From positions 1 through 64,000 of the forward strand of contig JAQXIP010000015.1 of NCBI GenBank assembly GCA_029007845.1: a stretch of 64,000 bases of DNA, given 5' to 3'. Within the stretch, counting starts at the first letter, position 1. Each line of letters starts with the position of its first letter. The notes below the pieces were generated by a model. It searched no databases, had not been told where the DNA came from, and saw only the letters and a list, made by a program, of their open reading frames with translations. Origin of the DNA: Clostridiales bacterium (GTDB lineage Bacteria; Bacillota; Clostridia; Lachnospirales; Lachnospiraceae). Position numbers and translations under genes: made by a program. Below, in pieces: positions 1 to 64,000 of the stretch.

Positions 1-1
1 G

Positions 2-253
2 TATATAAAGTGGGAGCGGATCCGGCCTTATCTTGTGCAGATTATCAAAGGAAAACAGACACCGGATTATATGAAGATTGTGCTGTTAAGACAGGATGAT
101 TGTGGAACTGGATACCTGAATATCTCCTATGAAGGGCAAAAACTTCAATTGACAACCACATATCAGCCAAAGGAATTTATGCTGGATCATTCCCTGGAAC
201 AGGAGTTTTGTCAGAAAACAGAGGAATTCCTGAAAGATAACCAGATCATATAA
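2..253 (+). CDS. C-terminal fragment of a DUF5721-like protein (5' end outside window)
   Basis: Frame open from base 2: YIKWERIRPYLVQIIKGKQTPDYMKIVLL...; resembles the C-terminal half of Lachnospiraceae DUF5721 proteins as recalled; stop taa at 251-253. Confidence 0.5.
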   Translation, partial: YIKWERIRPYLVQIIKGKQTPDYMKIVLLRQDDCGTGYLNISYEGQKLQLTTTYQPKEFMLDHSLEQEFCQKTEEFLKDNQII

Positions 254-287
254 TTTACTTACTCAAACTTCGGATGACAAAGAACTA

Positions 288-314
288 TTAGCACTCATTT
301 TAAATGAGTGCTAA
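288..314. promoter_or_regulatory. CIRCE operator (HrcA binding site)
   Basis: TTAGCACTC-attttaaat-GAGTGCTAA, a perfect match to the TTAGCACTC-N9-GAGTGCTAA consensus. Confidence 0.95.
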
Positions 315-321
315 TTTTCTC

Positions 322-350
322 TTGACAAGGGGAAATTAACGTACTAATAT
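322..350 (+). promoter_or_regulatory. sigma-A-like promoter of htpG
   Basis: TTGACA (322-327), 17-nt spacer, TAATAT (345-350), just downstream of CIRCE. Confidence 0.8.
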
Positions 351-437
351 ATGATTACAGTTAATCAAATTAGCAGACTGAATAAGAAACTGCTAGTTTC
401 TAATAAAATTGCAGAAATAAAGTTTGGAGGTTATCGT

Positions 438-2507
438 ATGCAGGAAAAAGGTAGTTTATCAATTAATTCAGAAAATATCTTTCCGATTATCAAGAAGTGG
501 CTTTATTCGGATCATGATATTTTTATCCGTGAGCTGGTTTCTAATGGCTGTGATGCCATCACAAAGGTAAAAAAACTGGACATGATGGGAGAAATATCCA
601 TTCCGGAAGACCATAAATTTGAAGTAAAAGTTCTGGTGAACCCGGAAGAGAAAACCATGAAGTTTATTGATAACGGAATTGGTATGACTGCTGATGAAGT
701 GAAAGAATACATCAACCAGATTGCGTTCTCCGGTGCAGCAGATTTTTTGGAAAAATATAAGGATAAAACAAATGAAGACCAGATTATTGGTCATTTTGGT
801 CTTGGATTCTATTCTGCATTTATGGTGGCAGATAAGGTTACAATTGATACATTAAGCTGGACACAGGGTGCGGAAGGCGTCCACTGGGAATCAGAAGGCG
901 GTACGGATTTTGATATGTCCACCACTGACCGGACTGAAAAAGGAACAGAGATTACCTTGTATCTTAATGAGGATAGTTATGAATTTGCCAATGAATACCG
1001 GGCAAAAGAAGTGCTGGAAAAATATTGTTCCTTTATGTCGGTTCCGATCTATTTTGCAAAAGAAAATGCAGAGCCGGAATATGAAACCATTGATGCTTCC
1101 GAGGTTACGGAGGAAGATACCGTAATTGAAAACATTGTGGAAGAAGCAAAATATGAAGAAAAGGAAAATGAAAAAGGGGAGAAGGAGCAGGTTGAAGTCT
1201 CTCCTCGGAAAGAGAAGGCAAAGATATTAAAACGTCCGGTTCCGGTAAATGATGTGAACCCGTTGTGGAACCGCCATCCAAATGAGTGCAGCGAGGAAGA
1301 TTATAAGAAATTTTACCGCGATGTATTCCATGATTATAAGGAGCCTTTGTTCTGGATTCACTTAAATATGGATTATCCGTTTAATCTGAAAGGAATTTTA
1401 TATTTCCCGAAGTTGAATACGGAATATGACAATCTGGAAGGCGTAATCAAACTTTATAACAATCAGGTATTTATTGCAGATAATATCAAAGAAGTAATTC
1501 CTGAATTCTTGCTTTTGTTAAAAGGGGTGATTGATTGTCCAGATCTTCCGCTGAATGTATCCAGAAGTGCCCTTCAGAATGATGGATTTGTGAAAAAGAT
1601 TTCTGATTATATCGCCAAGAAAGTGGCAGACAAGTTAAGTGGTATGTGCAAGACGGATAAGGAAAGTTATGAGAAATACTGGGATGATATTAGCCCATTT
1701 ATCAAATTTGGCTGCCTAAAGGATGAGAAGTTCCGGGAAAAGATGAAAGACTTTATTATCTATAAAAACCTGGATGGAAAATATGTAACCCTGGAAGAAT
1801 ACCTGGAACAGGCATATGGAAAAGAGGAAGAGGCAAAGGAAGAGGAGAAAAAAGAAACAGAGGAAGAAACAGGGGAAGAGACAACGGAAGAGAAGAAACC
1901 GCAGATTGTTTATTATGTCACTGATGAGAAACAGCAGAGCCAGTACATTAACATGTTTAAAAACAATCAGATGGATGCAGTGATTCTGACACATAATATC
2001 GACCAGCCGTTTGTCCAGCAGATTGAGCAGAGCAAGGAAAATGTGAAATTCATGCGGATTGATGCGGATATCTCAGAGACTTTCCGTGAAGAGACAGATG
2101 AAGATGCGTTGAAAGAAGAGCAGGAAGCATTAACTGAACTGTTCCGCAAAGAACTGGCCAATGACAAGCTGGAAGTGAAAGTAGAAAAGCTGAAAGAAGA
2201 TTCCATTGCTTCCATGGTTACCTTGTCAGAAGAGACAAGAAGAATGCAGGATATGATGAAAATGTATTCCATGGGCGGTATGGACATGAATATGTTTGGC
2301 GGCGGCGAGACGCTGGTACTGAATGTCAATCATCCATTGGTGCAGTATGTGTTTGAACACAAAGACGAGGAAGATAAGTCTATCCATCTGTTCTGCCAGC
2401 AGCTTTATGATCTTGCACTGATTGGAAATCATCCACTGGAATCAGAAGCAATGACCGAATTCTTGAAACGCAGCAATGAGATTATGCTGCTTCTTACACA
2501 AAAATAA
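438..2507 (+). CDS. htpG: Molecular chaperone HtpG (Hsp90)
   Basis: MQEKGSLSINSENIFPIIKKWLYSDHDIFIRELVSNGCDAITK...; RBS ggagg at ~426. The ORF-track start at 351 lies at the promoter, so 438 is preferred. Confidence 0.96.
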   Translation: MQEKGSLSINSENIFPIIKKWLYSDHDIFIRELVSNGCDAITKVKKLDMMGEISIPEDHKFEVKVLVNPEEKTMKFIDNGIGMTADEVKEYINQIAFSGAADFLEKYKDKTNEDQIIGHFGLGFYSAFMVADKVTIDTLSWTQGAEGVHWESEGGTDFDMSTTDRTEKGTEITLYLNEDSYEFANEYRAKEVLEKYCSFMSVPIYFAKENAEPEYETIDASEVTEEDTVIENIVEEAKYEEKENEKGEKEQVEVSPRKEKAKILKRPVPVNDVNPLWNRHPNECSEEDYKKFYRDVFHDYKEPLFWIHLNMDYPFNLKGILYFPKLNTEYDNLEGVIKLYNNQVFIADNIKEVIPEFLLLLKGVIDCPDLPLNVSRSALQNDGFVKKISDYIAKKVADKLSGMCKTDKESYEKYWDDISPFIKFGCLKDEKFREKMKDFIIYKNLDGKYVTLEEYLEQAYGKEEEAKEEEKKETEEETGEETTEEKKPQIVYYVTDEKQQSQYINMFKNNQMDAVILTHNIDQPFVQQIEQSKENVKFMRIDADISETFREETDEDALKEEQEALTELFRKELANDKLEVKVEKLKEDSIASMVTLSEETRRMQDMMKMYSMGGMDMNMFGGGETLVLNVNHPLVQYVFEHKDEEDKSIHLFCQQLYDLALIGNHPLESEAMTEFLKRSNEIMLLLTQK

Positions 2508-2510
2508 AGT

Positions 2511-2543
2511 TTGACTTTTTTGAAAAAATGGTGGTATTATAAT
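2511..2543 (+). promoter_or_regulatory. Putative promoter for the MATE leader
   Basis: TTGACT (2511-2516), 18-nt spacer, TATTAT (2535-2540) / TATAAT (2538-2543). Confidence 0.55.
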
Positions 2544-2563
2544 TAATAATCGTGTGGCTTTAA

Positions 2564-2596
2564 GGCGTAAATCCAGATTTGGGTTTGCGCCTTTTT
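2564..2596 (+). terminator. Intrinsic terminator in the MATE 5' leader (candidate attenuator/riboswitch expression platform)
   Basis: GGCGTAAATCC-agattt-GGGTTTGCGCC (11-bp stem including G-T pairs) followed by TTTTT; lies between a putative promoter and the MATE start. Confidence 0.8.
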
Positions 2597-2675
2597 GCAG
2601 GTTATGGCAGCTTTCCTCATCTCAAAAAAAGACTCCACTTTAGATCAAAAGAAAACTGGAGGTAAAACAACAATT

Positions 2676-4061
2676 ATGAAAGAACAAGAAACAATGAATA
2701 AGATGGGAACGATGCCGGTTGGCAGGCTGATGTTATTAATGGGGATTCCGATGATTTTATCTATGGTATTACAAGCGGTATATAACATAGTTGACAGCGC
2801 ATTTGTTTCTAATATGAAAGAAAATGGAGAGGCAGCGTTGAATGCGCTGACACTGGCGTTTCCGGTTCAGATGCTGATGGTTGCCATTGGAATTGGAACC
2901 GGGGTTGGAACGAATGCGCTTTTGGCCAAAAGCCTGGGACAGAACAATCAGAAAAAAGCAAGCCAGGCGGCTGGAAATGCTATCTTTCTGGCGGCAGTCA
3001 TTTACTTTGTATTCCTTTTGTTTGGCCTGTTTGGAACGAGGGGGTATATATCATCCCAGACGTCAAATCCATTGGTTTTGGAGATGGCATCTGATTATCT
3101 GAAAATATGCTGTGTTGCTTCGTTTGGAATTGTATTTTTCTCTATATTTGAAAAACTGCTGCAGGCAACGGGGCGGTCATTGTTTTCCACCATTGCACAG
3201 GTGGCAGGAGCAGTTACCAATATTATTTTAGACCCTGTTCTTATATATGGTCTGCTGGGACTTCCTGAATGTGGAGTGGCAGGAGCTGCATATGCCACGG
3301 TAATCGGACAGATCGTTTCCTTTTTACTGGCGCTGTTATTTCATCTGAAATTTGACAAAGAAATAAAGAATAAACTAATTTATATGAAGCCTTCTGGAAA
3401 AATCATCCGGGAAATCTATTCTATTGGGCTTCCGGCAATTATTGCTCAGGCACTTATGTCTGTTATGACCTACGGACTCAATGTGATCTTTGGCAAGATT
3501 GATGAATCGGTGGTTACTGCATATGGTCTGTTCTATAAGATTCAGCAGTTTATTCTTTTTGCTGCATTTGGACTCAGGGATGCCATTACCCCGATTGTAT
3601 CGTTTAACTATGGAATGAGAAGCAAACGAAGAATTCTGGATGGTATTAAATATGGTATGCTTTATACGTTGGTGATCATGGTAGCTGGACTTTTACTACT
3701 GGAGATATTTGCAGAACCGTTTGCTGCTTTATTTGGATTGTCAGGTACAACCCAAAAACTTTGCACCAGCGCCATGAGAATTATTTCAATCAGTTTTGTT
3801 TTTGCAGGGGCTAATATTGCATTTCAGGGAATCTTCCAGGCGCTGGACAGTGGATTGGAATCGCTTGTGGTATCAGTGTGCAGGCAGTTGATTTTTGTGC
3901 TTCCTGTGGCATGGTTTTTCTCACTTTTTGCAAGACAGTCCATGGATCATATGTGGATGGTATGGATGACGTTTCCGATTGCAGAGTTTGTTTCTGCACT
4001 GATTGCTGCCTGCCTTATGAGCAAAATTAATCAACGGGTTATTAGTGGACTGGAGGGATAA
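2676..4061 (+). CDS. MATE family efflux transporter, MepA-like
   Basis: [36 protein letters not shown]...; RBS ggaggt upstream of ATG 2676. Confidence 0.93.
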
Positions 4062-4063
4062 AA

Positions 4064-4660
4064 ATGGAGAAAAAAATCATTACAATCAGCCGGGAATTTG
4101 GAAGCGGTGGCAGATACATCGGTGAGCAGGTTGCAAAGAAACTTGGCATGGCGTACTACGATAAAGATATCATAAAAAAAGTGGCAGAAGAATCTGGTCT
4201 TTCAAAGGAATTTATCGAGAAAAAAGGGGAATACTCTCCGGCAGGAAAAGGTTTTGCATATGCGTTTGTGGGGCGTGACCAGACAGGTGCCTCTTTGGAG
4301 GATTATCTATATTCTCTGCAAAGAAAAATTATTATTGATATTGCAAAAAAGGAATCCTGTGTCATTGTAGGAAGATGCGCAGACTATATTTTAAAAGATT
4401 GCCAGGACTGCATTGATGTATTTATTCATGGAAACCAGGAAGAAAAGTCAGAACGGATTCAGAAATTATTTGAGAAGACAGAAAAAGAAGCTGGAAAGAT
4501 GATGAATCAGATGGACAAAAAGCGTAGCATTCATTACAAATATTATACCGATCAGAACTGGGGGGATGCAAGAAATTACACGCTGTCTCTAAACAGCAGC
4601 GTGCTGGGATATGACAAATGTATTCATATTCTAGCTGATCTGGCAGAAGGACCAATGTAG
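4064..4660 (+). CDS. Cytidylate kinase-like family protein
   Basis: MEKKIITISREFGSGGRYIGEQVAKKLGMAYYDKDIIKK: P-loop and family N-terminus. Confidence 0.9.
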   Translation: MEKKIITISREFGSGGRYIGEQVAKKLGMAYYDKDIIKKVAEESGLSKEFIEKKGEYSPAGKGFAYAFVGRDQTGASLEDYLYSLQRKIIIDIAKKESCVIVGRCADYILKDCQDCIDVFIHGNQEEKSERIQKLFEKTEKEAGKMMNQMDKKRSIHYKYYTDQNWGDARNYTLSLNSSVLGYDKCIHILADLAEGPM

Positions 4661-4699
4661 CGTAAGATTTTAGGATGAATGAAAAGGAAGGGAAAAGCA

Positions 4700-5221
4700 A
4701 TGTTTCAGGTAAATGATATCGTAGTGTATGGGAAACATGGTGTATGTAAAGTGACGGATGTGGGAACGTTGTCCATGTCCATGGTGGATAAGGATGAGCT
4801 TTATTATACACTGCGGCCTGTTTATCAAAAAGATGCGGTGATCTATGCCCCTATTGAGAACAATAAAACGGTTATGAGATCTGTGATATCAAAACAGGAA
4901 GCGAAAAAACTCATTAATGAGATTGATGACATAGAAACGGTGCGGACTGGTAATGAACAGGAACGGGAGGCGCAGTACCGGGTCGCTCTGCGCAACTGTG
5001 ACTGCAGGGAACTGGTTAAAATCATTAAAACATTGTATCTAAAAAATAAATCCAGAACCAAAAGTGGAAAAAAAGCAATGGCAGTGGATGAACGGTATTT
5101 CCGTCTGGCGGAAAACCAACTGAATGAAGAACTGGCATATGTTCTGGGGATGAACAAAGAAGAGGTTACGGATTACATTGCAAACTGCGTGTCAGAGAAA
5201 AAGGTTACCATCCATACATAA
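4700..5221 (+). CDS. CarD family transcriptional regulator
   Basis: MFQVNDIVVYGKHGVCKVTDVG...YYTLRPVY: CarD/TRCF RNAP-interaction domain; ATG 4700 preceded by aggaaggg. Confidence 0.9.
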   Translation: MFQVNDIVVYGKHGVCKVTDVGTLSMSMVDKDELYYTLRPVYQKDAVIYAPIENNKTVMRSVISKQEAKKLINEIDDIETVRTGNEQEREAQYRVALRNCDCRELVKIIKTLYLKNKSRTKSGKKAMAVDERYFRLAENQLNEELAYVLGMNKEEVTDYIANCVSEKKVTIHT

Positions 5222-5301
5222 GGATAAAGCAGATCACCGGCAGGGCATCTTTTGTCTATTGGTGATTTGTGTTATCTTTAAGCTTTAAAAATGTATGGAA
5301 G

Positions 5302-5336
5302 AAAAAAGCAGATAACAAAGTTATCTGCTTTTTTTC
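5302..5336. terminator. Bidirectional terminator between the CarD gene and the convergent tRNA-Leu
   Basis: AAGCAGATAAC-aaa-GTTATCTGCTT with A-run before and T-run after. Confidence 0.9.
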
Positions 5337-5340
5337 TTCA

Positions 5341-5424
5341 TGCGGGAAAAGGGACTTGAACCCTCACTCGCATACGCGAACATGAACCTGAATCATGCCT
5401 GTCTGCCAATTCCAGCACTCCCGC
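5341..5424 (-). tRNA. tRNA-Leu(CAG)
   Basis: Reverse complement GCGGGAGTGCTGGAATTGGCAGACAGGCATGATTCAGGTTCATG...GGGTTCAAGTCCCTTTTCCCGCA: acceptor GCGGGA/TCCCGC, anticodon arm CATGA-TTCAGGT-TCATG, long variable arm, T-loop GTTCAAG; 3' CCA not encoded. Confidence 0.96.
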
Positions 5425-5442
5425 AAGTCAAAAACCTTGATT

Positions 5443-5471
5443 ATAATACCATTTATTTAGGAACTTGTCAA
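5443..5471 (-). promoter_or_regulatory. Promoter of tRNA-Leu
   Basis: Minus strand TTGACA (5471-5466), 17-nt spacer, TATTAT (5448-5443). Confidence 0.8.
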
Positions 5472-5547
5472 TGGGAAATTTTATTTTTTAGAAATCTTTG
5501 TAACAGTTCAGCATTTCGCCTGATTCCCAGGTGTAAACTGCAATTGT

Positions 5548-5576
5548 TTGACAGCCTTTTCAAATTAACGTATAAT
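5548..5576 (+). promoter_or_regulatory. Consensus promoter upstream of the astE-like gene
   Basis: TTGACA-N17-TATAAT, both hexamers perfect. Confidence 0.85.
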
Positions 5577-5610
5577 AAACTGACGTATGTTTGTTAATGA
5601 AAGGATGTGA

Positions 5611-6561
5611 ATGGTTGGGATGGAATCGTTACTTTCAATTGAATTGCCTGTTGGCGAGACCCTTCATATAAAGAAAACAAGGTTGAAGCCGGTTAACATA
5701 CATACAGGATTAAAACGGATTTCAATTATTACTGGTATTCACGGTGATGAACTGGAAGGCCAGTATATAGTATATGAGCTGATACGAAGAATCAGGGAAC
5801 AGCCGGAGATGCTTCAAGGAATTGTGGATATTTATCCATGCATTAATCCTCTCGGCATGGAATTAACAACCAGACGTGTTCCTACTTTTGATATTGATAT
5901 GAATTGCAGTTTTCCGGGAAATGAAGAAGGAGATATGGTAGAGCAGATTGCTGCCGGTATCGTGGAAGATATTATGGGTACCGATATCTGTGTAGATATT
6001 CATGCCAGCAATATCTTTATCCGTGAGATTCCCCAGGTGAGGCTTCGGGCAGAAGATAAAGAAAAAACACTGGAATATGCTAAACTCCTGAATACAGAAT
6101 TTATCTGGATCTGTGAATCCCAGACGGTCCTGGAATCCAGTCTTTGTCATACAATGAACCGGTTAGGAGTACCGACCCTTGCAGTTGAAATGGGAGTTGG
6201 TATGCGGATTACAAGACAGTATGGAGAACAGCTGGTAGATGGACTATTTGCCCTGATGAAAGAAGCTGGAATCTGGACGGGCGAAGTATCTAAGATCAAA
6301 TCACCGGTTATTTCATCAGATGGTGAAGTAAAGATGGTTCACGCAGAAAAGTCGGGGATTTTTATTCCGGATATATCCCATTGGGAAGGCCTTGAGGCAG
6401 GAGATGTGGTAGGAGATATTATTGATCCGGCACAGGGAATGGTTCTTGAACACATTCTGGCACCTTGCAGTGGTATTGTTTTTTCTTTAAGAGAATATCC
6501 GGTGGTATATGAAGGTTCCCTGATCGCCCGGATATTAAGTCAGAATGCAGTGAGTGCATAG
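5611..6561 (+). CDS. Succinylglutamate desuccinylase/aspartoacylase (AstE-like, M14) family protein
   Basis: ITGIHGDELEGQYIVYELI (HxxE Zn motif) and CVDIHAS third His ligand. Confidence 0.88.
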   Translation: MVGMESLLSIELPVGETLHIKKTRLKPVNIHTGLKRISIITGIHGDELEGQYIVYELIRRIREQPEMLQGIVDIYPCINPLGMELTTRRVPTFDIDMNCSFPGNEEGDMVEQIAAGIVEDIMGTDICVDIHASNIFIREIPQVRLRAEDKEKTLEYAKLLNTEFIWICESQTVLESSLCHTMNRLGVPTLAVEMGVGMRITRQYGEQLVDGLFALMKEAGIWTGEVSKIKSPVISSDGEVKMVHAEKSGIFIPDISHWEGLEAGDVVGDIIDPAQGMVLEHILAPCSGIVFSLREYPVVYEGSLIARILSQNAVSA

Positions 6562-6582
6562 TCATTTGGAGGGTATTATTAC

Positions 6583-7518
6583 ATGCGGAAGGAATTAATC
6601 TATACCCTGAAAGCACCTTTTCGGGAAGAATTCAAAATATACGGATATCGGTTTGGACATGGTGAGCCCTCGGCATGTGTTGTAGGGCCTACACGGGGAA
6701 ATGAGATACAGCAGCTTTATGTATGTTCCCAATTGATTCACCAGCTTTCTATTATCGAGCGGAATGATAACATTTTGAATCAAAATGAGATTATGGTAAT
6801 CCCGTCAGTGAATCATTTTTCGGTAAATGTGGAAGAACGGTTCTGGGGCATGGATCATACGGATATTAACCGGTCATTTCCTGGTGATCCGGATGGAGAA
6901 ACAACGCAGCGGATTGCCGCCGGAATATTCGAAAAAATTAAAAATTACAGTTATGGCATCCAGTTCGCAAGCTTTCATACTCCGGGAGAATTTATTCCCC
7001 ATGTGAGGATGATGGAGACAGGACATGAGAATGCCAGTCTGGCAGATTTGTTTGGACTGCCCTTTATCTTGAAGAGAAAACCGGAGCCGGTAGATGTGGG
7101 AACTCTGAATTATAGCTGGCAGATATCGGGAACAAATGCGTTTTCTGTGTATACCAGTGCAACGGATACCATCGATGAGGTTTCCGCAGATCAGGCGGTA
7201 TCGTCTGTACTTCGTTTTTTTACAAGAATGGGATTGATCCGGTATGACTGCCATAACGGATATATTGCTTCTACCATTGAGGAACACAGTCTTATGCCGA
7301 TTCGTGCTGATATGGCGGGAATTTACCGGAGACTTAAGAGTCCTGGAGACGAAGTACGGTTTGGAGAGGTAATTGGCGAAGTGCTTGACCCTTATGAGGG
7401 CGAAGTCCGCTCCCGGATTCTGGCTCCCAGTGACGGGATCATTTTCTTTGCCCACACAAAACCGCTTGTCACGCAAAATGGAGTCATCTACCAGTTGATT
7501 CGACGGATGCACAAGTAA
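6583..7518 (+). CDS. AstE-like (M14) paralog with altered first Zn-ligand motif
   Basis: Tandem paralog: VVGPTRGNEIQQLYV aligns with the HGDE/HGNE motif; DINRSFPGDPDGETTQRIAAGI parallels DMNCSFPGNEEGDMVEQIAAGI in the previous gene. Confidence 0.85.
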   Translation: MRKELIYTLKAPFREEFKIYGYRFGHGEPSACVVGPTRGNEIQQLYVCSQLIHQLSIIERNDNILNQNEIMVIPSVNHFSVNVEERFWGMDHTDINRSFPGDPDGETTQRIAAGIFEKIKNYSYGIQFASFHTPGEFIPHVRMMETGHENASLADLFGLPFILKRKPEPVDVGTLNYSWQISGTNAFSVYTSATDTIDEVSADQAVSSVLRFFTRMGLIRYDCHNGYIASTIEEHSLMPIRADMAGIYRRLKSPGDEVRFGEVIGEVLDPYEGEVRSRILAPSDGIIFFAHTKPLVTQNGVIYQLIRRMHK

Positions 7519-7563
7519 ATTTCTTAAATAATAAAAGAACCACAGGAAAGGAAAGGAGCCATC

Positions 7564-10500
7564 ATGAGTAACGTAAGAAGAATCTATGTTGAAAAGAAAG
7601 AGCCGTATGCAGTACGGGCAAAGGAGTTAAAAGAAGAATTGAAGAGCTACCTTGGCATCAATACGCTGTCAGGAGTCCGTGTTCTCGTTCGCTATGATGT
7701 GGAGAATCTAAGCCAGGAGACTTATCAGAAAGCACTGGGCATTGTGTTTTCTGAGCCGCCAGTGGACCGGCTGTTTGAGGATACTTTTGACAAAGAAGAG
7801 TCTGACCGGGTATTCTCCGTGGAATATCTTCCGGGACAGTTTGACCAGCGTGCGGATTCCGCAGAGCAGTGTGTAAAGCTTCTGAATGAGAAAGAAGAGC
7901 CAATCATCCGTACTGCCACCACCTATGTATTGTCCGGGACGATATCGGATGAAGAGTTTCAGCGGATTAAAGCATACTGCATCAATCCGGTGGATTCGAG
8001 GGAAACCGATGAAGTGATTCCAAATACACTGGTAACAGAGTATGATGAGCCGGAAGATGTGGCAGTTTTCGCTGGCTTTAAAGATATGGACGAGGCGGAT
8101 TTAAAGACACTTTATGATTCGTTAGGCCTCGCCATGACATTTAAAGATTTTCTTCATATCCAGAATTATTTTGCCGGAGAGGAAAAAAGAGATCCTTCTA
8201 TGACAGAAATCCGGGTTCTGGATACGTATTGGTCTGACCACTGCCGTCATACAACATTCCAGACGGAATTAACGAATGTGGCATTCCAGGATGGATTTTA
8301 CCACGAACCATTTCTGAAAACATATGAAAATTATGTAAAGACCTACGAAGAACTGTATGCAGGACGGGATGACAAATATGTATGTCTCATGGACATTGCC
8401 CTCATGGCTATGAAGAAGCTGAAAAAAGATGGGAAACTCGAAGACATGGAAAAATCAGACGAGATTAATGCCTGCTCCATTGTTGTTCCGGTCGAAATCG
8501 ATGGAAAAGAAGAAGAGTGGCTTGTATTTTTCAAAAATGAAACCCACAACCATCCAACCGAAATCGAGCCATTTGGTGGTGCAGCTACCTGTCTTGGCGG
8601 TGCTATTCGTGATCCATTGTCTGGACGTGGATATGTTTACCAGGCAATGCGTGTAACAGGAGCCGCTGATCCGAGAAAATCAATGAAAGAGACGCTGGAA
8701 GGAAAACTTCCACAGAAAAAGATTGTAACGGGGGCGGCTCATGGTTATAGTTCTTACGGTAACCAGATTGGGCTTGCTACGGGTCTGGTAAGTGAAATCT
8801 ATCATCCAAATTATGTGGCAAAACGTATGGAGATCGGTGCCGTTATGGGTGCAGCTCCGAGAAAAGCGGTAATCAGGGAAAATTCTGATCCGGGTGACCA
8901 GATTATCCTGCTTGGCGGAAGAACAGGACGTGATGGCTGTGGTGGTGCAACCGGATCTTCCAAGGTACACACAACGGAATCGATTCATACATGTGGAGCA
9001 GAGGTTCAGAAAGGAAATGCACCGACAGAGCGTAAGATCCAGCGGTTATTCCGCCGTCCGGAAGTGAGCCATTTGATTAAAAAATGTAATGATTTTGGTG
9101 CAGGTGGTGTTTCCGTTGCCATTGGTGAGCTGGCTGATGGACTTCGGGTGCAGCTTGATAAGGTTCCGAAAAAGTATGCAGGCCTTGATGGAACGGAACT
9201 GGCTATCTCAGAGTCCCAGGAACGTATGGCAATTGTGGTAGATAAAAAAGATGTGGATCAGATGCTACAGTATGCACAGGAGGAGAACCTGGAAGCAGTC
9301 TGCGTGGCAGAAGTGACAGAAGAGCCACGTCTGGTACTGGTTTGGAGAGGAAAAGAGATTGTTAATATTTCCCGTGCATTTCTTGATACGAACGGAGCTC
9401 ATCAGGAAACGGATGTTGTGGTGACTATGCCGGACGAGAAGGAAAATTACTTTAAGAAGAACAGGCCGGTTTCAGATATGAAAGAAGCATGGCTTGCGAA
9501 TCTTTCGGATCTGAATGTCTGCTCTCAGAAAGGGCTTGTGGAGATGTTTGACAGCTCAATCGGGGCAGGAACGGTTGTGATGCCTTATGGCGGAAAATAT
9601 CAGCTTACGCCAACCCAGACAATGATCGCCAAGCTTCCGGTTTTAAAAGGAAACTGCGATACTGTAACAATGATGAGTTATGGATTTGATCCGTTCCTTT
9701 CATCCTGGAGCCCGTACCATGGTTCGGTATATGCAATTATTTCCTCTGTGGCAAAAATTGTTGCCGCAGGTGGCGATATGACAAAAATCCGGTTTACATT
9801 CCAGGAATATTTCCGGAGACTGGGCGATGATCCGACCAGATGGGGAGAGCCGATGGCAGCGCTGCTTGGTGCATTTGACGCCCAGATGAAACTGGGACTT
9901 CCTTCCATCGGAGGAAAGGACAGTATGTCTGGTACGTTTAATGATATTGATGTACCTCCAACCCTTTGTTCCTTTGCGGTTGATGTGGCAAAGATTCAGG
10001 ATGTGCTGACACCGGAATTAAAACAGCCGGGTGACCAGCTTGTTGCATTCCCAATAAAGCGTGATGCGTATGATCTTCCGGATTATGAATACCTGACGAA
10101 TTTGTATAACCAGTTAACGGTTCTGGTGCAGAATAAAACATTCAAGGCGGCTTATGCAGTAGGGTATGGAGGAATCGCAGAGGCTGTATCAAAGATGGCA
10201 TTCGGTAATGGTCTTGGTGTGAAATTAAATGATGCACTGGCAAAAGAAGATTACTTTAAACCAGAATACGGAATGATTATTGCTGAGATATCGAAAGACG
10301 ATCTGGAATGTCTTGCGTCTGTTCAGGCAGAGTACACAGTATTTGCAGAAGTACTCTCCACACCGGAATTTGCAGGACTTTCTATGAACTTGTCTATGGA
10401 AGAAGCTCTGAAAGCATGGAAGGGAACGCTTGAAGGGGTATTCCCGACCAGATCTTTTGTGCCAGAGTCTGACGTGCCAAATCAGGTTTATGAAGAAAAG

Positions 10501-11328
10501 AATGTGCTGGTATGTACAAAGAAGACTGCAACTCCAAAAGTATTTATACCGGTGTTCCCGGGAACGAACTGTGAATATGACCTGACACGTTCTTTTGAAG
10601 AAGCTGGCGCAAAGGTGGAAACCATTGTATTTAAAAACCAGTCAGAACAGAATATCATCGATTCGGTAGCTGCTTTTGAGAGAGCAATTAAAGAATCCCA
10701 GATTATTATGTTCCCTGGTGGTTTCAGCGCAGGTGATGAGCCGGATGGTTCTGCAAAGTTTATTGCATCTATCTTCCGGAATGAGCGGATTAAAGAGGCA
10801 ACCAACGATCTGGTGAAACAGAGAGACGGACTTGTGCTTGGTATCTGTAATGGTTTTCAGGCATTAGTAAAGCTTGGTCTGGTGACTTATGGAGAGATTA
10901 CAGATCTTACAGAGGATTCTCCAACCCTTACCACCAACAGCATTGGCCGTCATATGTCCAAATCGGTTTACACGAAAGTGGTAAGCAATAAATCTCCATG
11001 GCTTGCAAAGGCAGAACTTGGTGGTACGTATGTGATTCCTGCATCTCATGGAGAGGGACGGTTTGTTGCAAATGAGGAATGGCTTAAGAAACTCTTTGCC
11101 AATGGACAGGTAGCAACCCAGTACGCGGATGTAAATGGGGTTCCGACGATGGATGAGGATTTCAATATCAATGGTTCCTATGCAGCAATCGAAGGCATTA
11201 CCAGTCCGGATGGGAGGGTATTTGGCAAGATGGCTCATTCGGAGCGCCGTGGACATGGCGTGGCCCTGAATATTGTGGGTGAACAGAACCAGCATGTATT
11301 TGAAGCTGGAGTGGAGTATTTTCAATAA
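7564..11328 (+). CDS. purL: Phosphoribosylformylglycinamidine synthase (single-chain)
   Basis: 1254 aa; contains DTYWSDHCRHTTF, FKNETHNHPTEIEPFGGAATCLGGAIRDPLSGR and a C-terminal glutaminase domain (FPGTNCEYD, GICNGFQALVKLG). Confidence 0.97.
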   Translation: MSNVRRIYVEKKEPYAVRAKELKEELKSYLGINTLSGVRVLVRYDVENLSQETYQKALGIVFSEPPVDRLFEDTFDKEESDRVFSVEYLPGQFDQRADSAEQCVKLLNEKEEPIIRTATTYVLSGTISDEEFQRIKAYCINPVDSRETDEVIPNTLVTEYDEPEDVAVFAGFKDMDEADLKTLYDSLGLAMTFKDFLHIQNYFAGEEKRDPSMTEIRVLDTYWSDHCRHTTFQTELTNVAFQDGFYHEPFLKTYENYVKTYEELYAGRDDKYVCLMDIALMAMKKLKKDGKLEDMEKSDEINACSIVVPVEIDGKEEEWLVFFKNETHNHPTEIEPFGGAATCLGGAIRDPLSGRGYVYQAMRVTGAADPRKSMKETLEGKLPQKKIVTGAAHGYSSYGNQIGLATGLVSEIYHPNYVAKRMEIGAVMGAAPRKAVIRENSDPGDQIILLGGRTGRDGCGGATGSSKVHTTESIHTCGAEVQKGNAPTERKIQRLFRRPEVSHLIKKCNDFGAGGVSVAIGELADGLRVQLDKVPKKYAGLDGTELAISESQERMAIVVDKKDVDQMLQYAQEENLEAVCVAEVTEEPRLVLVWRGKEIVNISRAFLDTNGAHQETDVVVTMPDEKENYFKKNRPVSDMKEAWLANLSDLNVCSQKGLVEMFDSSIGAGTVVMPYGGKYQLTPTQTMIAKLPVLKGNCDTVTMMSYGFDPFLSSWSPYHGSVYAIISSVAKIVAAGGDMTKIRFTFQEYFRRLGDDPTRWGEPMAALLGAFDAQMKLGLPSIGGKDSMSGTFNDIDVPPTLCSFAVDVAKIQDVLTPELKQPGDQLVAFPIKRDAYDLPDYEYLTNLYNQLTVLVQNKTFKAAYAVGYGGIAEAVSKMAFGNGLGVKLNDALAKEDYFKPEYGMIIAEISKDDLECLASVQAEYTVFAEVLSTPEFAGLSMNLSMEEALKAWKGTLEGVFPTRSFVPESDVPNQVYEEKNVLVCTKKTATPKVFIPVFPGTNCEYDLTRSFEEAGAKVETIVFKNQSEQNIIDSVAAFERAIKESQIIMFPGGFSAGDEPDGSAKFIASIFRNERIKEATNDLVKQRDGLVLGICNGFQALVKLGLVTYGEITDLTEDSPTLTTNSIGRHMSKSVYTKVVSNKSPWLAKAELGGTYVIPASHGEGRFVANEEWLKKLFANGQVATQYADVNGVPTMDEDFNINGSYAAIEGITSPDGRVFGKMAHSERRGHGVALNIVGEQNQHVFEAGVEYFQ

Positions 11329-11338
11329 GTAAAAAAAT

Positions 11339-11390
11339 CCACATATAAACCGGGGGGAATTCTGTCATTCCGCCCGGTTTATATGTGTGG
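11339..11390 (+). terminator. Strong hairpin downstream of purL
   Basis: CCACATATAAACCGGGGGGAAT...ATTCCGCCCGGTTTATATGTGTGG, ~22-bp nearly perfect stem. Confidence 0.75.
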
Positions 11391-11451
11391 GATCAGATTG
11401 TCAATTTTGTAGATAATTTGCTCATTTTTGCTCTTTTTATGTAGCATTTGT

Positions 11452-11480
11452 TTGACAAAAGAGAGAATATGTTTTACAAT
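11452..11480 (+). promoter_or_regulatory. Promoter upstream of the MCP leader
   Basis: TTGACA-N17-TACAAT. Confidence 0.7.
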
Positions 11481-11599
11481 TGTTTGTATTAAATTGATAC
11501 AGAATAAGTGTATTTTTACCTTTTTTTATTACAATTCAGCCAAATTAGGCTGGCAAAGATGTACGGGATTCGATAAAGCCGGACAGCAGGGGGTAGCTT

Positions 11600-13447
11600 A
11601 TGATTAAGACTGAAAAAAAGAAAAAAATGAACAATAAGAATAAAGAAACTAAAATGGCTCTGAAGAAAAAATTGAAAAAAGAACAGAAAAAGAAACCAAA
11701 GAAGGTTCAGCCTAAAACCCATAAAATTAGGAAACGTACCGGTGTTATGCGTACGATTCTTTTGATCGCGATTCTTCCGTTATTGCTTAGTTCGATTATT
11801 ATTACAGCCCGTTCGTTATCTACATTGAAAAAGACGATGGTGTCGGCAGAAAAGTCCAGATTAAAAGGAATCTGCTATACGGTGATGAAGGCATATGATG
11901 AGAAGGCGGTGGGCATCTACTCGATGGAAGAAGGTATGTTCTTTAAAGGAACACTTGCTATTTCTAATAATAACCAGTTTCTGGACTATACAAAACTTGC
12001 CACTGGAACGGATCTTGCCATGTTTTATGGGGATGAATGCCAGTTGACAACTTATTTGTATAAAGATAATAATAAAAATCGGGCGCTGGATATTGAACTG
12101 CCAGAGGCAGCTAAGAAGAAAGTGCTGGAAGAGGGAAAGGATTATTTTGCCGAGGATGTTAAGTACTGCGGTGTTCATTATTATGGCTATTTTGCTCCTT
12201 TAATTAACAATGCGGATACGACAGAAGACGTGGTTGGTGTATTTTTTGCCGGGACTCCTAGAGAGGAAGTAGATAAAGAGATCACCGCTGCTTTAAGAAA
12301 CCAGGTTATTCTTGCCGTTTTATTCATTGTGGTTGCCGGAGTCGCTGCAAGTGTGATTGCCATGGGACTTGCCAGATCCTTAAAGAAGTCCATTGTTTCT
12401 CTGGAATCGCTGTCCGATGGAAATCTTGCTTTTGACATTGACAAAAAAGTATTAAAACGAAAAGATGAGATTGGACAGATCGGAGTGTCAGTTGGAACAC
12501 TACGGGATTCGTTACAGGAAATAATTGGAAATATGAAAGGAGCTGCGGATGAACTGGTGGATGCGGTGGAGACCTTAAATGAGACCGCCGGACAGACGAG
12601 TGAGACGATGGAAGGAGTTACCAGGGCGATTGGTGATATCTCCCAGGGAGCCGTTTCCCAGGCAGAGGATACTCAGGTAGCATATGCAAATGTAACCAGA
12701 ATGGGACAGTTTGTAGATGAGATGGAAAAAGAAATGCAAGTGCTTTCTGCCAGTGCAAACCGTATGAGAATTGCAGAACAGGAAGCAGTTGATATTATTG
12801 CAGAACTGAACCGGACAAATGATAATACGGTGGAAGCAGTTGAAAAAATTGCCAGCCAGACAGAATCAACCAATCAGTCTGTCCAGAAGATTAAGAAAGC
12901 GATTACGTTAATATCGAACATTGCGGAAGAGACGAATCTGTTATCACTGAATGCCAGCATTGAAGCAGCCCGTGCCGGAGAGCAGGGACGAGGATTTGCC
13001 GTAGTTGCCGGTGAGATTCAGAAACTGGCGGAACAGTCCAACCATTCTGCGATGATGATTGCAGATATTATTAATGTGCTGTTAGAAGATTCCAGACTTT
13101 CTATGGAGGCTATGGAAGCAGTAAAAGTCAGTGTAGGAGAGCAGGCAGAAAAACTGGCAATGACAAGAGAAAAATTTGATGAGGTTAGTGAGGGTGTTAC
13201 GGATTCCATGGGTGGAATTAGGAATATCCGTTCCGTGACCGAGAAAATCGACCAGTCTAAGGATAAACTCATTGAGATTATTAATAATCTGTCAGCTGTG
13301 TCAGAAGAAAATGCTGCATCTGCAGAGCAGACAACTGCGGCTACTGAGAGTCTGAATGAGGCTGTGGCAGATCTTAATGTGGCAGCCCAGGCACTGGAAC
13401 GCACATCAGAATCCCTTAAAAAGAGTGTGGGAGTTTTCCGATTCTAA
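11600..13447 (+). CDS. Methyl-accepting chemotaxis protein (Cache sensor, HAMP, MCP signalling domain)
   Basis: TM segment ~[20 protein letters not shown], Cache-like region, HAMP, hairpin tip [36 protein letters not shown] ggggg before ATG 11600. Confidence 0.93.
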
Positions 13448-13449
13448 AA

Positions 13450-13698
13450 ATGGATCATTATGCATATATACTAAGATGCAGTGATGGGACTCTCTACACA
13501 GGCTGGACGAATAATCTGGAAAAGCGGCTCAAAGCACATAATGCTGGGAAAGGGGCAAAATATACAAAATCAAGAAGACCGGTTACACTGGAATATTATG
13601 AAGCATTTGCAACAAAAAGTGAGGCAATGAAACGGGAAGCACAGATAAAAAAATTATCTCGCAGACAGAAAGAAGCATTAATAAATTGTAAGAACTAA
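13450..13698 (+). CDS. GIY-YIG nuclease family protein (YhbQ-like)
   Basis: [45 protein letters not shown]. Confidence 0.95.
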
Positions 13699-13724
13699 TT
13701 GGGACCTGAATGGAGGGAGATAAG

Positions 13725-14681
13725 ATGCTGAAAAAGAAAATGCCGAAAAAAACAGTCCGCTGTTTGGTAACTGTATTTTTTTCCTGTATTGCATTCCTGG
13801 TAACTGCATGCGGTAAAAAAAGCGATATTACGTCTGCTTCAAAAAACGTGAATACTGCAAAGCCAACAGATGCAGCAGTAGTAACCTCTCCTGCAACGGA
13901 AGTGACGGCAATGCTTGAAGAACCGGAAAACATAAATTATGACCAGTATATTGAAGAATATGCCTCTGATACACCTTTCCAGCTGGAAACCGAACAGCAT
14001 AATATTTTTAGTGGTACATTTGGAAGCGAACAGGTAAAAGTGGATATATGGCCTGAGGCGGATGGAAGCCGTTTTTATGTTCAGGTAGAGGGTGATTTTC
14101 ATTCGGAAGTAATGAAATTTGAGATGCTGCCACAGGAAAATCAGTCTTATGCGATTGAAAAAGAAAATGGTAATTATTTTATGGTAATATGCCAGACGAA
14201 AGACGAAGATGGAAAAACGGTGCTCTCCGGATTGTTTGGAGAAAAAAATGGTCTTGGGGAAGAACCAGTAACGGTTACTCTGAAACTGGCTTATATCAAT
14301 TATACGCCGGATCAGAAACATCTTTATTCTATGGGGGAAGATGAAGAAGTCAGTGATTTTTCCCAGAAAGTTCTGGATGCAATTATGATTGAGGATTCGG
14401 AGACTTTAGCTGATATGATCCAGTATCCGGTAAATATAAAAACTGCTCCTTCAGCTGATAACACAGAGTTTACTACACTTACGATACAGAACCGGGAGCA
14501 GTTTATTTCGTTGAGTTCCAGTCTGGTTTTCACTTCTGAATTTGTTCAAAGCATGTCGGAGTGCTATTCAGATTTTATGTTTAGTAATCAGGATGGAATC
14601 ATGCTTGGAACAGATACGTATAATGTATGGATTTCCCAGAATGAAAAGGGAAAATGGGTGGTTGTTTCTATTAACAATTAA
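13725..14681 (+). CDS. Putative lipoprotein of unknown function
   Basis: Signal peptide with lipobox FLVTACGKKSD; RBS ggaggg before ATG 13725. Confidence 0.75.
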   Translation: MLKKKMPKKTVRCLVTVFFSCIAFLVTACGKKSDITSASKNVNTAKPTDAAVVTSPATEVTAMLEEPENINYDQYIEEYASDTPFQLETEQHNIFSGTFGSEQVKVDIWPEADGSRFYVQVEGDFHSEVMKFEMLPQENQSYAIEKENGNYFMVICQTKDEDGKTVLSGLFGEKNGLGEEPVTVTLKLAYINYTPDQKHLYSMGEDEEVSDFSQKVLDAIMIEDSETLADMIQYPVNIKTAPSADNTEFTTLTIQNREQFISLSSSLVFTSEFVQSMSECYSDFMFSNQDGIMLGTDTYNVWISQNEKGKWVVVSINN

Positions 14682-14718
14682 TTCTATGATCCGCCTGTAA
14701 GAGAAAGGGTGGCTGCAA

Positions 14719-15714
14719 ATGAAGTTTTTTAATACTTTGCTATATGGCAGCAGAAAGGCAAAGCAGTGTATTCTTACCATTATTGTGTTAATAATCGCGT
14801 TTTTGGGACTGCTTGCCACATCTGTAGCAGTATCCTCTCTATCATTAGGTGTTGTGGCTATTTTTGTTCTGCTGATCGACTTGTTATATGCCTCATCCAT
14901 TTCATGGAAAGACCTGGAAAGACAGGAGAAAAAGAATCTGGAGCGGAAGAAAAAAATAGAAAAGGCCAGAAAAAAAGAAACTGGGAAAGAGGACTCCCTG
15001 AAAACAGCAGATCCTGATGCATCTGTGAAGTTATACAAAGGAGAGAATATTAAGGAGCTTCTTTATCGGTATAAAGTGAAAAAAAAGCATAAGGCAATTC
15101 TGGTGGACAGGTACCAAAAGTATCAGATTCGGCAGTGTCCGGCATTTATCTGGATTGAAAAAGGAATGCTTCGCTTTTTATTTCTAACAGAAGAGCCATT
15201 GAAAATAGGGATACCGTTGAAGGAAGTATCAAAGATTTCCTATATTCCCAATGTGGAAGCAAACCCAATGGAAGATTACCGGGAAGTCTTTGATTCCAAA
15301 CTTCTTAGCATGATTTTTTCATCTTACCTTCCATCTCAGTTTATGGTGGAAAAGATGGGACGCAGAGTGATGTGTAAAAATTTATATGAGCTGGCGAATG
15401 GAATTCGTATCACAAATCTGTCGGTAAAAGAACTGTTTTCGCTTTTGCCTTTGCAATTAGAAGTACAGGATCCTTTTATGCAGTCTTCCCAAATTGATGC
15501 ATATTCAAAGGAGGCATACCGCTGTTGGCTTCTTTGGAAAGACGGTATTCTTGAGATGGAAGCATATAAAGCAGAGATCAGCCGGATTCTGAAAGGAATG
15601 ATGCAAACTGGAATGCCCCAGACCACTTTTCAGCACAATATACAAAATATGGTGCAACGGCGTTTTATTACAAAAGAATTTGCAGATTACTATATAGAAC
15701 GATATAAAGAATAA
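14719..15714 (+). CDS. Conserved hypothetical membrane protein with charged coiled-coil linker
   Basis: N-terminal TM helices, K/E-rich linker, globular C-terminus; good RBS and codon usage. Confidence 0.7.
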   Translation: MKFFNTLLYGSRKAKQCILTIIVLIIAFLGLLATSVAVSSLSLGVVAIFVLLIDLLYASSISWKDLERQEKKNLERKKKIEKARKKETGKEDSLKTADPDASVKLYKGENIKELLYRYKVKKKHKAILVDRYQKYQIRQCPAFIWIEKGMLRFLFLTEEPLKIGIPLKEVSKISYIPNVEANPMEDYREVFDSKLLSMIFSSYLPSQFMVEKMGRRVMCKNLYELANGIRITNLSVKELFSLLPLQLEVQDPFMQSSQIDAYSKEAYRCWLLWKDGILEMEAYKAEISRILKGMMQTGMPQTTFQHNIQNMVQRRFITKEFADYYIERYKE

Positions 15715-15730
15715 GAAAGAGAGAAAAATT

Positions 15731-16603
15731 ATGGCAGGAAAAGTAGCAGTAATGACAGACAGTAATAGTGGAATTACACCGGAGCAGGGAAAGGAACTTG
15801 GTGTATTTGTTTTGCCTATGCCTTTTATGGTAAATGGTGAGACTTATTTAGAGCATGTGGAGCTTACCCAGGAAGAATTTTATCAGAGATTAAAAGAGGA
15901 TGCAGAGATCTCAACTTCCCAGCCTGCCGCAGGCTCAGTACTTGATTTCTGGAATCAGGCATTGGAATCCGGATATGAAGAAATCGTGTATATTCCGATG
16001 TCCAGCGGATTGAGCGGTTCTTGTCAGACAGCTGTCATGCTTTCCCAGGATTATGATGGAAAGGTGCAGGTTGTGGACAACCAGAGAGTGTCGGTTACGA
16101 TGCGTCAGAGTGTAATTGATGCAAAGCTGATGGCAGACCGGGGGATGAGTGCAAGTGAAATTCGTCAAAAACTGGAAGAAACCAAATTTGATTCCAGTAT
16201 TTATATTATGCTGGATACCTTAAAATATCTGAAAAAAGGTGGACGGATTACGCCGGCCGCTGCCGCTATGGGTACCATTTTAAGATTAAAACCCGTGCTT
16301 CAGATTCAGGGTGAGAAGCTGGATGCATATGCAAAAGCCCGAAATTTAAAACAGGCCAAAAGCATTATGTTAGATGCCATGGAGAAAGATTTTAAAGAGC
16401 GCTTTTCGGAAAAAGAAGATTACAGCGACATGAAGATCTGTGTGGTACATTCGAATAATCTGGAAGAAGCAATGATTTTTAAGAAAGAAGTGGAAGAACG
16501 TTTTCTGGGTCACGATGTTTATGTAGATTGTCTTGCGTTAAGCATTGCCTGTCATATTGGAAGTGGTGCGCTTGCCATTGCCTGTACAAAAGACATTCTG
16601 TAA
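15731..16603 (+). CDS. DegV family (fatty-acid binding) protein
   Basis: VAVMTDSNSGITPEQGKELGVFVLPMPFMVNGETYLE, ISTSQPAAG, YIPMSSGLSGSCQTA. Confidence 0.95.
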   Translation: MAGKVAVMTDSNSGITPEQGKELGVFVLPMPFMVNGETYLEHVELTQEEFYQRLKEDAEISTSQPAAGSVLDFWNQALESGYEEIVYIPMSSGLSGSCQTAVMLSQDYDGKVQVVDNQRVSVTMRQSVIDAKLMADRGMSASEIRQKLEETKFDSSIYIMLDTLKYLKKGGRITPAAAAMGTILRLKPVLQIQGEKLDAYAKARNLKQAKSIMLDAMEKDFKERFSEKEDYSDMKICVVHSNNLEEAMIFKKEVEERFLGHDVYVDCLALSIACHIGSGALAIACTKDIL

Positions 16604-16642
16604 GGATTAGAATGGAAATCAGACAAAAGAAATTACAGTATA

Positions 16643-16684
16643 AAAAATGCCGGGGGTACAATTCATGTTGCCCCCGGCATTTTT
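16643..16684. terminator. Bidirectional terminator between convergent degV and arcC
   Basis: AAAAATGCCGGGGG...CCCCCGGCATTTTT, 14-bp perfect stem. Confidence 0.9.
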
Positions 16685-16687
16685 AGT

Positions 16688-16707
16688 CGTGCGCCTAGCG
16701 GCGCACG
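16688..16707. repeat. Short GC-rich hairpin next to the terminator
   Basis: CGTGCGCC-tagc-GGCGCACG. Confidence 0.6.
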
Positions 16708-16719
16708 CTTCTATAAGGC

Positions 16720-17664
16720 TCAGCCTTCCGTGATAATCGTTCCGCACCGGCCCTTCATAGCTGATTTTGCTTTTGAAAGAGAGGTAATAATTGTTTTTCT
16801 TTCCGGATGGTTTGCTACAAAAGTACATGCTGACTGGATTTTTGGCAGCATGGAATGCTCTGGAAAATGTCCTTCTGCAATGTATTCTCTTGCTTCGGCA
16901 GAGGTAAGGGAACTGAGTGGCTGTTCTGCAGGCTGTCCATAATTGAGACATACCCGGTCTACACCGGTAAGGAACAAAAGAGTGTCAGCACTTAACAGTT
17001 CTGCCATTTTTTCAGCCGTATAGTCCTTTTCGATTACAGCACTGGCACCTTTCAGTTTTACACCCTGCTCTAATACCGGAATACCACCGCCTCCTGCTGC
17101 GATTACAATCTGTCCGGCATCCGAGAGTGCACGGATTGCATCAATTTCGTAGATATCCAGTGGCATAGGTGATGCCACAATCCGGCGGAAGCCTTTTCCT
17201 TCTTTGATTACATGGTTTCCTTTCTTTTCTTCTTCTTTTGCCTCTTCCTCACTCATGGAGCGTCCAATGATTTTTGTAGGATTTGCAAAAGCCTGGTCAA
17301 ATGGATCAACCCGTACCTGGGTGATCAGGGTTGATACAGGACAGAAGATTCCTCTTGTGATTAATTCAGAACGAATGGCATTCTGCAGGTCATATCCGAT
17401 ATATCCCTGACTCATGGCACTGCAGACCGACATTGGTGCAACGGTATAGGTGGAATCCAGTCTGGAGAATTCTGTCATGGCTGTATGAACCATGCCGACC
17501 TGAGGGGCATTGCTGTGGGTAATTACGATCTGATACTTTGCTTCCACCAGATCCGCAACGGCCTTTGCTGCCTCTTTCACTGCACTTTGTTGTTCTGGAA
17601 GGGTTCTTCCGAAAGAAGTACGTCCAAGAACAACAACCACTTTTTTGTTTGACATATCATTCAT
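16720..17664 (-). CDS. arcC: Carbamate kinase (divergent)
   Basis: Overall match to carbamate kinase (ITHSNAPQVGMVHTAMTEF, VIAAGGGGIPVL, DTLLFLTGVDRVCLNYG); N-terminal loop is LGRTSFG instead of LGGNA. Confidence 0.85.
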   Translation of the reverse strand: MNDMSNKKVVVVLGRTSFGRTLPEQQSAVKEAAKAVADLVEAKYQIVITHSNAPQVGMVHTAMTEFSRLDSTYTVAPMSVCSAMSQGYIGYDLQNAIRSELITRGIFCPVSTLITQVRVDPFDQAFANPTKIIGRSMSEEEAKEEEKKGNHVIKEGKGFRRIVASPMPLDIYEIDAIRALSDAGQIVIAAGGGGIPVLEQGVKLKGASAVIEKDYTAEKMAELLSADTLLFLTGVDRVCLNYGQPAEQPLSSLTSAEAREYIAEGHFPEHSMLPKIQSACTFVANHPERKTIITSLSKAKSAMKGRCGTIITEG

Positions 17665-17731
17665 CTCGCTTTCAAAAGAATAGTTATGATGTGAGGCTCA
17701 CATTTATCTTATTATACCATAAAAATTGTTG

Positions 17732-19648
17732 TTAGGAAATCAAAGTTTCCCATAATTCCATTAATTGTTCCAGGCGTTCTTCATTTGCTTTTTTTTCGTT
17801 TCCAAGATCGGATAGCTTAGAAAGATTCGAATAGATATCTGCCTGGGAAAGAAGCTGGTCAATCTCTTCATTTCGCTTTTCTAACTCCTCGATCTCTTTT
17901 TCACATTTCTTCAGGTCGTTTTCCCGTTTCCGTTCTTTTGCCTGCTGTTCCTTCTGCTGTTTCCAGTCTGCCTTTGTACTGCTTTCCGTAGTATGGGAGG
18001 CAGGAGAGGCGGAAGTGTTTTCTTCCGGGATAGTCTGTATCAGGGTGTCCTTTTTTTCCAGATAATAGTCATAGTTGCCCAGATAATTTAGGAAAGTCTG
18101 GTGGGTAAGTTCCAGAATCCGGGTGGCTGTCTGGTTGATAAAATACCGGTCATGAGAAACGTAAAGTACCGTTCCGGTGTAAGATGTAAGCGCCCGTTCC
18201 AGAATCTCTTTTGACACCATATCCAGATGGTTGGTTGGCTCGTCCAGAATCAGGAAATTTGCTTTGCTAAGCATAAGCTTTGCCAGAGAGACTCTTCCTT
18301 TCTCACCACCGCTTAAGCTGCCAATCTGTTTGAAGACATCATCCTCAGTAAATAGAAAAGCAGCAAGAATCGTTCGAATCCGGGTATTTCCAAGATCTGG
18401 ATAAGCGTCCTGCAGCTCTTCGATAATCGTTTTATTCTGGTCAAGAACCTGATGTTCCTGATCGTAATAGCCAATCGTAACATTAGAGCCAAGACGGAAC
18501 AGTCCGTGATCTGCAGGAAGCTGTCCATTCAGGATCTTTAACAGGGTTGTTTTTCCGGTTCCGTTATTGCCAATAATGGCGACCCGTTCTCCCCGTTTTA
18601 TATCGAAAGAGAGGTTGGAGAATAGAACGTTTCTGTCAAAGGATTTGGAGAGATCTTCCACATGCAGAACATCATTTCCACTGATAATCTGGGGATCAAA
18701 TGAGATACGCATAGAGCCGGAATCTTCCTGGGGTTTTTTAATGACTTCCATTTTATCCAGCATTTTGACACGGCTTTCTGCCCGCTTGATCGATTTTTCA
18801 CGGTTAAAGGAACGGAGTTTTTCGATTACTTCCTCCTGATGTTTCATCGTGCGCTGCTGGTTTTCGTATTCCCTTTGTTCCTGAATCCTGATCTGTTCCC
18901 TTTTTTGGGAAAACTGGGTATAGTTTCCTTCATATGTTCTGGCAGTGTGGTGCTCAATGGAAACCACTTTTGTTACAATCCGGTCCAGAAAATAGCGGTC
19001 ATGAGAGATAATCAGTACCGCTTTCGGATAAGTTACAAGATAAGACTCCAGCCAGTGGATCGATTCCATGTCCAGATGATTGGTAGGCTCGTCTAAAAGT
19101 ATCAGATCCGGAACCGTGAGCAGCAGTTTTCCAAGACAGAGCCTTGTCTTCTGGCCTCCGGAAAGGGAAGAGACAGGGCGGGAAAACTCTTCCTCAGAAA
19201 ATCCAAGCCCCTTCAGAATGCCTGTCAGTTCACTACGGTAGGCGTAGCCATTTTCCCGTTCATAGAGATGAACAGCGTCTGTGTACTGTTTCATCTTTTG
19301 CTCCAGTTCGGTGCCTGAGCTTTCCTTCATCTCGGCTTCCAGACGGCGAATGGTTCGTTCTAATTCGATCAAATGCTGTTTGGCTTTGGCAACTTCATCA
19401 TAGATCGTTTCATCGGAAGTGATATCCTGATGCTGGGCAAGGTAACCAACGGTGCAGTCTTTGGCAAAAACAATCTCTCCGCTGTCGGGTTCATACTCTT
19501 TTACAAGCATTTTAAATATAGTTGACTTACCACAGCCGTTGATGCCAACAAGAGCGGCCTTTTCCCGCTCATTTATATGGAAAGATACATCCTTAAGAAT
19601 GTCCTCGCCTTGAAATGATTTTTTAATATGACTGCAAGATAAAATCAT
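17732..19648 (-). CDS. ABC-F family ATP-binding cassette protein
   Basis: Two ABC modules (GINGCGKST, LSGGQKTRLCLGKLL, LILLDEPTNHLD; GNNGTGKTTL, LSGGEKGRVSLAKL) plus C-terminal coiled coil. Confidence 0.94.
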   Translation of the reverse strand: MILSCSHIKKSFQGEDILKDVSFHINEREKAALVGINGCGKSTIFKMLVKEYEPDSGEIVFAKDCTVGYLAQHQDITSDETIYDEVAKAKQHLIELERTIRRLEAEMKESSGTELEQKMKQYTDAVHLYERENGYAYRSELTGILKGLGFSEEEFSRPVSSLSGGQKTRLCLGKLLLTVPDLILLDEPTNHLDMESIHWLESYLVTYPKAVLIISHDRYFLDRIVTKVVSIEHHTARTYEGNYTQFSQKREQIRIQEQREYENQQRTMKHQEEVIEKLRSFNREKSIKRAESRVKMLDKMEVIKKPQEDSGSMRISFDPQIISGNDVLHVEDLSKSFDRNVLFSNLSFDIKRGERVAIIGNNGTGKTTLLKILNGQLPADHGLFRLGSNVTIGYYDQEHQVLDQNKTIIEELQDAYPDLGNTRIRTILAAFLFTEDDVFKQIGSLSGGEKGRVSLAKLMLSKANFLILDEPTNHLDMVSKEILERALTSYTGTVLYVSHDRYFINQTATRILELTHQTFLNYLGNYDYYLEKKDTLIQTIPEENTSASPASHTTESSTKADWKQQKEQQAKERKRENDLKKCEKEIEELEKRNEEIDQLLSQADIYSNLSKLSDLGNEKKANEERLEQLMELWETLIS

Positions 19649-19738
19649 ATCTGTTCTCCTTTGCGTGGGCAGATTTCCAAGTCATTCGCCCATTACCGAT
19701 TATAAGGAGAAACGGGGAAAATGTCAACGAATGGAACA

Positions 19739-19767
19739 TTGACACCTTTTTCACATACTTGTATAAT
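19739..19767 (+). promoter_or_regulatory. rex promoter
   Basis: TTGACA (19739-19744)-N17-TATAAT (19762-19767), perfect hexamers and spacing. Confidence 0.88.
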
Positions 19768-19798
19768 AGAAAGAGACATTATTGAAGGAGGATTTGCG

Positions 19799-20434
19799 GT
19801 GAACGAAAAAGAAATTTCGTTGGCAGTTATTAAACGTCTTCCCCGGTATTACCGTTATTTAGGAGAGTTAAGGGAAAAAGGGGTAGAGCGGATTTCTTCC
19901 AAGGAGTTAAGTGAACAGATGCAGGTTACGGCATCCCAGATCCGGCAGGATTTTAATAATTTTGGAGGATTTGGCCAGCAGGGATATGGGTACAATGTAA
20001 AATACCTTTACGAAGAGATTGGTAAAATATTAGGACTTGACCGGAATTACCGGGTTATTATAGTAGGTGCCGGAAACTTGGGACAGGCATTATCCAACTA
20101 CTCTGATTTTGCAAAAAGGGGGTTTTTAATTGAAGCAATCTTTGATGTAAAACCAGAGTTGATTGGGAAGAAAGTGGGACATCTTACTGTTTGGGATGCC
20201 TCTTTGATGGAAGAATATGTTACTGCTGGAAAATGTGATATCGCGGCTTTAACCCTTCCAAAAGAAAATGCCCCGGCAATCGCAGCAAAACTGGTTTCCT
20301 GGGGAATTAAAGCAATCTGGAATTTTGCGCCGACGGATTTAAATGTTCCGGATCATGTTGTGGTGGAGAATGTACATCTTGCGGAAAGCCTGATGAGAAT
20401 TTCATATAATCTTACGGAAAAGCTGAAGCGATAA
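19799..20434 (+). CDS. rex: Redox-sensing transcriptional repressor Rex
   Basis: GTG start after GGAGG; AVIKRLPRYYRYLGELREKGVERISSKELSEQMQVTASQIRQDFNNFGGFGQQGYGYNV. The ORF-track start 19721 is upstream of the promoter. Confidence 0.95.
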   Translation: MNEKEISLAVIKRLPRYYRYLGELREKGVERISSKELSEQMQVTASQIRQDFNNFGGFGQQGYGYNVKYLYEEIGKILGLDRNYRVIIVGAGNLGQALSNYSDFAKRGFLIEAIFDVKPELIGKKVGHLTVWDASLMEEYVTAGKCDIAALTLPKENAPAIAAKLVSWGIKAIWNFAPTDLNVPDHVVVENVHLAESLMRISYNLTEKLKR

Positions 20435-20459
20435 AGGAACGAGGGATGGAGGAATTAAG

Positions 20460-21086
20460 ATGTTTGGCAGTAACGGGAAAAAGAATGAAAAACCGGAGCT
20501 TGTGCTAAAAGATGCGCTGAATCACAAAAAGCTCCCTATCCTTACCTTAGACGGACAATGGTATGAGCTTTTTTTACATCTTGAGAAGACATCCCGGTTA
20601 TCCCAGTTAGAAGAAAAACTTAATGACCAGTTAAAGCAGCAGGGAAAGCTGGTCAATGACATGAAGGATATGAAAAAGCTGAAACAAAAGCTGATGAACG
20701 GGATTGTTGAGAATATGGAAGAACATCCACAACAAAGCAACCGTCTAAGGATCAAAAAGCAGGAAACAAGCCAGCGTCTGATTTTGGATATTAATGGGAA
20801 AATGGAAAATTCCAAGGAAGAATTGATGGAGATTCCGTATCAGATGAGGGATACCAATGCGGATCTGGCAGAGGAAAGCATCCGTATTATGTATAAAAAA
20901 ATGAGGGAAAATCAGGACCAGATTCAAAAGGCTGACCAGTGGATCTCTGAGTATGAGAAGAAGCTGCGTATCAAACAGCAGAAACGAAAGGAGGCAGAAG
21001 ATCAGAACCAGGCACTATATTCTTATCTGCACAAGCTGCTAGGTTCCCAGATGATGGAACAGTTGGACAGGCATTTCGGTGAGTAG
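20460..21086 (+). CDS. Hypothetical coiled-coil protein
   Basis: 208 aa, K/E/Q-rich; RBS-like ggaggaatta before ATG; lies between rex and nnr. Confidence 0.7.
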   Translation: MFGSNGKKNEKPELVLKDALNHKKLPILTLDGQWYELFLHLEKTSRLSQLEEKLNDQLKQQGKLVNDMKDMKKLKQKLMNGIVENMEEHPQQSNRLRIKKQETSQRLILDINGKMENSKEELMEIPYQMRDTNADLAEESIRIMYKKMRENQDQIQKADQWISEYEKKLRIKQQKRKEAEDQNQALYSYLHKLLGSQMMEQLDRHFGE

Positions 21087-21101
21087 ACAGGAGATGATCT
21101 T

Positions 21102-22637
21102 ATGAGAAAATTATTTGACGCAAAGCTGGCAAAGGAACTGGATGTGCTGACTCAGGATACATATGGAATACAGGGCATGGTGCTGATGGAGAGAGCAGCA
21201 CTTATTCTTGCAGAGCAGGTGGAAAAGGAAATGTCATCGCCGCAGGATGCGGTTCTTTGTATCTGTAGTTCTGGAAATAATGGCGGGGACGGCATAGCCT
21301 GTGCCCGTATTCTTTTGGAAAAAGGATACGCGGTATCCATCCTTATGGCAGGAAATGAATCCAAGGCAACCAACGAGAACCGTAAGCAGCTTGAGACAGC
21401 AAAACGGTGTGGGGTAAACGTATTAACGGAATGCCGGTTAAAAGAATATGATATTCTAGTGGATGCATTATTTGGTATCGGACTTTCCAGAAAAGTTGAG
21501 GGGACTTATGCGGATCTGATCACTAAGATCAACCAAAGTGGACGAAAAGTAATTGCAGCAGATATCCCGTCTGGAATTGATGCTTCCACAGGAAAGGTGT
21601 GGGGCGTGGCGGTTCAAGCAGATGTAACCGTTACCTTTGGAACAGAAAAATTAGGGCACGTTTTGTACCCGGGGAGAGATTATTGCGGAAGAATGGTAGT
21701 GGGGGATATTGGATTTCCGAAAAAGGCTGTGGATCAGATTGCTACACCTTATTTTACTTATGAACTCGAAGATTACACAGAAAAGATGCCAAAGCGTCCT
21801 TCCTATTCCAATAAAGGCACCTTTGGAAGAGTGCTTGTAATTGCCGGTTCCAGAGAAATGTTTGGTGCGGCATATCTGGCTGCAAAGGCAGCATACCGGA
21901 TGGGAGCAGGACTAGTCAAAGTGCTGACAGAAGAATCTAATGTGCCAATCTTAAAAGGGAAGCTGCCAGAAGCGCTGGTTGCATCTTATTCCAGCCAGTT
22001 TTACCGGAATCCGGAACAGGAAAAACAGATTCTATCCCATCTGAACTGGGCGAGTGTTGTGTTAATCGGACCGGGAATTGGCATGGGGGAAGAGGCAAAG
22101 CGCCTGATGGAACTGGTGCTTTCTTCTGTACATGTGCCGATTGTGGTGGACGCAGATGGAATTAACCTTCTTGGACGCTTTGCAGAACTTCAATTGCCAG
22201 AAAATGCGGTTATTACCCCGCATTTGATGGAAATGTCCCGTCTGATCGGAAGGGAAGTTCCGGATATCCGGGAGAATCTGATTCAGGCTGCAAAGGAAAC
22301 AGCGCGAAATAAACGGATTTGCGTTGTATTAAAGGATGCCTGTACGATTGTGACGGATGGAGAACAGATTTATCTAAATAATGGAGGAAATTCCGGTCTG
22401 GCAACTGGCGGTTCGGGTGATGTGCTTGCTGGAATCGTAGCTGGTCTGATTGCACAGAAAATGACGCCGTTTGAGGCAGCATGTCTTGGAACAGGATTAC
22501 ATGCGGCGGCAGCAGATGCTGCGCTTGGAGAGGGAAAACAATCGGAATATTCCCTGATGGCAGGGGACATTTTGGAGACACTTACTACTTTAGGAGGAAA
22601 ACATGAAATCATATTACCGGGTATGGGCCGACATTGA
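21102..22637 (+). CDS. nnr: Bifunctional NAD(P)H-hydrate epimerase / ADP-dependent NAD(P)H-hydrate dehydratase
   Basis: YjeF_N (SSGNNGGDGIACARIL) plus carbohydrate-kinase-like domain (GGNSGLATGGSGDVLAGIVAGL). Confidence 0.95.
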   Translation: MRKLFDAKLAKELDVLTQDTYGIQGMVLMERAALILAEQVEKEMSSPQDAVLCICSSGNNGGDGIACARILLEKGYAVSILMAGNESKATNENRKQLETAKRCGVNVLTECRLKEYDILVDALFGIGLSRKVEGTYADLITKINQSGRKVIAADIPSGIDASTGKVWGVAVQADVTVTFGTEKLGHVLYPGRDYCGRMVVGDIGFPKKAVDQIATPYFTYELEDYTEKMPKRPSYSNKGTFGRVLVIAGSREMFGAAYLAAKAAYRMGAGLVKVLTEESNVPILKGKLPEALVASYSSQFYRNPEQEKQILSHLNWASVVLIGPGIGMGEEAKRLMELVLSSVHVPIVVDADGINLLGRFAELQLPENAVITPHLMEMSRLIGREVPDIRENLIQAAKETARNKRICVVLKDACTIVTDGEQIYLNNGGNSGLATGGSGDVLAGIVAGLIAQKMTPFEAACLGTGLHAAAADAALGEGKQSEYSLMAGDILETLTTLGGKHEIILPGMGRH

Positions 22638-23793
22638 TCTGGATGCAATCCGGGGAAATGTGGCTGCAGTAAGAAAAAAAATCAATCCAGAAACAAAAAT
22701 TTTTGCGGTTATTAAAGCAGACGGTTATGGACATGGAGCCATTCCCATTGCAAAAGTGATCGATGATATAGCAGATGAATATGGAGTGGCTGTTCTGGAA
22801 GAGGGAATTGCACTTCGCAAAGCAGGAATTACAAAGCCTGTTTTAATTCTGGGTTATAGCGCAAAACAGCAGTATGCAGAGATGATAAAATATGATATAA
22901 TGACCACGGTCTTTCACTATAATATGGCAAAGGACATATCCAGTGAAGCAGTGAAGCAGAATATAACAGCAAAGATTCATCTGGCACTTGACACCGGCAT
23001 GACACGGATTGGATTTTTGCTGAATGAGGACAGCATTTATGAGATAAAACGGATTGCTGCACTTCCAAATGTAGAGATTGCAGGGTGTTTTACCCATTTT
23101 GCAAAAGCAGATGAGAAAGATCCTTCTTTTACAAAAGTCCAGTTTCAACGTTATATGGATTTTGTGTCCAGGTTGAAGAAGGAGGGTGTGGAAATTCCGG
23201 TCTGCCATGTAGCAAACAGTGCTGCAATAATGGAATTTCCTGAAATGCAGCTTGATATGGTGCGAAGCGGTATTATCACCTATGGGCTGTATCCATCTGA
23301 GGAAGTTTTAAAAGAACATCTCACGATCCGGCCGGCTATGTCAATCCGGGCACATGTTTCCCATGTAAAAGAAGTGGAAGCGGGCGTGGGAATCAGTTAT
23401 GGTTCCACGTTTGTGACGAAAAAGAAGACGGTGGTTGCAACCATTCCGGTCGGATATGCAGACGGATATCCAAGAGCACTTTCTAATGTTGGAAGAGTAT
23501 TGATTCACGGTCAGACAGCACCGATTATAGGCCGGGTTTGTATGGATCAGTTTATGGTGGATGTGACAGAAATCAAAGGGGTAGAGCCGGAGGATGTGGC
23601 GACTCTTGTCGGAAAAGACGGTCAGGAAGAAATTACGGTAGAAGAGCTGGCCGGCCAGGCACATTCGTTTAATTATGAGTTTGTCTGTGACGTAGGTAAG
23701 CGGGTTGCACGTATCTATCATTATAAGAACCAGACCGTAGGAACGATGGATTATTATGATGGGGATGGAAGCGATCTTCAATTGGAGCTTTAA
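22603..23793 (+). CDS. alr: Alanine racemase
   Basis: RVWADIDLDAIRGNVAAVRK, AVIKADGYGHGA (PLP Lys), GRVCMDQFMVDVT. Confidence 0.97.
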   Translation: MKSYYRVWADIDLDAIRGNVAAVRKKINPETKIFAVIKADGYGHGAIPIAKVIDDIADEYGVAVLEEGIALRKAGITKPVLILGYSAKQQYAEMIKYDIMTTVFHYNMAKDISSEAVKQNITAKIHLALDTGMTRIGFLLNEDSIYEIKRIAALPNVEIAGCFTHFAKADEKDPSFTKVQFQRYMDFVSRLKKEGVEIPVCHVANSAAIMEFPEMQLDMVRSGIITYGLYPSEEVLKEHLTIRPAMSIRAHVSHVKEVEAGVGISYGSTFVTKKKTVVATIPVGYADGYPRALSNVGRVLIHGQTAPIIGRVCMDQFMVDVTEIKGVEPEDVATLVGKDGQEEITVEELAGQAHSFNYEFVCDVGKRVARIYHYKNQTVGTMDYYDGDGSDLQLEL

Positions 23794-23825
23794 GCTGGAA
23801 TACTTTCTGAAAAATGGGTAATAAT

Positions 23826-23861
23826 ATGAAAAAATCCATGAAACGGAGAGTGAAAGATTGA
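23826..23861 (+). CDS. Putative 11-codon micro-ORF overlapping the mazF start
   Basis: ATGAAAAAATCCATGAAACGGAGAGTGAAAGATTGA ([11 protein letters not shown]); its TGA overlaps the TTG start of mazF. Confidence 0.25.
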
Positions 23862-24199
23862 ATATCAGGCGTGGCGATATTTTTTATGCAGATTTGCGTC
23901 CGGTCGTTGGTTCTGAACAGGGAGGAATCCGTCCTGTGTTAATCGTTCAGAATGATGTGGGAAACCGGCACAGCCCGACCGTAATCTGTGCGGCCATTAC
24001 GTCAAAGATGAATAAGGCAAAACTGCCTACCCATGTGGAGATTCACGCATGTGACTATGGAATTGTGAAAGACTCCGTAATTCTGTTAGAGCAGGTTCGG
24101 ACGATTGATAAAAAAAGACTGAAAGAGAAGGTGGGACAGCTTGATGAGAACGCAATGGAAAAGATAAATGAGGCATTGCGGATCAGTTTGTCTATATAA
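23858..24199 (+). CDS. mazF: Type II toxin-antitoxin system PemK/MazF (EndoA/NdoA) endoribonuclease
   Basis: TTG start; [50 protein letters not shown]. Confidence 0.95.
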
Positions 24200-24218
24200 G
24201 AGAAAAGGAGAAAATAAA

Positions 24219-25520
24219 ATGGATGATGGACACCCCTTGTATTTTTATCAGATTTTATTCTGCCTATTATTACTGATGATTGAAGCATTGGTGTCTTATG
24301 CAGAATCGGCACTTTACAATTTAAGTGAGAATAAGCTGGAAAAACAGGCTGAGGTTCACAAGCATGGAGAAGAAAAGGTACAAAGAATGCTTGAACGGCG
24401 GGAACGTTACATAGATGCAATTGAATTAACACTTGCAGGAACCAGCATTCTGATTGGTATGTTAGTTGCCGGACTTTTGTTTATGAACCAAAGTACCCAG
24501 ATGCAGCAATGGATTCCTGCGGTGGTGCTTATCTTTGCAGTCGTTTTATTTGGCAATATTTTACCGAAAAAACTGGCACTTCGCAATCCAGAAAAGGGGT
24601 TCTGGTTGACAGCTGCTTTTGTGAATGCATTATATACGGTTTTGATGCCGCTTACCGTACTGTTGAATGGAGCAAAGACGGTTATTTTCTTTTTTCTTGG
24701 CATTCGGCCGGAAGAACTGAAAGATAATGTGACAGAAGAAGAGATTATGTCCGTGTTAAATGAAGGGCATGAACAGGGGATTCTTGAAGATAATGAAGCG
24801 GAAATGATATCAAACATTATTTCTTTTGATGAGAAGGAAGTAAAAGATGTGATGACCTACCGCAGTAAAGTGGTTTGTCTCGATGGCAACCGGTCTGTGG
24901 AGGAAGCTTTCCGTTTTGCTGCCAGAGAGAATTATTCCAGATATCCGGTATTTGAAGAGGATGAAGACCAGATTATCGGAACAGTTCATATTAAAGATCT
25001 TGCCAACTATTATCTGTCTGGAAAAGATGCATCGATTCCGGTGAAGGAGATTGCCAAAGAGCCTTACTTTGTGCCGGACACCCAGGATATTGACATTCTG
25101 TTTGACGATATGCAGTTGAAAAAGATACATATGGCAATTGCAGTTGATGAATATGGACAGACGGTGGGCGTTGTAGCCATGGAAGATATTTTGGAAGTGA
25201 TTGTTGGAAATATCTTTGATGAGCATGATGAAGATGAAAAACTGATTATCCGTCAGGGGGATGGCCGTTATCTTGTGAAAGGGCATACTTCTTTGGAAGA
25301 ACTTCACGAAGTGACCGGAATTGAAATCGATGAAGAAGAGTTTGAAACCGTAAACGGATTTCTGATCTCCCAGATGGGACATCTGCCAGAGGCGAATGAG
25401 CATACGGTAATCAGCTACCACGGGTTCCGGTTTAATATTGTTGATGTAAAGGACAAGACAATTCGTTATGTCCGTATGGTAAAAGAAAAACCGGCTGTGG
25501 ATTTCGGAGCAGCCAGCTAA
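24219..25520 (+). CDS. CNNM/hemolysin C family membrane protein (CBS pair, CorC_HlyC domain)
   Basis: DUF21 TM domain, VMTYRSKVVCLDG CBS domains, VDEYGQTVGVVAMEDILEVIVGNIFDEHD. Confidence 0.93.
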   Translation: MDDGHPLYFYQILFCLLLLMIEALVSYAESALYNLSENKLEKQAEVHKHGEEKVQRMLERRERYIDAIELTLAGTSILIGMLVAGLLFMNQSTQMQQWIPAVVLIFAVVLFGNILPKKLALRNPEKGFWLTAAFVNALYTVLMPLTVLLNGAKTVIFFFLGIRPEELKDNVTEEEIMSVLNEGHEQGILEDNEAEMISNIISFDEKEVKDVMTYRSKVVCLDGNRSVEEAFRFAARENYSRYPVFEEDEDQIIGTVHIKDLANYYLSGKDASIPVKEIAKEPYFVPDTQDIDILFDDMQLKKIHMAIAVDEYGQTVGVVAMEDILEVIVGNIFDEHDEDEKLIIRQGDGRYLVKGHTSLEELHEVTGIEIDEEEFETVNGFLISQMGHLPEANEHTVISYHGFRFNIVDVKDKTIRYVRMVKEKPAVDFGAAS

Positions 25521-25533
25521 GAAGGCGCAGGCG

Positions 25534-25570
25534 CATCAAAAGGCGTTCCGGTGAGGAACGCCTTTTGATG
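25534..25570 (+). terminator. Hairpin downstream of the CNNM gene
   Basis: CATCAAAAGGCGTTCC-ggtga-GGAACGCCTTTTGATG, 16-bp perfect stem. Confidence 0.7.
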
Positions 25571-25586
25571 TGTTCATTTTTATTAT

Positions 25587-25654
25587 GATGCTAGGGTCAC
25601 AAGGTCATACGTTTCATGCTTGCATGAAAAAGTATGACCTTGTGACCCCAACAT
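25587..25654. repeat. Long palindromic intergenic repeat, copy 1
   Basis: GATGctaGGGTCACAAGGTCATAC-g-TTTCATGC-tt-GCATGAAA-aa-GTATGACCTTGTGACCCcaaCATC; 17-bp perfect outer stem plus 8-bp inner stem. Related to 31292-31473. Confidence 0.85.
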
Positions 25655-25690
25655 CTTATTATAAGTGAAGGAAGAAAAGATTTGGAATTT

Positions 25691-25719
25691 AAAAAAGACC
25701 GCCAAGATCGGTCCTTTTT
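25691..25719. terminator. Intrinsic terminator-like hairpin
   Basis: AAAAAAGACCG-ccaagat-CGGTCCTTTTT (one bulged base). Confidence 0.6.
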
Positions 25720-25866
25720 AAACGTTCATATCTAAATAAGTAAGGGAGATAGGTCTTTTCTTAACCTATGAGTACATTATAGCGGTCAAATATGAGGAAA
25801 ATATGAGGAAATTATGAACAAAATAAAAACATTTTATGCATCTTTACTAAAAAAGGAGATAATAAT

Positions 25867-26355
25867 ATGAAAATAAGAATATTATGTGTTGGAAAAGTGA
25901 AGGAAGCTTTTTTTTCGAACGGAATTGAAGAATATCAAAAACGGCTCAGCCGGTATTGTAAATTGGAGGTCATTGAGGTTGGTGATGAAAAGACACCGGA
26001 TGGTGCCAGCCAGGCTTTCGAACGTCAGATTAAGGAGAAAGAGGGGGAGAGACTGCTAAAATATATGAAGGAATCCGGATCTGATAGTTACACGATTGCA
26101 CTGGCTATTCAGGGAAAACAGATGGATTCGGTTGCCTTTTCCGAGAAGATCCAGATGCTTGGAGTCCGTGGGGTGGGGCAGATTACCTTTGTGATAGGGG
26201 GCTCGCTTGGACTTTCAGACGCCGTTATGAATCAGGCGGATGAAGCCTTAAGCTTTTCGAAAATGACATTTCCACATCAGATGATGCGCATGATTCTTCT
26301 GGAACAGATTTACCGGGGATTCCGTATTATGAAAGGGGAGCCGTATCACAAGTAA
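25867..26355 (+). CDS. rlmH: 23S rRNA (pseudouridine1915-N3)-methyltransferase RlmH
   Basis: MKIRILCVGKVKEAFFSNGIEEYQKRLSRYCKLEVIEV...FVIGGSLGLSDAV. Confidence 0.96.
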   Translation: MKIRILCVGKVKEAFFSNGIEEYQKRLSRYCKLEVIEVGDEKTPDGASQAFERQIKEKEGERLLKYMKESGSDSYTIALAIQGKQMDSVAFSEKIQMLGVRGVGQITFVIGGSLGLSDAVMNQADEALSFSKMTFPHQMMRMILLEQIYRGFRIMKGEPYHK

Positions 26356-26403
26356 CCACGGACGGTATCTGGACCTTTTGAACTGGTATCATAAAAAAGG
26401 AGT

Positions 26404-27591
26404 ATGAAAACCAATATGGGAAATATTATGGATTATCTTGCGTGGCGGGGAGATCTGCCGTTTGAACTTGTTCCATTTTGTGAAGTGGATGCTTTGGTGC
26501 TTTCCTTTCTGTCCTATGTAAATTTTCGTGATATTCTGAGTGAGGAAGACCAGAAAACGAAAGTTCCTTTAAAGGAAGCCAGCCGGCTGTTTTTTGAAAA
26601 GTATTCGGTGGAAGAGATTATGGCACCGGTTTTGAGCATCAAGATGGCAGCATTTGTTATGAAAAAAATGGTTGAGACAAAGAGGTTTGGAGATCTTTAT
26701 CTGTCCCATTACATTGACCGGGTGGATGAAGAACAGGAAAAACAGTTTGCGGCTGTAACCATTCATCTGCCAGATGGAACCTGTTATGTGTCTTTCCGTG
26801 GAACGGATGACTCTGTAGTCGGGTGGAAAGAGGATTTTAATATGAGCTTTAAAACGCCGGTTCCGGCTCAGGAAGAGGCAGTAGTCTATCTGGAAAAAGC
26901 GGCAGCATATACAAGCGGTCCGCTGATAGCAGGCGGCCACTCAAAAGGGGGGAATCTGGCAGTATATGCATCCGTATACGCTGATATTTCCGTCCAGAAC
27001 CGGATTGTAAAAGTATATAATCACGATGGTCCCGGCTTTCATGACGATATGCTTAAAAAGAAGGAATATAAAAGAATCCGGCAGCGCATTACAACGATTA
27101 TTCCGGAATCGTCTGTTGTGGGAATGCTTTTGGAGCATGAGGAAGAGTACAAAGTGGTGAAAAGCACTGCCAACGGTCTTTTGCAGCATGACGCTTTAAG
27201 CTGGGAAGTGGAAGGACCGGACTTTATTTATGTCCAGGAACGGTCAAAAGAAAGCCGGATTGTGGATCATACAATTCATTCCTGGATTTACCACATGGAG
27301 CCAAAGCAGAGAGAAGAATTTGTAGATGCTTTATTTGGAATTCTGAAAGAAAGCGAGGTTGTTTCGCTGAATGATTTAAATGAAAGCAAATGGAAAAAAA
27401 TTACAGAAGTTTTACGGGTAATGGGAAATATGGCTCCTGAGACAAAAGAAATCCTTTTCGGCACGGTAAAACAGCTGTTTCATGAAGCAAATCAGGCAGT
27501 GAGGGATGCAGTGAAGGAATGCAGGCGGATTGTACCCCCAGAAGTACAGTCTGAAATCTTTACATCTGGTTCATTTAATGATAAAATATGA
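26404..27591 (+). CDS. DUF2974 (Mbeg1-like) alpha/beta-hydrolase fold protein
   Basis: MGNIMDYLAWRGDLPFELVPFCEVDALVLSFLSYVNF; FRGTDDSVVGWKEDFNM; nucleophile elbow GGHSKGGNLAVY. Confidence 0.88.
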   Translation: MKTNMGNIMDYLAWRGDLPFELVPFCEVDALVLSFLSYVNFRDILSEEDQKTKVPLKEASRLFFEKYSVEEIMAPVLSIKMAAFVMKKMVETKRFGDLYLSHYIDRVDEEQEKQFAAVTIHLPDGTCYVSFRGTDDSVVGWKEDFNMSFKTPVPAQEEAVVYLEKAAAYTSGPLIAGGHSKGGNLAVYASVYADISVQNRIVKVYNHDGPGFHDDMLKKKEYKRIRQRITTIIPESSVVGMLLEHEEEYKVVKSTANGLLQHDALSWEVEGPDFIYVQERSKESRIVDHTIHSWIYHMEPKQREEFVDALFGILKESEVVSLNDLNESKWKKITEVLRVMGNMAPETKEILFGTVKQLFHEANQAVRDAVKECRRIVPPEVQSEIFTSGSFNDKI

Positions 27592-27633
27592 CACAAATAG
27601 GCCGAAAAGACCTTTTAAAAAAGGAGGATAATT

Positions 27634-30600
27634 ATGTCTAGAGCGAAACAATCAATGGACGGTAATACCGCTGCTGCTCATGTAGCATATGCCTACACAG
27701 ATGTAGCTGCAATTTACCCAATTACACCATCCAGCCCAATGGCAGATTCCGTTGACCAGTGGTCCGCTGCAGGTCTGGAAAACATTTTTGGCAATCAGGT
27801 GAAAGTATGTGAGATGCAGTCCGAGGCAGGCGCTGCAGGTACGGTTCACGGTTCTTTGGCTGCTGGTGCCATTACCACTACTTTTACTGCTTCACAGGGA
27901 CTTCTTCTTATGATCCCGAATATGTACAAGATTGCTGCTGAGCAGCTTCCTTGCGTATTTGATGTATCTGCACGTACTGTTGCAACACAGTCTCTGAATA
28001 TTTTTGGTGACCACAGCGACGTATATGCATGCCGTCAGACTGGTTTTGCAATGCTGGCTGAGACAAACCCACAGGAAGTAATGGACTTAAGCCCGGTTGC
28101 CCATCTGTCTGCAATCGAAGGAAAAGTTCCATTCATCAACTTCTTTGATGGTTTCCGTACATCCCATGAGATTCAGAAGATTGAAAAATGGGATTATGAA
28201 GATCTGAAAGAAATGTGCAATATGGATGCGGTAAAAGCATTCCGTGAACATGCACTGAATCCGGAACATCCTGCAATGCGCGGTTCTCATGAGAATGGGG
28301 ATGTTTTCTTCCAGCATCGTGAAGCATGTAACACAGCTTATAATGAACTTCCAGCTGTTGTTCAGAAATATATGGGCAAAATCAATGAAAAGCTTGGAAC
28401 CAATTATGACTTATTCAATTACTACGGAGCAGAAGATGCAGACCGTGTTATCATTGCTATGGGATCTATCTGTGACGTGGCAGAAGAAGTAATTGACTAT
28501 TTGACCGCAAAAGGGGAGAAAGTTGGACTTGTAAAAGTTCGTCTGTATCGTCCATGGGTTTCCGAAGGACTCTTAAAAGTGCTTCCTAAGACTACAAAGA
28601 AAGTTGCTGTACTTGACCGTACAAAAGAGCCAGGTGCTTTAGGCGATCCGTTATATCTGGATGTAGCTGCAACACTTCGTGAAGCTGGTTTGAATGACAT
28701 CGTATTAACTGGCGGACGTTATGGACTTGGTTCCAAAGATACGCCTCCTTCAAGTGTATTTGCAATCTATAAAGAGTTAGAGAAAGACGCTCCAAAATCA
28801 CGTTTTACCATCGGTATTGTAGATGATGTGACAAACTTAAGCTTACCAGAAGTAAAACCTGCTCCGATCACATCCGCTCCAGGTACTGTAGAATGTAAGT
28901 TCTGGGGACTTGGCGGTGATGGTACCGTAGGTGCAAATAAAAACTCCACGAAGATCATCGGTGACCATACGGATAAATTTATTCAGGCATACTTCCAGTA
29001 TGACTCTAAGAAAACCGGTGGTGTTACCATTTCCCATTTAAGATTTGGTGACAAGCCAATCAAGAGCCCATACTATATCAATCAGGCTGATTTCGTTGCA
29101 TGCCATAATCCATCTTATGTAACAAAGGGATTCAAGATGGTTCAGGACGTGAAGCCGGGCGGTGTATTCCTGATTAACTGCCAGTGGTCTGATGAAGAAT
29201 TAGATTCGAAATTAAATGCAGAAGCGAAAAAATATATTGCAGACAACAACATCCAGTTATATACCATCAATGCCATTGACAAAGCAATTGAGATCGGTAT
29301 GGGCAAACGTACCAATACAATTTTACAGTCTGCATTCTTCAAACTGGCAAATGTTATGCCAATTGATGATGCGGTAGAATTCATGAAAGCTGCAGCAAAG
29401 AAGTCCTACGGTAAGAAGGGTGATGCTGTCGTAGAAATGAACTACAAAGCAATCGACGCTGGTGTAGATGCGGTTCATAAAGTAGAGATTCCTGCTTCCT
29501 GGTCTAACCCGGCTCCAGATCCGGCTCCGGCAGAACTCACCGGACTTCCAGAGACTGTAAAACTGGTTAAGAACCTGTTGAACCCAATCTCTTTGATGGA
29601 TGGTGACAGCCTTCCGGTTTCTGCATTTGCTGAAAATCCAGACGGACAGTTTGTAACCGGTGCGTCTGCATATGAGAAACGTGGTACTGCCGTTACGGTT
29701 CCTACCTGGGATGCAGAAAAATGTATCCAGTGTAACCAGTGTGCATTTGTATGTTCTCATGCAACAATCCGTCCATTTATGTTAAGTGACGAAGAGGTAA
29801 AAGCTGCACCAGCCCAGATTAAGCTTGCAGATATGAAGCCAAAAGCTGGCGAATACAAGTATACCATGAGCGTATCTCCTTTAGATTGTATGGGATGCGG
29901 CGAGTGTATTACCGTCTGCCCGGTTGGCGCAATTGAAATGGTTCCACAGGAATCACAGGCAGAAGAACAGCCAGTATTTGATTATCTGGTTGCCAATGTT
30001 GGTAAGAAACCAGGTATGCCGGCTGATAATACCGTAAAAGGTTCTCAGTTCAACCAGCCATTACTGGAGTTCTCCGGTTCTTGTGCAGGATGTGCAGAGA
30101 CTTCTTACGCTCGTCTGATTACACAGTTATTTGGTGAGCATATGTATATCTCCAACGCAACCGGATGTTCCTCTATCTGGGGTGGCCCGGCTGCAACAAG
30201 CCCATATACGGTAAACAAAGATTCCAAGAAAGGTCCTGCATGGTCAAACTCCTTATTCGAGGATAACGCAGAGCATGGTTTAGGTATGTATCTTGGACAG
30301 AAAGTACTCCGTGACCAGGCAATTGCCAGTGCAGAAAAATGTGCTTCTTCTGATAAGTCCAGCCAGGAATTAAAAGATGCATTTGCAAAATTTGTTGAGA
30401 CCAAGGATGATACAAAAGCCAATTCACCTGCTGCAGAAGCTCTCATTGCAGAGTTAGAGAAAGCCGCTGCTGCTGGCTGTGACAATGCAAAAGCTGCACT
30501 GGAGAAGAAAGATTACCTTGCTAAGAAATCTGTATGGATTCTTGGTGGTGACGGCTGGGCATACGATATCGGATTCGGTGGTCTCGATCACGTACTCGCA

Positions 30601-31179
30601 TCTGGTGAGAATGTAAATGTTATGGTATTTGATACTGAGATGTACTCCAACACAGGTGGACAGGCATCAAAAGCTTCCAATATCGGTGAAGTATGTCAGT
30701 TTGCTGCTGCTGGTAAAGATATGAGCAAGAAGAGCCTTGCTGAGATTGCCATGAGTTATGGCTATGTATATGTTGCACAGATTGCACTTGGTGCAAATCC
30801 AGCTCAGGCTGTAAAAGTTCTTGCAGAAGCAGAAGCATACAACGGACCTTCCTTAATCATTGGTTACGCTCCATGTGAACTTCACGGAGTAAAAGGTGGT
30901 ATGAACCATTGCCAGGATGAGATGAAGAAAGCCGTAGCTGCCGGTTATTGGAATCTGTTCTCCTTCAACCCAGCGTTAAAGGCAGAAGGAAAGAATCCAT
31001 TTACCCTGACTTCAAAACCAGGTGACGGAACTTATCAGGAATTCTTAAATAACGAGACACGTTACAGCCGTCTGACACGTTCCTTCCCGGATCGTGCTGA
31101 GAAACTGTTTGCTGCTTCTGAGGAGGCTGCAAAGGCTCGTTATGAGCACTTACTGAAATTAGTAGAGCTTTATAAATAA
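27634..31179 (+). CDS. nifJ: Pyruvate:ferredoxin (flavodoxin) oxidoreductase
   Basis: 1181 aa; YPITPSSPMAD, two 4Fe-4S motifs (CIQCNQCAFVCSH, CMGCGECITVCPVGA), TPP domain GGDGWAYDIGFGGLDHVLASGENVNVMVFDTEMYSNTGGQ. Confidence 0.97.
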   Translation: MSRAKQSMDGNTAAAHVAYAYTDVAAIYPITPSSPMADSVDQWSAAGLENIFGNQVKVCEMQSEAGAAGTVHGSLAAGAITTTFTASQGLLLMIPNMYKIAAEQLPCVFDVSARTVATQSLNIFGDHSDVYACRQTGFAMLAETNPQEVMDLSPVAHLSAIEGKVPFINFFDGFRTSHEIQKIEKWDYEDLKEMCNMDAVKAFREHALNPEHPAMRGSHENGDVFFQHREACNTAYNELPAVVQKYMGKINEKLGTNYDLFNYYGAEDADRVIIAMGSICDVAEEVIDYLTAKGEKVGLVKVRLYRPWVSEGLLKVLPKTTKKVAVLDRTKEPGALGDPLYLDVAATLREAGLNDIVLTGGRYGLGSKDTPPSSVFAIYKELEKDAPKSRFTIGIVDDVTNLSLPEVKPAPITSAPGTVECKFWGLGGDGTVGANKNSTKIIGDHTDKFIQAYFQYDSKKTGGVTISHLRFGDKPIKSPYYINQADFVACHNPSYVTKGFKMVQDVKPGGVFLINCQWSDEELDSKLNAEAKKYIADNNIQLYTINAIDKAIEIGMGKRTNTILQSAFFKLANVMPIDDAVEFMKAAAKKSYGKKGDAVVEMNYKAIDAGVDAVHKVEIPASWSNPAPDPAPAELTGLPETVKLVKNLLNPISLMDGDSLPVSAFAENPDGQFVTGASAYEKRGTAVTVPTWDAEKCIQCNQCAFVCSHATIRPFMLSDEEVKAAPAQIKLADMKPKAGEYKYTMSVSPLDCMGCGECITVCPVGAIEMVPQESQAEEQPVFDYLVANVGKKPGMPADNTVKGSQFNQPLLEFSGSCAGCAETSYARLITQLFGEHMYISNATGCSSIWGGPAATSPYTVNKDSKKGPAWSNSLFEDNAEHGLGMYLGQKVLRDQAIASAEKCASSDKSSQELKDAFAKFVETKDDTKANSPAAEALIAELEKAAAAGCDNAKAALEKKDYLAKKSVWILGGDGWAYDIGFGGLDHVLASGENVNVMVFDTEMYSNTGGQASKASNIGEVCQFAAAGKDMSKKSLAEIAMSYGYVYVAQIALGANPAQAVKVLAEAEAYNGPSLIIGYAPCELHGVKGGMNHCQDEMKKAVAAGYWNLFSFNPALKAEGKNPFTLTSKPGDGTYQEFLNNETRYSRLTRSFPDRAEKLFAASEEAAKARYEHLLKLVELYK

Positions 31180-31187
31180 TTTCATGT

Positions 31188-31228
31188 TTGCGGACTGCCG
31201 AGGCACGAAGTGCATGGCTATTCGCAGA
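31188..31228. repeat. Palindromic element with GCAC-GAA-GTGC core, copy A
   Basis: TTGCGGACTGCCGAGGCACGAAGTGCATGGCTATTCGCAG; shares (G/A)GCACGAAGTGC(A/G)T(G/A)GC(T/A)ATTCGCAG with 31412-31437. Confidence 0.65.
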
Positions 31229-31235
31229 TATTAGG

Positions 31236-31277
31236 AAAGACTGCTGTTGGGGGGATGATCCGGCAGCAGTCTTTTTG
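31236..31277 (+). terminator. Terminator downstream of nifJ
   Basis: AAAGACTGCTG...CAGCAGTCTTT followed by TT; 11-bp stem. Confidence 0.88.
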
Positions 31278-31291
31278 CTAGAAAATAATAT

Positions 31292-31473
31292 GATGCCAGG
31301 GTCAAAAGGTCATACGTTTCGTGCTTGCATGAAAAAGTATGACATTGTGCCCCGTAAAACATGAGAAAGTAGCCCAAACAGGGCGGATTTCGAATGTTTT
31401 AGAATTGCGAGAGCACGAAGTGCGTAGCAATTCGCAGGCATCATGGGGGCAAAAGACCTTTTGACCCCAACAC
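31292..31473. repeat. Long palindromic intergenic repeat, copy 2, enlarged by internal nested palindromes
   Basis: GATGCCAGGGTCAAAAGGTCATACGTTTCGTGCTTGCATGAAAAAGTATGACATTGTGCCCC matches copy 1; outer GGGTCAAAAGGTC (31299) pairs with GACCTTTTGACCC (31455-31467); interior holds AAAACAT...ATGTTTT and GAATTGC...GCAATTC hairpins. Confidence 0.8.
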
Positions 31474-31504
31474 CATAATATGACAAAAAGGAGAGAGCAG
31501 GCAA

Positions 31505-32662
31505 ATGAAGAAAAATGTAACGGAAAGCGTATTCTATGTAGGGGTAGATGATAAAACACTGGATCTATTTGAAGGACAGTACATCATTCCAAATGGAGTT
31601 TCCTATAATTCCTATGTAATTATGGATGACAAGATTGCCATTATGGATATGGTGGATAAGAGAGCTGCAAAAGACTGGTTTCACAATCTGGATGAAGTGC
31701 TGGGAGACAAACAGCCAGATTATCTGATTATCTCTCATCTGGAGCCGGATCATTCTGCCAATCTTTCCGAAGTATTACAGAAATATCCGGACATCAAACT
31801 GGTATCCAATGCAAAATTATTTGGCATGCTTCCAAATTTCTTTGAGGTTCCGGTAAAAGAGAGAAGTGTTGTGATAAATGAAGGAGATACACTGGAACTT
31901 GGTAAGCATACATTGAACTTTGTTATGGCACCTATGGTACATTGGCCAGAGGTTATGGTCACCTATGAACAGACCGACAAGATTTTATTCTCAGCTGACG
32001 GATTCGGAAAATTTGGTGCATTAGATACCGAGGAAGACTGGGCATGTGAAGCAAGAAGATATTATTTTAATATTGTTGGAAAATATGGAATGCCTGTTCA
32101 GACCTTACTGAAAAAAGCAGCAGCTCTTGATATTCAGATTATCTGTCCGTTACATGGACCAGTTCTTTCAGAAAATCTGGAATATTATATCGGAAAATAT
32201 CAGGTATGGAGCAGTTATGAGCCTGAGGACAAAGGAGTATTTATCGCCTATTCTTCTCTGCATGGCAATACGGCACAGGCAGCGAAAGAATTAGCTCAGA
32301 TGCTGGAAAAACAGGGGGTAGAAAAGGTGGCAATTTCCGATCTGGCAAGAGAAGATATGGCAGAGTGTATCGAAGATGCGTTCCGCTATGACCGTCTTGT
32401 AGTGGCAGCACCAACCTATGACGGTGCAGTTATGCCGGTTATGACTGATTTCATCCATCATTTAAAACTGAAAACATACCAGAACCGTAAAGTTGCCTTT
32501 ATTGAAAATGGTTCCTGGGCACCAATGTCTGGAAAACTTATGAAAGAACAGTTTGAGGCAATGAAAAATATCACAATTGTAGATCCAGTCGTAACCATTC
32601 GCTCTACGGTTAAGGATGCAGATAGACAAAACCTGATGAAACTGGCGGAAGCACTGGCTTAA
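31505..32662 (+). CDS. FprA family A-type flavoprotein (flavodiiron protein)
   Basis: Metallo-beta-lactamase-like part with SHLEPDHSANL plus C-terminal flavodoxin domain (IAYSSLHGNTAQAAKELAQML). Confidence 0.94.
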   Translation: MKKNVTESVFYVGVDDKTLDLFEGQYIIPNGVSYNSYVIMDDKIAIMDMVDKRAAKDWFHNLDEVLGDKQPDYLIISHLEPDHSANLSEVLQKYPDIKLVSNAKLFGMLPNFFEVPVKERSVVINEGDTLELGKHTLNFVMAPMVHWPEVMVTYEQTDKILFSADGFGKFGALDTEEDWACEARRYYFNIVGKYGMPVQTLLKKAAALDIQIICPLHGPVLSENLEYYIGKYQVWSSYEPEDKGVFIAYSSLHGNTAQAAKELAQMLEKQGVEKVAISDLAREDMAECIEDAFRYDRLVVAAPTYDGAVMPVMTDFIHHLKLKTYQNRKVAFIENGSWAPMSGKLMKEQFEAMKNITIVDPVVTIRSTVKDADRQNLMKLAEALA

Positions 32663-32743
32663 TTTTGAATTTCCCATATATCATTATGTATGAAACCGGA
32701 TTTTTCAACATAGATTAAAAGGAGAAGAGTTCGGAGCGAAAAC

Positions 32744-33571
32744 ATGCATAAACATATGAGTATAACAAGGAAGAAGCTTGTTTCGGTTGCAGCAGTTCTT
32801 GCACTGGGGGTACTGATGTACCTTGCGGGAGCAGGAACTGCCATGAAAGTAAATGAAATGAAAGGTGCAACGCTGGAAACATCCACAGGAGAAAACTGGG
32901 GACTGGGCTTTGGGGCAGAAGGACAGACTCCTACCGGAACGAAAACAGCAGAAGAATTAAAAACGATGGATGCATATTATGTGGGGGATACTACTGAAAA
33001 AGTACTCTATCTTACGTTTGATGCTGGCTATGAAAATGGCAATACCGGAAAGATACTGGACGCACTGAAAAAACATCATGCCCCGGCTACATTCTTTGTA
33101 GTGGGAAATTATCTGGAGACCAGTCCGGATCTGGTACAGCGTATAGTGGCTGAAGGACATACGGTAGGAAACCATACGTACCATCACCGGGATATGTCTG
33201 CAATCTCGGATAAAAGTGCTTTTGAGTCCGAGATGACATCGGTGGAAGAGAAATTTAAAGAGATTACCGGTCAGGATATGATCAAGTATTACCGGCCCCC
33301 TCAGGGAAAATACAACGAAAACAATCTGAAGATGGCAAAGGAGATGGGATATCATACTTTTTTCTGGAGCCTTGCTTATGTGGACTGGGAAGAGAATAAC
33401 CAGCCAACGAAAGAGGAAGCCTTCAAAAAACTGTTGACAAGAGTCCATCCGGGAGCAATTGTGCTTTTACACAGCACGTCCAGTACAAATGGAGAGATTC
33501 TGGACGAACTGTTGAAAAAATGGGAAGAGATGGGATATTCTTTTAAATCCCTGTCTGAGATTACCGGTTAA
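32744..33571 (+). CDS. pdaA: Polysaccharide deacetylase, PdaA-like (delta-lactam-biosynthetic de-N-acetylase)
   Basis: VLYLTFDAGYENGNTGKILDALKKHHAPATFFVVGNYL, VGNHTYHHRDMS, YYRPPQGKYN. Confidence 0.9.
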   Translation: MHKHMSITRKKLVSVAAVLALGVLMYLAGAGTAMKVNEMKGATLETSTGENWGLGFGAEGQTPTGTKTAEELKTMDAYYVGDTTEKVLYLTFDAGYENGNTGKILDALKKHHAPATFFVVGNYLETSPDLVQRIVAEGHTVGNHTYHHRDMSAISDKSAFESEMTSVEEKFKEITGQDMIKYYRPPQGKYNENNLKMAKEMGYHTFFWSLAYVDWEENNQPTKEEAFKKLLTRVHPGAIVLLHSTSSTNGEILDELLKKWEEMGYSFKSLSEITG

Positions 33572-33573
33572 TG

Positions 33574-33618
33574 AAAAAGTGCACACCATTCCAATGATGC
33601 GTGGTGTGCACTTTTTTT
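33574..33618. terminator. Terminator downstream of pdaA
   Basis: AAAAAGTGCACACC...GGTGTGCACTTTTTTT. Confidence 0.9.
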
Positions 33619-33627
33619 GCTGTTATC

Positions 33628-33759
33628 TTATTTCTGTACATGGGCTTTGATTGTTTCAAAGCTTTCTTTGCTAAAGACATGTTCAATGCGGCAGGCATCT
33701 TCTGTGGCAATGTCCAATGGAACCCCAATCAAATTCTTTGTTATAAACACACCTGCAGA
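33628..33759 (-). pseudogene. 3' remnant of a DtxR/MntR-family metal-dependent regulator
   Basis: Minus-strand translation after an in-frame TAG: SAGVFITKNLIGVPLDIATEDACRIEHVFSKESFETIKAHVQK*; the ATEDACRIEHV(I/L)S.ESFE.IK segment is typical of the dimerisation-domain end of DtxR/MntR-like proteins; the N-terminal HTH is absent. Confidence 0.7.
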
Positions 33760-33765
33760 CTACCA

Positions 33766-33852
33766 TCCGCAGGAGCGAAAGCGGGTATTTCATAATACCT
33801 GAGATTCTGCGGACTTTCAGAGACTGTGCATTCGTCACGGCTGAACTGTCAC
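33766..33852. repeat. Palindromic repeat cluster abutting the regulator remnant
   Basis: TCCGCAG...GGTATT-tcat-AATACC...CTGCGGA nested hairpin, then CTGTGCATTCGTCACGGCTGAACTGTCAC, whose reverse complement matches 26/30 nt of the 52187 element. Confidence 0.7.
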
Positions 33853-33958
33853 AGAATTTTTTTATACTGCAAAAAATTATCCTTTTGAATAGTTCCCTTT
33901 TTTCTGGTCTTTTGGTAAAATAGGAAATATGGTAAGAAATAAGGGGGGAGAAAAGAAA

Positions 33959-34042
33959 ATGAGCAAACGGATATTAGTGGCGGATGATGATGTCATGGTT
34001 TTTTTGAAACGGGTTGAGAAAGTGCTGGAAAATAAAAGATAA
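33959..34042 (+). pseudogene. Truncated response-regulator receiver fragment (27 codons) with intact RBS
   Basis: AAGGGGGGAG RBS then ATG...TAA: MSKRILVADDDVMVFLKRVEKVLENKR, the beta1-alpha1 part of a CheY-like receiver including the acidic cluster. Confidence 0.6.
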
Positions 34043-34062
34043 TTCATATGAGGAGGAAAAAA

Positions 34063-35250
34063 ATGAAACGAAAAGTATTAAGTCTGATTATGGTATTTGT
34101 TCTGGTTATGCTGGGGGGATGCGGTCAGGGACAGGTTGCAAAGCTTGACGATTATGCCACAAATGAAGGATATGAGCAGTCAGGTTCGGGCACAGCAGAA
34201 GAGTCGGAAAGTACAGCTGGAATTGCAAAAGAGGACATTAAGATCGGAGTGCTGCATTTGACAGACCCGGCGGAGGGAAGCGGTTATACATATACACATG
34301 ATCTGGGAATCCAGGGAATGCAGGATAATCTGGGACTTTCTGATGAACAGATCGTCCGGAAGATCAATGTGAATGACAGCGATGAGGATGCTACTGAAAA
34401 GGCTATCGAAGAGTGTATTAACGATGGCTGTAATATTATTTTTACTACCAGCTGGGGATATATGGATACAACCGAAAAGATGGCAGAGAAATACCCGGAT
34501 GTCTATTTCTTTCATGGAACCGGATACAAAAGCAACGGAAAAAATTTCAGCAATTATTTTGGCAGAATCTATCAGGCAAGATATTTAAGTGGAATTGTGG
34601 CAGGAATGAACACGAAAAGTAATAAAATCGGATATGTGGCAGCCATGGATTCGTCTAATTCAGAGGTGACGGGAGGAATTGACGCGTTTGCCCTGGGGGT
34701 TGCATCGGTGAATAAGGATGCAGTTGTCTATGTAAAAGTGACCAATAGCTGGTATGCACCGGATGAGGAAAAAGCCGCATCAAAGAAACTATTAGACATG
34801 GGGTGTGACGTAATGGCACAGCACTGCGATACCCCGTACCCTCAGACCATGGCAAGTGAAGCAGGGGTATATGGAATCGGCTATAATTCCGATATGGGAA
34901 AAGAAACGCCGGATTCCTGCCTGTGCAGTGTAATCTGGAACTGGAGTGCCTATTATACATCAGCCGTACAGAGTATCATAGATGGAACTTACGCAGGCGA
35001 AAACTATTACGGCGGTATGCAGGAAGGATTAGTTGGAATTACCAGTCTGGCTGACTTCTGTAAAGAAGGAACACAGGAGAAAGTGGATGCGGCAAAATCA
35101 GCTATCCTTTCCGGGGAATTTAATGTTTTTGACGGAGTAATGAAAACCAATACAGGAGAAACGGTTGGAAAAGAAGGCGAGACACTGGATGATGGAACCA
35201 TTACCGGTGGAATTAACTGGTATTGCGAAAATGTACAGGTTGTAAAATAG
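34063..35250 (+). CDS. BMP family (basic membrane protein/PnrA-like) substrate-binding lipoprotein
   Basis: Lipobox [94 protein letters not shown]. Confidence 0.88.
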
Positions 35251-35261
35251 GAGGGAGAGTT

Positions 35262-36977
35262 ATGAAGAAAACAGTTCGTATCAATCTGAAAACAAAGATA
35301 TTTGCATTAACCGTTCTTCCACTTCTGATTCTGGGGACGGTGACGATGTTAATTGCCACAGATTATGTGAAAGATGCGTTGTTAGATGAGATCCGGGAAG
35401 CTTTGCAAAGTGCAGCGACAGCTACCTTTGCCGCTTATGACCAGAATTCTGGCGACTATATTCTGGCAGATAATGGTGACGTGTGGAAGGGAAGCTATAA
35501 CATATCAAAATCAGAAAGCATTGTAGACAGTATTAAAGAAAAATCTGGTATGGAAGTCACCTTTTTCTACGGGGATAAGCGGATCATGACTTCTGCTAAG
35601 GATAAGAATGGAAAACGTATCCTTGGTTCACCGGCAGGAGAAACGGTGAAGAAAAAAGTTCTGGAACAGGGAAAAGAATACTTCAGTAAGGCAGTGTCTA
35701 TTGACGGAATAATACATTATGGCTATTATATGCCGGTTTATCAGACCGGGCAGGAAAAACCAATTGGTATGATTTTTGTTGGGACGAATAAGGGAGAGAA
35801 AGATGCGACCATTAACCGGATTGTAAATACCATTATTCTGGTGGTACTTGTTGTAATGCTGATCTGTGTAGGTGCTGCAGCGGTCTTTGCCATATCGACC
35901 ACAAGGTCTTTGAAAAAAAGCATCCGTTCCGTACAGCTTGTTGCTTCCGGTGATTTGAATGGAAATGTAGATGCAAAGCTTTTTAAGCGGGGGGATGAAA
36001 TCGGAGATCTGTCCAGAGCCGTTGTGGAACTGCAGGAAGAGATGAAGAAAAGTATTTCGGCCATTTCAACCCATGCCCAGGAGGTATTAAGTGCATCGGA
36101 TGAACTTAGGGATACTGCAAAGGAAACTACGTCCTCAATGGTGGAAGTGGAAAATGCGGTAAACAGTATTGCCCAGAGTGCTACAGACCAGGCAGAGATG
36201 TCCGGGCGTGCTTCGGATCATATAACGGATATGGGAGAAAAAATACAGCAGACATCAGAAGAAGTCAAGCTTATGGAGAAAAATGCAAAAGCCATGCGTT
36301 TATCTGAGGAGAAAACAGCAGATACCATACAGAAGCTGTTACAAAGCAATCGGGAAGTTCAGGAATTGATCGGGGAGATTGCAAGACAGACAAAAGAAAC
36401 GAATGAGTCGGCAAAGAAGATCAATGAAGTGGCTCAGATGATTGCTTCGATTGCAGATGAAACAAACCTGCTAAGTTTAAATGCAGGAATTGAAGCAGCA
36501 AGGGCCGGGGAAAGCGGAAGAGGCTTTGCGGTTGTGGCGAACCAGATACAAAATCTTGCAAACCAGTCTAATGATTCGAGCAGACGGATTGAGGAAATCA
36601 TTCATCAACTGATGGAAGATTCTGACCAGGCGGTTGCTACTATGGAAAAAGTAACAGAAACAATAAATACCCAGACAAATCATATGCAGGAAACGGAGCA
36701 GATGACCGGGGAAGTAATGCATTGTATTATGGAATCCGTAGGCAGTATGAAGGCAATTGAAAAAAGGGTTAGCAATCTGGACGGTTCCCGGCAGGCAATT
36801 GTTGCTACAATGGAGGAGTTATTAGATATTGCAAGGCAGAATGCCGCTACCACCCAGGAAGTATGTGCGACTGCCAACGTGGTGAATGAGAACGTGGAAC
36901 AGGTGGCCGGAAGTACAGATGGCCTGAAAGAGATTGCAGACGGATTAAAAGCCAGCATGCAGCACTTTCAGATTTAG
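35262..36977 (+). CDS. Methyl-accepting chemotaxis protein (Cache, HAMP, MCP signal domain)
   Basis: [37 protein letters not shown]; Cache-like [19 protein letters not shown] gagggag before ATG 35262. Confidence 0.93.
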
Positions 36978-36995
36978 TTGAAGGAGCGAATAGGG

Positions 36996-37922
36996 ATGGA
37001 TGAAAAACGATATGCAGTGCTCATTGATTCTGATAACATATCGGCAAAATATATTGCGCTGATTCTGGATGAGATGACAAAGTACGGGGTAATTACTTAT
37101 AAACGGATCTATGGAGACTGGACCAGCACCCAGGCCAACAAATGGAAAAATGAATTGTTGGAAAACTCCATCACGCCAATCCAGCAGTTTAATAATACGG
37201 TGGGGAAAAATGCCACTGATTCAGCGCTGATTATTGATGCCATGGACATTTTATATACAAAAAATGTAGATGGGTTCTGTATTGTGTCCAGTGACGGGGA
37301 CTTTACCCGGCTGGCAAGCCGGCTTCGGGAATCTGGTATGGAAGTGATTGGAATGGGGGAGAATAAAACCCCTCGTTCCTTCCGGGCAGCCTGCTCTGTA
37401 TTTACCAATCTGGAGATCCTTCTGGAGCAGGATGAAGAAGGGGATGACAATCGGTCTGTCATTGCCAAAACCACCATCGAAACGGCAATCAGGGAGATTA
37501 TTACCGAGAATGAAAATAAAGGCCGGCAGACCGGTCTTGGAGAACTGGGAAGCCGCCTGTTAAAGAAATATTCTGATTTTGATGTACGAAATTATGGATA
37601 CAGTTCCCTTTCTAAGTTCTTAGAAGAGATGGACGGATTTACCTTAACTAAGATTAACAGTACATTCCTTGTAAGCAATCAGGATAATGAGGACTCCCGG
37701 GAAAAATTGAATCAGTATGTGATTTCCTGTGTGCGGCAGGCCGGAAAAAATGGTATGGAACTGGGTGTTCTTGGTCAAAGAGTCCACAAGCAGTACCCGG
37801 ATTTCAAGGTGAAGGATTTCGGATATTCCGCCTTTATCAAATTTGTGCAGTCCATCAAAGAACTGGAAGTCCGGGAGAATAAACAGGACAGCAAAATGGT
37901 ATATCTGGTGGGGGAAGTTTAG
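36996..37922 (+). CDS. NYN domain (PIN-like, LabA/MARF1-type) protein with two OST-HTH/LOTUS repeats
   Basis: AVLIDSDNISAKYIALILDEM, DSALIIDAMDILYTKNVDGFCIVSSDGDFTRLASRLRESG; repeats LGELGSRLLKKYSDFDVRNYGYSSLSKFL and LGVLGQRVHKQYPDFKVKDFGYSAFIKFV. Confidence 0.88.
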   Translation: MDEKRYAVLIDSDNISAKYIALILDEMTKYGVITYKRIYGDWTSTQANKWKNELLENSITPIQQFNNTVGKNATDSALIIDAMDILYTKNVDGFCIVSSDGDFTRLASRLRESGMEVIGMGENKTPRSFRAACSVFTNLEILLEQDEEGDDNRSVIAKTTIETAIREIITENENKGRQTGLGELGSRLLKKYSDFDVRNYGYSSLSKFLEEMDGFTLTKINSTFLVSNQDNEDSREKLNQYVISCVRQAGKNGMELGVLGQRVHKQYPDFKVKDFGYSAFIKFVQSIKELEVRENKQDSKMVYLVGEV

Positions 37923-37938
37923 AACGGTTAGTACTGCT

Positions 37939-37975
37939 GTCCGGTATTTGATCTAAAGAGGATGAAATACCGGAC
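37939..37975. terminator. Convergent-gene hairpin overlapping the end of the PHP CDS
   Basis: GTCCGGTATTT...AAATACCGGAC, 11-bp stem. Confidence 0.6.
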
Positions 37976-38759
37976 GGCGGTTTTCATAGGTGGTATAGGA
38001 ATCAAATCCAAGGGATAACAGAAGTGCTTCTGCACGGGAAAAGTCTGCACCAAGATGGTCATGGGAATGGGCATCAGAGCCAATGGTAAGTATAGTTCCA
38101 CCTAGTTCCCGGTAGCGGGCAAGAACTTCGTGCTGGGGATTTGGCTCTGCTCCAATGACCCGATAGCCGCTTGTATTCAGTTCGATTCCTTTCCCGAGCC
38201 GGATGAGGGTAGTAAGGATATCGTCTAACTGGTCTTTGTAATCCTCATAGGAATACGTGCGGATGCCGGAAGGGGCATACCGCACCACATAGTCTAAATG
38301 TCCGTAGATGTCAAAGGACTGAAAAACTGCCAGATTGGATCGAATCGTTTCAAAATAAGCCCGGATACTGTGGGCTTCTTCTTTTCCCTGCCAGTACTGT
38401 GGATAATACGGATCCTCATCGTCAATCAGATGGGAGGAGCAGATGACAAAATCAAAAGGATAAGAGGAAACTAATTTCTCACACCGGCTGGCAAGATGAG
38501 GCCGCATTCCAAGCTCGATTCCGGCACGGATAGACAGATCGTTATGATAAATTTTTCGCAGTCTTTGGATCTCCTCAAAATAGGCATCCACATCAAATTC
38601 AAAACGCTCGGTATAACGCAGGGGGTAATCATAATCCATATGGTCTGTAAAGCATAACTCGGTCATTCCCTGCCGGATTGCCTCCTGTACCTGGGCCTCC
38701 ATTTTTTCTTTGGAATCATCCGAAAAGAAGGAATGGAGGTGATAATCTGCCTGAATCAT
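37953..38759 (-). CDS. PHP-domain histidinol-phosphatase (HisJ/HisK type)
   Basis: DYHLHSFFSDDSKEKMEAQVQEAIRQGMTELCFTDHMDYDYP; IYGHLDYVVRYAP; GSDAHSHDHLG. Confidence 0.9.
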   Translation of the reverse strand: MIQADYHLHSFFSDDSKEKMEAQVQEAIRQGMTELCFTDHMDYDYPLRYTERFEFDVDAYFEEIQRLRKIYHNDLSIRAGIELGMRPHLASRCEKLVSSYPFDFVICSSHLIDDEDPYYPQYWQGKEEAHSIRAYFETIRSNLAVFQSFDIYGHLDYVVRYAPSGIRTYSYEDYKDQLDDILTTLIRLGKGIELNTSGYRVIGAEPNPQHEVLARYRELGGTILTIGSDAHSHDHLGADFSRAEALLLSLGFDSYTTYENRRPVFHPL

Positions 38760-38776
38760 GTAAGGTCTCCTTTCCT

Positions 38777-40045
38777 TTATGGCCCCTGAATGACCGGTTC
38801 CTCTTTCTTAGGCTGTGTCTGAGCTTTTTGAGCCTGCACTTCCGGTTCTTGAGCCTGCTGCTGTTGTTCTCTGTTTTTAACGGCATCCGGATTCCAGACT
38901 TCTGCAGTATCTCTTAAAAATTGATACATTGTTTCTGGGGATTTGATTGCAAAAAGTTTACCTTTTTCTATTAGTTCGTCCATATTTATATTTGTGTCAA
39001 AATACACATCGGCAGCATCAGAGCATTCAGATTTTATCTGCTGCAAATTATTAGTAGGCCATTTCATGTTAGATATTGTAAGAGGGAGTCTTTTTTGTAT
39101 GAGCATTGAGGTGAATGCTTCTTTCAGATGCTCAGATGCTGCATTGGTCAGCTCCGTAGCTATGTTTTTATTCCGGCATGTTTTTAATTGTCTTATGCAG
39201 TTAAATGCATTCTCGGAATGCTTTTTTGCATCTAATTCTAATTTTGCGGCAACGACATAACGCGGGGGTGCCATTGTAGTAAAATCAAGCTGTTCTAAAA
39301 CGTCCTTTGCATCGTTAAGGCACTCTTTTTGGGTCTCACTTTGGAAGAGCGGTTTTTTTGAAGCTGCCAGGTCAATTGAATCGCTATATGGTAAACTCTC
39401 TGACAGTTCAGCCTGAAGATTATCGAAGATATCCCGGTTATCCTTATAGCGAGTATTCCAGTTATCTGCTAATTGTTTTATCGCTTGTTGGGAACTTTTC
39501 GCATTATTTACAAGTTCACGATGCCTGGTTTGAAGCGTGTTATATTCCTCTTTACTGCGCATATTCTTAGTAAAAACCTTGAAGAATCTGGCTATTTTTT
39601 CCCAGATAGTAAACTCTTTTTGAAGAGGCTGGCTGTTGGCAGCATGAGTATTCTCATCACTAAGTGTCAGTTCTTCAGGTCCATCTACGCCGAAAGGAGT
39701 TACAAAAGTTGCTGGAACATTCATATGATTGCAGACTCCCACAAACAGGACAGCACATTTACGAATACTGTCTTCACGGAGTGTCGTTGGATCTTTTCCC
39801 AGATCTTTAATACATTGTGCCAGTGTTTTATCACCCACATAAAGATAATCTTCCATCCGAATTCCTTTTTGGAACTTATTATTTTTTCTTAGCCTATCCT
39901 GAAGTGACTGGAGTGTTGTGTCCAGTTCTTTGGCCGTGTCGGAATCTAATGCGTCTGTTAGGGCAACTTCAAGGTCGGTGCTTTGAAGTTCAGATAAAGT
40001 TTTATTCATTTGATACTTATACGATTCTTTTGGCATAGTAATCAT
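38777..40045 (-). CDS. Hypothetical 422-aa protein, Q/K/P-rich C-terminus, no recognised domain
   Basis: Long ORF with charged helical composition; contains WEKIARFFKVFTKNMRSKEEYNT and tail EQQQQAQEPEVQAQKAQTQPKKEEP. Confidence 0.75.
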   Translation of the reverse strand: MITMPKESYKYQMNKTLSELQSTDLEVALTDALDSDTAKELDTTLQSLQDRLRKNNKFQKGIRMEDYLYVGDKTLAQCIKDLGKDPTTLREDSIRKCAVLFVGVCNHMNVPATFVTPFGVDGPEELTLSDENTHAANSQPLQKEFTIWEKIARFFKVFTKNMRSKEEYNTLQTRHRELVNNAKSSQQAIKQLADNWNTRYKDNRDIFDNLQAELSESLPYSDSIDLAASKKPLFQSETQKECLNDAKDVLEQLDFTTMAPPRYVVAAKLELDAKKHSENAFNCIRQLKTCRNKNIATELTNAASEHLKEAFTSMLIQKRLPLTISNMKWPTNNLQQIKSECSDAADVYFDTNINMDELIEKGKLFAIKSPETMYQFLRDTAEVWNPDAVKNREQQQQAQEPEVQAQKAQTQPKKEEPVIQGP

Positions 40046-40168
40046 CCTTTCTTTTATTTACTCAAACCTCGCACATGTGAATCAGATGGTATGCCACTAT
40101 CATAGCATATCATCCATGACAAATTAGTGACAGATATTCAAACTTTGCATGTGGATAATTTGAAACAG

Positions 40169-41926
40169 TTATTCTACCTGGGTTAGGGAAGAAATATCGG
40201 GTGTGGCAATCATGGAGTAATTGGTATAGTAAATGACAAATCCTGGTTTGCTTCCGTTTGGCTTTTTGACCTGTTTTTTCTCCACATAATCAATTTCCAC
40301 TTTTCCCATCTCCCGGCCTTTGGAGTAATAGGCAGCAAGGGCAGCTGCTTCCTCGAAGACCCGGTCAGGAAGCTCTTCTCCCTGGCTTTTTACGATGACA
40401 TGGGAGCCTGCCATTCCCTTTGCATGAAACCACCAGTCGTTTCCACTGGCAAAGTGAAAGGTGAGTTCATCGTTCTGATAGTTATTCTTTCCTACATAGA
40501 TATCATATCCGTCACTGGAGCGGTAGTGCAGTGGCTTGCTGGTCACCTTTTCTTTCCGGGACTTTTTCTTGCCGCTGTCGCCATGGTTGTGGTATTTCAG
40601 ATAGCCGTAATCAGTCAGTTCCTGGCGAAGCTGGACAAGATCACTCTCTACCAGGGCAATGTCCAGGGCATTGCTTATGGATTCCAGATGTTCCAGCTCT
40701 TCACAGGTTTCCTTTAACTGGATGGTAACGGCTTCATTGGTCCGTTTTAATTTGTTGTATTTATCAAAATAATGCCTGGCATTTTCCATGGCATTTTTCG
40801 CAGGATCAAGGGGAATGCGGATTGGCTCATTAGTGTAATAATTCACGCATTCCAGTTCCCTGGCACCTTCTTTTAATTCATAGCCGTAAGTGGTGAGCAT
40901 TTCACCGTATATTTTAAACTTGTCCCGTTTTTCGGTGTCTTTCAGCTGCTTTTCCTGAATGTCCTTTTTTTTCTGGACACGCTCTAAGGCTGTGTTGACG
41001 ATACGGCGAAGATCCGATGATTTCTGCCGGATCCGGGTAATGGTATCCCGCATGGAGTAGTAGTCTGACAGCAATGCCGAGATGGATTCATAAGGCTTCT
41101 GGTTCTCTTTCGGATAAAGTGCCAGGGGAAATGAGGCATATTCACAAGGAGTACTTTCTTCCATAATCATTACCGGCTGGTAGCTGTGGCTGAGGATATC
41201 TTCCACGAACCGTTCAAAGTTGTGGGACAGGTGCAGAAGCTCTGCCTCGGTTAGGGAAGAGACTGCACGGTCGCTTTCGATGGAAGCCCGGCAGCAGATT
41301 TCATTTGCCATAAGGGGGCTGATTCCGGTAAGGGAAGTATAGATGGCCTTTCCAATGCTGGCAGCCTTACTGGTGATGACAGAAAGAAACTGTTCCTGGG
41401 TGATGGTCAGCGGATTTTCTTTGTGCTGTGTCTCAGGGATAAAATAATCTCTTCCCGGCAGAACTTCCCGGACGGAGCTTACCAGACCGGAGATATGCTT
41501 AATGCTGTCCACGATATGGTTCTCATCATCGCAGAATATAATGTTACTATGCTTACCCATCAGTTCAATCATCAGGTGCTTCTTACAGGTATCCCCCATC
41601 TCGTTTAAATGCTCAATGGTAAGATCTACAATCCGTTCTAACCCCGGCTGTGTTACGGATAGAATCCGGGCGCTGTTTAGATGCTTCCTCAGCAGCATAC
41701 AGAAGTTCGGGGCGGTCATAGGACTTGGTTTGTTGGTGTCTGTCAGATACAAAAGAGGCAGGCTTGCATCTGCAGAGGCAAACAGCCGGTACTGCCGACC
41801 GTTATTTTTGATTGTAAACAGGAGTGCATCATTTTCCGGCTGGGCGATTTTTACAATGCGTCCCCCGGTAAGAGTGGTATCCAGTTCATAAACCAGGTTG
41901 GAGATTACCGTTCCGTCAAATGCCAT
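40169..41926 (-). CDS. rqcH: Rqc2 homolog RqcH (NFACT/FbpA family)
   Basis: MAFDGTVISNLVYELDTTLTGGRIVKIAQPENDALLFTIKNNGRQYRLFASADASLP...; C-terminal NFACT-R YRSSDGYDIYVGKNNYQNDELTFHFASGNDWWFHAKGMAGSHVIVK. Start placed at 41926 after AAAGGAG. Confidence 0.95.
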   Translation of the reverse strand: MAFDGTVISNLVYELDTTLTGGRIVKIAQPENDALLFTIKNNGRQYRLFASADASLPLLYLTDTNKPSPMTAPNFCMLLRKHLNSARILSVTQPGLERIVDLTIEHLNEMGDTCKKHLMIELMGKHSNIIFCDDENHIVDSIKHISGLVSSVREVLPGRDYFIPETQHKENPLTITQEQFLSVITSKAASIGKAIYTSLTGISPLMANEICCRASIESDRAVSSLTEAELLHLSHNFERFVEDILSHSYQPVMIMEESTPCEYASFPLALYPKENQKPYESISALLSDYYSMRDTITRIRQKSSDLRRIVNTALERVQKKKDIQEKQLKDTEKRDKFKIYGEMLTTYGYELKEGARELECVNYYTNEPIRIPLDPAKNAMENARHYFDKYNKLKRTNEAVTIQLKETCEELEHLESISNALDIALVESDLVQLRQELTDYGYLKYHNHGDSGKKKSRKEKVTSKPLHYRSSDGYDIYVGKNNYQNDELTFHFASGNDWWFHAKGMAGSHVIVKSQGEELPDRVFEEAAALAAYYSKGREMGKVEIDYVEKKQVKKPNGSKPGFVIYYTNYSMIATPDISSLTQVE

Positions 41927-42208
41927 GATTGTTGGCTCCTTTCTTGTCAAGTATTGCTATTATATCACGATTTTAGCTGCCGGTACAATTCCTTTCTTTT
42001 CACCCCGTTTGCTTTCGCACGGGGATACCAGACAAACAAAGAGGCCTGAATCTTCCATAACAGACGGGGCCAGTTTGGAGAAACCATAAGATCAGGCTTG
42101 GTTTTTCTGCATAATATAGCATGGGAAGCCTGTTTTATGGCGGTTCCTATATTTTTATTTGGTCCATGTCCAAGAGGGATATCTTTTAGAAATGGAAGCA
42201 TCCCTTTC

Positions 42209-42237
42209 TTGACGAATACACAGAAAAACATTATAAT
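42209..42237 (+). promoter_or_regulatory. Promoter upstream of yicC
   Basis: TTGACG-N17-TATAAT. Confidence 0.8.
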
Positions 42238-42294
42238 AAGGTGATCTGGGCTTATGCCTGTGGAAATGAAGGAAAGGACACTGGTGTACAGGAT

Positions 42295-43173
42295 ATGATT
42301 AAGAGCATGACCGGGTTTGGCCGGAGTGAGAAGACAACAAAAGAATGCAAGATAACCGTTGAGATAAAAGCGGTCAACCACCGTTACTGCGATCTTTCCA
42401 TCCGTCTTCCGAAAAAGTTTAATTTTTTTGAAGCTGGAATCCGCACGGTATTGAAAGAATATATTGAAAGAGGCAAGGTGGACGTCTTTATCAGTTATGA
42501 AGATTATACAGAAGGCGCCGGGTGCGTGAAGTTAAATGAGGAGCTGGCAAAAGATTACCAGAGACAATTAGAACGGCTGGCTGAGATTACAGGGCTTGCG
42601 AAAGACATTACCGTAAGCGGATTGTCCCGCTATCCGGATGTGCTCTCCCTGGAAGAACAGAGTGTGGATGAAAAGCAGCTGTGGGCTGAACTGGAAGAAG
42701 TTGTCCGGGACGCTGCTGCTCATTTTGTAGAGTCCAGGGAACGGGAAGGTGAGAACCTGAAACAGGATCTTCTGGAAAAGCTGGATGACATGGCCTCTCT
42801 GGTGGCAGAAGTGGAAAAACGTTCTCCGGAGGTGTTAGCAGAATACCGGGAAAAATTAACGGCCAAGGTTGGGGAACTGCTGGGAGATACCAAACTGGAT
42901 GAAGGAGTTCTTGCAACGGAGCTGACCATCTTTGCAGATAAAATCTGTGTGGATGAGGAGACGGTACGGCTAAAAAGCCATATTTCCAATATGAAAGCAG
43001 AGCTTGAGAAAAAAGATGCCGTGGGAAGAAAACTGGATTTTATTGCCCAGGAGATGAACCGGGAAGCCAACACCACCCTTTCCAAGGCAAATGATATGGA
43101 AGTGACCAATCTGGCGATTGAACTGAAAACGGAGATTGAGAAGGTTCGGGAACAGATTCAGAATATTGAATAA
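42295..43173 (+). CDS. yicC: YicC/YloC family endoribonuclease
   Basis: MIKSMTGFGRSEKTTKECKITVEIKAVNHRYCDLSIRLPKKFNFFE...; start placed downstream of the promoter. Confidence 0.95.
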   Translation: MIKSMTGFGRSEKTTKECKITVEIKAVNHRYCDLSIRLPKKFNFFEAGIRTVLKEYIERGKVDVFISYEDYTEGAGCVKLNEELAKDYQRQLERLAEITGLAKDITVSGLSRYPDVLSLEEQSVDEKQLWAELEEVVRDAAAHFVESREREGENLKQDLLEKLDDMASLVAEVEKRSPEVLAEYREKLTAKVGELLGDTKLDEGVLATELTIFADKICVDEETVRLKSHISNMKAELEKKDAVGRKLDFIAQEMNREANTTLSKANDMEVTNLAIELKTEIEKVREQIQNIE

Positions 43174-43198
43174 AATGTATGCAGGAGGTGGCGATTGG

Positions 43199-43435
43199 GT
43201 GAACCGTATGGTAAATATTGGTTTTGGTAATATTGCCAATGCAGATAAAATCATCAGCATTATCAGTCCGGAAGCGGCACCGGTAAAACGGCTGGTGCAG
43301 GCGGCAAAGGATGATGGAACAGCTATTGATGCCACCTGTGGACGTAAGACGAAATCAGTACTGGTTATGGAGAACCGGAGTGTGGTACTTTCCGCGTTGC
43401 TGCCGGAGACGATTGCCAGCCGGATTAATCAATAA
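43199..43435 (+). CDS. remA: Extracellular matrix regulator RemA family (DUF370)
   Basis: MVNIGFGNIANADKIISIISPEAAPVKRLVQAAKDDGTAIDATCGRKTKSVLVMENRSVVLSALLPETI; GTG 43199 has the better RBS spacing (ATG 43208 is the alternative). Confidence 0.92.
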   Translation: MNRMVNIGFGNIANADKIISIISPEAAPVKRLVQAAKDDGTAIDATCGRKTKSVLVMENRSVVLSALLPETIASRINQ

Positions 43436-43451
43436 ATGGAGGTAGCACAAG

Positions 43452-44132
43452 ATGAAACAAAGAGGAATCTTAACCGTTGTGTCAGGATTTGCTGGTTCTG
43501 GAAAAGGAACGGTTATGAAAGCACTGCTTAGCAAGTATGACTATGGCCTGTCCATCTCTGCCACAACCCGAAGCCCGAGACCGGGTGAAGAACATGGACG
43601 GGAGTATTTCTTTTTGACAAGAGAGCAATTTGAGAGTATGATAAAAGGCGACCAGCTGATTGAATATGCGGAATATGTGGGAAACTATTATGGAACACCA
43701 CGCCAATACGTGGAAGAGCAGCTGGAACAGGGGCGAAATGTAATCCTGGAGATTGAAGTGCAGGGCGCATTAAAGGTGAAGGAAAAATATCCGGATACTT
43801 TGCTCTTGTTTTTGACACCTCCTTCTGCGGATGAATTAAAAGCACGTCTGGTTGGAAGGGGAACCGAAGATGCATCGACCATTGCAAAAAGAATGGAGCG
43901 TGCTGCAAAAGAAGCGGAAATGATTGAAAAGTACGATTATCTTGTGGTCAATGACCAGGTGGAAAGATGCGTGGAAGAAGTAAACCGCATTATTACCAGC
44001 CGGCAGGCTGCCGTATCTAACAATATGGAACTGGTAGCAGAACTGACGGAAGAATTGGTGCGTATGGCATCGGAATCTGGCAATGGCGAAAAGAAAAAAT
44101 TGGCTGTTTCGCCGGATAGGAAAGCGAAGTAG
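43452..44132 (+). CDS. gmk: Guanylate kinase
   Basis: LTVVSGFAGSGKGTVMKALLSKYDYGLSISATTRSPRPGEEHGREYFF. Confidence 0.96.
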   Translation: MKQRGILTVVSGFAGSGKGTVMKALLSKYDYGLSISATTRSPRPGEEHGREYFFLTREQFESMIKGDQLIEYAEYVGNYYGTPRQYVEEQLEQGRNVILEIEVQGALKVKEKYPDTLLLFLTPPSADELKARLVGRGTEDASTIAKRMERAAKEAEMIEKYDYLVVNDQVERCVEEVNRIITSRQAAVSNNMELVAELTEELVRMASESGNGEKKKLAVSPDRKAK

Positions 44133-44175
44133 TTGATTCATTTATATTATGTGGAGTCTGAAAGGAGACAAATTT

Positions 44176-44424
44176 ATGTTACATCCATCTTACAGAGATC
44201 TTATGGCAGTGGTAAACAGTGAGGTAGAACCAGGCGAACAGCCAGTGGTAAACAGCCGTTATGCAATCGTTATGGCAACCGCAAAAAGGGCAAGACAGCT
44301 GATTGACGGAGCAGAACCGCTTGTTGACGTAGATTGCCCGAAGCCGTTATCGATTGCGGTAGATGAAGTATACCAGAATAAAGTAACCATCGTTGGCGAT
44401 GGAGAAGAAGAGATTCAGGCATAG
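44176..44424 (+). CDS. rpoZ: DNA-directed RNA polymerase subunit omega
   Basis: MLHPSYRDLMAVVNSEVEPGEQPVVNSRYAIVMATAKRARQLIDG; immediately after gmk. Confidence 0.92.
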   Translation: MLHPSYRDLMAVVNSEVEPGEQPVVNSRYAIVMATAKRARQLIDGAEPLVDVDCPKPLSIAVDEVYQNKVTIVGDGEEEIQA

Positions 44425-44446
44425 GGAAAGATAACAGGGGGCTGTC

Positions 44447-45046
44447 ATGAGCGATTTTGAGTCAGTGAAGGAAACAGAAGAAAGAGCAGAAACAGAAGAA
44501 AAAGAAAACCGGAGAAGCAAACTTAAGGGCTTTTTTTTAGAACTGATCATTTATGCCCTGATTCTGGTTGCCTGTGTAACGGTAATTCCTAACTATGTGC
44601 TTCAGAGAACGATTGTAAGTGGACATTCCATGGAGGATACCTTACAGGACGGTGACAATCTGTTAGTAGAAAAAGTAAGTTACCATTTTACACAGCCGAA
44701 ACGCTTTGACATCGTGATGTTTTATCCTTATGGAAAAGAAGCAAAAGAATATTATGTGAAACGAGTAATCGGACTGCCAGGTGAGACAATCCAGATTAAA
44801 GGGGAAGACATTTATATTAATGGGAGTATTCTTGAGGAACATTATGGAAAAGATCCCATTGATTACAGTGGAATTGCAGAACATCCCCTGACTCTTGGAG
44901 AAGATGAATATTTCCTGATGGGGGATAACCGGGAGGTAAGCCTGGACAGCCGTTACGAAGAGGTGGGACCCGTACATAAAAAATTAATTAGTGGCAGGGC
45001 TCTTATTCGGATCTGGCCGTTTTCCGAATTTGGTTCGGTAGAATAA
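44447..45046 (+). CDS. lepB: Signal peptidase I
   Basis: SGHSMEDTLQDGDNLLVEKVSYHFTQPKRFDIVMFYP...KEYYVKRVIGLPGETIQI...LMGDNREVSLDSR. Confidence 0.95.
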   Translation: MSDFESVKETEERAETEEKENRRSKLKGFFLELIIYALILVACVTVIPNYVLQRTIVSGHSMEDTLQDGDNLLVEKVSYHFTQPKRFDIVMFYPYGKEAKEYYVKRVIGLPGETIQIKGEDIYINGSILEEHYGKDPIDYSGIAEHPLTLGEDEYFLMGDNREVSLDSRYEEVGPVHKKLISGRALIRIWPFSEFGSVE

Positions 45047-45077
45047 GAGTCACATCCGCTTTAGGAGGAAAACAGAT

Positions 45078-46067
45078 ATGGATATGCAGATAAATGATAA
45101 TCAGTCAGAATTCTCTCCCATGAGAAGTCCCATTGACTCAGAAAAACAGGCTCGTCATACGTTTAATTATATGTTATTGTGCGTATTCGGGCTTTTTGTT
45201 TATGTAAATGTGGCAGAACTTCTTCTGGCACTTTTGATTCGCAATACCGTTCCATCCTTTGAAGAAAGTTCCTGGTATCAGCTTGTATTGACGGCAGCTG
45301 CCTTTTATGCAACCGGGATTCCTTTCTTTTATTTATTGTCAAAACATATTCCGGATGGACAGAAACGAAAAGAGCAAAAGCTTGCGTGGTGGAAAGTCGC
45401 CTGTATGGCACTGATTTCTTTTTTCTTAATGTATCTTTCCAATTTTATTTCACTTGCCTTTAATTTTGGAATTGGAAAACTTTTTCATCTGAATCTTACC
45501 AATCCGTTGGAAGACACACTTACCGGAATGAATATGTGGGTTGTGTTCCTTTTAACGGTCGTGCTGGCTCCAATCTTCGAAGAACTGACGTTCCGGAAAA
45601 TATTACTTGGAAAGCTGCTTCCATACGGAGAGGGAGTTGCCATTATTGTATCTGGTGTTGCATTTGGGCTGTTTCATGGCAATCTGTTCCAGTGCCTGTA
45701 TGCTGCAGTGCTTGGCATTATTTTTGGGTATGTAGTGGCAAAAACCAACCGGATCCGCTATACCATTCTTCTGCATATGATTGTGAACTTCGTGGGCAGC
45801 ATAGTGGCGTTAAATGTATTGAAATCAGAAAGCCTTGTGATTATTGGTTTATTTGGCATGACGGTTATGGCCGTTTTTTTTTCAGGAATGATTTTGTTTG
45901 TGTTAAGCATTGTCTTTAAAAAAATCAAGTTGGAGCCGACGGAAGCTGAGATTCCAAAGGGATTCCGTTTCCGGATTGCTGTATGCAACCCTGGAATGAT
46001 TTTATTTTTCATTGCTACGGTAATTTCAAGTATTTTATATGTGGTAAGTGCGTATGCAGCCGGTTAA
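45078..46067 (+). CDS. CPBP family intramembrane glutamic endopeptidase
   Basis: APIFEELTFRKILLGKLLPYG, SGVAFGLFHGNLFQCLYAAVLGIIFGYV. Confidence 0.93.
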   Translation: MDMQINDNQSEFSPMRSPIDSEKQARHTFNYMLLCVFGLFVYVNVAELLLALLIRNTVPSFEESSWYQLVLTAAAFYATGIPFFYLLSKHIPDGQKRKEQKLAWWKVACMALISFFLMYLSNFISLAFNFGIGKLFHLNLTNPLEDTLTGMNMWVVFLLTVVLAPIFEELTFRKILLGKLLPYGEGVAIIVSGVAFGLFHGNLFQCLYAAVLGIIFGYVVAKTNRIRYTILLHMIVNFVGSIVALNVLKSESLVIIGLFGMTVMAVFFSGMILFVLSIVFKKIKLEPTEAEIPKGFRFRIAVCNPGMILFFIATVISSILYVVSAYAAG

Positions 46068-46133
46068 TGGCTGCAACGTTTGTTTTGCTGTTATGGCCGG
46101 TCTTTAACCGGCTCGCAAGGAGGAGGAGATTGG

Positions 46134-46976
46134 ATGAGATTTACAAAGATGCATGGCTGTGGAAATGACTATGTCTATGTGAACTGTTTGAAAGAAAATG
46201 TTCCAGATCCGGAGAAGGTGGCAAAACTTGTAAGCGACCGGCATTTTGGAATTGGCTCTGATGGACTGATCTTAATTCAGGCGTCCGATGTGGCAGATTT
46301 CCGTATGAGTATGTATAACGCAGACGGTTCAGAGGGAAAAATGTGTGGGAATGGAGTCCGGTGTATTGCAAAATATGTGTATGACAACCGGATGACGGAT
46401 AAAAAAACAATAACGCTGGAGACAAAAGGCGGTATTAAAACACTCAATCTCACGGTTGGAGAAGATAACCTAGTTTCCCAGGTAGAAGTAGATATGGGAA
46501 AGCCGATCCTAAAGCCGGAGGATATACCAGTGGCAATTCCAGGGGATCTTGTAATCAGCGAGCCGATTGAAGTAAATGGAAAGTCTTATGATATTACCTG
46601 CGTTTCCATGGGAAATCCCCATGCAGTGGTATTTGTGAAAGATACAGAGGCAATTGATATTGAAAAGCTGGGACCTTGTTTTGAACACCATCCGGTGTTT
46701 CCAGACCGGGTAAATACAGAATTTGTCCAGATTATGAATGAACATACGATAAAAATGCGTGTATGGGAACGGGGAGCAGGAGAAACCCTTGCCTGTGGAA
46801 CCGGAGCCTGTGCCAGCGTTGTGGCAAGCTTTTTAAACGGATTTACAGAGGATACGGTTCTTGTTCATCTGCGGGGTGGTGATCTGAAGATTCATTATGA
46901 TCATGACAATGAAAAAGTAATGATGACCGGACCGGCAGCCACTGTATTTAGCGGTGAGATTTTGCTGGACGAATGA
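46134..46976 (+). CDS. dapF: Diaminopimelate epimerase
   Basis: MRFTKMHGCGNDYVYVN, MYNADGSEGKMCGNGVRCIAKYV, ACGTGACASVVA. Confidence 0.97.
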   Translation: MRFTKMHGCGNDYVYVNCLKENVPDPEKVAKLVSDRHFGIGSDGLILIQASDVADFRMSMYNADGSEGKMCGNGVRCIAKYVYDNRMTDKKTITLETKGGIKTLNLTVGEDNLVSQVEVDMGKPILKPEDIPVAIPGDLVISEPIEVNGKSYDITCVSMGNPHAVVFVKDTEAIDIEKLGPCFEHHPVFPDRVNTEFVQIMNEHTIKMRVWERGAGETLACGTGACASVVASFLNGFTEDTVLVHLRGGDLKIHYDHDNEKVMMTGPAATVFSGEILLDE

Positions 46977-46998
46977 AAGAAGAAAGAGAGGAACGCAG

Positions 46999-48477
46999 AT
47001 GATATTAAAGCAGTTATTGGAACGGATGGAAGCTCATATTGTGACCGGTTCTAAAGAAACAAAAGTAAACAAACTTGTATATGATTCCAGAAAAGTTCAG
47101 AAGGGAGACTTATTTGTCTGCATCCGGGGAGCCGTTTCAGACGGACACCAGTATATTCCTCAGGTCTTGGAAAAAGGTGCTGGTACACTGGTTGTAATGG
47201 AGGATGCTTTAGAGGAAAGTCTGGAACAATGTAAAGCATTTCCGGTCACAGTCGTTTCCGTAAAAGATACCCGCCTTGCTCTGGCATGTCTGTCAGCTGC
47301 TTACTTTGGGTATCCGGCAGAAGAGCTTACCACTATTGGAATTACAGGAACAAAAGGAAAAACCACCACTACCTATATGGTGCGTTCGATTCTTGAAAAT
47401 GCCGGAATTAAGACAGGGCTGATCGGAACGATTGAGACAATTGTGGGAGAGGAAAAGACTCCTGCAGCTAACACAACTCCGGAATCCTATCTGGTACAAG
47501 AGTCCTTCCGTAAGATGGTGGATGCAGGCTGTAAAGCAGTTGTAATGGAAGTGTCTTCCCAGGGACTTATGCTTCACCGGGTTGGTGGCTTTACCTTTGA
47601 TTATGGTATTTTTACCAATCTGGAACCGGATCATATCGGACCAAATGAACATAAAGACATGGATGAATATATTGCCTGTAAAGGGATGTTGTTTAAACAG
47701 TGTAAAACAGGTATTGTGAATCTGGATGACGAGCATACCAGCCGGGTATTGGAGGGACACACCTGTACGGTGGAAACGTACGGCTTTGATGAAAAGGCAG
47801 ATCTGCGGGCAAAGAACGTTCAATTGCTGAAAAAGCCGGGATATCTGGGTGTGTCTTACGACACAAGCGGATTGTTTAACCGTCATGTAGAGATTGATAT
47901 TCCAGGACGTTTTAGTGTATATAACTCTCTGACTGCCATAGCAGTCTGCCGTCATTTTGGGGTATCGGATGAAGAGATCCTGACTGCCCTTGAGGATGTA
48001 AAGGTAAAGGGAAGAGTCGAACTTGTGAAGGTATCCGACCGTTATACAATGATGATTGATTATGCCCACAATGCCATGAGTCTTAAAAGCCTTCTGACTA
48101 CGTTGAAGGCATATGAACCAAAGCGTCTGGTCTGTTTATTTGGATGCGGCGGAAACCGTTCTAAGCTAAGAAGATATGAGATGGGTGAGATATCTTCCAC
48201 TCTGGCAGATCTTACGGTTGTCACTTCGGATAACCCGCGAAATGAAGATCCGATGGCGATCATTGAAGATATCCTGACTGGTGTGAAAAAGGCTTCCGGG
48301 GCATATGTCACGATACCGGATCGGAAAGAGGCTATCCGATATTGTATGGAACACGCACAGGATGGAGATGTGGTTGTTCTTGCCGGAAAAGGACATGAGG
48401 ATTACCAGGAAATTAATGGAATAAAGTATCATATGGATGAACGGGAACTGATTCAGGAAATATTGGAAGGAAAATAA
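46999..48477 (+). CDS. murE: UDP-N-acetylmuramoyl-L-alanyl-D-glutamate ligase
   Basis: VYDSRKVQKGDLFVCIRGAVSDGHQYI, GITGTKGKTTTTYMV, TSDNPRNEDP. Confidence 0.96.
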   Translation: MILKQLLERMEAHIVTGSKETKVNKLVYDSRKVQKGDLFVCIRGAVSDGHQYIPQVLEKGAGTLVVMEDALEESLEQCKAFPVTVVSVKDTRLALACLSAAYFGYPAEELTTIGITGTKGKTTTTYMVRSILENAGIKTGLIGTIETIVGEEKTPAANTTPESYLVQESFRKMVDAGCKAVVMEVSSQGLMLHRVGGFTFDYGIFTNLEPDHIGPNEHKDMDEYIACKGMLFKQCKTGIVNLDDEHTSRVLEGHTCTVETYGFDEKADLRAKNVQLLKKPGYLGVSYDTSGLFNRHVEIDIPGRFSVYNSLTAIAVCRHFGVSDEEILTALEDVKVKGRVELVKVSDRYTMMIDYAHNAMSLKSLLTTLKAYEPKRLVCLFGCGGNRSKLRRYEMGEISSTLADLTVVTSDNPRNEDPMAIIEDILTGVKKASGAYVTIPDRKEAIRYCMEHAQDGDVVVLAGKGHEDYQEINGIKYHMDERELIQEILEGK

Positions 48478-48478
48478 A

Positions 48479-49936
48479 ATGAGAATAACAGTACAGGATA
48501 TTGTTGCTGCTACAGGGGGGACTCTGGTATGCGGTGACAAGGATGGCGTTGTGACATCTGCTTCTACAAATTCAAAAGAAATCACACCGGGAGCTCTGTT
48601 TATTCCGATTATTGGAGAACGGGTGGATGCCCACCGTTTTATTCCGCAGGTAATGGAACAGGGGGCTGCGGCTGCCCTGATCTCCCATGAAGCAGAACCA
48701 CAATGGAAGAAGGAGGCATCCTCATTTGCCTGCATCAAGGTTGAGGATACGCTTTTCGCCCTGCAGAAGCTGGCATCTTGGTACCGGAGCTGTTTTTCAA
48801 TACCCGTAATCGGTATAACCGGAAGCGTGGGGAAGACGACTACGAAAGAGATGATTGCCGCAGCGCTTGAGACTGAAAAAAAGGTTTTAAAGACCGAAGG
48901 AAACCAGAACAGCCAGATCGGCGTTGCCATGATGATGCTACGGTTAGAAAAGGAGCATGAACTGGCGGTTATCGAGATGGGGATGAGCGAAGTTGGAGAA
49001 ATGAAACGGCTTGCTAAGATTGCAAGACCGGAAACGGCGGTGATGACCAACATTGGTGTGTCACACATCGGTCAGTTAGGATCCAAAGAGAATATCCGGA
49101 AGGAGAAACTGAATATTATCAATGAGATGTCCGGACAGGGCAGCTTATACTACAATGGGGATGATGAACTTCTTTCCCGGCTTCCGGAATTAAAACAGGA
49201 CAAGCCGGAAGAATACCTGAATGAGGAAACAAGAAAAGAACTTCCAAAGGTTACCCTGCATTCTTTTGGAATGGATGAGACTTGTGAATTCTATGCAACG
49301 GATATCCTTATAAAAAATGGGAAAACATCATTTCGTTGTGTCTATCCTGAGGGAACGGTAGAGGTGTGTTTATCGGTTCCGGGACTGCATAATGTGGGAA
49401 ATGCGCTGGTAGCGCTTGCCATCGCCTATCAATACGGGGTATCCATAGAACATGCTGCAAAAGGTCTTTTTTCCTACCGTCCTCTTGACATGCGCGGCCA
49501 GGTTACGAATATAGATGGCAGAATCCTGATTGATGACACTTATAATGCCAGTCCGGATTCCATGAAAAGTGCCATTCAGGTTTTACTTGCCACGGAACCT
49601 GCTAGCCAGCGGATTGTTGTATTTGGGGATGTGCTGGAACTGGGTGAGGTGTCTGAACGCTGTCACGAAGAAGTGGGTGTTTATCTGGCAAATGCCGTTT
49701 TTAACGGACAGAGAGTAACGGAGTTGGTTACGCTTGGAAATCAGGCAAAATACATTGCAAAGGGCGCAAAAAATACCAATCCTTCTCTTCTGGTTCACAG
49801 CTTTGATACAAAAGAAGATGTGGTATCCTATCTGAAGGAACGGGTTAAAGAGCATACGGCTGTGGTATTTAAGGCTTCCCGTGGAATGCATATGGATGAG
49901 ATCGTGAAGGAGTTAACCGCATGTTTGCAGAAGTAA
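48479..49936 (+). CDS. murF: UDP-N-acetylmuramoyl-tripeptide--D-alanyl-D-alanine ligase
   Basis: TNSKEITPGALFIPIIGERVDAHRFI, GITGSVGKTTTKEMIAAAL, DDTYNASPDSMKSAI. Confidence 0.96.
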   Translation: MRITVQDIVAATGGTLVCGDKDGVVTSASTNSKEITPGALFIPIIGERVDAHRFIPQVMEQGAAAALISHEAEPQWKKEASSFACIKVEDTLFALQKLASWYRSCFSIPVIGITGSVGKTTTKEMIAAALETEKKVLKTEGNQNSQIGVAMMMLRLEKEHELAVIEMGMSEVGEMKRLAKIARPETAVMTNIGVSHIGQLGSKENIRKEKLNIINEMSGQGSLYYNGDDELLSRLPELKQDKPEEYLNEETRKELPKVTLHSFGMDETCEFYATDILIKNGKTSFRCVYPEGTVEVCLSVPGLHNVGNALVALAIAYQYGVSIEHAAKGLFSYRPLDMRGQVTNIDGRILIDDTYNASPDSMKSAIQVLLATEPASQRIVVFGDVLELGEVSERCHEEVGVYLANAVFNGQRVTELVTLGNQAKYIAKGAKNTNPSLLVHSFDTKEDVVSYLKERVKEHTAVVFKASRGMHMDEIVKELTACLQK

Positions 49937-52167
49937 TTGTGGATATTTCTCTTGAAAAATTAGATCGGATCTTTCAGTATATCATTCCGGAGGTTCTTGT
50001 GGAACAGGCAGTTCCCGGAGCCCAGGTAAAAGTTCCGTTTGGTAACGGCAACCGGATCGTGGATGGTTTTATTGTCAGCCTTTCAGAAAAGGCAGATTAT
50101 CCGGTAGAACGGATGAAACCAATTGCAGAGATTCCCAGAAAAGCAGTTGTTATGGAGTCACAATTAATCGCTCTGGCTTATTGGATCAAAAAACATTATG
50201 GCGGAACGATGAATGATGCGCTCCGGACAGTGCTTCCAGTGAAAAGAACGGTGAAAGCGGTGGAGAAGCGATATCTCCACCGTTTGGCGTCTGAGGAACA
50301 ATTCATACAGTTTCAGAAAGATTGTGAAAAAAAACACCGGACTGCCCAGGGGCGTCTCGCTGCTGCACTCCTTGAAAAAGACCGGTGGGAACTTCAGGAG
50401 TTAAAAAAGACATATGGGATTACAATGCCGGTAATTCATGCATTGGAAGACCGGAAGCTGGTTTCTATAACTTCAGATCAGATCTACCGGAATCCAAGGA
50501 CTTGGAATGTGGATGCGGATCAGAAACAACAGCCTGTTACTTTGAATGAGGAACAGTCAAATGCCGTTTCGGACATTATGAGGGCATATGAGAGTGGTGT
50601 ACGGACGCCATGGCTTCTTCATGGGGTAACCGGAAGTGGAAAAACAGAAGTCTACATGGAGTTAATCCGCAGAATGATGTTACTTGGGAAGCAATGTATT
50701 GTACTGATTCCAGAGATCTCTCTTACCTTTCAGACGGTACAGCGTTTTAAAAGACAGTTTGGCAATAAAGTATCCTTTTTACATTCCAGACTATCTCAGG
50801 GAGAACGCTATGACCAGTATATACGGGCGAAACAGGGTGAGATCTCGGTTATGATTGGTCCCCGGTCTGCGCTGTTTACCCCTTTTTCCAGACTGGGACT
50901 GATTATTGTGGACGAAGAGCAGGAAAACAGCTATAAAAGTGAGTCCGTTCCCCGTTATCACGCAAGGGAAGCTGCAATATACCGCAGCACGCTGTGTGAT
51001 GGAATGGTTGTGCTTGGGTCAGCTACACCGTCGGTAGAAACTTTTTATCATGTGCAAAAGGGTGATTATGCAATCGCCCACCTTACAAAGAGAGCTGTCT
51101 TGCATGCGGTTCTTCCAAAGGTACATGTAGCGGATATGAGGAAAGAACTCGAAGAAGGAAACCGTTCGATTTTCAGCCGTAGTCTGAAAATTCTGATTCA
51201 GGATCGTCTTTCAAAAAAACAACAGATTATGCTGTTTTTAAACCGCAGGGGGTTTGCAGGCTTTGTATCCTGCAGAAGCTGCGGTCAGGCGATGAAATGT
51301 CCCCATTGTGATGTGTCCCTTACCTTTCACCAGAAAAGAAAAGGGGATAGAGGGACACTGGTCTGCCATTATTGTGGCTATGAGACAGAGATGGTCATGC
51401 GCTGTCCGGACTGTGGATCCCCCTATGTGGGAACCTTTGGAATCGGAACCCAGAAAGTGGAGCAGTATCTGGCTAAGGAGTTTCCAGAAGCCAGAATTCT
51501 CCGCATGGATGCGGATACGACCCGTGGAAAAGAAGGACATGAGAAGATTCTTCTGGCTTTTCAAAAGCATGAAGCAGATATTCTTGTGGGAACCCAGATG
51601 ATTGTAAAAGGACATGATTTTCCCAATGTGACACTGGTAGGTGCGATTGCAGCAGATCTATCTTTAAATGGATCAGATTATACGGCTGCGGAGAAAACAT
51701 ACCAGCTGCTTGCCCAGGCTGCCGGCAGGGCAGGAAGGGGAAGCATTCCGGGGGATGTGGTAATCCAGACATACCAGCCGAATCATTACAGTATCTGTGC
51801 GGCAGCCGCTAACGATTACCAGTCTTTTTATGAGAACGAGATTTCTTTCCGGACTATGGCAGGATATCCGCCAGTCCAGCATCTTCTGGCTGTGTTTGTA
51901 AGCGGTGGGGATGAGAGTGCGGTAACCGGGTGCGCAAGAGCAGCGGCGGACTTTTTAAAGAGAGACCGGGACATACAGGTGTTAGGACCGATGAAAGCTT
52001 CGTTGTACCGGGCAAACGACCAGTACCGCAATGTTATCTATGTGCGAAATACGGATCCCGAACGTTTGATCTTATTAAAAGATGGTCTGGAGGAATGGAT
52101 GAAGGAGCAGATGGCATACCGGGAAATCAGTGTCACCTATGATTTTGATCCATGCCATTCATATTGA
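49921..52167 (+). CDS. priA: Primosomal protein N' (PriA helicase)
   Basis: LLHGVTGSGKTEVYMELIRRM, LGSATPSVET, zinc-binding Cys clusters CRSCGQAMKCPHCDVSL / CHYCGY; overlaps the murF 3' end by 16 bp. Confidence 0.96.
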   Translation: MFAEVIVDISLEKLDRIFQYIIPEVLVEQAVPGAQVKVPFGNGNRIVDGFIVSLSEKADYPVERMKPIAEIPRKAVVMESQLIALAYWIKKHYGGTMNDALRTVLPVKRTVKAVEKRYLHRLASEEQFIQFQKDCEKKHRTAQGRLAAALLEKDRWELQELKKTYGITMPVIHALEDRKLVSITSDQIYRNPRTWNVDADQKQQPVTLNEEQSNAVSDIMRAYESGVRTPWLLHGVTGSGKTEVYMELIRRMMLLGKQCIVLIPEISLTFQTVQRFKRQFGNKVSFLHSRLSQGERYDQYIRAKQGEISVMIGPRSALFTPFSRLGLIIVDEEQENSYKSESVPRYHAREAAIYRSTLCDGMVVLGSATPSVETFYHVQKGDYAIAHLTKRAVLHAVLPKVHVADMRKELEEGNRSIFSRSLKILIQDRLSKKQQIMLFLNRRGFAGFVSCRSCGQAMKCPHCDVSLTFHQKRKGDRGTLVCHYCGYETEMVMRCPDCGSPYVGTFGIGTQKVEQYLAKEFPEARILRMDADTTRGKEGHEKILLAFQKHEADILVGTQMIVKGHDFPNVTLVGAIAADLSLNGSDYTAAEKTYQLLAQAAGRAGRGSIPGDVVIQTYQPNHYSICAAAANDYQSFYENEISFRTMAGYPPVQHLLAVFVSGGDESAVTGCARAAADFLKRDRDIQVLGPMKASLYRANDQYRNVIYVRNTDPERLILLKDGLEEWMKEQMAYREISVTYDFDPCHSY

Positions 52168-52185
52168 AGCAATAAGGAACAGTAG

Positions 52186-52226
52186 GTAACAGTTCAGCCG
52201 TGACGAGCGCACAGCTGAACTGTTAC
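52186..52226. repeat. Palindromic intergenic repeat (13-bp perfect stem)
   Basis: GTAACAGTTCAGC-cgtgacgagcgcaca-GCTGAACTGTTAC; 5' half matches the reverse complement of 33823-33852. Confidence 0.85.
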
Positions 52227-52324
52227 AACAGTAGCGAACAATTTGGTGGCAGGACTTGAGTTTTATTGGAAAACATGGTAATTTAGAAAGAACGGATTAA
52301 TTTAATGATTGAAGGAGATTGAAT

Positions 52325-52822
52325 ATGGCTTTAAGAAATATTCGTACGATGGGGGATCCCTGTCTGACCAAAATATGTAGAGAGGTAACATCGTTAACGG
52401 ATCGCGACCGGATTCTGATTGAGGATATGCTGGATACGATGTATGATGCCAGTGGAGTTGGGCTTGCTGCACCTCAGGTTGGAATTTTAAAACGGATTGT
52501 AGTTGTTGATGTAAGTATGGATGGAGATCAGCCGCTTGTTCTGATTAATCCGGAGATTCTTTCGAAAGACGGAGAACAGACCGGATATGAAGGATGCTTA
52601 AGTGTTCCTGGCAAATCCGGATTGGTAACAAGACCGGATCATGTAGTGGTGAAAGCCTATAATGAGAATATGCAGGAGATCCGGGTGGAAGGAACAGAAC
52701 TTCTTGCCAGAGCACTCTGTCATGAGATCGAGCATCTGGATGGACATCTTTATGTGGAACGGGTGGAAGGCGGACTCATTACGAATGAAGAACTCGAACG
52801 CATCATGAATGAAGAAAGTTAA
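52325..52822 (+). CDS. def: Peptide deformylase
   Basis: GVGLAAPQVGILKRIVVVD, EGCLSVPG, LCHEIEHLDGHLYVER. Confidence 0.96.
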   Translation: MALRNIRTMGDPCLTKICREVTSLTDRDRILIEDMLDTMYDASGVGLAAPQVGILKRIVVVDVSMDGDQPLVLINPEILSKDGEQTGYEGCLSVPGKSGLVTRPDHVVVKAYNENMQEIRVEGTELLARALCHEIEHLDGHLYVERVEGGLITNEELERIMNEES

Positions 52823-52836
52823 GAAGAATTCGTAAG

Positions 52837-53787
52837 ATGGAAAGGATGGCGGATCAAATGCGGGTTGTATTTATGGGAACACCAGATTTTGCGGTTCCGG
52901 TACTTTCGGCACTGGCAGAATCAAGACATGAAGTTTGTGCCGTTGTGACACAGCCGGATAAGCCAAGAGGACGAGGGAAAAATATGCAGTTTCCACCGGT
53001 AAAAGAGAAAGCACAAGAGTATGGCATTCCGGTGTACCAGCCGGTCCGGGTGAAAGAACTGGAATTTGTGATTACACTTAGGGAACTTGCGCCGGATATG
53101 ATTGTTGTAGTGGCATTTGGACAGATTCTTTCAAAAGATATTTTAGATATTCCAAAGTATGGATGTGTAAATGTTCATGCTTCCCTTCTTCCAAAGTACC
53201 GTGGTGCCGCGCCAATCCAATGGGTGATCCTTGACGGGGAAGAAAAGACCGGGATTACCACGATGCTGATGGATGTGGGGCTGGACACTGGTGATATGCT
53301 GGAGAAAGTGGAGGTTGAGATTGCACCGGATGAAACCGGAGGCAGCCTTCATGACAAACTGGCATCCAAAGGCGGGGCGCTTCTATTAAGCACACTGGAC
53401 AAAATAGAAGCTGGAAGCATTGTCCGTACGAAACAGGACGATTCCCAGTCCTGTTATGCAAAAATATTAACAAAAGATATGGGAAAAATTGACTTTTCAA
53501 AATCAGCGGTTGTACTGGAGCGCCAGATTCGTGGATTAAATCCATGGCCAAGCGCATACTGTACACTAGATGGAAAGACTATGAAAATATGGCGCGCCCA
53601 GATTGAAGATGAGAACAGTTCCGGTACGCCTGGGCTCATTTTATCGGCGGATAAACGGGGAATCCGTGTTCAGACCGGACAGGGAATTTTGTGCATTAAA
53701 GAGCTTCAAATGGAAGGAAAGAAACGTATGGATTCAGATGCCTTTTTAAGAGGGTATCCGATGAAAGATGGGATGATCTTGTTATAG
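52837..53787 (+). CDS. fmt: Methionyl-tRNA formyltransferase
   Basis: MRVVFMGTPDFAVPVLSAL, NVHASLLPKYRGAAPIQW; true start could be ATG 52858. Confidence 0.96.
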   Translation: MERMADQMRVVFMGTPDFAVPVLSALAESRHEVCAVVTQPDKPRGRGKNMQFPPVKEKAQEYGIPVYQPVRVKELEFVITLRELAPDMIVVVAFGQILSKDILDIPKYGCVNVHASLLPKYRGAAPIQWVILDGEEKTGITTMLMDVGLDTGDMLEKVEVEIAPDETGGSLHDKLASKGGALLLSTLDKIEAGSIVRTKQDDSQSCYAKILTKDMGKIDFSKSAVVLERQIRGLNPWPSAYCTLDGKTMKIWRAQIEDENSSGTPGLILSADKRGIRVQTGQGILCIKELQMEGKKRMDSDAFLRGYPMKDGMILL

Positions 53788-53802
53788 GAAGGGGATATTT
53801 TT

Positions 53803-54501
53803 ATGCCGTATGTATCTTATTATGATCCAACTTATGTGCTGATTATTCTGGCAATGGTGCTGTCACTTCTGGCATCGTTTTTCATGAACAGCACATTTTC
53901 AACTTATTCCAGAGTTCAAAGCCGGACTGGAATGACTGGTGCAATGGCTGCTGAACAGATTCTTCGCTATTCAGGAATCTATGATGTCCGGATTGAGCAT
54001 ATTCGTGGAAACCTTACGGACCATTATGATCCTAGAACAAAAACGCTCCGCCTTTCTGATTCTGTTTTTCAGTCCGGTTCTGTAGCAGCAATCGGAGTGG
54101 CAGCTCATGAGTGTGGTCATGCGGTTCAGCATGCTAAGGGCTATGTCCCATTAAAAATTCGTTCTGCCCTTGTTCCTATAGCTAATTTTGGCGCCAAGAT
54201 TGCATGGCCGTTATTTGTTGTCGGTTTTTTGATTCGTGGAAGCATGGGATATACGGTTGTTTATCTTGGCATTATTTTATTCAGCTTGTCCGTGCTCTTT
54301 CAGCTTGTGACACTTCCGGTAGAATTCAATGCATCCCACCGGGCACTTGTAATGCTTAAGGAGTGTCATATTCTGTCCCAGCAGGAAGCTTCAATGACAC
54401 GGAAAGTGCTTTGTGCAGCCGCCATGACGTACGTGGCCGCAGCGGTCGGCTCTCTGTTACAATTAATGCGTCTTGTGTTATTAAACCGCCGTCGGGACTG
54501 A
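53803..54501 (+). CDS. YugP-family zinc metallopeptidase (membrane)
   Basis: GVAAHECGHAVQHAKGYVPLKIRSALVPIANFGAKIAWPLF. Confidence 0.93.
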   Translation: MPYVSYYDPTYVLIILAMVLSLLASFFMNSTFSTYSRVQSRTGMTGAMAAEQILRYSGIYDVRIEHIRGNLTDHYDPRTKTLRLSDSVFQSGSVAAIGVAAHECGHAVQHAKGYVPLKIRSALVPIANFGAKIAWPLFVVGFLIRGSMGYTVVYLGIILFSLSVLFQLVTLPVEFNASHRALVMLKECHILSQQEASMTRKVLCAAAMTYVAAAVGSLLQLMRLVLLNRRRD

Positions 54502-54540
54502 TTGGCATTAAGATCAACAAGCAGACAGAAAGGAAATACA

Positions 54541-55962
54541 ATGGCTAGAAATGGGAATCAGACTGTTTCCGTGCGGGAACTGGCATTAGAGGCAATGCTT
54601 TCTATTATTGAGAAAGAGGAGAATGCCTCCGTTGTAATTAAGGAAACACTGGTGAAATACCAATATCTTCCAAAAGAAGACCGGGCTTTTTTCAAAAGGC
54701 TGACACAGGGAACACTGGAACATCTGTTGGAACTGGATTACCTCATTAATCAGGTGTCCAAAACAAAAGTAAAGAAAATGAAGCCGGTGATCCGAAATAT
54801 CTTGCGCCTTGGAGCCTATCAGCTGAAATACATGGATGCGGTTCCGGATCGTGCAGCCTGTAATGAGGCGGTGAATCTGGCTGTAAAAAAAGGATTTTCC
54901 GGCTTGCGGGGATTTGTGAATGGAGTAATGAGAAGCCTGGCAAGAGGCTTTTTGGATGGCAGTGTTGCGCTTATGGAGCCGGACAGCAAATCTCTTGACT
55001 GGTTATCCATCCGTTACTCCATGCCAATGTGGCTGTGTGAACGATGTACCAGACAATACGGAATCGAAATGACAGAAACGTTTTTTCAGTCTTTTTTGGC
55101 AGAATCCTATACGACCCTGCATATTTCCCAAAGTAAAATAAAGGTGGATGCATATGAAAAGCTTCTTCTCGAAGCAAAAAAGAATTCCCCCTATCTGTCT
55201 GGCCTTCAAGTAAAAAAAGCAGCTTATCTTGCTGAACAGGCAGTCCGGATAAAGGGATATGATCTTCTGGAGGATCTTCCGGGGTATGAGGAAGGAATGT
55301 TCTGGGTACAGGATGAAAGTTCCATGCTGGCAGTTGCAGCTGCCTGCATAAAGCCAGGGCAGACTGTGGTGGATGTATGTGCAGCCCCCGGTGGAAAAAG
55401 TCTTCTGGCCTGTGAGTATGCAGGAAAAAATGGTCTGGTACATTCCTTTGATGTTTCCGAAGCAAAAGTAGAACGGTTGAATGAGAATAAAGAACGTATG
55501 AACTTTTTGATGATGACACCAAAGGTAAGGGATGCGAGACGTGCAGTTCCCCATGAGGAACTGGCTTGTGCTGATGTAGTGATTGCGGATGTGCCTTGTT
55601 CAGGTCTTGGCGTTATTGGGAAAAAGGCGGATATCCGTTATAAGATAAAGCCGGAAAGCATTCGTTCCTTAATTACCTTGCAACGGGAAATTCTCTCTAA
55701 TGCCATGACATATGTAAAGCCGGGTGGGATACTGCTTTTTAGCACCTGCACGATAAACAAAGAAGAAAATGAGGCCAATGTTGAGTGGATCCTAAAACAG
55801 GGCGGATTTTCATTACAGCCGGATCAGGTATGTTATCTTACGAAACTTGGATTTCTTCCAGAACCTTGGCAGGAGGAGCAGATGAAAAAGGGGTATCTCA
55901 CCCTGATTCCCGGAATTAACGATTGTGATGGATTCTTTTTTGCATGTTTTCGAAGGGAGTGA
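54541..55962 (+). CDS. rsmB: 16S rRNA (cytosine967-C5)-methyltransferase RsmB
   Basis: NusB-like N-terminus plus VVDVCAAPGGKSLLACEYAG, VIADVPCSGLGVIGKKADIRY, LFSTCTINKEENE. Confidence 0.95.
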   Translation: MARNGNQTVSVRELALEAMLSIIEKEENASVVIKETLVKYQYLPKEDRAFFKRLTQGTLEHLLELDYLINQVSKTKVKKMKPVIRNILRLGAYQLKYMDAVPDRAACNEAVNLAVKKGFSGLRGFVNGVMRSLARGFLDGSVALMEPDSKSLDWLSIRYSMPMWLCERCTRQYGIEMTETFFQSFLAESYTTLHISQSKIKVDAYEKLLLEAKKNSPYLSGLQVKKAAYLAEQAVRIKGYDLLEDLPGYEEGMFWVQDESSMLAVAAACIKPGQTVVDVCAAPGGKSLLACEYAGKNGLVHSFDVSEAKVERLNENKERMNFLMMTPKVRDARRAVPHEELACADVVIADVPCSGLGVIGKKADIRYKIKPESIRSLITLQREILSNAMTYVKPGGILLFSTCTINKEENEANVEWILKQGGFSLQPDQVCYLTKLGFLPEPWQEEQMKKGYLTLIPGINDCDGFFFACFRRE

Positions 55963-55966
55963 TCCG

Positions 55967-57022
55967 ATGGACGAGAGACAGGAAGAGAAAAAAGATATTC
56001 GTTCCATGACACTTGAAGAATTAACAAAAGATATGGAAAAAATGGGAGAAAAAGCATTCCGGGCAAAACAGGTCTATCAGTGGCTTCATGAAAAACTTGT
56101 GGAACAGTTTGAAGATATGACAAATCTTTCCAAGCCTCTCCGGGAAAAGCTGATGGAAAACTACCGAATACCCCGGATGACGATTTTGTCTGTTCTTACT
56201 TCGGAAAACAACGATACCAAAAAGTACCTGTTTCAGTTAGAAGACGGAAATGTAATTGAAAGTGTATGGATGCGCTATCATCATGGAAACAGTGTGTGTA
56301 TTTCGTCCCAGGTTGGATGCCGTATGGGATGCCGGTTCTGTGCTTCTACACTGTTAGGACTCGAAAGGAATCTGTTCGCCTCAGAAATGCTTGGACAGAT
56401 TTATGCGATTCAGAATGAGACAAAAGAGAGGGTATCGAATATTGTGGTCATGGGAACGGGGGAACCGCTGGACAATTATGAGAATCTGTTGCGTTTTATT
56501 CATCTGATCAGCCGGGAGCCGGGACTTCATATCAGCCAGAGAAATATTACTGTGTCTACCTGTGGAATTGTGGAAAAAATCAGGGAACTGGCAAAAGAGA
56601 AGCTTCAGATTACTTTAGCGGTATCTCTTCATGCTCCCAATACCGAAAAAAGGCGGGAACTGATGCCGGTTGCGAACCGTTATGGGGTGGAAGAACTGTT
56701 AGCAGCATGTAAGGATTATTTTTCAGAAACCGGCAGACGGATTACCTTTGAATACAGTCTGGTGGCGGGGGTTAATGACAACCGGGAAGAGGCACTTGAA
56801 CTTGCAAGTCTGTTGAAAGGCTTTCCGTGCCATGTGAACCTGATTCCGGTAAACCCCATTAAAGAGCGCAGTTATACCCACTCCGGCAGAAAAGAAATTG
56901 AGGCTTTCAAATTAATACTTGAAAAATATCATATAAATGTTACTATAAGAAGGGAAATGGGCGCAGATATTAATGCAGCCTGTGGTCAGTTAAGAAAGAG
57001 TTATATGGATCAAAAACAGTAA
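55967..57022 (+). CDS. rlmN: 23S rRNA (adenine2503-C2)-methyltransferase RlmN
   Basis: FRAKQVYQWLHEK, SSQVGCRMGCRFCASTLLGLERNL (radical SAM CxxxCxxC), VVMGTGEPLDNYENLL. Confidence 0.97.
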   Translation: MDERQEEKKDIRSMTLEELTKDMEKMGEKAFRAKQVYQWLHEKLVEQFEDMTNLSKPLREKLMENYRIPRMTILSVLTSENNDTKKYLFQLEDGNVIESVWMRYHHGNSVCISSQVGCRMGCRFCASTLLGLERNLFASEMLGQIYAIQNETKERVSNIVVMGTGEPLDNYENLLRFIHLISREPGLHISQRNITVSTCGIVEKIRELAKEKLQITLAVSLHAPNTEKRRELMPVANRYGVEELLAACKDYFSETGRRITFEYSLVAGVNDNREEALELASLLKGFPCHVNLIPVNPIKERSYTHSGRKEIEAFKLILEKYHINVTIRREMGADINAACGQLRKSYMDQKQ

Positions 57023-57040
57023 GGGAGGAGACGGATACAC

Positions 57041-57766
57041 ATGCAGTCATTTTCAATCACTGACATCGGACAGAAGCGGTCTGTGAATCAGGATTATGTA
57101 TATTGCCATGATGACCCAATTGGAAACCTCTCGAATCTTTATCTTGTAGCAGATGGTATGGGAGGGCATAAAGCCGGGGATCTTGCTTCCCATTGTGCAG
57201 TCGATACAATGGTGGAAGAAGTGAAACAGATTACCTTAAAAACTCCCGTCAGTATTTTAAGCGAAGCGATTGCGAAGGCAAACCAGGCAGTAATTGAAAA
57301 AGCCAGTTCCAGTGAAGATTATGAAGGAATGGGCACTACTTTAGTTGCAGCCACTGTGATGAATGATATGCTATATGTAGCCAATATCGGGGATTCCAGA
57401 TTGTATCTGATACGGGATGGGGAGATTACCCAGATAACCGTGGATCATTCTCTGGTTGAAGCGATGGTACAGACAGGATCGTTACTGAAAGAAGATGCAA
57501 GATTTCATCCACATAAGAATGTCATTACCAGAGCGGTAGGCACGAATCCTTTTGTTGAGGCAGATTATTTTGAAATTCACCTTAAAACAGATGATGTCAT
57601 CGTCATGTGTACCGATGGATTATCTAATATGCTTTACGACAGTGAGATCAAGAGGGCAGTCAGTGAGTCAGGGGAAGATATGGAAGCTGCCGGAAGGCTG
57701 CTGGTAAAGAGAGCAAACGAGGAAGGCGGCCGGGATAATATCGGTGTAGTTCTGGTAAGGATATGA
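57041..57766 (+). CDS. prpC: PP2C-type Ser/Thr phosphatase (PrpC/Stp)
   Basis: DIGQKRSVNQDYVYCH, VADGMGGHKAGDLAS, GDSRLYLIRDGEITQIT; adjacent to the PASTA kinase. Confidence 0.95.
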   Translation: MQSFSITDIGQKRSVNQDYVYCHDDPIGNLSNLYLVADGMGGHKAGDLASHCAVDTMVEEVKQITLKTPVSILSEAIAKANQAVIEKASSSEDYEGMGTTLVAATVMNDMLYVANIGDSRLYLIRDGEITQITVDHSLVEAMVQTGSLLKEDARFHPHKNVITRAVGTNPFVEADYFEIHLKTDDVIVMCTDGLSNMLYDSEIKRAVSESGEDMEAAGRLLVKRANEEGGRDNIGVVLVRI

Positions 57767-57788
57767 GATTAAAGGAGGATCAGAAAAG

Positions 57789-59828
57789 GTGAAACCAGGA
57801 GTATTAATCAGTGACAGATATGAGATAATTGAAAAAGTCGGATCTGGTGGAATGGCAGATGTATATAAAGCAAAAGATAACCGGTTGAACCGGTTTGTTG
57901 CCATTAAGATTCTGAAAAGAGAATATAGCGAAGATGAGAAATTTGTTACGAAGTTTCAGGCAGAAGCCCAGTCGGCAGCCGGACTGTCCCACCCGAATGT
58001 AGTAAATGTATATGATGTGGGAGAGGATGACGGTCTGCGTTATATTGTCATGGAACTTGTAGAAGGGATTACCCTGAAAAGCTTCATTGAGAGGAAAGGA
58101 CGCTTAGAAGTAAAAGAAGCAATCGGAATTGCAATCCAGATTGCCCAGGGAATGGAAGCTGCCCATGCAAACCATATTATCCACCGTGATATTAAACCTC
58201 AGAATATTATTATATCAAGAGAAGGAAAAGTAAAGGTCACCGATTTTGGAATTGCAAAAGCGGTTACTTCTGATACGATTACCTCAAATGCCATGGGATC
58301 GGTACATTATATTTCGCCAGAACAGGCAAGAGGCGGATATAGCGATGAAAAAAGTGATATTTATTCCTTAGGAATTACCATGTATGAGATGCTTACCGGA
58401 CAGGTGCCGTTCGTAGGGGATAATACTGTGTCAGTAGCCCTGCTTCACATTCAGGGAGAGGCAACTCCGATCCGGGATCTGCAGCCGGATGTCCCGATTA
58501 GTCTGGAACGCATTGTAGAAAAATGTATGCAGAAAAAGCCGGAACGCAGATATTTAAGTGCCGGGGAACTGATTGCAGATTTAAAGAAATCAATCTTAAA
58601 CCCGAATGTGGACTTTGTTTCCACACCGGTTGTGGTGAACGATTCACCAACAATCAGCATTTCGGATGATGAGTTAAATCATATTAAGTCAGCTGCGAAA
58701 AATGGGCAGAGTGTTGTCATGCACGATCCGGAGAAAGAGATAGAGGAACCGGATGAGGAAGAGGAAGACGAAGGGGAAGTGGATCCGAAACTGGAGAAAC
58801 TGATGGTTGCAGGTGGAATTATTGCAGCTGTCATTTTGGTGCTTGTTGTGTTGTTCCTTGTATCTAAGCTGTTTTTCCGTGGCTCTGGTATTGATCATAC
58901 ACTCCCGTCTGAGCCGACAGCAGGCGTGACGACATCGGATGTTTCTTCCAAACCGGAAGACGAAAAAGTAATGCCAAAACTGGTTGGTACTACTTATGAA
59001 GAGGCAGAGAAAACATTAAAAAAATATAATATAAAAATAAATAAAGTAGAAGAACCATCCGATCTTTATAAGGCTGGCGAGGTCATTGACCAGAATCCGG
59101 AAGAAGGAACAAAACTGGAAGCGGGTATGGAAGTTACTTTGACGGTCAGTACAGGAAAAGATCTGACCGTATCGGATGTGTATGGGATGTCAAAAGATGC
59201 GGCTCAGAATACACTGTTAAATGAAGGATTGAAAGTACGTTTCCAAGAAGAGCCAAGTGATACTGTAGAGGCAGGAAAAGTCATCCGTACCAATCCGGAA
59301 AAAGGGAGCAAAGTAGCAGATGGTGACACGGTTACGGTTGTTGTTAGTACCGGAAGAGAAACGAAGAAAGTGTATGTGCCGGATCTGGTTGGTATGACAG
59401 AAGAGAAAGCAAAAGAAAGAATAAAGGCTTCAAAATTAACGGTGGGCAAGACCCAGTATGTGAATTCGGATAAATATCCGGAAGGTCAGGTGATTAAGCA
59501 AAGCTATTCGGTTAACACGGAAGTGGATGAAGGAACTGCTATCGAATTAACGGTGAGCCTTGGACCGTCTGCAACTTATAAATATGAGGCAAATGTGACT
59601 ATCAGCAATAGTCCGTTTGACAGTGATGAGGAAGAGGGAGCGGTTAAGATTGTGCTGTCTCAGGATGGTAAGAAAACGACGGTTTATAATTCGGTATGTG
59701 ACAGCTCGGATTTTCCGTTAGATCTGTATGTGGAAGGCAGCAGTGCGTCTGCAGGTACCCTTACTGTTTATCTGGACGGAAAACAGGTGGATTCCATCGG
59801 TGTGTCATTTAAAAAGGTGGCACAGTGA
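57789..59828 (+). CDS. prkC: Ser/Thr protein kinase with PASTA repeats (PrkC/Stk)
   Basis: GTG start; ISDRYEIIEKVGSGGMADVYKAKD, HIIHRDIKPQNIIIS, TM ~805-870 nt after the kinase region, three PASTA repeats. Confidence 0.96.
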   Translation: MKPGVLISDRYEIIEKVGSGGMADVYKAKDNRLNRFVAIKILKREYSEDEKFVTKFQAEAQSAAGLSHPNVVNVYDVGEDDGLRYIVMELVEGITLKSFIERKGRLEVKEAIGIAIQIAQGMEAAHANHIIHRDIKPQNIIISREGKVKVTDFGIAKAVTSDTITSNAMGSVHYISPEQARGGYSDEKSDIYSLGITMYEMLTGQVPFVGDNTVSVALLHIQGEATPIRDLQPDVPISLERIVEKCMQKKPERRYLSAGELIADLKKSILNPNVDFVSTPVVVNDSPTISISDDELNHIKSAAKNGQSVVMHDPEKEIEEPDEEEEDEGEVDPKLEKLMVAGGIIAAVILVLVVLFLVSKLFFRGSGIDHTLPSEPTAGVTTSDVSSKPEDEKVMPKLVGTTYEEAEKTLKKYNIKINKVEEPSDLYKAGEVIDQNPEEGTKLEAGMEVTLTVSTGKDLTVSDVYGMSKDAAQNTLLNEGLKVRFQEEPSDTVEAGKVIRTNPEKGSKVADGDTVTVVVSTGRETKKVYVPDLVGMTEEKAKERIKASKLTVGKTQYVNSDKYPEGQVIKQSYSVNTEVDEGTAIELTVSLGPSATYKYEANVTISNSPFDSDEEEGAVKIVLSQDGKKTTVYNSVCDSSDFPLDLYVEGSSASAGTLTVYLDGKQVDSIGVSFKKVAQ

Positions 59829-60721
59829 TGCAGGGAAAAATAATAAAGGGCATTGCCGGGTTTTATTATGTCTATGTTGAATCGGAAGGCTTGTTTTGCT
59901 GTAAGGCAAAAGGAGTTTTCCGGAACCAGAACCAGAAACCTCTTGTGGGGGATCTGGTAGACATAGAAGTGATTGATCCGGAGGAAAAGACTGGTACGGT
60001 GAGCAGGATCCTCCCCCGTACCAATCAGTTGCTCCGGCCGGAAGTAGCCAATATTGATCAGGCATTGGTTATTTTTGCTGCGGCAAAACCGATGCCTAAC
60101 TTTCATTTATTGGACCGCTTTCTCGTTATGATGGAAAAACGCCATATACCAGTGGTAATCTGTCTGAATAAAAGGGATCTGGTAACAGACAAAGAACTAG
60201 AAGAGATGAAAAAGCCATATATTCTTGCCGGATATCCGGTTATTTCATCGGATACCTATTCTTCTTCTGGAGTAGAAGAGATTGAATCGGTACTGAATGG
60301 AAAGACATCTGCACTTGCCGGACCATCCGGGGTGGGGAAATCGTCGATTCTGAACTGCTTTGTTCCAGATGCCAATATGGAAACAGGAGATATCTCAAAA
60401 AAGCTGAAACGGGGAAAACATACAACAAGGCATTCGGAACTGTTTCTTGTGAATGAACATACGTTTCTGATGGATACTCCCGGATTTACTTCTTTGATGG
60501 TGGATGCAGTCACAAAGGAGGAACTGCCACGCTATTACCGGGAATTCTCAACATATGAACCATACTGCCGGTTTCAGGGCTGTATGCACCAGAGTGAACC
60601 GGAGTGTGGGGTGAAAGAAGCGGTAGAAAGAGGAGAAATCAGTCCATTACGCTATGAAAATTACTGCCAGATGCTGATGGAAATCAAAGAACAAAAACGA
60701 TATGGAGGAAAAGGAAAATGA
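59828..60721 (+). CDS. rsgA: Ribosome small subunit-dependent GTPase A
   Basis: Circularly permuted GTPase: NKRDLV, AGPSGVGKSSILN, DTPGFTSL, CRFQGCMHQSEPECGVKEAV. Confidence 0.96.
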   Translation: MQGKIIKGIAGFYYVYVESEGLFCCKAKGVFRNQNQKPLVGDLVDIEVIDPEEKTGTVSRILPRTNQLLRPEVANIDQALVIFAAAKPMPNFHLLDRFLVMMEKRHIPVVICLNKRDLVTDKELEEMKKPYILAGYPVISSDTYSSSGVEEIESVLNGKTSALAGPSGVGKSSILNCFVPDANMETGDISKKLKRGKHTTRHSELFLVNEHTFLMDTPGFTSLMVDAVTKEELPRYYREFSTYEPYCRFQGCMHQSEPECGVKEAVERGEISPLRYENYCQMLMEIKEQKRYGGKGK

Positions 60722-61377
60722 ATTATCTGTCACCGTCGTTATTATCTGCAGATTTTGCAACTTTAGGAGAACAGGTTCAGGTGCTGGACAAGGCAGGAGC
60801 ACAGTTTGTTCATATTGATGTGATGGATGGAATGTTTGTGCCAAGCATCTCATTTGGAATGCCTGTAATGAAATCGATCCGTCCATTGACAAAACGGTTA
60901 TTTGACGTACACCTGATGATTGGGAATCCGGATCGATATTTTACGGATTTTAAGGAGGCAGGTGCAGACCTGATTACCGTCCATGCGGAAGCCTGCACCC
61001 ATCTGAACCGGTCAATCCAGGCAATCCATGATCTGGGACTAAAAGCAGCCGTTGCCTTAAATCCGGCCACATCGCTTCATACACTGGATTATATATTGGA
61101 AGACCTGGATATGGTGCTCATCATGAGTGTGAATCCGGGCTTTGGTGGTCAGGCATTCCTTCCTTCCTCTCTGGATAAAATAAGAGAATTAAAGGAACGG
61201 ATTAACCGGACTGGAAAAGAGATTGCAATCGAGGTGGACGGGGGAGTGAATCTTTTGAATGCAAAAGAAGTACTGGATGCCGGAGCAAATGTGCTTGTCT
61301 CTGGAACAGGAGTGTTCAAAGGAGATATCTGGGAGAATGTTCAGAATTTTTTGCAAATAATGCGAGAAGCGGAGTAA
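60718..61377 (+). CDS. rpe: Ribulose-phosphate 3-epimerase
   Basis: LSPSLLSADFATLGEQV, HIDVMDGMFVPSISFGMPVMKSIR, MSVNPGFGGQAF. Confidence 0.97.
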   Translation: MNYLSPSLLSADFATLGEQVQVLDKAGAQFVHIDVMDGMFVPSISFGMPVMKSIRPLTKRLFDVHLMIGNPDRYFTDFKEAGADLITVHAEACTHLNRSIQAIHDLGLKAAVALNPATSLHTLDYILEDLDMVLIMSVNPGFGGQAFLPSSLDKIRELKERINRTGKEIAIEVDGGVNLLNAKEVLDAGANVLVSGTGVFKGDIWENVQNFLQIMREAE

Positions 61378-61384
61378 AAATAAT

Positions 61385-62062
61385 ATGACTAAGAAGAGAG
61401 AAGTAATGATTTTAACCGGAGGGGATCTTTCAAAAGAATTGTTTCTTCATGTACAAAAAAAACATACCGGCTGTCTGGTACTATGCGTAGATGGAGCTTT
61501 GGAAAAAGCATATGAATGGCATATTCCGGTGGATATCATTTTAGGAGATTTTGATACGGTATCGAATGAAGTGCTGGAAAAATACCGGGAAAAGCAAGTG
61601 GAGGAAAGTCGTTCTGTTCAGATTGAATCCTATTGCCCGGAAAAGGATCTGACGGATACGCATCTTGCCATTCTCCGGGCAATGCAGGAGGATCCGGAGC
61701 AGATTCTTGTCCTTGGTGCAACCGGCAGCCGTCTTGATCATGTGCTGGGCAGTCTTCATGCAATGTATGACTGCATAAGACAGGGAATCAGAATCTGTTT
61801 TCTGGATGCAGTCTGCCGAATTTCCATGACGACAGATTCCCGGATCATTGAAAAAAAAGAAGCATATGGTTCGTATCTCTCCGTTCTGCCTTTTTCTGGA
61901 ACAGCAAAACGGGTGACACTTTCTGGTGTAAAATATCCGGTGGAGAACCGGGATTTTTTATATGGGGAAAGCATTGGAATTAGCAATGAGATTGTGGAAA
62001 AACAGGCGGAGATTAAGGTAGGGGAAGGCTGTCTTTTAATAATTGAAGCAAAGAAAGCATAA
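61385..62062 (+). CDS. thiN: Thiamine diphosphokinase
   Basis: VDGALEKAYEWHIPVDIILGDFDTVS, EKDLTDTHLAILRAM, LGATGSRLDHVLGSLHAM. Confidence 0.93.
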   Translation: MTKKREVMILTGGDLSKELFLHVQKKHTGCLVLCVDGALEKAYEWHIPVDIILGDFDTVSNEVLEKYREKQVEESRSVQIESYCPEKDLTDTHLAILRAMQEDPEQILVLGATGSRLDHVLGSLHAMYDCIRQGIRICFLDAVCRISMTTDSRIIEKKEAYGSYLSVLPFSGTAKRVTLSGVKYPVENRDFLYGESIGISNEIVEKQAEIKVGEGCLLIIEAKKA

Positions 62063-62165
62063 AACTTAGAATTTTGTCATTTTCATATGTCAGTTTTTGT
62101 GGTATACTGACAAGTGGTTTAAACAAAAGAATAAATTGTTAGGGTAAAGGAGGAAAAGACAGAAG

Positions 62166-62708
62166 ATGAAAGAAAAGCTGCTAATGGTTTTACTTGCCTT
62201 GTGTGTTGCTGTTTTTGCAATTCCCGATGTTTTTCTTATGGTCGAACTGAATCGGAGTTCGAAAATCGGCTCATATTCAGAGAAACAGTCAGAAGATCAA
62301 GACAGCATACCGTCTGGGAATGAGGACGAAGACGAAATAGAAGAAAATGTGATCCAGTCATCAATGGATGGATTTTTGGTAAGCCGTTCTGGAGTGTCTG
62401 GGAAAAATGAAGAAGAGAATGGTGAAAATGATGATGCGGACTACATTCTTCCGGACAGTGACAAAAAGTATTACAAAAAAGAAGATTTAGAAAGTCTGAC
62501 TAGAGAAGAAGTGAAACTTGCCAGAAATGAAATCTATGCCAGACACGGTAGAATATTCAAAAAGGATATGAAGGTGAAAGAATACTTTGAAAGTAAGGAC
62601 TGGTATAAAGGAACGGTAGATGAAGTTTCGGACAGTGAATTAAACAAATATGAGATCGCAAACAGGGACTTAATTGTAAAATATGAGGAAGAGAAGAACT
62701 GGAAATAG
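62166..62708 (+). CDS. YARHG domain-containing protein (signal/TM anchored)
   Basis: REEVKLARNEIYARHGRIFKKDMKVKEYFESKDWYKGTV; N-terminal hydrophobic segment. Confidence 0.88.
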   Translation: MKEKLLMVLLALCVAVFAIPDVFLMVELNRSSKIGSYSEKQSEDQDSIPSGNEDEDEIEENVIQSSMDGFLVSRSGVSGKNEEENGENDDADYILPDSDKKYYKKEDLESLTREEVKLARNEIYARHGRIFKKDMKVKEYFESKDWYKGTVDEVSDSELNKYEIANRDLIVKYEEEKNWK

Positions 62709-62719
62709 GGGGTGAAATT

Positions 62720-63997
62720 GTGTTTTGCGAAAAGTGTGGAAAAAAATTACCAGATCAGGCATTATTTTGCGACAACTGCGGATATAAGATTGAAATTCGA
62801 AATAAGGTACAGCCAATGCCGCATCCGCAGATGCAGCCAAAACCGCAGCCAAAACCGCAGCCAATGCCACAGCAAAGACCCGTGGCTAAGAAGATTTCTC
62901 TGTTTACAAAAGTAATTGCAGTTGAAGTCATTGCGCTTGTTGTTTTAGCTGGTGTTTTTTATACAAAAATGAAGGAATATACTTCGCCGGAAATGGTTGC
63001 GAAAGAATATTTTGTATCCGTTATGTCAGGAGATACAAAAAAAGCATATGGACTAGTCGAGGTAGATGAAACAGAATTTGTGAATGAAACCTTTTTTGAA
63101 AAGGTAGTGGATCAGATTGGATGCAAAAATATAAGTAATTATAAAGTGAAGAAAGCAAAAACAAATAAGGATGATTATTCAAAAGAAATCCAGATTACAT
63201 ACCGCATGAAAGAAGATACACAGGACTATTCCTTTTCTGTGAGACTGGATAAGGCATCTGATAAGAAATTCTTTTTGTTTGATCAATGGAAGGTTAATGT
63301 AGGAGATTATATTCAAAAAGATGTGAGCCTTAGAGTATTAAAAGATTCAAAAGTAAAACTTGAGGGGATCGAATTGGGCGCAAAGTACTTTGATTCTGTG
63401 GATGAGGGAGAAAATGACTGTTATCTGATTCCAAAAATGTTTGTTGGTTCTTACAAGGCAGATGTCACTCATGATGTTTATGAAGACGTGGCAATGTCGT
63501 TTGAACTGACGGAAGATGATGATACGTTTTATGAGGTATATTATGGTACCATCTGCATAAAACCGGAAATCTTTGAAACTGTTGTAAAACAGGCTGAGGC
63601 AGATTTTAAATCAGTGTGGGAAGGTGCAGTACATCAAACCGGGCTGAATGAAATCAGCGATCTGAAATTGGCTGAGGATAACTTTTCTGAATTGTCTCAA
63701 GAGTATGAAGATCTGAAAGGATGCTTTTATTCTGATGATGGTACTGGTTTAAAGAAAGTCAATTTCAGTAATTTTGCAGTGGATGCTGAGGAAGGAGACA
63801 CCGATTATGGATATCCATCCATTGAAGTGGCGTTTACTGCCCCATTTACATGCGTCTCGACTTCAAAAGACTGGTGGACCGGTGAATTGGAAGACTATGA
63901 CAAAAGTGGCAGCTATTATGGAACCATGTTTTATACAAACTGGGATGGAGAATGGACATTACGCTCCATGGAGATAAGTGAAATTTACTATTATTAA
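62720..63997 (+). CDS. Zinc-ribbon domain membrane protein (TcaA-like architecture)
   Basis: GTG start after aggggggtg; MFCEKCGKKLPDQALFCDNCGYKI, PKPQ repeats, single TM, extracytoplasmic domain. Confidence 0.8.
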   Translation: MFCEKCGKKLPDQALFCDNCGYKIEIRNKVQPMPHPQMQPKPQPKPQPMPQQRPVAKKISLFTKVIAVEVIALVVLAGVFYTKMKEYTSPEMVAKEYFVSVMSGDTKKAYGLVEVDETEFVNETFFEKVVDQIGCKNISNYKVKKAKTNKDDYSKEIQITYRMKEDTQDYSFSVRLDKASDKKFFLFDQWKVNVGDYIQKDVSLRVLKDSKVKLEGIELGAKYFDSVDEGENDCYLIPKMFVGSYKADVTHDVYEDVAMSFELTEDDDTFYEVYYGTICIKPEIFETVVKQAEADFKSVWEGAVHQTGLNEISDLKLAEDNFSELSQEYEDLKGCFYSDDGTGLKKVNFSNFAVDAEEGDTDYGYPSIEVAFTAPFTCVSTSKDWWTGELEDYDKSGSYYGTMFYTNWDGEWTLRSMEISEIYYY

Positions 63998-64000
63998 AAA

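Follow-up and report, generated by a model that had tools for sequence, protein, structure and literature searches.

Among the closest described systems is the guanidine-IV riboswitch (mepA motif, GGAM-1), which occurs in the leaders of MATE and other exporter genes and is predicted to be an ON switch (PMC7736828, PMC12186494); its 5' element pairs with the loop of an intrinsic terminator (PMC7736828, PMC12186494, PMC11611296). In the published description, a P1 hairpin carries the first loop, the one CG dimer has no conserved A beside it, and residues G66 and U67 are conserved at 97% (PMC7736828). A close variant of this riboswitch, the orphan Gd4v motif, is enriched in the gut and has MATE genes among its targets; it shows a guanidine-IV-like two-hairpin structure and is found mostly with transaminase genes (PMC9788692). 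The HMP-PP riboswitch (thiS motif) is described as a terminator-embedded aptamer (PMC6478431); it belongs to thiamin-metabolism genes, and the RNA analyzed here is likened to it by description. The azaaromatic riboswitch (yjdF RNA, RF01764), a xenobiotic-responsive RNA, forms a separate Rfam family without a match to our element. Terminator overlap is also found in the RAT antiterminator sites of BglG/LicT, which are short RNA hairpins overlapping a terminator. The proteins that bind these sites are regulated by the PTS and in most cases encoded next to them, whereas our element has no constant regulator gene.

We analyzed a 64,000-nt stretch of a Lachnospiraceae genome (hereafter, the window), in which a preliminary description had proposed a terminator-containing leader of a MATE gene as a candidate guanidine-IV or other riboswitch. 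This leader carries a short, aptamer-like element (Table 1) which we consider likely, from comparative sequence evidence, to represent an unreported orphan-riboswitch class that would act as an anti-termination ON switch in response to a small molecule. The element matched our covariance model R2 with 38.1 bits, the only match in this genome.

Table 1. Leader features and downstream genes predicted in the window
Feature	Positions	Strand	Basis
Promoter: −35 TTGACT (2511-2516), 18-nt spacer, −10 TATTAT (2535-2540)	2511-2540	+	Promoter scan; −10 spacing kept across leaders
Aptamer-like element, AUCGUGUGGC-UUUAAG-GCGUAAAUCCAGAU, from predicted +1	2549-2578	+	Match to model R2; consensus of 213 elements
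Outer helix P1, 5' strand (A2549, U2550, C2551), pairing with 2576-2578	2549-2551	+	Covariation
Internal loop, 5' side, GNGUN	2552-2556	+	Conservation in 213 elements
Inner helix GC/GC: 2557-2558 with 2565-2566, variable apical loop 2559-2564	2557-2566	+	Enrichment of extension pair
Internal loop, 3' side, GUAARUCCR	2567-2575	+	Nearly invariant in 213 elements
Outer helix P1, 3' strand (G2576, A2577, U2578), within terminator hairpin loop	2576-2578	+	Covariation
Intrinsic terminator: stem 2562-2575/2580-2593, loop 2576-2579, U tract 2592-2596	2562-2596	+	Folding; leader survey
Second conserved block, GGUUAUGGCAGCUUUCC, 3' of terminator	2600-2616	+	About 45 leaders, shortly before the ribosome-binding site
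Hairpin CUCCA/UGGAG (2633-2637 with 2657-2661), predicted to cover Shine-Dalgarno GGAGG (2658-2662)	2633-2662	+	Fold
MATE efflux transporter (PF01554; TIGR00797)	2676-4061	+	Domain/profile matches
Cytidylate kinase-like protein (PF13189), probably same operon	4064-4660	+	Domain match
CarD-like protein (PF02559), possibly same operon	4679-5221	+	Domain match

The promoter claimed earlier is present and resembles a σ70 promoter. A promoter scan on its own expects 1.5 such sites by chance per 500 bp, and the window site is supported comparatively by the conserved distance between the −10 hexamer and the element. Among 153 related leaders with a −10-like hexamer (four or more of six positions matching), this hexamer was located 6-8 nt before the purine that starts the element in 128, and the first nucleotide of the element was a purine in about 99% of the leaders with a recognizable −10. 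This position and the purine suggest that the element begins at the predicted 5' end of the transcript, and the window transcript is predicted to start at about A2549, 8 nt after TATTAT. The terminator hairpin of the window had a folding energy of −20.6 kcal/mol (z = −4.6), equaled by none of 200 shuffled sequences; it was absent from the output of a simple terminator scan. The preliminary description had placed an 11-bp stem with a T5 tract about 20 nt downstream of the transcription start. The terminator and its T5 tract were borne out, but the stem has 14 bp; it starts about 13 nt after the predicted +1. Downstream of the terminator, about 79 nt lead to the ATG at 2676, in agreement with the anticipated leader of about 80 nt.

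From about 260 leaders, we collected 213 distinct elements with the consensus R x C-GNGUN-GC-N4-9-GC-GUAARUCCR-G x' U; some species may stand in more than one of the leader collections. Both G residues of GNGUN were present in 213/213 elements and the U in 199/213, with the N positions variable, and the collecting pattern itself demanded both G and U/C at these positions. The apical linker ranged from 4 to 30 nt. The x and x' positions were left free during collection, the pattern and models presupposing the other conserved letters. They were base-paired in 98.6% of the 213 elements, compared to 42.6 ± 3.1% of shuffles, none of 2000 of which was as high, and ran through all four Watson-Crick pairs (UA 94, AU 48, GC 33, CG 21) in addition to GU (12) and UG (2). 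The neighboring C:G pair was changed to U:A in 12 elements. In alignment A3, the covariation score was 0.437, compared to 0.209 in shuffled alignments and at most 0.088 when the partners were slid. The x:x' pair changed its type at least 32 times along a tree built from 156 MATE proteins, and independent pair contrasts on supported branches had the same direction in 7/7 and 5/5 cases (sign test, p = 0.016 and 0.06, respectively). The extension pair of the inner helix was found in 57% of elements, compared to 37% in shuffles. The GC/GC helix is itself nearly invariant and therefore silent on covariation, and support for this 2-bp helix is weak.

One strand of the terminator is formed by part of the element. 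The two folds are consequently incompatible, as was the case in 256 of 263 leaders. The terminator overlapped the 3' half of the element in 166 of the 263 leaders and the 5' half in 90, while none was found in seven, in which no U tract was recognized; the pattern scan of named genomes favored leaders of the 3'-half type. The terminator type switched at least 11 times on the MATE protein tree. In the leaders of [Eubacterium] eligens ATCC 27750 and Roseburia sp. 831b, for example, both the 5' part and GCGUAAAUCCAGU were kept, and the terminators paired with the 5' part of the element instead of GUAAAUCC. The conserved letters thus persist while the terminator switches its partner half, which argues that they are not merely building blocks of the terminator. 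In these two leaders the 3' strand of the terminator is outside of the element, and a pseudoknot between the 5' end and the terminator loop was for this reason dropped in favor of the nested hairpin.

A DNA search of relatives showed conservation before MATE genes in other genera, extending from the predicted start of transcription to the end of the terminator; both element and terminator were kept in related genomes. Model R1, built from ten such leaders, had matches in 79/397 genomes of the same family and in 48/391 genomes class-wide; model R2 had matches in 115/397 genomes of the same family and in 15/399 of a phylum sample. A pattern scan of named genomes detected at least 119 stretches, and records of Roseburia, Blautia, Lacrimispora, Clostridium, Intestinibacter, Ruminococcus, Agathobaculum and Papillibacter were among the matches listed. 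A few pattern matches (e.g., the Lacrimispora group and a Yersinia record) shared the hairpin alone, without the 5' part; nine Lacrimispora-group loci had a GTAAATCCAGGTGTGGGTTTGCGC hairpin in another context, lacking the 5' half. Searches of phage and plasmid DNA with the bare element gave no match. Overall, the element precedes predicted exporters in many anaerobes of the gut and rumen. Two or more copies were present in 22 loci; most of these copies were arranged in tandem, as a rule with AAC/GUU first, followed by AGU or AGC/GCU. In three loci, a conserved small ORF (MKRVKAACICQTLHF...) was located between the two tandem copies, and in another locus such an ORF adjoined one copy.

With regard to downstream genes, MATE was the next gene for 204 of the 259 leaders with enough downstream sequence (about 79%). 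Other genes following the element included several MFS exporters, CarD-like proteins and DUF2798 membrane proteins. The window MATE protein did not reach the cut-off of the MepA equivalog model. Element-linked MATE proteins formed two groups relative to it, 111 with at least 40% identity and 88 below 40% (nearly all 20-30%), and both groups used both terminator types. The element was present before three of the four closest MATE orthologs and absent before more distant Clostridium MATE paralogs (about 25-37% identity); two such paralogs (~37% identity) had a different, mutually similar CACTTTTTACTGTTTCTTGGTACCAAAACAGTATTAAGTGGGG-like terminator leader. MATE was followed by a cytidylate kinase-like gene in 43/117 related loci, and a CarD-like gene occurred in 3/117 MATE loci. 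One leader preceded a MATE gene seemingly without its N-terminal half, followed by a cytidylate kinase-like gene. In another locus (L264), a CarD-like gene was preceded by a copy of the element, with an azaaromatic (yjdF) riboswitch (positions 1287-1384, − strand) close by.

Conserved sequence also continues beyond the terminator. In about 45 leaders, including that of the window (2600-2662), GGUURUGGCAGCUUUCC was followed by AAAAG(A/U)CUCC and then by the Shine-Dalgarno sequence GGAGG. A search for covarying structure within the second block gave no convincing result. Together with the hairpin over the ribosome-binding site, this block may constitute a second, translational layer of control.

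The conditional read-through into the pump gene proposed in the preliminary description is well supported by these data: a promoter-proximal terminator coupled to a conserved riboswitch-like RNA points to conditional read-through of the MepA-type MATE gene. Moreover, the element combines a conserved, covarying structure with a consistent location before several unrelated gene families, as expected of a candidate orphan riboswitch. In the proposed mechanism, the MATE mRNA would open with a roughly 30-nt aptamer-like RNA folded as a short hairpin, in which the three nucleotides at the transcript 5' end would build a 3-bp outer helix, followed by a large asymmetric conserved internal loop (GNGUN/GUAARUCCR) and a short inner helix. 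In the absence of a signal, the terminator would form and transcription would halt after about 45-50 nt. This signal is most probably a small molecule exported by the pump, or its proxy, and would bind the internal loop and stabilize the element; since element and terminator cannot coexist, such stabilization would permit read-through, and the pump would be made. A small molecule is suggested by the large conserved loop, the several unrelated exporter families and the absence of a constant regulator gene. A broader proposal, to which we give a little better than an even chance, is that these RNAs form a widespread new class of 5'-end aptamers, single or in tandem and with two terminator designs, which would couple a toxic or foreign molecule of the gut and rumen to the production of MATE and MFS exporters. 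A literature search by exact sequence and topic found no prior report; an unnamed entry for the element may exist in supplementary motif lists (e.g., the 3161 candidates of PMC8040213). Leader-peptide attenuation was rejected, because the element is located at the predicted +1 and nearly all copies lack a start codon. The variable linker and the terminator swapping argue against a DNA operator.

Assignment to guanidine-IV, as suggested in the preliminary description, or to Gd4v or a P1-less form, with guanidine or a related compound as the signal, appears improbable. The design, the predicted ON logic and the main gene class, MATE, are the same (PMC7736828, PMC12186494). The pairing of a 5' element with the loop of the intrinsic terminator is also present, here via xC/Gx', whose geometry resembles A29-C30/G71-U72 of C. 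botulinum (PMC11611296), with the terminator overlapping the element. However, the conserved letters differ from the published description, the x:x' pair is free to vary, and either half of the element can supply a terminator strand. No counterpart of the P1 hairpin with the first pseudoknot loop was found in the element, which leaves no room for it by starting at the predicted transcript 5' end. At the positions presumed equivalent to G66 and U67, G was present in 200/213 elements, whereas the second position was variable (A/U/C/G in 95/61/33/24 of 213). Guanidine-IV has a single CG dimer and few conserved G residues, whereas our element carries two such dimers and a large number of G and A residues that are nearly invariant. 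The two hairpins of Gd4v and its extra hairpin on the terminator had no equivalent in our single short element. A search for guanidine-IV examples through SMR genes and Clostridium MATE genes returned guanidine-I or nothing; several of the scanned SMR (sugE-like) loci carried guanidine-I and the others had no known match. An Rfam search had been recommended as a check, and no family reached threshold at this site in Rfam 15, a release not confirmed to contain a guanidine-IV model. Searches run with both gathering and permissive cut-offs gave no more than sub-threshold matches at the element, judged to be due to chance, such as ALIL with 24.6 bits against a threshold of 50, which was not repeated in six relatives. 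The leader appears to work like guanidine-IV, but these comparisons do not support its membership in that class. Elsewhere in the window, a Clostridiales-1 RNA (RF01699, 120.6 bits) was detected at 31291-31443 on the + strand, and positions 288-314 contain a perfect CIRCE (HrcA) operator, TTAGCACTC-N9-GAGTGCTAA, upstream of htpG.

The main rival to a small-molecule riboswitch is a protein-responsive antiterminator similar to the BglG/LicT RAT, in which a regulatory protein would bind the internal loop and block the terminator. Architecture alone cannot tell protein from ligand, as a conserved RNA-protein site looks similar and known protein antiterminators likewise place a short conserved hairpin over a terminator. 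Nevertheless, no regulator gene consistently accompanied the element, considering the frequencies of cytidylate kinase-like and CarD-like genes given above, and its occurrence in several families before unrelated transporter types suits a ligand better, so we regard protein control as unlikely while allowing it an appreciable chance. An ordinary constitutive terminator or a small RNA, kept by descent with the gene, is very improbable. It would draw on the general abundance of intrinsic terminators, on the stability of the stem and on a possible trans-acting role of the roughly 50-nt RNA left by termination, but neither the persistence of the conserved letters through switches of the terminator strand, nor the compensatory changes outside the terminator stem, nor the unrelated downstream genes fit this explanation. 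The outer helix is made of about +1 to +3, and initiation at different nucleotides could alter it and hence termination, a form of start-site or nucleotide-pool control which would leave the large conserved internal loop unexplained and whose probability we consider close to negligible.

The substrates and inducers of MATE pumps in Clostridia cannot be read from the pump sequence. If the element is a riboswitch, its ligand would name a natural substrate or inducer of these pumps. With the element present in 115 of the 397 sampled genomes of the same family, the signal is likely to be widespread in the communities of gut and rumen. Being short, located at the transcript end, found in tandem and served by two interchangeable terminators, the element may also offer a compact model for the evolution of aptamers and expression platforms.
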